A stretch of DNA of 21,949 bases from IMG/VR virus record IMGVR_UViG_3300034418_012165, positions 1 through 21,949 of that record. One strand, written 5' to 3'. Numbering within the stretch: the stretch's first letter is position 1; each line of letters begins with the position of its first letter. The DNA comes from a virus. Positions 1 to 21,949 of the stretch are shown here, one piece after another. Under the pieces are notes generated by a model. The model saw nothing but the letters and a program-made list of their open reading frames with translations. It did no database searches and had not been told where the DNA came from. The translations under genes and the position numbers were made by a program.

Positions 1-249
1 GAGGATATGAAGAACAAAGAACACAGAATCCACCCTACCCAAAAACCTGTGGCTTTGTACACTTGGCTTCTCGATAAGTACGCACAAAAAGGATGGAAGA
101 TTCTGGATACACATCTTGGAAGTGGTTCATCTGCCATAGCTGCCCATGATATGGGATTTGAGTTCCATGGGTATGAACTGGATACAGAATACTTTGAAGC
201 TGCTTCCAAAAGATTGAAACTACACCAACAACAACTACAACTATTTTAG
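1..249 (+). CDS. DNA adenine methyltransferase, C-terminal part (partial)
   Basis: The frame is open at the left edge of the window, so only the last 82 residues are seen. They carry the HPTQKP motif followed by a motif I-like glycine loop (DTHLGSGSSAIAA) and an acidic-aromatic tail (GYELDTEYFEAASKRL). In this order, with the catalytic DPPY/F motif expected upstream, they fit the C-terminal half of a beta-class N6-adenine or N4-cytosine methyltransferase (N6_N4_Mtase family). The glycine loop binds S-adenosylmethionine. The next gene repeats this C-terminal domain almost residue for residue. The first ATG inside the window (position 7) is probably an internal methionine, because the catalytic half must lie further left. 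The target sequence cannot be read from this part. Confidence 0.85.
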   Translation, partial: EDMKNKEHRIHPTQKPVALYTWLLDKYAQKGWKILDTHLGSGSSAIAAHDMGFEFHGYELDTEYFEAASKRLKLHQQQLQLF

Positions 250-255
250 GAGAAT
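34..255 (+). repeat. Direct repeat, copy 1 (methyltransferase C-terminal domain)
   Basis: This stretch matches bases 656-877 at a constant offset of 622 with no insertions or deletions. It includes a 38-base exact match (91-128 with 713-750) and a 35-base exact match (143-177 with 765-799). The similarity runs through the stop codon and the ribosome binding site TTTTAGGAGAAT of the following gene. Confidence 0.85.
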
Positions 256-262
256 CGGAACC

Positions 263-871
263 ATGATACACCTATATAACCAAGATTGCATGGAAGCCAT
301 GGCATCCATGAAAGATAATGAGTTCGATTTGGCTATTGTGGACCCACCTTTTGGTATTGGTAATTTTGTTCAAAATAGTGGGAATAAAAGAGGAAATAAA
401 ATATTTTGGAATAATAATACCCCCTCACAAAAATATTTTGATGAATTAAAAAGAATTTCTAAACATAGAATTATTTTTGGAGCGAATTATTATAATTGTT
501 TTGAAGAAAAACATGGCGCTATTATTTGGTTAAAAAATCAATGTATGCCTAATTTTTCTAAAGCAGTTATCGCTTCATGTACATTTCATAAAAAAATAGA
601 ATTGTATGAACAAACATGGACAAATTATGTTCATGATGGAAGGCTTGGGATTCATCCCTGTGAAATGCCTGTGGCCTTATATACTTGGCTATTGGATAAA
701 TATGCACAAAAGGGATGGAAGATTCTGGATACACATCTTGGAAGTGGTTCTTCCGCAATAGCCGCCCATGATATGGGATTTGAGTTCCATGGGTATGAAA
801 TTGATGAAGAATACTTTGAAGCCGCTTCCAAAAGACTGAAATTACACCAACAACAACTACAACTATTTTAG
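263..871 (+). CDS. DNA adenine methyltransferase, beta class
   Basis: This 202-residue protein has the catalytic DPPF motif at residues 27-30 and a variable central region. After that come HPCEMP (a diverged form of the usual HPTQKP) and the AdoMet-binding loop DTHLGSGSSAIAA near residues 153-165. This order is that of beta-class N6-adenine/N4-cytosine methyltransferases, which methylate an exocyclic amino group in DNA. No restriction partner is visible, so it is probably an orphan enzyme that protects phage DNA, which is inference. The start has a good ribosome site (AGGAGAATCGGAACC before ATG). Bases about 355-680 are much richer in A and T than both ends and use AAA, AAT, TTT and ATT codons heavily, so the middle of the gene looks imported. 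The C-terminal domain duplicates that of the preceding gene. Confidence 0.9.
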   Translation: MIHLYNQDCMEAMASMKDNEFDLAIVDPPFGIGNFVQNSGNKRGNKIFWNNNTPSQKYFDELKRISKHRIIFGANYYNCFEEKHGAIIWLKNQCMPNFSKAVIASCTFHKKIELYEQTWTNYVHDGRLGIHPCEMPVALYTWLLDKYAQKGWKILDTHLGSGSSAIAAHDMGFEFHGYEIDEEYFEAASKRLKLHQQQLQLF

Positions 872-877
872 GAGAAT
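656..877 (+). repeat. Direct repeat, copy 2 (methyltransferase C-terminal domain)
   Basis: Second copy of the repeat at 34-255. Differences are mainly synonymous, apart from HPTQKP becoming HPCEMP and LDTE becoming IDEE. Both copies deliver the same AGGAGAAT ribosome site and a GAACCATGAT start context to the gene that follows. Confidence 0.85.
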
Positions 878-882
878 GAACC

Positions 883-1239
883 ATGATTCTTATTTGTAAC
901 CACATCAAAGACTTTTCCATCTATTCCAAAACGAACTCCAAAAGGGTTGTGGAACCCGTGGCCATAAACATCCAAAACATTGTATATCTCACCCCCATGA
1001 ATCTGTGGAAAGATGGAGATGAAACCATCCAAATCACTAGGGTTGTTTTGAATCGCGCTCATCTGGAAACCCATGAAGATATTTTGTACTTGGAACACAA
1101 TTTTGAAGAGCTTCGTGGGATGCTCTTTGGGATGACGTTGGTTCATGATTACCGCGTGGAGCATGGAACCCACTATCTTCAATCTTTTGAGTTCACACTT
1201 CCAAAAGATGATTGTGAAGATGATGATATCTCTTTCTAG
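883..1239 (+). CDS. Hypothetical protein, 118 residues
   Basis: I do not recognise this gene. It follows the methyltransferase by 11 bases and has a strong ribosome site (AGGAGAATGAACC before ATG), so it is probably co-transcribed. The protein has no signal peptide or membrane segment. It has alternating hydrophobic stretches (AINIQNIVYL, IQITRVVLN, EDILYLEHNFEEL) that suggest a small beta-rich fold, and a very acidic C-terminus (DDCEDDD). The layout loosely recalls small FlbD-like proteins, but I would not assign that family. It sits among plus-strand DNA-modification genes, so an early or accessory role is more likely than a structural one. A minus-strand frame covers the same region but lacks a ribosome site. 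Confidence 0.75.
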   Translation: MILICNHIKDFSIYSKTNSKRVVEPVAINIQNIVYLTPMNLWKDGDETIQITRVVLNRAHLETHEDILYLEHNFEELRGMLFGMTLVHDYRVEHGTHYLQSFEFTLPKDDCEDDDISF

Positions 1240-1264
1240 CCTTATCAATAAGGAAATCCACACC

Positions 1265-1426
1265 ATGAAGAAGGGAGAATATCACTATTTCTTCTTCATG
1301 GTGAATGGATACCGTGTTTTTGTTCGCAAAAATCCCAATGGACATATCTGGGGGAGCTGTGATTGTTTGGGCTATAAGTTCAAGAAGAAGTGTAAGCATC
1401 TGGAACACTGCTTTAGTGAAATCTAG
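1265..1426 (+). CDS. Small SWIM-type zinc-finger protein, 53 residues
   Basis: This short basic protein contains CDCLGYKFKKKCKHL near residues 33-47. That is a CxC-x(7)-CxH zinc ligand pattern typical of SWIM zinc fingers, which bind DNA or protein partners. The N-terminal half (YFFFMVNGYRVFVRKNPNGHIWGS) reads as a beta hairpin leading into the finger, as in other SWIM domains. I chose ATG at 1265 because AAGGAAATCCACACC precedes it. An in-frame upstream ATG at 1145 would overlap the previous gene by nearly 100 bases and has no clear ribosome site. The stop codon at 1424-1426 interlocks with the holin stop codon on the other strand. A regulatory or nucleic-acid-binding role is inferred. Confidence 0.75.
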   Translation: MKKGEYHYFFFMVNGYRVFVRKNPNGHIWGSCDCLGYKFKKKCKHLEHCFSEI

Positions 1427-1785
1427 ATTCCGTTTTCCTTCAATTTATCTTTCACTTTTAGTTCCAAGATTTGTTCTTTCATGGGTTCCAGGATAGCAAA
1501 AAGTTTTTTCTGCCCTTTTTCCAATGAATCTATTCGAGAAGAGAATCCATCCACCATTTGTTTTTTATCGCTAGTTAAATCACTAATCATTTTCTCAAAT
1601 CTATCCCTCATTTCAAGTTCTTCACATTTGGCTTCTTGTCGTAATCGCTCGTTATCTGCTCTAGATTGTTCACGGGTTTTTTCAAGCTCTTTGTTGGTCT
1701 GAATATAGGAATAAATCATCCAAGCCAAAAATGGGCTATTAGTGGCTAAATTTACCCATAAATCATGATAGGTGGTGGGGTCCAT
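1423..1785 (-). CDS. Putative holin, BhlA/UviB-like
   Basis: This 120-residue protein has one N-terminal hydrophobic segment (residues about 12-26, SPFLAWMIYSYIQ). A long charged heptad-rich helix follows (KELEKTREQSRADNERLRQEAKCEELEMRDRFEKM and onward). This is the layout of BhlA/UviB-type holins, small proteins that open the inner membrane during lysis. It lies directly after the likely lysis enzyme, with one base between the TAA of that gene and this ATG. I chose ATG at 1785 because GGAGAATAAG precedes it, a good ribosome site made by the 3' end of the upstream gene. The TTG four codons upstream would put that site inside the gene. It is the last gene of the minus-strand late block. Confidence 0.65.
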   Translation of the reverse strand: MDPTTYHDLWVNLATNSPFLAWMIYSYIQTNKELEKTREQSRADNERLRQEAKCEELEMRDRFEKMISDLTSDKKQMVDGFSSRIDSLEKGQKKLFAILEPMKEQILELKVKDKLKENGI

Positions 1786-1786
1786 C

Positions 1787-2362
1787 TTATTCTCCAATTA
1801 GTGTGAATGTGAAGGTGTGGTATCCCCTCACATCTTTTTGTTTATGTACAAGGTTCATGAATTGGTTCCATTCTGCCATCTTGGAAAACACTATACATCC
1901 AGCGCTATATCTATCCACCTCCGTGGAATCATAGATGGAACTTCTATGAATGTTCAAACCTATGATGGATTTGTATACTTCCCCACCATAATCAGCTCTA
2001 TCATCTTTGTTTCCATCCCTCCAAAATTCAACGGGTTGGCACTGGATAAGGGCTTCATATTTTCCCCTATGTAACCCCACCTTATAAGCGCCGCGGGCTT
2101 GTTGTGGGTGTTTATACACTGCACAATCCTTATAATCTTGTTTTGTAAGCCAATAGCGCCCCGCGTCGGTGGATACTTGAAAGATATGTTCCTTCCATTC
2201 CCCATCTTCCCCAAGATAGCACACGTGAAGCTTATCATCATATTGGTTGGAATGGTTTTCCAGATTACGAACTCCAATAATGTTCAAATCATAGGGACCA
2301 TCTTGGAACACCTTGAAACCATATTCTTCTTGAATCTTGTCTAATATTTTGGGCTTACACAT
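1787..2362 (-). CDS. YkuD-like peptidoglycan enzyme, probable lysis protein
   Basis: This 191-residue protein has a GLNIHRSS segment with His139. After a 13-residue gap comes SAGC (Ser153 to Cys156). His followed by S-x-G-C is the signature of YkuD-type L,D-transpeptidases, which use a catalytic cysteine on peptidoglycan stem peptides. The N-terminal half (DNKLHV-like DDKLHVCYL, WKEHIFQVSTDAGRYWL, RGAYKVGLHRGKYEAL) resembles phage proteins that carry this fold. I infer an endolysin or cell-wall-processing role because the gene lies between the tail hub and the holin. No signal peptide is visible, so a holin would be needed for export. It overlaps the hub gene by 8 bases (ATGTGTAA). Confidence 0.65.
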   Translation of the reverse strand: MCKPKILDKIQEEYGFKVFQDGPYDLNIIGVRNLENHSNQYDDKLHVCYLGEDGEWKEHIFQVSTDAGRYWLTKQDYKDCAVYKHPQQARGAYKVGLHRGKYEALIQCQPVEFWRDGNKDDRADYGGEVYKSIIGLNIHRSSIYDSTEVDRYSAGCIVFSKMAEWNQFMNLVHKQKDVRGYHTFTFTLIGE

Positions 2363-4085
2363 TGCGGTTATACCTTAGTGGGTTGTAGTCTATTTTTATA
2401 TCCATTAGCCATCTTCCTTCATCAAATACTTTGGAAATAATTTGCCCATGATGGCCATCCAAACCAATCTCTTCATCTGTGATTTGGATTATATCACCCA
2501 AAACAAGGTATCCATAACGTAACGATACACTATATTGAACACTCTTGATGGGAAGAGCTTCACGTTCCAAGATATCTTGGGCTATCCTTTGCGCTGTTCC
2601 ATTATCATAGCAAAAATCAAGTGATACCACTTTCTCTTTCCTTCCATATCTCTGGATGGATATCATACTTTTTGGATGGGCAATATAAGAGATGGAAGCC
2701 AACGTGGAAGCCGCGGGGATTTCATTGGATACCTGTACAAAAGTGGAATAATCATCCACCACCCCATTCATGGCATATCGAACCGTAATATGGTTGGAAA
2801 CATCCTCTGGGGTATTGATGGAAACCACCGCCCCCGCTCTTTGGAACTCAGTTCCAGCTATTATGGTCAATCGTGGTCTTACATCTCCCACAGTTTGGAA
2901 CAAATCCAATACAGGTTTCAAACCATTGGGACCATTCACAATTGAGATGGGGAGATAAGCCACAATATTCTTTTGAAGCCATTGGAACACGGTTATTTTA
3001 TCATCATTGACATAACCCGCGAACTTGTATTGATTCAGTAATGGTCTTAGGGCGTTCCACGCTTCATAATCCACATCCGTGGTGAGCTCGGATAACAGCC
3101 ACAAACAGATATCCCCACCACCTTCCAAATCTCCCTCACCCACGGGATTGGGATAAGCTCCACCATCATCCCATTCAATCCACACTTGTCTATCACTATT
3201 CGCCCCCACATCTTGGGGTATAGGGGAACTAGTATCAAGATGAAAATATGTTAGTGTTCGGTTGTCGATATTGACAAAGGTGGAGATGGTAGCCCCATCC
3301 ACTTCCCCTGTGTTGGAATACGCTTGTATTGTGTTGGCATTGGTAACATGGCCACAAGCTAAATAATAAACAGGTTTTTGGGCTATGCTGGGGTCATAGG
3401 CGATAACATAAGCGGGGGTAATGGGGATTTCCAACACATTACCATTGGATTGTTGTACCCCGTGGAGCTTCCCAAATACCCATGGAATCACTTTCCCCCT
3501 ATGGATATCTTGAACCTCCGTTAAACCTCTGTCTTGTGGCCATTCTGGGGAAACATACAAAGCATTAGAACAAGATACACTTTCCACATACATGTTGGGT
3601 CCCATGATGGTACTTAGAAGCCCCTGTGATGATATAAGGGCTTTGTTTTCGATTGAGAACTCCACATATCCCACTGGCCTATTTGGATGGCCATAATTGG
3701 GGCTTGTGATGATTCCTTTGAAGATAATTGGTCTATCATCATATTGGGTTTGTATCTCCCCATTCTTGATAAGGGCATAGCCAATGGAAGCCGTGGAACC
3801 TTCCAAGAATTTCCCTTCCATCTGTTTTATGGCTATATTCAGATTCTGGAATGTGATGGCCATGGAAACACTATCCGCTTGGGCGCTTATATCTCCCACC
3901 TTTTGAAGCGTGGAATTGACCACCACATCTTCCAATCCACTGAGATAGGGATAGTTCTTCCCATCCCCATCCACCAAATCCATAGTGATAGTGGAGAAGC
4001 GGAAAACCTCACCCAAATAAGATATTTCCATAGTCCATATTATATCAATCTCTTCCCAATTTACACGGGTACCAAAATAGGACAT
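2355..4085 (-). CDS. Tail hub / tail-tip protein
   Basis: This 576-residue protein lies between the large receptor-type tail protein and the lysis genes. The N-terminal third has tail-hub character (LGEVFRFSTITMDLVDGDGKNYPYLSGLEDV, then SVSMAITFQNLNIAIKQMEGKFLEGSTASI). The centre has a segment typical of hub proteins (DDKITVFQWLQKNIVAYLPISIVNG). The C-terminus alternates beta strands (YGYLVLGDIIQITDEEIGLDG, GRWLMDIKIDYNPLRYNRNV). I infer that it closes the distal end of the tail tube. Its start overlaps the stop of the upstream gene by one base (TAATG), so translation is probably coupled. No enzyme motif is obvious. It could also be a tail-associated adsorption protein. Confidence 0.6.
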   Translation of the reverse strand: MSYFGTRVNWEEIDIIWTMEISYLGEVFRFSTITMDLVDGDGKNYPYLSGLEDVVVNSTLQKVGDISAQADSVSMAITFQNLNIAIKQMEGKFLEGSTASIGYALIKNGEIQTQYDDRPIIFKGIITSPNYGHPNRPVGYVEFSIENKALISSQGLLSTIMGPNMYVESVSCSNALYVSPEWPQDRGLTEVQDIHRGKVIPWVFGKLHGVQQSNGNVLEIPITPAYVIAYDPSIAQKPVYYLACGHVTNANTIQAYSNTGEVDGATISTFVNIDNRTLTYFHLDTSSPIPQDVGANSDRQVWIEWDDGGAYPNPVGEGDLEGGGDICLWLLSELTTDVDYEAWNALRPLLNQYKFAGYVNDDKITVFQWLQKNIVAYLPISIVNGPNGLKPVLDLFQTVGDVRPRLTIIAGTEFQRAGAVVSINTPEDVSNHITVRYAMNGVVDDYSTFVQVSNEIPAASTLASISYIAHPKSMISIQRYGRKEKVVSLDFCYDNGTAQRIAQDILEREALPIKSVQYSVSLRYGYLVLGDIIQITDEEIGLDGHHGQIISKVFDEGRWLMDIKIDYNPLRYNRNV

Positions 4086-7000
4086 TATTTCACCTCTTTC
4101 AAAGTGATGGTGGCAATTCGAAACACTTCCCCACTTTCCACTTGGAGTTCATCACCCACAACATGTTCTATTTGAACATCTCCTTCCAGTGTTACCAAAG
4201 CCTGTTCCTTTTCCCTGTTCAAATACCTCTTATCTTGTGCCAATGAAGTGGATTTGGTAACATTGGGGAGATACACAAAGTGCTTCACAGCGCCTTGGAT
4301 GTATCGCAAGAATCCAATCATCAAATCTGGGGCTTCATTGTTAACGGCTATGGGTTCCGCTCCACTTTGGTTTGAACTCATCCAATAATCAATATCTGGG
4401 GAGTCACCTTGTAATTGGGAAATATCTATTCCATCTGTCCACGCAAGATTGAACACTCTTGTGGGTGGGGATATTTCGCGGCTATATCTCACACCATCTT
4501 GGGTTTCAATCGTTACGGTTCCACTTTGGATTTGGATGGTTCTTCCTCTTCCATATTGCCTACCAGGAATGATAACAGGACCCATGATAAGTTCTCCAAT
4601 TCGAATATCATTATCATAGGTTTGTTGAGCATCGGTTACAATTTTGAATCCCTTGGCCTTCTTGCCATTCATGGAAACCACCATGGAAAACACAGGGGGG
4701 ATGAAATAGATGGTTCCACTTCCCTGTGGTGGAGCTGTATCAAATACCACCGTGCTTTGTTTCGTGGTCGTGGAAGTTCCTCCAAATTTTCCTTCGGTAT
4801 TGGATAAAACCTTTCTGTATCCCGTTCCCAAGATTCCCATATTGAAAAATGCAGTCCATCCCACCAATTCATTCAAAGTGAAATATGGTTCATCTCCACC
4901 CGTGGTTCCTCGTACTGTTCTCCCACTGGCAACACAGGAACATTGGATTTGGTTATCTATGGATGTAAGAAGCTGCCAAGAACCACCAAAATAATAATAG
5001 ATATCTCCACTTCTCCAATTCACGCCATTGAAGTGAAATCCCATCAAATCATTGGGCATGTTCTCGACATAGGAAAGAGAAGAATCTTCATTGAATGAGA
5101 AGGAAATAGATTGTGAAGGGATATTCCCCACCAATGTTTTTTCACTTCTCCATTGGATTCTTGGGGAAGGGGCTTGTGAATATAGGATGTTGTCTATCGG
5201 ATAATCATATTCTGGAAGGATTTGGAACTCTTCTCCTTCATACGTGGGGCCATCTGTGGACGAGATGGAAACCCCATCATAAATGTAAGCATACTGACCC
5301 AGGGGAGGATAAGCGCGTGTAGCCAAATCATCAGGATTAGTGAATCCACTAGCCAATCCCATCCCCGTGGCTGTGAGGGTTGAAACATGGAACTCCCTCC
5401 ACTCAGTTTGTAGGGTTCCACTAGCCCAAGCAAGATGGCCAAATATAATTTCATGTCCAGCTCCCGTGGAAGCGGCGCTTCCCACAGTTTGGTTGATGGC
5501 TATCTCATCCCATGTTCTCAATCCCCCAAGGGTATACGTTCGATACCACGCACTAGCCTTATTTCCATCCCCCAAGGCACACAAGATATCCACCCCTTGG
5601 GTGTTATCGTGGTTTATGGTCGCAATGGTGGAACCTCCGGTGATATCTTTCAAAACAATCTGTGTGGTGGTTATATCCACCTCAATCTTGTATCTATTCG
5701 TTCCATTGTCCATTTGAAGAGTAAAACCACGTCTATTATTGGCACTATCTCCCCCTGTGGTGGCAATACAAGAAGAACGTATAATGATTCCCTGTTCTGT
5801 GTAATCTGTGGCTGTGGCGCTAGTGGGAAGAGCATTCCATGAATAATATCTGAAAGATGGAAATCCCACCGAGCTTGTAATTCTCAGATTTCCCCCTGTT
5901 AATATATCATTACCCGTTCCCAAAACACTCAAACCCGTGATGGAAGTGGGTTCATCTAGTGGTAGATAGTTCCTAATGTATCCCGCGCGGCTCCAATCCG
6001 CTTGTGGGGCTTCATAGGCGGTTTGTGGAAGGTTTAGTGTACTGTATCCACCCAAAAATGTGAGAATAACAGAATTATCCAATGTGGAAGAGGAATCCGC
6101 ATTGGAAACAATCAAACCCGTGGATTTCCAAACCACTCCAAACATATCTCTCAATCTGGTGAAACTGTCATCACATTCAAGGGTTGTTCCCTGTGCAATG
6201 GTGTAATTCCCATTGGTATACTTGAAGGAAAGACCATCTTGGGAAACTTGGGAAACAATGAAGTAATTTGTGGCTCCACTATACGCATAAACATAGATGG
6301 TTCCATCACTATCCACCAACATGGCTGTATCACCACCCGTTAAATAATCATTTGTACCACCCGCGGCATTGGGAACACTCAAAAGATTCACATATGCACT
6401 TGATTCACGCAAAAGATGAATATTGGAAAACGGATTGGGAAGTTCCATATATTGTAACCCTCCCGTGGTGGCCACGTAGGAAACAACATATCTCCCCAAT
6501 CTGGTAGCAAGATTCACCTTTCTGAAAGAGTTACTTTCCAGATTATCATCTGTGGATATTCGTGTGAAGTTGGAACCCCCATCTATTGACACAAATTGGA
6601 AGAGCTGGTTTCTCTTGGTCACTATTGTGTTATTGATTTCCGTTTCCACCAAAAGCACTATGGAACCCGTAATAGCCGCCATTCTCATTCGTATGATGTT
6701 GTAGGTATTCACCCCCGCGCCTGTGGTGGTTCCTACTGGGATGGTGGCCGCTAGGGATTCACGTGAAGCAATATCAAAAGAAACACCATCATCGACGCTT
6801 CGCAATACTCGAATATTGGCTTCCCCATCATCCTCCAAGATGAACGCCAAAATGATGGAACCATCCTCAAGTTGTGCCATGGTGGAATGAAATCTTTGGG
6901 TGGTGGTTACTGTGGAGAGCTTGGAAAACACTGTGGTGGTGGCTTCATTTCCATCCTTATCATATCGTTTCACGTGTAGCGTACTTCCCACCGCTGTATC

Positions 7001-7402
7001 CCATTGGTACGACACCAAAAGAGATTCCTGGGTAGTCACCAAAGCCGTGGGAAGTCGATAATTGTTCGTGGAAGACCCCAAGATATCTATCTCAAAACCA
7101 CTAATCGCATTATACGCATCACGCCCATATTCCACACTGGTGGAAATGTTATTTTCTTTGAACGTGAATCTTGAACCATATCCCGCGCTTCCCCCTTTAC
7201 GGGTTACCACGGTAATATCTCCACCATCACTTTGGTTTCCACTTGCCAACAATCTCATTTTGGAAGATTGTTGGGGGATGGGGTCACCCGCCCTTGGATT
7301 CTGTTGTGATATGTTGGTTTCACTCTGCCAAAAGTTGGCTATGGAGATATCCAAGGGAAGAATGAACCCCCTTAGATAATTTGGTGTTTTATCGCTTCCC
7401 AT
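4085..7402 (-). CDS. Large tail-tip receptor-binding-type protein with Asp-box repeats
   Basis: This 1105-residue protein directly follows the tape measure gene, with two bases between them. The N-terminal half has three Asp-box-like motifs (SVDDGVSF near 202, SIDGGSNF near 272, SQDGLSF near 387). These mark sialidase-like beta-propellers. Residues about 540-690 look like a concanavalin/LamG-type jelly roll (GFTLQMDNGTNRYKIEVDI, GHEIIFGHLAWASGTLQTEWREFHVS). The C-terminal quarter is beta-rich and ends in VVGDELQVESGEVFRIATITLKEVK. Position and architecture suggest a tail-tip protein that recognises surface glycans. I see no clear full set of sialidase catalytic residues, so binding is more likely than hydrolysis. 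That function is inference. Confidence 0.6.
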   Translation of the reverse strand: MGSDKTPNYLRGFILPLDISIANFWQSETNISQQNPRAGDPIPQQSSKMRLLASGNQSDGGDITVVTRKGGSAGYGSRFTFKENNISTSVEYGRDAYNAISGFEIDILGSSTNNYRLPTALVTTQESLLVSYQWDTAVGSTLHVKRYDKDGNEATTTVFSKLSTVTTTQRFHSTMAQLEDGSIILAFILEDDGEANIRVLRSVDDGVSFDIASRESLAATIPVGTTTGAGVNTYNIIRMRMAAITGSIVLLVETEINNTIVTKRNQLFQFVSIDGGSNFTRISTDDNLESNSFRKVNLATRLGRYVVSYVATTGGLQYMELPNPFSNIHLLRESSAYVNLLSVPNAAGGTNDYLTGGDTAMLVDSDGTIYVYAYSGATNYFIVSQVSQDGLSFKYTNGNYTIAQGTTLECDDSFTRLRDMFGVVWKSTGLIVSNADSSSTLDNSVILTFLGGYSTLNLPQTAYEAPQADWSRAGYIRNYLPLDEPTSITGLSVLGTGNDILTGGNLRITSSVGFPSFRYYSWNALPTSATATDYTEQGIIIRSSCIATTGGDSANNRRGFTLQMDNGTNRYKIEVDITTTQIVLKDITGGSTIATINHDNTQGVDILCALGDGNKASAWYRTYTLGGLRTWDEIAINQTVGSAASTGAGHEIIFGHLAWASGTLQTEWREFHVSTLTATGMGLASGFTNPDDLATRAYPPLGQYAYIYDGVSISSTDGPTYEGEEFQILPEYDYPIDNILYSQAPSPRIQWRSEKTLVGNIPSQSISFSFNEDSSLSYVENMPNDLMGFHFNGVNWRSGDIYYYFGGSWQLLTSIDNQIQCSCVASGRTVRGTTGGDEPYFTLNELVGWTAFFNMGILGTGYRKVLSNTEGKFGGTSTTTKQSTVVFDTAPPQGSGTIYFIPPVFSMVVSMNGKKAKGFKIVTDAQQTYDNDIRIGELIMGPVIIPGRQYGRGRTIQIQSGTVTIETQDGVRYSREISPPTRVFNLAWTDGIDISQLQGDSPDIDYWMSSNQSGAEPIAVNNEAPDLMIGFLRYIQGAVKHFVYLPNVTKSTSLAQDKRYLNREKEQALVTLEGDVQIEHVVGDELQVESGEVFRIATITLKEVK

Positions 7403-7404
7403 AA

Positions 7405-9591
7405 CTAATATCCTTTTCTACCTGTTCCAATGTTGGTTCCCATCCCCAAGGCATCACGCCCTTGAATAAATCTATCATAATGTTTGAAGGGATTCATAAC
7501 AATGATTTGGGGTTGGATTCCTCTTCCACTTTCAAGCGCTTGAATCCCACTTTCCCCTAATCTGGAGACAGCACTTGTGGAAAGAATAGCTTCCCCTTTT
7601 TTGGCTCTCACCATGGTTTCATCTGGGGCAAGGGGAGAAGAATCCCCAATCATCCCACCCATGTGAAATTTGGGTTGTTGACTAGCTACCAAAGCGGTTT
7701 GGGCAACACCCAAAGCCGCCATTCCTGCCATGGCGAAAGGTCCCAAGGCAGCCACCTCCACAATATTTTTAGCGGTTTGAATTGCAATATCAGTAATGGC
7801 CGCGGCTTTTCTTATGTTAAAAACAAGTTCTGCATTCTTTTTGTTTTTTATGCTGTTTTGGTCTATCAAATCGGCGGCTATATTCAAACCCTCTACCACC
7901 ATCCCAAAGCCCTTTTGGTATTCATCAAAGACTTCTTTGGCACTTTTCTTTTTCTTGTTATCATCCTCAATTATCTTTTCAGTTACCTTGGTACTTTCTT
8001 CCATTTCCAAAAGAGATGTTTCCAGAATAAGATTTTGCTGTTCTTCAAAAGCTTCTTGGATAGTGGTTCTTCTTTGTTGGTCCAATTGTTCCAATCTTTC
8101 AGCCTTGGCCAATTCCAAATCTTCTATGGCTTGAACAACCTCTTCGGTTTGTTCCATGGCCTTCAATTTGTCAATCTGTGCATCAATTGTGTTTTGAACT
8201 GCTGTACTTTCTTCATGTATCTTTTGAAGCTCGATATCTCGAAGGGCAATTATCTTTTCTTCACCTTGTAGTTGGGAAACCCGTTCATCTCTTATCTTGG
8301 TCATTGTATCCAAGACATCTTTGTCTATTTGGTTCAATAGCTTTGTGGATTCTGCTAGTTCATCCACTCCCTTGGTTGTAGATGTTGTGGCTCCCACTCC
8401 ACCACCACCACCACCACCACGTGTTCCACCTGTGGGGGTTGGGGCGCTCATGGTGGCCTTCATCAAAGCATTGAAGTTTTCAAGTTTTTCCGCGGCTACC
8501 TCAAAAGGTGAAAAGACTTTATCCCCATGGGTGGCCATCTCATCCATAAGTTCATTGACCACAATAAGCGCGCGTTCTGCTTCATCTGTGGTTCCTGTGA
8601 TGGATACCACCCCATAATTGAGGGAAGCCAATACAAACCCAAAGGATTGTTGTAGGGCTTTGAGGGTATTCCCCGCAATCTCCCCAAATACGATAAACGC
8701 CTGTGTCGCCCCCAAGATGATATCATTCAAACCACCACCACTTCCAGCTTCACCACCCGCGGCTACATCCAATAACCTCATGAACTCACCCGTGATAACT
8801 TGGGTGGCCGTGGCGCTTATCCTTTGGAAATCTGCCATGGTCTTTTGCATCTGTGGACCCGCGTTGACACCAAATTCATTGGCAAGATTCACAAATGCTT
8901 CCAGATTATCAATAGCGCCACTTTGGATGAATTTAGGTCCCACTGTTTTCCCAAAAATATCCGCGGCTCTTGCCACTTTTTCTTCCGCGCTTTCAATCTG
9001 GGAGAGATTATTGAAGATTTCCTTTAGTACTGCATCTGAACTTCTTAATTGCTGGAATCCATCCACTGTTTCTGTTATCTGAACTCCCACAGCATCAAAC
9101 GCCTTTTTGGCTGTGCTTCCACCTTCCGCGGCTTCCAACATAAGTTCTGGAAGCTTGACCAATCCCCCTTCCATCTCTTCAAAGGATAATCCCGCCCCCT
9201 CCGCGGCTAATCTCAACCCGTTGAGGGTATCCACTCCCACACCTGTTTTGGTGGATGCATCCACCAATTGGTTACTCATATCCGCAATATGTTGGGCAAA
9301 CGATAGGACGGCATAACCCGCCCCCACGGCGGCTAGGGAGATGGATGAAAAGGAAAGTTCAATTTCTTTTCCTGTGTCTTTGGCTTCTTTACTCACTCTT
9401 TTCAAAGCGGCTTCTTGCTCTCTTGCTGCTTTTTCCGCCGCCTTGGCGGCTTTGGTGTATGCTTTATCCAAATCATTAACAATCTTCTTGGCTTCTTTGT
9501 CAGATACCTGACCCACCTTTTGAAGCCCACTAATAAGATTCTGAACCTCAGCCCTATAGCTTATTTGGATGGTTTTATTGATATCCGCCAT
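7405..9591 (-). CDS. Tail tape measure protein
   Basis: This 728-residue protein starts with a lysine/alanine-rich helical region (KAYTKAAKAAEKAAREQEAALKRVSKEAKDTGKEI). A hydrophobic segment follows (SLAAVGAGYAVLSFAQHIA), then the typical DASTKTGVGVDTLNGLRLAAEGAGLSFEEMEGGLVKL region of tape measure proteins. A glycine run near residue 395 separates it from a long coiled coil (residues about 410-560). Near the C-terminus come another hydrophobic patch and the common tail end KFHMGGMIGDSSPLAPDETM with KKGEAILSTSAVSRLGESGI. The protein sets tail length and helps DNA ejection. It follows the chaperone genes as expected. At roughly 0.15 nm per residue it would give a tail of about 110 nm, which is only an estimate. 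Confidence 0.93.
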   Translation of the reverse strand: MADINKTIQISYRAEVQNLISGLQKVGQVSDKEAKKIVNDLDKAYTKAAKAAEKAAREQEAALKRVSKEAKDTGKEIELSFSSISLAAVGAGYAVLSFAQHIADMSNQLVDASTKTGVGVDTLNGLRLAAEGAGLSFEEMEGGLVKLPELMLEAAEGGSTAKKAFDAVGVQITETVDGFQQLRSSDAVLKEIFNNLSQIESAEEKVARAADIFGKTVGPKFIQSGAIDNLEAFVNLANEFGVNAGPQMQKTMADFQRISATATQVITGEFMRLLDVAAGGEAGSGGGLNDIILGATQAFIVFGEIAGNTLKALQQSFGFVLASLNYGVVSITGTTDEAERALIVVNELMDEMATHGDKVFSPFEVAAEKLENFNALMKATMSAPTPTGGTRGGGGGGGVGATTSTTKGVDELAESTKLLNQIDKDVLDTMTKIRDERVSQLQGEEKIIALRDIELQKIHEESTAVQNTIDAQIDKLKAMEQTEEVVQAIEDLELAKAERLEQLDQQRRTTIQEAFEEQQNLILETSLLEMEESTKVTEKIIEDDNKKKKSAKEVFDEYQKGFGMVVEGLNIAADLIDQNSIKNKKNAELVFNIRKAAAITDIAIQTAKNIVEVAALGPFAMAGMAALGVAQTALVASQQPKFHMGGMIGDSSPLAPDETMVRAKKGEAILSTSAVSRLGESGIQALESGRGIQPQIIVMNPFKHYDRFIQGRDALGMGTNIGTGRKGY

Positions 9592-9592
9592 T

Positions 9593-10090
9593 TCACACCT
9601 TCTTCTTTTGGTCTATTATATACGCATCAGCCAATTTTTTGATAAGCTTATTCACTTTCTTTCTGGAAGGTTCCCACATTGTTTTTTCCGCTACGTTTTC
9701 TCCCGCGGGTACTGTGGAGGGAGAACCATTCTTTCTTTGGGAATAATCCGCGGCTATAATCATATAGGCATAGGGCGCATCATTCCCAAAAAAACCTTCA
9801 ATCTCTTTCCCACCACTAAGGATTCTTATTCCTGTATAAAACTTATCTATGGAATCTTTGGATTCTTCCTTCTTGATGGTGGTTTTTCCTGTTTTTTTAC
9901 TTACCACAGGTTTCCCATATCTCACATTCCAATTTTCCTTGGCATGTTCCACCCTTTCATCTAATTCACGTTCTAATACTTTGATGGTTTCACCCGCTAC
10001 TTCTTGAAGAGCTTGTTCAAATAACTCTTTTTGGGGTCCCGTTATCTCAATGGAACCCTTTCCCTTTCCATATCGTAGTTTTCTAGCCAT
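9593..10090 (-). CDS. Basic structural protein, possibly neck or HK97 gp10-like
   Basis: This 165-residue, lysine-rich protein lies between the chaperone GT frame and the tape measure. Its start overlaps the GT stop codon (ATGGCTAG). The N-terminus has an amphipathic helix (PQKELFEQALQEVAGETIKVLERELDERVEHAKENW). A beta-rich centre includes APYAYMIIAADYS, and a C-terminal helix follows (EPSRKKVNKLIKKLADAYI). This helix-sheet-helix plan with a YA motif resembles HK97 gp10-type neck or tail-completion proteins. Those usually lie before the tail tube gene rather than after the chaperones, so the position is unusual. The family assignment is tentative. A tail assembly role is also possible. Confidence 0.5.
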   Translation of the reverse strand: MARKLRYGKGKGSIEITGPQKELFEQALQEVAGETIKVLERELDERVEHAKENWNVRYGKPVVSKKTGKTTIKKEESKDSIDKFYTGIRILSGGKEIEGFFGNDAPYAYMIIAADYSQRKNGSPSTVPAGENVAEKTMWEPSRKKVNKLIKKLADAYIIDQKKKV

Positions 10091-10657
10091 CTTCGGTTCC
10101 CCTTCTCAAAAATCGTTCATGTTGTTGTTTTAGATTGGAGAGTTGGAACTTCTTCTTTTTCTTCTTGATATCTTCTTGCTTCGTGTTGGAAAGCCTATAA
10201 TCTGCTATAAGTTCCGCTTGAAGCGCCCTTGGGAGGGAGAAGAACCATGTGGGTTCTTGATTCCAATATCTGGAAATCAATAATCCTGTTCTTACAATTC
10301 CCCCCGCGGGCTTGAAGAAAAATTTTCCGCGGCTTCCACCTCATCATCTGTGGATATGTGTTCACTCATCATTTTGAAGAGTTCTGTTCCCACTTGAAGC
10401 ACGTCTATGGGATTCACCTTATGAGATGAAAGCCATTCTTGTACCTTCCCACCATAAGCCATCAAATCACAATCTGAAAGACTGTATTTTGGGCATGTGG
10501 GTTGATTTTGTATCATGATTCCCATCAAACCCGCAAACAGCCTTCCCAATTGGGCGCGGTTGGGGTTTGTGGATATCATGTAAAACACATCCCACACTGT
10601 GGACATGGATTTTGGCATTCCAAAAACGCACTCTAGTTTTCCAATGGATTTGTTCAT
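10083..10657 (-). CDS. Tail assembly chaperone GT, -1 frameshift fusion
   Basis: A -1 shift at A_AAT_TTT joins the first 113 codons of chaperone G to a second frame of 78 codons. This gives a product of about 191 residues. The second frame is open from the slip site through FFKPAGGIVRTGLL into SRYWNQEPTWFFSLP, ALQAELIADYRL and a basic lysine-rich end. It has no ATG start and no ribosome site of its own; its first possible start is a TTG at 10280-10278. The tryptophan/proline motif followed by a helix is typical of gpT domains, which bridge the tape measure and the tail tube subunits. The stop codon overlaps the start of the next gene. Confidence 0.8.
10292..10657 (-). CDS. Tail assembly chaperone G
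   Basis: This 121-residue helical protein lies directly upstream of the tape measure region and downstream of the tail tube. That is the conserved position of the lambda gpG-type chaperone, which coats the tape measure protein during tail assembly. It has a good ribosome site (AAGGAATGAACC before ATG). Near its end the reading frame runs through GAA-AAT-TTT-TCT, which contains a -1 slippery heptamer. It then continues for only eight more codons to TAA at 10294-10292. Members of this family vary a lot in sequence, so the call rests on position, size and the frameshift signal. Confidence 0.8.
   Translation of the reverse strand: MNKSIGKLECVFGMPKSMSTVWDVFYMISTNPNRAQLGRLFAGLMGIMIQNQPTCPKYSLSDCDLMAYGGKVQEWLSSHKVNPIDVLQVGTELFKMMSEHISTDDEVEAAENFSSSPRGEL
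10319..10325 (-). other. Programmed -1 ribosomal frameshift site
   Basis: The minus strand reads A_AAT_TTT in the frame of chaperone G, a canonical X_XXY_YYZ heptamer. The downstream frame matches a -1 shift exactly. GC-rich CCGCGG blocks lie on both sides (10327-10332 and 10304-10309) and could pair with each other across the slip site, but their role is uncertain. Confidence 0.8.
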
Positions 10658-10673
10658 GGTTCATTCCTTTGGA

Positions 10674-11156
10674 TTATACTGCGGCTCTTGTGATGGTTCC
10701 ATATACTTCCCCACTCATGGCGATAGTATCGGGATTTCCTTCACTTACTGCGGCGGTGAGAAGAACCTTTTCAAAAGTTACCTTGGTATTGGAACCACTC
10801 AACCCACTCATGTTTGCTTGGAACTCCACAGTTACCAAGAATTGTTCAAAGCCTGTTCCACCTGTGGATGTAGCCGCTGAAGAGTTACCTGTTTTGTATA
10901 CGAAATCCAAAAGGGTATCACTTGAAGCGTTAGTGAACTCACGAAGATGAACACTGAAAGAGATGCTTGGAACTGGGTCATTTCCCGCGCGCAATCCAAC
11001 AATAGAAGCTCTGTCATAGATTACAATTCTTTCAGCTTTATCCAGATTCATGGACATATCGCCATTTTCATAGGAAACCACATAAGATGTAGCATCTCCG
11101 TTGGTTATTGTTATTGTTCCATCTCTGGGAACTGCTACCACTGTACTTTCAGCCAT
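10674..11156 (-). CDS. Major tail tube protein
   Basis: This 160-residue, beta-rich protein (DGTITITNGDATSYVVSYENGDMSM, PSISFSVHLREFT, LVTVEFQANMSGLSGSNTKVTFEKVLLTAAVSEG) lies just upstream of the tail chaperones and downstream of the tail terminator. That is the standard place for the tube subunit, which polymerises into hexameric rings around the tape measure. The length fits compact siphovirus tube proteins. It has a very strong ribosome site (AAGGAGAAACCCCC before ATG), as expected for a highly expressed structural protein. No extra Ig-like domain is visible at the C-terminus. I am fairly sure of the role, mainly from context and fold character. Confidence 0.75.
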   Translation of the reverse strand: MAESTVVAVPRDGTITITNGDATSYVVSYENGDMSMNLDKAERIVIYDRASIVGLRAGNDPVPSISFSVHLREFTNASSDTLLDFVYKTGNSSAATSTGGTGFEQFLVTVEFQANMSGLSGSNTKVTFEKVLLTAAVSEGNPDTIAMSGEVYGTITRAAV

Positions 11157-11168
11157 GGGGGTTTCTCC

Positions 11169-11618
11169 TTATTGTAGTGGGATGAAATGAAGAACTTCAA
11201 AAGATAGGGAGGAAAGAACATATTCCCCACTATCTGTGAGAAGTCGATTTGATGAAATAAATTTAATGTGAATGTTGGGATATAGGGAAGAATCCGTTCT
11301 ATCCAATAGTGTTTTGATGATTGTGTTTTCCAGATTCAATTGGTTATCCACATCTGTGAGTTGGTCCAATGGTCTTATACGATACGCAAAAGTAATATCC
11401 AAGTCAGTTTGGAGCATAGCCCCTTCCACGGGTCTTTGTCTATCATCTTGGGCATTGGAACCACCAATTCCCACAGAGAAGGATTTGTGCGCTATGGAAT
11501 TGGGAGTTCTCCCAAAAGCTTCAAAAGGAAGTGGGGATTCTTTCAATCCCACCCCCGCTATGGATTCCAAAGCCGTGGACACCCTTTGTCTTATAGATGA
11601 TAGTTGAACCGTGGCCAT
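11169..11618 (-). CDS. Tail terminator / tail completion protein
   Basis: This 149-residue protein begins with a helix (SSIRQRVSTALESIAGVG). It then has a beta sheet with a typical MLQTDLDITFAYRI strand, a helix (QLNLENTIIKTLLDR) and a final strand pair. This alpha/beta plan resembles gpU-like tail terminators, which cap the tube and join it to the head. I chose ATG at 11618 because it overlaps the stop codon of the upstream adaptor as TGATG, which suggests reinitiation. A TTG one codon earlier is less likely. It lies between the adaptor and the tail tube gene, as in many siphoviruses. Confidence 0.65.
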   Translation of the reverse strand: MATVQLSSIRQRVSTALESIAGVGLKESPLPFEAFGRTPNSIAHKSFSVGIGGSNAQDDRQRPVEGAMLQTDLDITFAYRIRPLDQLTDVDNQLNLENTIIKTLLDRTDSSLYPNIHIKFISSNRLLTDSGEYVLSSLSFEVLHFIPLQ

Positions 11619-12394
11619 CAATACTTCCTATATCGAAGACGGTTAAATCTTGATGGTGGGTTGGTGGTGGATATCATGGGCATACCCGCCTTTCTCTTCT
11701 CCACATCATCAGCTCTTCCATCTTCATCCATATCATAACGAAAAGATATCTGTTTGAACTGGTATTCATAAGACTTGATGTGTTCACGATACAAATCCAG
11801 ATATCTCCCATTGGATTGACCAAGTGAACTGTGCATATTTCTCCATATAAGAGCCAAAGCAAGTTCAAGGTGGGAAGAGCGTAGCGCTTGGGGTTCCGTT
11901 ATCAAATAGGGAAGGTTTCCAAGTTGTCGAAGGCGTTCTATTATCCTCACCCAAGCTTCATCAATGTATCGTTGCCATCCATCTGTGTAAGAATCTGGAA
12001 GAAGGTTCTCCAAATCGCTATAACTGGATTCCAAATCAATATCTGAGATACATGGATATAATGGTCTTCTGCATAGATACGCGGGTCTTTGGAAAGTGTA
12101 ATCAACACCACCAATTTCCACTTCCCAAAGCTCAAACCATCCATCACTCAGGGTTTTGGAAGTTGGAACTTGGGAAGAAGAGATGGTGTATTGGATAGCA
12201 TTTCCCACAATCGTGGCTGTGGTGGTGGAAATGATTTCACTTCCATCTTCATCCAATAGCTGATAGGTGGCGGCGGTGGGGGTTACCTCGCCACCATTTC
12301 GATAGATGATAAGCTCCACGGTTTGGGTTTTCCCGCGTTGAATCATTTGGGGAACCCTTATCCGTGGGGCATAATATGTATCCAATACAGCCAT
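11618..12394 (-). CDS. Head-tail adaptor with N-terminal beta domain
   Basis: This 258-residue protein appears to have two parts. Residues about 15-115 form a beta-rich domain (IQRGKTQTVELIIYRNGGEVTPTAATYQLLDEDGSEI and DGWFELWEVEIGGVDYTF), like Ig-like or BppU-type modules. Residues about 120-215 are helical (DLESSYSDLENLLPDSYTDGWQRYIDEAWVRIIERLRQLG, HLELALALIWRNMHSSLG), like gp6/Mu gp36-type head-tail adaptors. Those adaptors dock on the portal. The tail (DMDEDGRADDVEKRKAGMPMISTTNPPSRFNRLRYRKY) includes a calcium-loop-like acidic stretch. The gene precedes the tail terminator with a one-base overlap. The fused N-terminal domain is unusual for an adaptor. Confidence 0.6.
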   Translation of the reverse strand: MAVLDTYYAPRIRVPQMIQRGKTQTVELIIYRNGGEVTPTAATYQLLDEDGSEIISTTTATIVGNAIQYTISSSQVPTSKTLSDGWFELWEVEIGGVDYTFQRPAYLCRRPLYPCISDIDLESSYSDLENLLPDSYTDGWQRYIDEAWVRIIERLRQLGNLPYLITEPQALRSSHLELALALIWRNMHSSLGQSNGRYLDLYREHIKSYEYQFKQISFRYDMDEDGRADDVEKRKAGMPMISTTNPPSRFNRLRYRKY

Positions 12395-12413
12395 CTTGAT
12401 ATCCTATGGGGGA

Positions 12414-12740
12414 TTATGCTTTGAATACTTGATACCAATTGACAGAATCAGCCACAATCATCATTCCTTCACCTTGGGAAACAGCTATTGTGGAAGTATC
12501 TGGTTTGGTTACTGTAAGGTCAAAAGCACCCGCGGCGGTATTTGTTATCCAGAATATCATTCCATCTTTTGCGGGGGGAAGATTGATAATTCTTTCAGCT
12601 CCATCGGGGTCAAGAATCTGAATCATGGAAGAAGACTTATCCAAGGTCTTATCACCTGCTAGGGTTTCCACGTTCACACCATTCTTCAATACAATTTGTC
12701 TTGGGATGGTGAATTGTTGTTTAGCGTTATATTGGGCCAT
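12414..12740 (-). CDS. Beta-rich decoration-like virion protein
   Basis: This 108-residue protein is almost all beta strand. Its regular pattern (IQILDPDGAERIINLPPAKDGMIFWITNTAAGAFDLTVTKPD, then TIAVSQGEGMMIVADSVNWYQVFKA) is common in phage capsid decoration and fibre-attachment proteins. It has an excellent ribosome site (AAGGAGATTTCGAA before ATG). It sits a few genes after the major capsid gene and before the adaptor. Capsid decoration is the most likely role, inferred from position. A fibre trimerisation module is the main alternative. Confidence 0.5.
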   Translation of the reverse strand: MAQYNAKQQFTIPRQIVLKNGVNVETLAGDKTLDKSSSMIQILDPDGAERIINLPPAKDGMIFWITNTAAGAFDLTVTKPDTSTIAVSQGEGMMIVADSVNWYQVFKA

Positions 12741-12765
12741 TTCGAAATCTCCTTATTTTGTTGAG

Positions 12766-12906
12766 TTATTTCCCATTTTTTTGGTCATGGCGATTGGCGA
12801 CTTCACCCGCAATCTTGCGGGCTTTGTCTTCACTTATATTACCACCATTTTTTCTTGTATGCTCAATTATTCTTTTGGTCATACGTTCGTAAGCTTCTCT
12901 AGACAT
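12766..12906 (-). CDS. Small helical protein, 46 residues
   Basis: This short gene is open from ATG at 12906 to TAA at 12768-12766 and encodes a basic helical protein. Its second half reads NISEDKARKIAGEVANRHDQKNGK. The start overlaps the stop codon of the upstream gene by 8 bases (ATGTCTAG), with AAGGTG as a ribosome site inside that gene. It fills what would otherwise be a 158-base gap, and its neighbours on both sides are well-placed structural genes. The function is unknown. The KARKIAxEVANR pattern suggests a compact helix pair that could bind a virion protein. Confidence 0.6.
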   Translation of the reverse strand: MSREAYERMTKRIIEHTRKNGGNISEDKARKIAGEVANRHDQKNGK

Positions 12907-13540
12907 CTCTTTTCACCTTCTTGGCTTTGGGTTCCTTTCCTTCACTATTCACAGGGCCACCCAATTCAATGTATTTCTTCATCAATTCTAGTTTGAGAAC
13001 ATCTGCTTCATATTGTGCTTGGATTCGTGGGGTCATGTTCTTCCCTTCGTTGCGTTGCACTCTTTTTTCTTGCATATCGACGAAGAACCCAAGAATATCC
13101 ATATCTGGGGGAGTTATCACACCCTCATTCATGAGTTCTTCACGCCAATCATTATAACTTTCCTTATCTTGTTTCCACACAACACGATTGGAAACCACTT
13201 TGGGGGTTTCCCATATATTGGAGTAATACCATCCACCGTTTTTTGTGGCGTGTCGTGTTTGATATCCAAGCTCCCATTCCAGAACTTCAAATCCATCATC
13301 CATCATTCGTACACGTGCCATCTGGGAATCTGTTCCCCCACGTGGAATCATTCTCACACCATTCACACCCGCCAATTCAAATAATCTACGGAATGAGGGA
13401 AGGAAGAGCCATCTATCTCGATGGTGGGTAAATTCCCAACATGTGTTTGGATGGTGCATAAACCAAAATGGTTGGTTTGGTTTTAGGGGAAGGGCGTTGT
13501 TTCTTGTTACATCTCCACCCGTCCAAGGTTGGTTAGTCAT
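12899..13540 (-). CDS. Hypothetical virion-module protein, 213 residues
   Basis: I do not recognise this protein. It is soluble and rich in tryptophan and histidine in its first 60 residues (QPFWFMHHPNTCWEFTHHRDRWLFLPSFRRLFELAG). A central region looks like alternating strands (GVRMIPRGGTDSQMARVRM, FEVLEWELGYQTRH). A long C-terminal helix ends in a lysine-rich tail (GKEPKAKKVKRDV). It is the first gene after the capsid hairpins and has a good ribosome site (AGGAAATAACC before ATG). Its place between capsid and decoration genes suggests a head completion or minor head role, which is inference. Confidence 0.7.
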   Translation of the reverse strand: MTNQPWTGGDVTRNNALPLKPNQPFWFMHHPNTCWEFTHHRDRWLFLPSFRRLFELAGVNGVRMIPRGGTDSQMARVRMMDDGFEVLEWELGYQTRHATKNGGWYYSNIWETPKVVSNRVVWKQDKESYNDWREELMNEGVITPPDMDILGFFVDMQEKRVQRNEGKNMTPRIQAQYEADVLKLELMKKYIELGGPVNSEGKEPKAKKVKRDV

Positions 13541-13578
13541 GGTTATTTCCTAGGTTCATGGTTCATGGTTAAAATGGT

Positions 13579-13594
13579 GGGGGATTGCTCCCCC
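13579..13594 (-). terminator. GCAA-tetraloop hairpin after the capsid gene
   Basis: On the minus strand a perfect 6-bp stem (GGGGGA/TCCCCC) closes a GCAA loop, a very stable GNRA tetraloop. It lies about 55 bases after the capsid stop codon. The following bases (ACCATTTTAACC) hold only a weak T-run, so it may be a partial terminator or an mRNA-stabilising 3' end. Confidence 0.55.
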
Positions 13595-13603
13595 TAAAGG
13601 TTA

Positions 13604-13632
13604 GGGGGCTGGGAACCATGAAAACAGCCCCC
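13604..13632 (-). terminator. Stem-loop directly after the capsid gene
   Basis: An 8-bp perfect stem (GGGGGCTG/CAGCCCCC) with a 13-base loop lies 17 bases after the capsid stop codon. It stands upstream of the GCAA hairpin. There is no T-tract, so intrinsic termination is unlikely from this stem alone; the pair may protect the capsid message. Confidence 0.55.
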
Positions 13633-13649
13633 AAACCACCCATATATAA

Positions 13650-14573
13650 TTACGCGTCGGTAGCAATAAGAACACCACGAGCTTGTTCAACAATAGCCGC
13701 TCCTGTGTATGCTGTACCCACTACCTTAGTGAGGGAATAAGCGGAATCACGTTCAATTTCTACCATCACGGGAGTTCCAGCGGGGCGGATTTCACCGTTT
13801 GGAGCTGCCAAAGGAACGGGAGTTCCAAGGGCATAAGCAATAGCACCCGCGGAGAACATTGCACCTTCTCTATCTGCTCCATTCAATGGACAGAAAGAAG
13901 ACTTGTGGATTTGAACGCCCATGAAATCACCTACATAACCTTGGCCAAGTGATTTCAAAAGGTCATGGTGTGCTGGATTGAAAGCAATAGCGTTAGCGGT
14001 TTCATTACGAATAGAAGCTTGTAAATCAGCAATCTGACGTGGGTGAAGAACTGCGAACAATTGAGAAGGATTATCCGCGATTTCAAGAAGATAAAGAGCA
14101 TCCATGAAATCATCCACAGACATATCCACACCTGTGGAACCCGCACTAGCGGAAAAACCTGTGAAGGTAGCGCATACCATTTCCATGAAACGAGATTCAA
14201 AAGCGCCCGCCATGGATTCAGCAAGACGGAAAACATCAATATCGTTTCCAAGCTTGGTGAGAGCTGCCAAATCTGTAAGGTCATAACGCAGTCCAATTCT
14301 TCCCACTGTGATATCTGCGGTAGCGGTTGAAAGGTTGGAAGATGTGATTTCCGCACCATCTCCAACGGTGTTCATAGCTTCATATCCATCCAAACCCGCA
14401 TAACGCAAAGTAAGAGAATCTGAACCCATTCCCGCAATATCTCCCGCAAAGAGAAGAGCGCCAGAATTACGGATTGAAGCGCCATCATGGAGAAGAGCGC
14501 GAACTTCATTTTCAATCATGGCATCAAGTCTAAGACCATCACCATTCAATACACTATAAGTAATAGTAGCCAT
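13650..14573 (-). CDS. Major capsid protein, HK97 fold
   Basis: This 307-residue protein has features of HK97-fold coats: an ALLFAGDIAGMGSDSLTLRYAG strand region and TADITVGRIGLRYDLTDLAAL. A long helix follows (DIDVFRLAESMAGAFESRFMEMVCATFTG), then SQLFAVLHPRQIADLQASI and a GVQIHKSSFCP segment. The C-terminus (MVEIERDSAYSLTKVVGTAYTG) is also typical. There is no long N-terminal delta domain, in line with the separate scaffold gene. The ribosome site is AGGAAAATAAA before ATG. It has its own promoter about 80 bases upstream and two hairpins downstream, so it seems to be an independently boosted unit. That fits the need for several hundred copies per virion. Confidence 0.88.
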   Translation of the reverse strand: MATITYSVLNGDGLRLDAMIENEVRALLHDGASIRNSGALLFAGDIAGMGSDSLTLRYAGLDGYEAMNTVGDGAEITSSNLSTATADITVGRIGLRYDLTDLAALTKLGNDIDVFRLAESMAGAFESRFMEMVCATFTGFSASAGSTGVDMSVDDFMDALYLLEIADNPSQLFAVLHPRQIADLQASIRNETANAIAFNPAHHDLLKSLGQGYVGDFMGVQIHKSSFCPLNGADREGAMFSAGAIAYALGTPVPLAAPNGEIRPAGTPVMVEIERDSAYSLTKVVGTAYTGAAIVEQARGVLIATDA

Positions 14574-14651
14574 TTTATTTTCCTATATTTTAAGAGGTTG
14601 GGGTTTCGTGGTTCTACGTTGTTACGGTTACGACCCTCACCACTCTTTTGT

Positions 14652-14680
14652 ATTATACAAGGTTTTTCATAACCTGTGAA
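14652..14680 (-). promoter_or_regulatory. Sigma70-type promoter for the capsid gene
   Basis: The minus strand has TTCACA (14680-14675), a 17-base spacer, and a perfect TATAAT (14657-14652). The -35 element matches TTGACA at five of six positions and lies inside a DnaA box (TTATTCACA, 14683-14675). Transcription would start near 14645 and leave a leader of about 70 bases before the capsid ATG. Confidence 0.7.
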
Positions 14681-14728
14681 TAACCTGTGTATAACTTTTT
14701 TCACAGCCTGTGGAAAACCTGTGAATAA
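14675..14728 (-). promoter_or_regulatory. DnaA-box array, module A
   Basis: Five 9-base DnaA-box-like sites start at 14675, 14686, 14697, 14709 and 14720, about one helical turn apart. On the minus strand they read TTATTCACA, TTATACACA, TTTTCCACA and TTATTCACA. The middle one (TTTTTCACA) is on the plus strand. Three fit the consensus TTATNCACA exactly, and the other two differ at one base. The 254-base non-coding stretch 14574-14827 contains this module, module B and the capsid promoter. Confidence 0.75.
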
Positions 14729-14773
14729 CTTTTTTGAATCTTCATTCTGTGTGTGTTTTATCGTGTTTTTGCC

Positions 14774-14827
14774 TGTGGATAACTTGTGGAAAAAGTTATT
14801 CATAGCCTGTGGATAACTTGTGAATAA
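14774..14827 (-). promoter_or_regulatory. DnaA-box array, module B
   Basis: Five sites start at 14774, 14785, 14796, 14808 and 14819, each exactly 99 bases from its partner in module A. On the minus strand they read TTATCCACA, TTTTCCACA, TTATCCACA and TTATTCACA. The middle one (TTATTCATA) is on the plus strand. The two TTATCCACA sites are ideal DnaA boxes. The module abuts the stop codon of the upstream gene. Confidence 0.75.
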
Positions 14828-15217
14828 CTATATTCCTCTCCTTTGAAACAAATCTATACACTTGGCAATATCTTCCTTTTCACTGTGTTGGGAACCACAA
14901 AAGGATATGATGGATTTTTTGTTTCTCAGATTGGTGATGTTATCACAAGTCGTTCCACTTACTTCTCCCGTGGCGCTATTGGTTTGGGTCATGCACATGA
15001 GTTCCCTACATAGTTCATCCCCATTCTTCTCGATAAAAGAGGGAGAACAAATTGGTGATACCACATCAAGCTTTCCCAATTCTTTAGCCACGGGGTCAAT
15101 GGGAACCACAATTGGAGCTGGTTCTTTTTGGGAGGATATCACCCCAAAGGTTACACTTCCCCCAACAATCAAACCCACAACACCCGCCACAATAATTTCA
15201 ATCATCTTGTTTTCCAT
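14828..15217 (-). CDS. Membrane-anchored cysteine-rich protein
   Basis: This 129-residue protein has an N-terminal membrane segment with glycine packing motifs (IIVAGVVGLIVGGSVTFGVIS). A soluble domain with six cysteines follows (SPICSPSF, ELCRELMCM, TTCDNI, SFCGSQ, AKCIDL), likely disulfide-bonded outside the cytoplasm. I do not recognise a family. The ATG at 15217 lies three bases after the T-tract of a terminator and has no ribosome site. The in-frame ATG four codons later (15205) has GGAAAACAAG before it and may be the real start. Possible roles are host-envelope modification, superinfection exclusion or a spanin-like lysis function, all inference. Confidence 0.65.
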   Translation of the reverse strand: MENKMIEIIVAGVVGLIVGGSVTFGVISSQKEPAPIVVPIDPVAKELGKLDVVSPICSPSFIEKNGDELCRELMCMTQTNSATGEVSGTTCDNITNLRNKKSIISFCGSQHSEKEDIAKCIDLFQRRGI

Positions 15218-15220
15218 AAT

Positions 15221-15255
15221 AAAAAAGGGGATGGAGTAGAGGATACCCCACCCCC
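15221..15255 (-). terminator. Intrinsic terminator after the fibre gene
   Basis: On the minus strand an 11-bp stem (GGGGGTGGGGT with ACTCCATCCCC, two G-T wobbles) closes a 7-base loop. Six T residues follow directly. It lies 18 bases after the fibre stop codon and should end the packaging-head transcript that starts at the terminase genes. Confidence 0.85.
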
Positions 15256-15273
15256 AAGGGCGCCATAGATGGC

Positions 15274-16953
15274 TTACAGGGAAACAGCCACGTCAACGGT
15301 TACACCGCTAACGCTTTCCACAGTCAAAGCACTTGTGGAGGAATATACAACATTCAATTGGATTTGGTTTCCATTTGCATCCATAGCGGATACATGAACC
15401 AATTTTTTCCCAAGGTTGTGTGTGATGGTGTAGGGGGTGTTTGCGCTAAGTGTTACCTGGGCTTCATATCGTAAATCACTCAAAACAAGGGAGAATTGAC
15501 CATTGCTAGAGTTATAGGAAAGAAGTTCATCTGAAGCATTGGAAACAGCTACCGCACCACGCGCGCGCGCTGGGGTGAAGTATTCATTGGTTTGGCCTTC
15601 TGGAATATCGTCAGTATCAGCATTTACAGAGATGGAACCCGCGCTAATAGCAATACCTGTTCCAGCACTGAAAGCACCTTGAACGGAAGATGTAGCCACC
15701 AAAAACTTTCCTGTGGTTGAGTTATAGGAAAGAAGGTTTCCAGCAGCGGCATCTGCACCCACAGCACTTTTAACGCGTGCATCTGTGTAGTAAAGATTGG
15801 AGCCTTCACTTACATCGGAAGTGGAACCACTGAAAGCAATTTCACCCGCGCTGATTGAAATAGCAGTTCCCGCGGAAAATACACCTTGAACGGAGGATGT
15901 AGCCACCAAGAATTTTCCTGTGCTTGAGTTATAGGAAAGAAGGTTTCCAGCGGCGGCATCCGCGCCCACAGCACTTTTAACGCGTGCATCTGTGTAGTAA
16001 AGGTTTGAACCTTCCACAACATCTGAAGTGGAACCATCAAAAGAGATAGTGTTTCCTGTGATATCAATAGCAGTTCCAGCCACAAGGTTAGCGGAAATAA
16101 CGCCTGTGGAAGAGTTATATGCGATACCTGTTCCAGCACTCAACGCGGCGCGCGCGCGTGCATCTGTGAAATACAGATTGGAACCCTCGGAAATATTTGA
16201 TGTGGTAGCACTCAATGAGTATTCACCATTCGAGTAAGATAATCCTGTTCCAGCTGTGAACTCACCCAATATATCGCTAAGGAGAACCTTGAAAGCACCT
16301 GTGGAAGAATTGTATTGGAGAAGGTTGGCATCTGGAAGAGAAACACTTTCCACACTAAGGGCACTTCTTGAACGTGCATTGGTGAAGAACAAATTGGAAC
16401 TTCCTTCACTGATTTGGTCACTGTTAGCGCTCAACGCAAAGGTAATTTGGCCATTGGAAACACTTGATGAAAGACCCGTTCCAGCGGCTAGGTTAGCGGA
16501 AATCTGTGCTGTGGAAGAGTTGATGGAAATACCATCACCCGCGCTAATTACACTTCCAATTTCAGCGGCTGTGATTGGGCTTTCAATCTGTGTGTAGTTC
16601 CCAACACTTCCACCATTTGCTCCACTTACAATGTAGGTTTCAGTTCCAGCGCTTGGAGCTGTAAGAATAAGAACATCACCTGTTCCCAAACCTTGGGCAG
16701 TAGATGATTCATTGGCTACAAAGTTAGCCAAAGATGTTTGGGTGTTGTCGACGTGTACATCTGTAAGAGCCAAAGAAGAGATGGAAAGCTCTCCATTGGA
16801 TACTGAAAGCATCGAAGAAGAACCGCTGGCAATTGCGGAAATGTAAGAAAGTCCCGCGATATCTTGCTTTCTGGTTAGGTCACTATCATTTGAAGGGGCA
16901 TTATCGGCGCGTACTGCACCTTTGAACACTACACTTGGATTAAAAAATTCCAT
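15274..16953 (-). CDS. Repeat-rich fibre protein
   Basis: This 559-residue protein is low in complexity and rich in Ser, Ala, Gly and Thr. Six repeats are built around E-G-x-N-L-Y-Y/F-T-D/N-A-R followed by S-A-V/L and a YNSSTG segment. Such repeats form trimeric shafts in phage fibres. The last 60 residues (VTLSANTPYTITHNLGKKLV with VSAMDANGNQIQLNV) form a separate small beta domain. I chose ATG at 16953 because GGAG lies nine bases before it; the ATG five codons upstream has no ribosome site. The gene lies between scaffold and capsid genes, so it may be a head fibre rather than a tail fibre. The intrinsic terminator follows it. Confidence 0.75.
   Translation of the reverse strand: MEFFNPSVVFKGAVRADNAPSNDSDLTRKQDIAGLSYISAIASGSSSMLSVSNGELSISSLALTDVHVDNTQTSLANFVANESSTAQGLGTGDVLILTAPSAGTETYIVSGANGGSVGNYTQIESPITAAEIGSVISAGDGISINSSTAQISANLAAGTGLSSSVSNGQITFALSANSDQISEGSSNLFFTNARSRSALSVESVSLPDANLLQYNSSTGAFKVLLSDILGEFTAGTGLSYSNGEYSLSATTSNISEGSNLYFTDARARAALSAGTGIAYNSSTGVISANLVAGTAIDITGNTISFDGSTSDVVEGSNLYYTDARVKSAVGADAAAGNLLSYNSSTGKFLVATSSVQGVFSAGTAISISAGEIAFSGSTSDVSEGSNLYYTDARVKSAVGADAAAGNLLSYNSTTGKFLVATSSVQGAFSAGTGIAISAGSISVNADTDDIPEGQTNEYFTPARARGAVAVSNASDELLSYNSSNGQFSLVLSDLRYEAQVTLSANTPYTITHNLGKKLVHVSAMDANGNQIQLNVVYSSTSALTVESVSGVTVDVAVSL
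15601..16014 (-). repeat. Two tandem 207-bp repeats inside the fibre gene
   Basis: Units 16014-15808 and 15807-15601 each encode 69 residues starting EGSNLYYTDARVKSAVGADA and are nearly identical in the first two thirds. Recombination between them could change fibre length by exactly 69 residues without a frameshift. Confidence 0.85.
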
Positions 16954-16996
16954 GGTGGATATCTCCATATATGGGGGGTTGAGAGTCTTTTATATT

Positions 16997-17218
16997 TTAG
17001 CTTAAATAAACCGTTCCAGATATGGAACTGATAAATGTAATTGTCACAGAATTAGTGGTAAAAATAACATCACCCATAATCTGATTCCCACTTGAATCTA
17101 CAATTAGAACACGTGGCTTGAACGAAAATGAATGAGAAATTGATACACTAGATTGATTTGTGAACTCAGTCACAATTTCTGTGGTCCCACTAGTGGGATT
17201 ATATATTGGGATGGCCAT
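16997..17218 (-). CDS. Small beta-domain protein related to the fibre C-terminus
   Basis: This 73-residue protein reads SVSISHSFSFKPRVLIVDSSGNQIMGDVIFTTNSVTITFISS. It follows the same pattern as the C-terminal domain of the adjacent fibre (TITHNLGKKLVHVSAMDANGNQIQLNVVYSSTSALTVES): an ISH/ITH strand, a V-x-x-x-D-x-x-G-N-Q-I turn, and a final TVT strand. It looks like a stand-alone paralogue of that domain. It has a strong ribosome site (AGGAAGGAACC before ATG). It could form a fibre tip or capsid spike, or help the fibre trimerise. The role is inferred from similarity within this window. Confidence 0.65.
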   Translation of the reverse strand: MAIPIYNPTSGTTEIVTEFTNQSSVSISHSFSFKPRVLIVDSSGNQIMGDVIFTTNSVTITFISSISGTVYLS

Positions 17219-17241
17219 GGTTCCTTCCTAATAGGGGGGGG

Positions 17242-17550
17242 TTATTCGAATATAAGATACAAAGTAGCGGTTCCCGCCTGTGATGCTATAAACACACTTC
17301 TTTGTTGGCTTGTTTGTTGTGGATTATATTGGATGATGGAATCCACCACTTGGGGAAAGGCGCTTGCACTTGGGGCGGCTCCATCTGTCCCTTCATAACT
17401 GAAATAGATGGCTTGGCTCTTTGGTTGTATTGTTATGAGCTTGCACCATTTTGGAAGCTTGAATTCTTGATTGGTTGTGGAAACACTAGCGGCTTTATAT
17501 ACAGCTCCACCATTTTCCCAATTGAGGCTTGAAAGGTCTATTGCGGCCAT
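17242..17550 (-). CDS. Small beta-rich virion protein
   Basis: This 102-residue protein has strands such as EFKLPKWCKLITIQPKSQAIYFSYEG and RSVFIASQAGTATLYLIFE joined by a proline/alanine-rich linker. It has no membrane segment. The ribosome site is strong (AAGGAGAAAATAAA before ATG). Its first bases overlap the 3' end of the 79-residue frame at 17538-17777. It lies between the scaffold and the fibre-type genes, so a capsid decoration or fibre-base role is plausible. I do not recognise a family with confidence. Confidence 0.6.
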   Translation of the reverse strand: MAAIDLSSLNWENGGAVYKAASVSTTNQEFKLPKWCKLITIQPKSQAIYFSYEGTDGAAPSASAFPQVVDSIIQYNPQQTSQQRSVFIASQAGTATLYLIFE

Positions 17551-17777
17551 TTTATTTTCTCCTTTTGGATGTTGTTTTGGTTTTGGGTTTCTTTTGCTTC
17601 TTCCCAGCCATCGACAAAGCTATGGCAATGGATTGGCTCAATGGCTTCCCCTCGCTCAATAGCTTCTTTATTTTCTTGGATACGTCTGGTGATTTTTTTC
17701 TTGGTGTTGGCATTGGGAGTTCCTTCATGAAGATAGTATTCACCATCTATCCAATAGGCTGTGATATTGGTAATCAT
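17538..17777 (-). CDS. Overlapping small hypothetical protein, 79 residues
   Basis: The ATG overlaps the scaffold stop codon as ATGA, a classic coupling arrangement. The frame stays open through the next gene's ribosome site. The protein begins MITNITAYWIDGEYYLHEGTPN and continues as a charged helix. No family is recognised. From 17713 on it shares its DNA with the basic QSIAIALSMAG frame. The coupling supports it, but the overlap with a better-looking frame lowers confidence. Confidence 0.4.
   Translation of the reverse strand: MITNITAYWIDGEYYLHEGTPNANTKKKITRRIQENKEAIERGEAIEPIHCHSFVDGWEEAKETQNQNNIQKEKIKWPQ
17552..17713 (-). CDS. Small basic protein with QSIAIALSMAG motif
   Basis: This 53-residue, lysine-rich protein contains SKKIKKLLSEGKPLSQSIAIALSMAGKK. 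It resembles a common small phage protein pattern ending in KQAIAIALSEAxK (DUF6496-like), whose function is not known. I chose ATG at 17713 because AAGGAACTCCCA precedes it; in-frame ATGs at 17728 and 17746 are alternatives. It lies entirely within another open frame (17538-17777) in a different phase, so either one is spurious or both are made. The motif makes this frame the better candidate. Confidence 0.6.
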   Translation of the reverse strand: MPTPRKKSPDVSKKIKKLLSEGKPLSQSIAIALSMAGKKQKKPKTKTTSKRRK

Positions 17778-18436
17778 GTTTTGAAGCGGTTATTTCTGGT
17801 TTGGTAGTAATGTTTTTTCAGTTGGTCACGGTTTTGGCGGTAGAACTCGAAATCATTGCTGGCCTTCTTCCACAAATCCCCATTGGTGGCATGGTCTTGG
17901 GTTGGTGTCACACCTTGGTTTGTGGATGGTCGTACACGCTCGTTTAAAGCGTGCAATTGTTGTTGGGTGGAAGGATGTTCCAATTGTTGTGTTTGGGTGG
18001 ATTCTTGGGCTTGTGAAGGCTGTTCAAAGTAGGGTTTCAATACTGTGGGAACCTCCCCACTTTCTTTCATGCTATTCATCCATTCACCCAAGGAAACCTT
18101 ATCCTTCTTGGCTTTGGTTTCCATGGCTTTGGAGTATTGCCACTCAATCAAATCCCTAACTTCTGGGTCCGTAATACCTTGGGAAGCTATTGCTTGATGG
18201 CGTTCATATCGTTGGTTCGATAGGGAAAGTTCATCCTGTAATTGGGCAAGTTGGGAAGCCATAGCGTCAACGCCTTGAATCTTGGAAGACATCTCCCCCA
18301 ATTGGGATTCAAGTTCTTGAACACGGTTTTCCGCGGCTCTTTTGGTTTCAGTTACTTTGGAAAGACGTTCTCTAACGATTCCATCCACTTCACTTTTGAG
18401 GATATATTCTTGCCCTTCATGGGTAATGGTTTTCAT
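17774..18436 (-). CDS. Capsid scaffolding protein
   Basis: This 220-residue protein is mostly coiled coil in its first half (RERLSKVTETKRAAENRVQELESQLGEMSSKI and QLAQLQDELSLSNQRYERHQ). A glutamine/proline-rich linker follows, then a basic C-terminal helix (DFEFYRQNRDQLKKHYYQTRNNRFKT). This matches scaffolds, whose basic C-terminus binds the coat and whose coiled coil drives assembly. Its place directly after the portal gene is typical. No protease motif is seen, so removal may be by exit rather than cleavage. The ribosome site is AAGGAAAAACC before ATG. Confidence 0.75.
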   Translation of the reverse strand: MKTITHEGQEYILKSEVDGIVRERLSKVTETKRAAENRVQELESQLGEMSSKIQGVDAMASQLAQLQDELSLSNQRYERHQAIASQGITDPEVRDLIEWQYSKAMETKAKKDKVSLGEWMNSMKESGEVPTVLKPYFEQPSQAQESTQTQQLEHPSTQQQLHALNERVRPSTNQGVTPTQDHATNGDLWKKASNDFEFYRQNRDQLKKHYYQTRNNRFKT

Positions 18437-18456
18437 GGTTTTTCCTTTGTTGGGGG

Positions 18457-19905
18457 TTATGCGAACTCAATTTTTTGTTGTCTTATGGTACGTAACTTTT
18501 CAATAGCTTGTTCTTCCGTGGTCAAATCTGGATATAGCTTCAACATCGCTTCCACGGGGGATAACAATCCCTTATCCAATAGGGCTATGATGTTTTCAGT
18601 TTGGGCTTTTTGTTCCATCTCACTCAGTTCTATGGATTCATAAGAGATAACATATCCACTTTCAGGGTAGTTGGTTCCCAAAATACGGTTGGATATCATA
18701 GCGGCTTTCTCTATGGCTTCCAAATCCGCTACACGGAAAACACCTTCATATCTTTCTTGGGCATCCCTCATGGATTCCTTGCTCATGGCGATAGAATATC
18801 CGCTTCTTGGGTCACTTGAAATCTTTTGTACACTAGCAGGGTCTATTCCCATCTGGGTGGCCAATCGTCTTTCATACGTGGTGATAGCCCCCAACATGGT
18901 CGCGGGGTCACTCATTCCCGCCTGAAATTGACCAATCAAAGGTTGGGTGGAAGAATCTGGGTCTGCGGTAAAACACAAGATGGAAGAAGGGTCCGTGGAA
19001 ACACTCATTCTTGTGGTCGCCATGTTGGAATCCATGGTGTTCAAACCCGCCAATTGGAGGGAAGCCACATATCTTTGTGGGAAGCTTGCATCAAACATAA
19101 GATGTTTCAAGTACGTATAATACGTGGAAGCCACCATGGAACCCGCCACCACTTCCGACAGCTCAAAAGGTGAAAACAATTGACCATCTATAGAAGCATG
19201 GTAAAACACCCATGGAAGGAATGGATTCCCTTTTGAATCTCGATATGGGTAGTTATCCCCACTCATATCCCCACCCAAAAATTCTTGGGTCATATCCTCA
19301 CCCATCACCCCATCTGGTTCAATAACTCGCACAAGATATTTTGGATTCCTGGCATCCCTCAAATCATAAATATCCGCAGTCCAAAACATTTCATGGGATT
19401 CATTGTTTTTTCTCAATCGTAGTTCATACAGATAATTGGCTTTCATGGGGTCACCCGCGGGGGCGCTTGCAAATACCATATCAGGGGTCACAGGTCTAAA
19501 CATCAATTGGTTGGAATCTGAAATATCTATTCTCATAAGCATTTCGCGAAGTCCAATAGTCTTCATTTGTACGCTAGCCATCATTTCAAAGTAATGGCTC
19601 TTATCCAAAGCCCCATTGGGACCAATGAAAGGATATGCTTTCATAGATTCATCTTTTCTTATCCCAACACTTGGCTTTCTGGAATAAAGTACCGCCAAAG
19701 CTTCACACCCCTGTTTGAAGACATTGGATGAAGTATCCAAAGCGCCCCAAATCGCCCTTCTATCGAGCGCCACGGAATCCGTGATGAAATCCTCTAAATC
19801 AGGCGCCCAATTTCCTTCAAGAAGTCTTCTTCTTCTTGCTGTGGTTTCACTCCTATCATTGGAAGCCTTATCTGGAAATATCGGTTTTGATGGTAATGTA
19901 AGCAT
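18457..19905 (-). CDS. Portal protein
   Basis: This 482-residue protein lies directly downstream of the large terminase. It has portal-like regions: an N-terminal helix set (RRRRLLEGNWAPDLEDFI), a beta-rich wing (YLYELRLRKNNESHEMFWTADIYDL, KYLVRVIEPDG) and a PFLPWVFYHASIDG segment. A long stem helix region follows (FELSEVVAGSMVASTYYTYLKHLMF). The C-terminal end SYESIELSEMEQKAQTENIIALLDKGLLSP with AMLKLYPDLTTEEA is a very common portal crown pattern. Twelve copies would form the ring through which DNA is packaged and the adaptor attaches. The ribosome site is AGGAAATTTTT before ATG. Confidence 0.85.
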   Translation of the reverse strand: MLTLPSKPIFPDKASNDRSETTARRRRLLEGNWAPDLEDFITDSVALDRRAIWGALDTSSNVFKQGCEALAVLYSRKPSVGIRKDESMKAYPFIGPNGALDKSHYFEMMASVQMKTIGLREMLMRIDISDSNQLMFRPVTPDMVFASAPAGDPMKANYLYELRLRKNNESHEMFWTADIYDLRDARNPKYLVRVIEPDGVMGEDMTQEFLGGDMSGDNYPYRDSKGNPFLPWVFYHASIDGQLFSPFELSEVVAGSMVASTYYTYLKHLMFDASFPQRYVASLQLAGLNTMDSNMATTRMSVSTDPSSILCFTADPDSSTQPLIGQFQAGMSDPATMLGAITTYERRLATQMGIDPASVQKISSDPRSGYSIAMSKESMRDAQERYEGVFRVADLEAIEKAAMISNRILGTNYPESGYVISYESIELSEMEQKAQTENIIALLDKGLLSPVEAMLKLYPDLTTEEQAIEKLRTIRQQKIEFA

Positions 19906-19914
19906 AAAAATTTC

Positions 19915-21375
19915 CTATTTTCTGAAAATTGGGATTTTGGAAAAGGTGGGGGCAGCGTATTTTGTATCCAAAATGGGAACCACGGCATATCTTAGCGCGT
20001 CAATTGCATGTTTCCATTCACTCAGTCTATCCATAGCGCCTGTTTTTTTCAACGTCCATGAACTCAGTGAACGGATAAGCCGCTTGCACTTGGGATGAAC
20101 AATGAATCTTCCTTGAACCATGGCTTCATTGATGAGCTGGGAACCATAATACACACTCCATCTTGGTTTGTGTGCTGTGTGTATCCGAAAAGGGCAAGAA
20201 TTTTGTGGGTAGTCCAAAACATGTTCCAAAGCAGAACGCAAAAGTGAATTACTCATTCTTCCACCATGTTTTCCCCCACCATGGGGACGGTCCCCCGTCC
20301 ATCTATTTATCTGTAAGGGTTCCAATCCATTCCTTCTTATCATGGCCACAATCGCCCTTGCATGGCGTTGGGCGGTTCCACTTTCCTGTTCTCCACCCGC
20401 GGCAAAGTATTCATCGAGTACATAGATGGTCTTATCATCTTGGGAGATGGCCACCAATAGCGCACACTGTGAATTGGGATGGTGGCCATGGTCTATTCCA
20501 ATCGAAAAGGTATATTCTCCCTTTGGGCAAGGGGAATCTGATATGTGATTCTCTCCAAAATGTTCAAATATCCTTCCATCCAAGGGAACACCCACATCCC
20601 AAGACCCTTCAAGGCGTGCGTTCTTATCTATGGAAAGATAAGTATCGGCTATCCTATCCACATCTTCTTGATGGAGAAGTGGATTCAAGGGCTTCCCATC
20701 CAAATCTATGGGGGTTGTGTTCTCCACAGATAGGGGAGCATGAATATCCCTCACCCGTGGGGGTTTGGTTTCTGTGAGCTTCTTCAACCAAGTTAAATCT
20801 CCCCCACCAATGGGGGTCATGGTCATAAGCATTCTTCCACGATTCCGAAGAAGTCGAGCCGCCAATTCCCCAAATAGGGCTTGTGGGCAAGGTTCATCAA
20901 CCCAGCAAAAGTCAATGGTACCCGAAGCGGCTCCCAAGGTTCCTTGGTTCGCTGTTTTGAAGAATAGCATGGAACCATTTTTGAGCTTGAACCATGGATT
21001 CTTGGCTCGATACCCGCGCCCTTCTTGGAACTCCGGAGAATCATCCGCATATTCATTCTTTCCAATAAGAGAATGTATCTTGTGTTGGATAATCTTGGAT
21101 TGTTCCCATGAATGAACAATAGCCCACACTGTTATGGGTGGTTTGATGTGGGATAAGTCTTTGTAAGGGCTTGAACCCTTCATCATGTACAAGCATTCCG
21201 CAGCTCCCACATAAGTTTTCCCGAGCTGATTAGCCGCGCGGAAAAGTGTTATGGGATGGGTACACTCCAAAACCTCCCTTTGTGGCTTGGAAGGGCGAAA
21301 AAAATCCAATGGACATTCATCCACCAAATCTTTCAAAGCTCTTGCCTTGGTAGCGGCTTGTAACAATCCAATCAT
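19915..21375 (-). CDS. terL: Terminase large subunit
   Basis: This 486-residue packaging motor has a Walker A motif RAANQLGKT (residues 46-54). A Walker B with the catalytic glutamate follows (IDFCWVDEP, Asp160-Glu161), then the coupling motif TMTPIGG (about 185-191). The C-terminal nuclease has an RNase H-like set of acidic residues: Asp295 (SIGIDHG), Asp362 (TGDRP) and Asp459 (HAIDALRY). It cuts concatemeric DNA and pumps it into the procapsid through the portal. The start overlaps the small-subunit stop as ATGA. All motifs are present, so the enzyme should be active. Confidence 0.96.
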   Translation of the reverse strand: MIGLLQAATKARALKDLVDECPLDFFRPSKPQREVLECTHPITLFRAANQLGKTYVGAAECLYMMKGSSPYKDLSHIKPPITVWAIVHSWEQSKIIQHKIHSLIGKNEYADDSPEFQEGRGYRAKNPWFKLKNGSMLFFKTANQGTLGAASGTIDFCWVDEPCPQALFGELAARLLRNRGRMLMTMTPIGGGDLTWLKKLTETKPPRVRDIHAPLSVENTTPIDLDGKPLNPLLHQEDVDRIADTYLSIDKNARLEGSWDVGVPLDGRIFEHFGENHISDSPCPKGEYTFSIGIDHGHHPNSQCALLVAISQDDKTIYVLDEYFAAGGEQESGTAQRHARAIVAMIRRNGLEPLQINRWTGDRPHGGGKHGGRMSNSLLRSALEHVLDYPQNSCPFRIHTAHKPRWSVYYGSQLINEAMVQGRFIVHPKCKRLIRSLSSWTLKKTGAMDRLSEWKHAIDALRYAVVPILDTKYAAPTFSKIPIFRK

Positions 21376-21896
21376 TGTGTTTTCAATCTCACAACATTCG
21401 AGCCATCCACCAAAAGTTCATCCATTACCTGTTTTTTCAAGAGGGGTGGAAGGGCGTGGATGGCGTCCACAATCTCAATCTTCAATTGCTCCGGAGTAGC
21501 GCCATGAATATCTTTGGAAGCTTCAATGAATGTTCTCAGCTCATCATGGAGAGTAAGATGGAGCTTGTGGAGGGAACCCAAGGTGTGAATCACCTTTTCA
21601 TCCCGTGCAAACTGGATATCGCTTTCAATCTCCAATAACTTCCCTATACGAAAAGATATGGGGTCCGTGGGATATTCTCCCCTGGTGGGATTGGCTTTAT
21701 TCCTGGCATCTTCCTTCTTTTGTTTGGTGGCTTCCCTCTCTTTGTGCTTCTTCATCAGGTAGGAAATGTTGGGGATGGAACATCCCATCTTCTTGGCTAT
21801 ATCTGTGTAGGACATTTTTTCCTCAGTTGCCAATCTGATGATTTCATCGCGTTCATTTTGGGTCAATTTGGGTTTGTGGGAAGATGTTTTGGCCAT
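21372..21896 (-). CDS. terS: Terminase small subunit
   Basis: This 174-residue protein has an N-terminal helix-turn-helix (DEIIRLATEEKMSYTDIAKKMGCSIPNISYLMKKH, residues 17-51) that would bind the packaging site. A charged linker follows, then a helical oligomerisation region (IGKLLEIESDIQFARDEKVIHTLGSLHKLHLTLHDELRTFIEA). Its stop overlaps the large-subunit start, the usual coupled arrangement. No strong ribosome site lies just before ATG at 21896; the bases ahead are AATAACGTGAACC. The 53 bases further upstream to the window edge hold no gene, only a T/C-rich tract. Confidence 0.82.
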   Translation of the reverse strand: MAKTSSHKPKLTQNERDEIIRLATEEKMSYTDIAKKMGCSIPNISYLMKKHKEREATKQKKEDARNKANPTRGEYPTDPISFRIGKLLEIESDIQFARDEKVIHTLGSLHKLHLTLHDELRTFIEASKDIHGATPEQLKIEIVDAIHALPPLLKKQVMDELLVDGSNVVRLKTQ

Positions 21897-21949
21897 GGTT
21901 CACGTTATTTTAAGGGTTAATTTTTGAGGAGAGAGAGAAAAAGACGTGG

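Follow-up and report, generated by a model that had tools for sequence, protein, structure and literature searches.

The bacterial initiator DnaA recognises nine-letter boxes for which binding assays, as quoted in PMC5835720, give the consensus TTWTNCACA, and in E. coli boxes beginning with TTTT are bound well only if they carry C at position 5 (PMC5835720). Binding can also govern transcription, the E. coli dnaA and mioC promoters being repressed by DnaA and dnaA being derepressed by boxes supplied in trans, in a cell with about 200 DnaA monomers per origin (PMC5835720). At the lambda origin, according to references given in PMC3985674, DnaA activates transcription. Here, we describe a stretch of phage DNA that, judged by its sequence, is a conserved array of DnaA type and, in one group of relatives (clade A), is linked to the capsid promoter; from it we infer the further step from binding to function.

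The window, that is, the whole stretch of 21,949 nucleotides that was analysed (IMG/VR record IMGVR_UViG_3300034418_012165), derives from a marine tailed phage. A search with its DNA returned no cultured relatives, and by capsid protein the only cultured relative is Phage DSL-LC06, at 25% identity; a search for the host through capsid relatives in genome contigs gave only matches at 31% identity, on three MAG contigs. The major capsid protein gene (13650–14573, minus strand, 307 aa) matches phrog_544, major head protein, with an E value of 2e-8, and the ORF on the far side of the array (14828–15217, minus strand, 129 aa) has no family match; relatives of it also adjoin the array in L172, L197, L203, L238 and L241. 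Genes for a primase-like protein and a VapE-type helicase are present on long contigs of clade A. Two tandem DNA methyltransferase ORFs at the start of the window (1–249 and 263–871, plus strand) have nearly identical C-terminal halves, which suggests a recent partial duplication.

Ten DnaA-box-like 9-mers lie within 153 bases (14675–14827), all of them between the 129-aa ORF and the capsid gene and hence upstream of the latter, and their coordinates and orientations were checked in the window. Six are exact copies of TTATNCACA and the remaining four have one mismatch each; TTWTNCACA is matched exactly by nine, the sole exception being the box at 14796 (TTATTCATA), with one mismatch. The promoter-proximal five-box module (14675–14728, minus strand), in which all five boxes fit TTWTNCACA and the slots are kept in ten relatives, consists of TTATTCACA at 14675 (−), TTATACACA at 14686 (−), TTTTTCACA at 14697 (+), TTTTCCACA at 14709 (−) and TTATTCACA at 14720 (−). 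The promoter-distal module (14774–14827, minus strand), which directly adjoins the stop codon of the 129-aa ORF at 14828, consists of TTATCCACA at 14774 (−), TTTTCCACA at 14785 (−), TTATTCATA at 14796 (+), TTATCCACA at 14808 (−) and TTATTCACA at 14819 (−). The original prediction had described ten boxes, six of them exact, in two modules offset by 99 bases, with a pitch of 11–12 bases and an inverted central box, upstream of the capsid gene; all of this was found in the window, the gap location and the PHROG match bearing out the placement. The 99-base offset is no general rule, since it is about 98–100 in the nearest relatives and the modules of the L014–L020 group are about 45–47 bases apart. 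The array in the window is not a product of chance: in 1000 first-order Markov windows, the maximum number of exact boxes per 153 bases was two (996 had 0 or 1), against six observed, and the window as a whole holds 46 boxes at up to one mismatch, against 25.9 expected. An 85-aa ORF running across the array (14546–14803) was rejected as a gene because there are indels between the boxes, and what is conserved is boxes and promoter, not codons.

Comparison among relatives makes a well-supported case that the boxes are under selection for DnaA binding. Aligned over ten close relatives, the direct boxes show 98.9% identity at their seven fixed letters, compared with 52% at position 5, which is free, 70% at position 3, 75% in the inter-module spacer and 60% at codon position 3 of the capsid gene. 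The letters within a box also covary. Homologous slots alternate between TTAT(A/T/C)CACA and TTTTCCACA, with both forms (TTTT included) in six of eight slots, and in clade A, C occupies position 5 in 25 of 30 TTTT boxes but only 8 of 106 TTAT boxes (Fisher p 1e-15 with shared descent ignored, a value that is too small because of shared descent and exchange between boxes). This coupling of T3 with C5 fits the preferences of E. coli DnaA (PMC5835720); it is absent from 127 other viral array loci, where C5 is dominant in both box types, and the test is therefore valid for clade A only. The selective agent is most likely DnaA. A DnaA C-terminal domain was looked for in seven phage records and not found, which would leave the host's DnaA as the binder, and on the sequences the best reading is a cooperative binding site for host DnaA in a phage in which no DnaA was detected. 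The DnaA-binding array originally proposed thus has strong support from conservation, within-box covariation and an oriC-like 2-bp gap.

The boxes do not stand at the capsid gene in all relatives. Scanning IMG/VR with the capsid protein gave 20 loci, with closely paired exact boxes in 17 of their records, and a capsid profile scan gave 304 relatives, of which 80 were kept. Clade A, set at a capsid identity of at least 69% (23 loci, near-duplicates among them), has the array upstream of the capsid gene in 20 of 23 loci, those lacking it being L283 (same contig as L006), L007 and L296. In clade B (43–56% identity, 57 loci), none of the 57 has it there; in five of 11 clade B contigs (G024, G028, G030, G035 and G036), the VapE helicase gene has an array of 12-bp pitch as its immediate neighbour (L365 5794–5946, L366 5934–6032, L367 10405–10505, L368 8725–8876 and G024 27236–27292, in L362), several of them adjoining GTGACA-type repeats. 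In clade C, with capsids at 33–39% identity (L222, L234, L239, L240, L189 and L271), the array is again upstream of the capsid gene. These contigs are fragments and may be incomplete, which makes absences of the array soft. Relatives with the flanking genes but not the boxes had been named beforehand as evidence against the proposal, and the capsid gene does stand without boxes in L006/L007, L296 and the whole of clade B, though not in most of clade A; a universal link between array and capsid gene is ruled out by the array-less capsid loci together with the VapE-side arrays. Dense arrays occur once per genome, at the capsid gene (clades A and C) or at VapE (clade B) and never at both among the contigs seen, so that the array behaves as one movable module, its VapE-side position in sister phages indicating a genome-level role.

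In the window, the predicted capsid promoter combines a −10 hexamer, TATAAT (14652–14657, minus strand), which is perfect in all array-bearing clade A loci, with a −35 hexamer, TTCACA (14675–14680, minus strand), which lies inside the proximal DnaA box, the two giving an 11/12 match with a 17-bp spacer. Of 19 clade A loci with an array, 18 have the −35 (TTCACA or TACACA) in the last letters of the proximal box, at 16–18 bp from a perfect TATAAT, L297 being the exception, and in L014 and L016–L019 the −10 is also covered, by an inverted box. A DnaA box over core promoter elements, the mark of repressed promoters of the mioC/dnaA type, is therefore present in clade A but not in clade C (L222, L239, L240, L271, L189 and L234), where the array lies upstream of the capsid promoter with no box overlap and, in L189 and L234, a 162-aa gene stands between the two. 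The array-less L006/L007 keep the promoter, with TTTACA as the −35. As shuffled sequence yields about one promoter-like site per region, the TTCACA-17-TATAAT match is weak by itself and the weight lies on its conservation; as any TTATNCACA box resembles a −35 (NCACA versus TTGACA), the overlap is no proof, and given the 11-bp pitch the 16–18 bp distance may be partly automatic. Within these limits, the overlap is a suggestive sign, in sequence, of promoter control. The idea of a capsid switch, likewise raised from the first, gains support in clade A from the coincidence of proximal box and −35 and does not extend to the relatives in general, some of which, clade B as a whole among them, have no capsid-side boxes.

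The −10 is placed so that transcription would begin at a conserved capsid mRNA leader of 39 bases (14607–14645, minus strand), the predicted start lying at or near its first base, 14645. Among ten relatives the leader is 94% identical, compared with 77% for the rest of the UTR, and it is kept in aligned capsid relatives with or without DnaA boxes. A P1 helix, GUGGU/ACCAC, encloses a possible H-type pseudoknot; P2 is GGG/CCC, GGU/ACC or CGG/CCG, a single mismatch occurring in L015, L016 and the window itself, and letters of the loop can pair downstream (CGU/ACG, CAC/GUG, CGC/GCG or UCGUU/AACGA), the pseudoknot helix being weak in clade C. The P1 and P2 helices covary among relatives, the pairs having been found by a simple script on hand-picked stretches, with no covariance model. 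An Rfam search of the capsid upstream region, leader included, returned chance-level matches only, and a known RNA family was accordingly rejected for the region.

A four-box pattern was found in at least 120 stretches of IMG/VR, in unrelated groups. Across 145 arrays the commonest spacing is 11 (358), followed by 12 (49), the former owing something to a search pattern that requested that gap, and the number of boxes ranges from 4 to 25. By context, 57 of 139 array loci fall into groups in which the array is close to genes for packaging (small terminase, large terminase, portal), 12 are capsid-type and 70 are mixed, their neighbours serving recombination, replication and structure; of 55 large terminase genes, 53 point away from the array. 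Among cultured phages, arrays or clustered boxes are found in Berlinvirus P483 and A7, T5-like phages and microviruses. Taken at the level of sequence, capture of host DnaA appears to be common among phages, whether the array is a decoy or an origin, and it is hardly discussed in the literature searched. In Berlinvirus P483 and A7 (L273 2991–3116; L274 1490–1615), the array comes after the DNA packaging gene and, in A7, near the record end. Microvirus mar31 (L276 1439–1557) has eleven TTTTCCACA boxes in a perfect 11-bp tandem between its capsid and pilot protein genes, and another viral contig (L202 6768–7202) has 25 exact DnaA boxes in a single 435-base cluster. A separate phage group with an SU10/P22-like portal (L047, L052, L084, L093, L095, L138, L164, L173, L178, L194 and others) carries arrays upstream of its genes for small terminase, endolysin, large terminase and portal, often with GP88 on the opposite side.

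The function we propose, tentatively and at somewhat less than an even chance, is that of a host-DnaA decoy which, in this lineage, is also part of a capsid promoter that DnaA represses and replication releases. At the start of infection, while phage genomes are still few, host DnaA would occupy the array and deny RNA polymerase access to the capsid promoter; with the multiplication of phage DNA, each copy bringing ten boxes, the boxes would come to exceed DnaA, the promoter would be freed and capsid mRNA made, while the host origin would be starved of DnaA. At about 200 monomers per origin, as in E. coli, some tens of phage copies could suffice. The array would in this way be a decoy and, in this lineage, also a late switch that senses copy number, and the decoy part would explain arrays elsewhere in related phages, the promoter part being clade-specific. 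Repression would fit the overlap with the −35, the large number of boxes and the changing position of the array; against it stand the clade C boxes lying off the promoter, the box-less relatives that keep leader and promoter, and the clade B arrays at VapE. DnaA could also be an activator of the capsid promoter and not its repressor. The broader claim, that in many phages copy number is sensed through the host initiator, late structural genes being silenced by a DnaA array until phage replication titrates DnaA away, which also stops host replication, is doubtful.

The array might also be the DnaA-binding half of a phage origin, where host DnaA would oligomerise, open the DNA and help to load the VapE helicase/primase, a possibility we hold to be somewhat unlikely. 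It has the phased boxes with 2–3 bp gaps of a DnaA-dependent origin, its head-to-tail boxes with 2-bp gaps being like those of the E. coli oriC arrays (PMC4451416). There is a single dense array per genome, and the gap that holds it is AT-rich (35% GC versus 43% in the window). Some plasmid origins combine iterons and DnaA boxes, and the clade B array, adjoining GTGACA-type iterons, resembles them. Adjacency to replication genes or iterons is, however, confined to the five clade B contigs; in the window the array sits within the late block, in clade A it is distant from VapE, and clade A contigs have iterons of their own near early genes (TGTTCCAA in G010, TTGTCCC in G015 and G019, and GTGTCAC in G021), which are better placed candidates. 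VapE-type helicases, moreover, occur with or without an array. GC skew, suggested as a check, does not mark the array as an origin: there is no switch at it, and because skew tracks the coding strand, likewise in the array-less G020, it is uninformative on this point. Such phage-specific iterons, in tandem or inverted and close to early or replication genes, are candidate origins at G010 about 960–1150 (L030), G015 1074–1262, G019 28589–28951 and G021 26266–26594, and also in G020, G023, G027 and G031 of clade B; TTTATCCCAC, GTGTGAAAC and AGGTTGGACAG are further motifs of this set.

A pure decoy, titrating host DnaA and halting new host rounds from wherever it lies in the genome, with the promoter overlap incidental, is in our estimation unlikely. 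The array is a cluster of consensus DnaA boxes, as a datA-type titration site is, and both datA and plasmid-borne boxes titrate DnaA (PMC5835720); its position differs between clades and unrelated phages, box number varies widely with most boxes consensus, and it is missing from many relatives, as for an auxiliary trait. Yet a decoy has no obvious need for a strict 11-bp pitch or a conserved inverted central site, and about half of the array loci examined (57 packaging plus 12 capsid-type of 139) are near, mostly upstream of, late/structural operons, which would not be expected of a decoy indifferent to position, although wide gaps between early and late genes and common descent may bias this figure. 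A T5-like role during DNA entry or packaging, in which a nucleoprotein block would pause DNA movement, is very improbable: the T5-type injection stop signal is described with DnaA boxes (PMC13250531), and T5-like phages have box arrays in their terminal repeats, as Berlinvirus has near its ends, but here the array is mid-contig and not at a genome end or in a terminal repeat, upstream of the capsid gene and at least some 5 kb from the terminase genes, and IMG/VR annotation of the contigs of the window and its relatives found no end repeats. Equally far from likely is a phage DNA-binding protein of DnaA-like specificity as the reader of the sites; tandem repeats of other motifs, at 11–12 bp, do stand beside VapE in other clade B contigs (G023, G027, G031 and G020), but TTWTNCACA and the T3–C5 coupling agree with DnaA binding data, and many unrelated phages have these boxes too.

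If DnaA does control the capsid promoter, a host protein would report to the phage how many copies of itself are present, and replication would be tied to virion production with no need of a dedicated late activator; similar arrays in E. coli phages (Berlinvirus P483) make the idea experimentally accessible. Among known systems, the E. coli mioC and dnaA promoters share boxes at a DnaA-repressed promoter, with plasmid boxes titrating DnaA and derepressing dnaA (PMC5835720), but they are chromosomal and have few consensus boxes, whereas the phage has ten, in two modules, at a predicted capsid promoter whose −35 is itself a box. E. coli oriC likewise has two arrays whose sites point the same way and are 2 bp apart, placing DnaA on one helix face (PMC4451416); its sites are of low affinity, flanked by high-affinity ones, whereas the phage array is nearly all consensus, with an inverted centre in each module. 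The datA locus also clusters DnaA boxes that bind much DnaA, but has two consensus boxes plus others with one misfit, and also lowers DnaA-ATP (PMC5835720). In the T5 injection stop signal and T5-like terminal repeats, DnaA boxes again occupy a non-coding stretch of a lytic phage (PMC13250531), there few and scattered in a terminal repeat among pre-early genes, here dense and phased in the late region. At lambda pR/pO, as PMC3985674 and its references describe it, host DnaA similarly binds phage DNA near a promoter and affects transcription, but through two box-like sites in the replication region and by stimulation, whereas here a dense array adjoins a late structural promoter.
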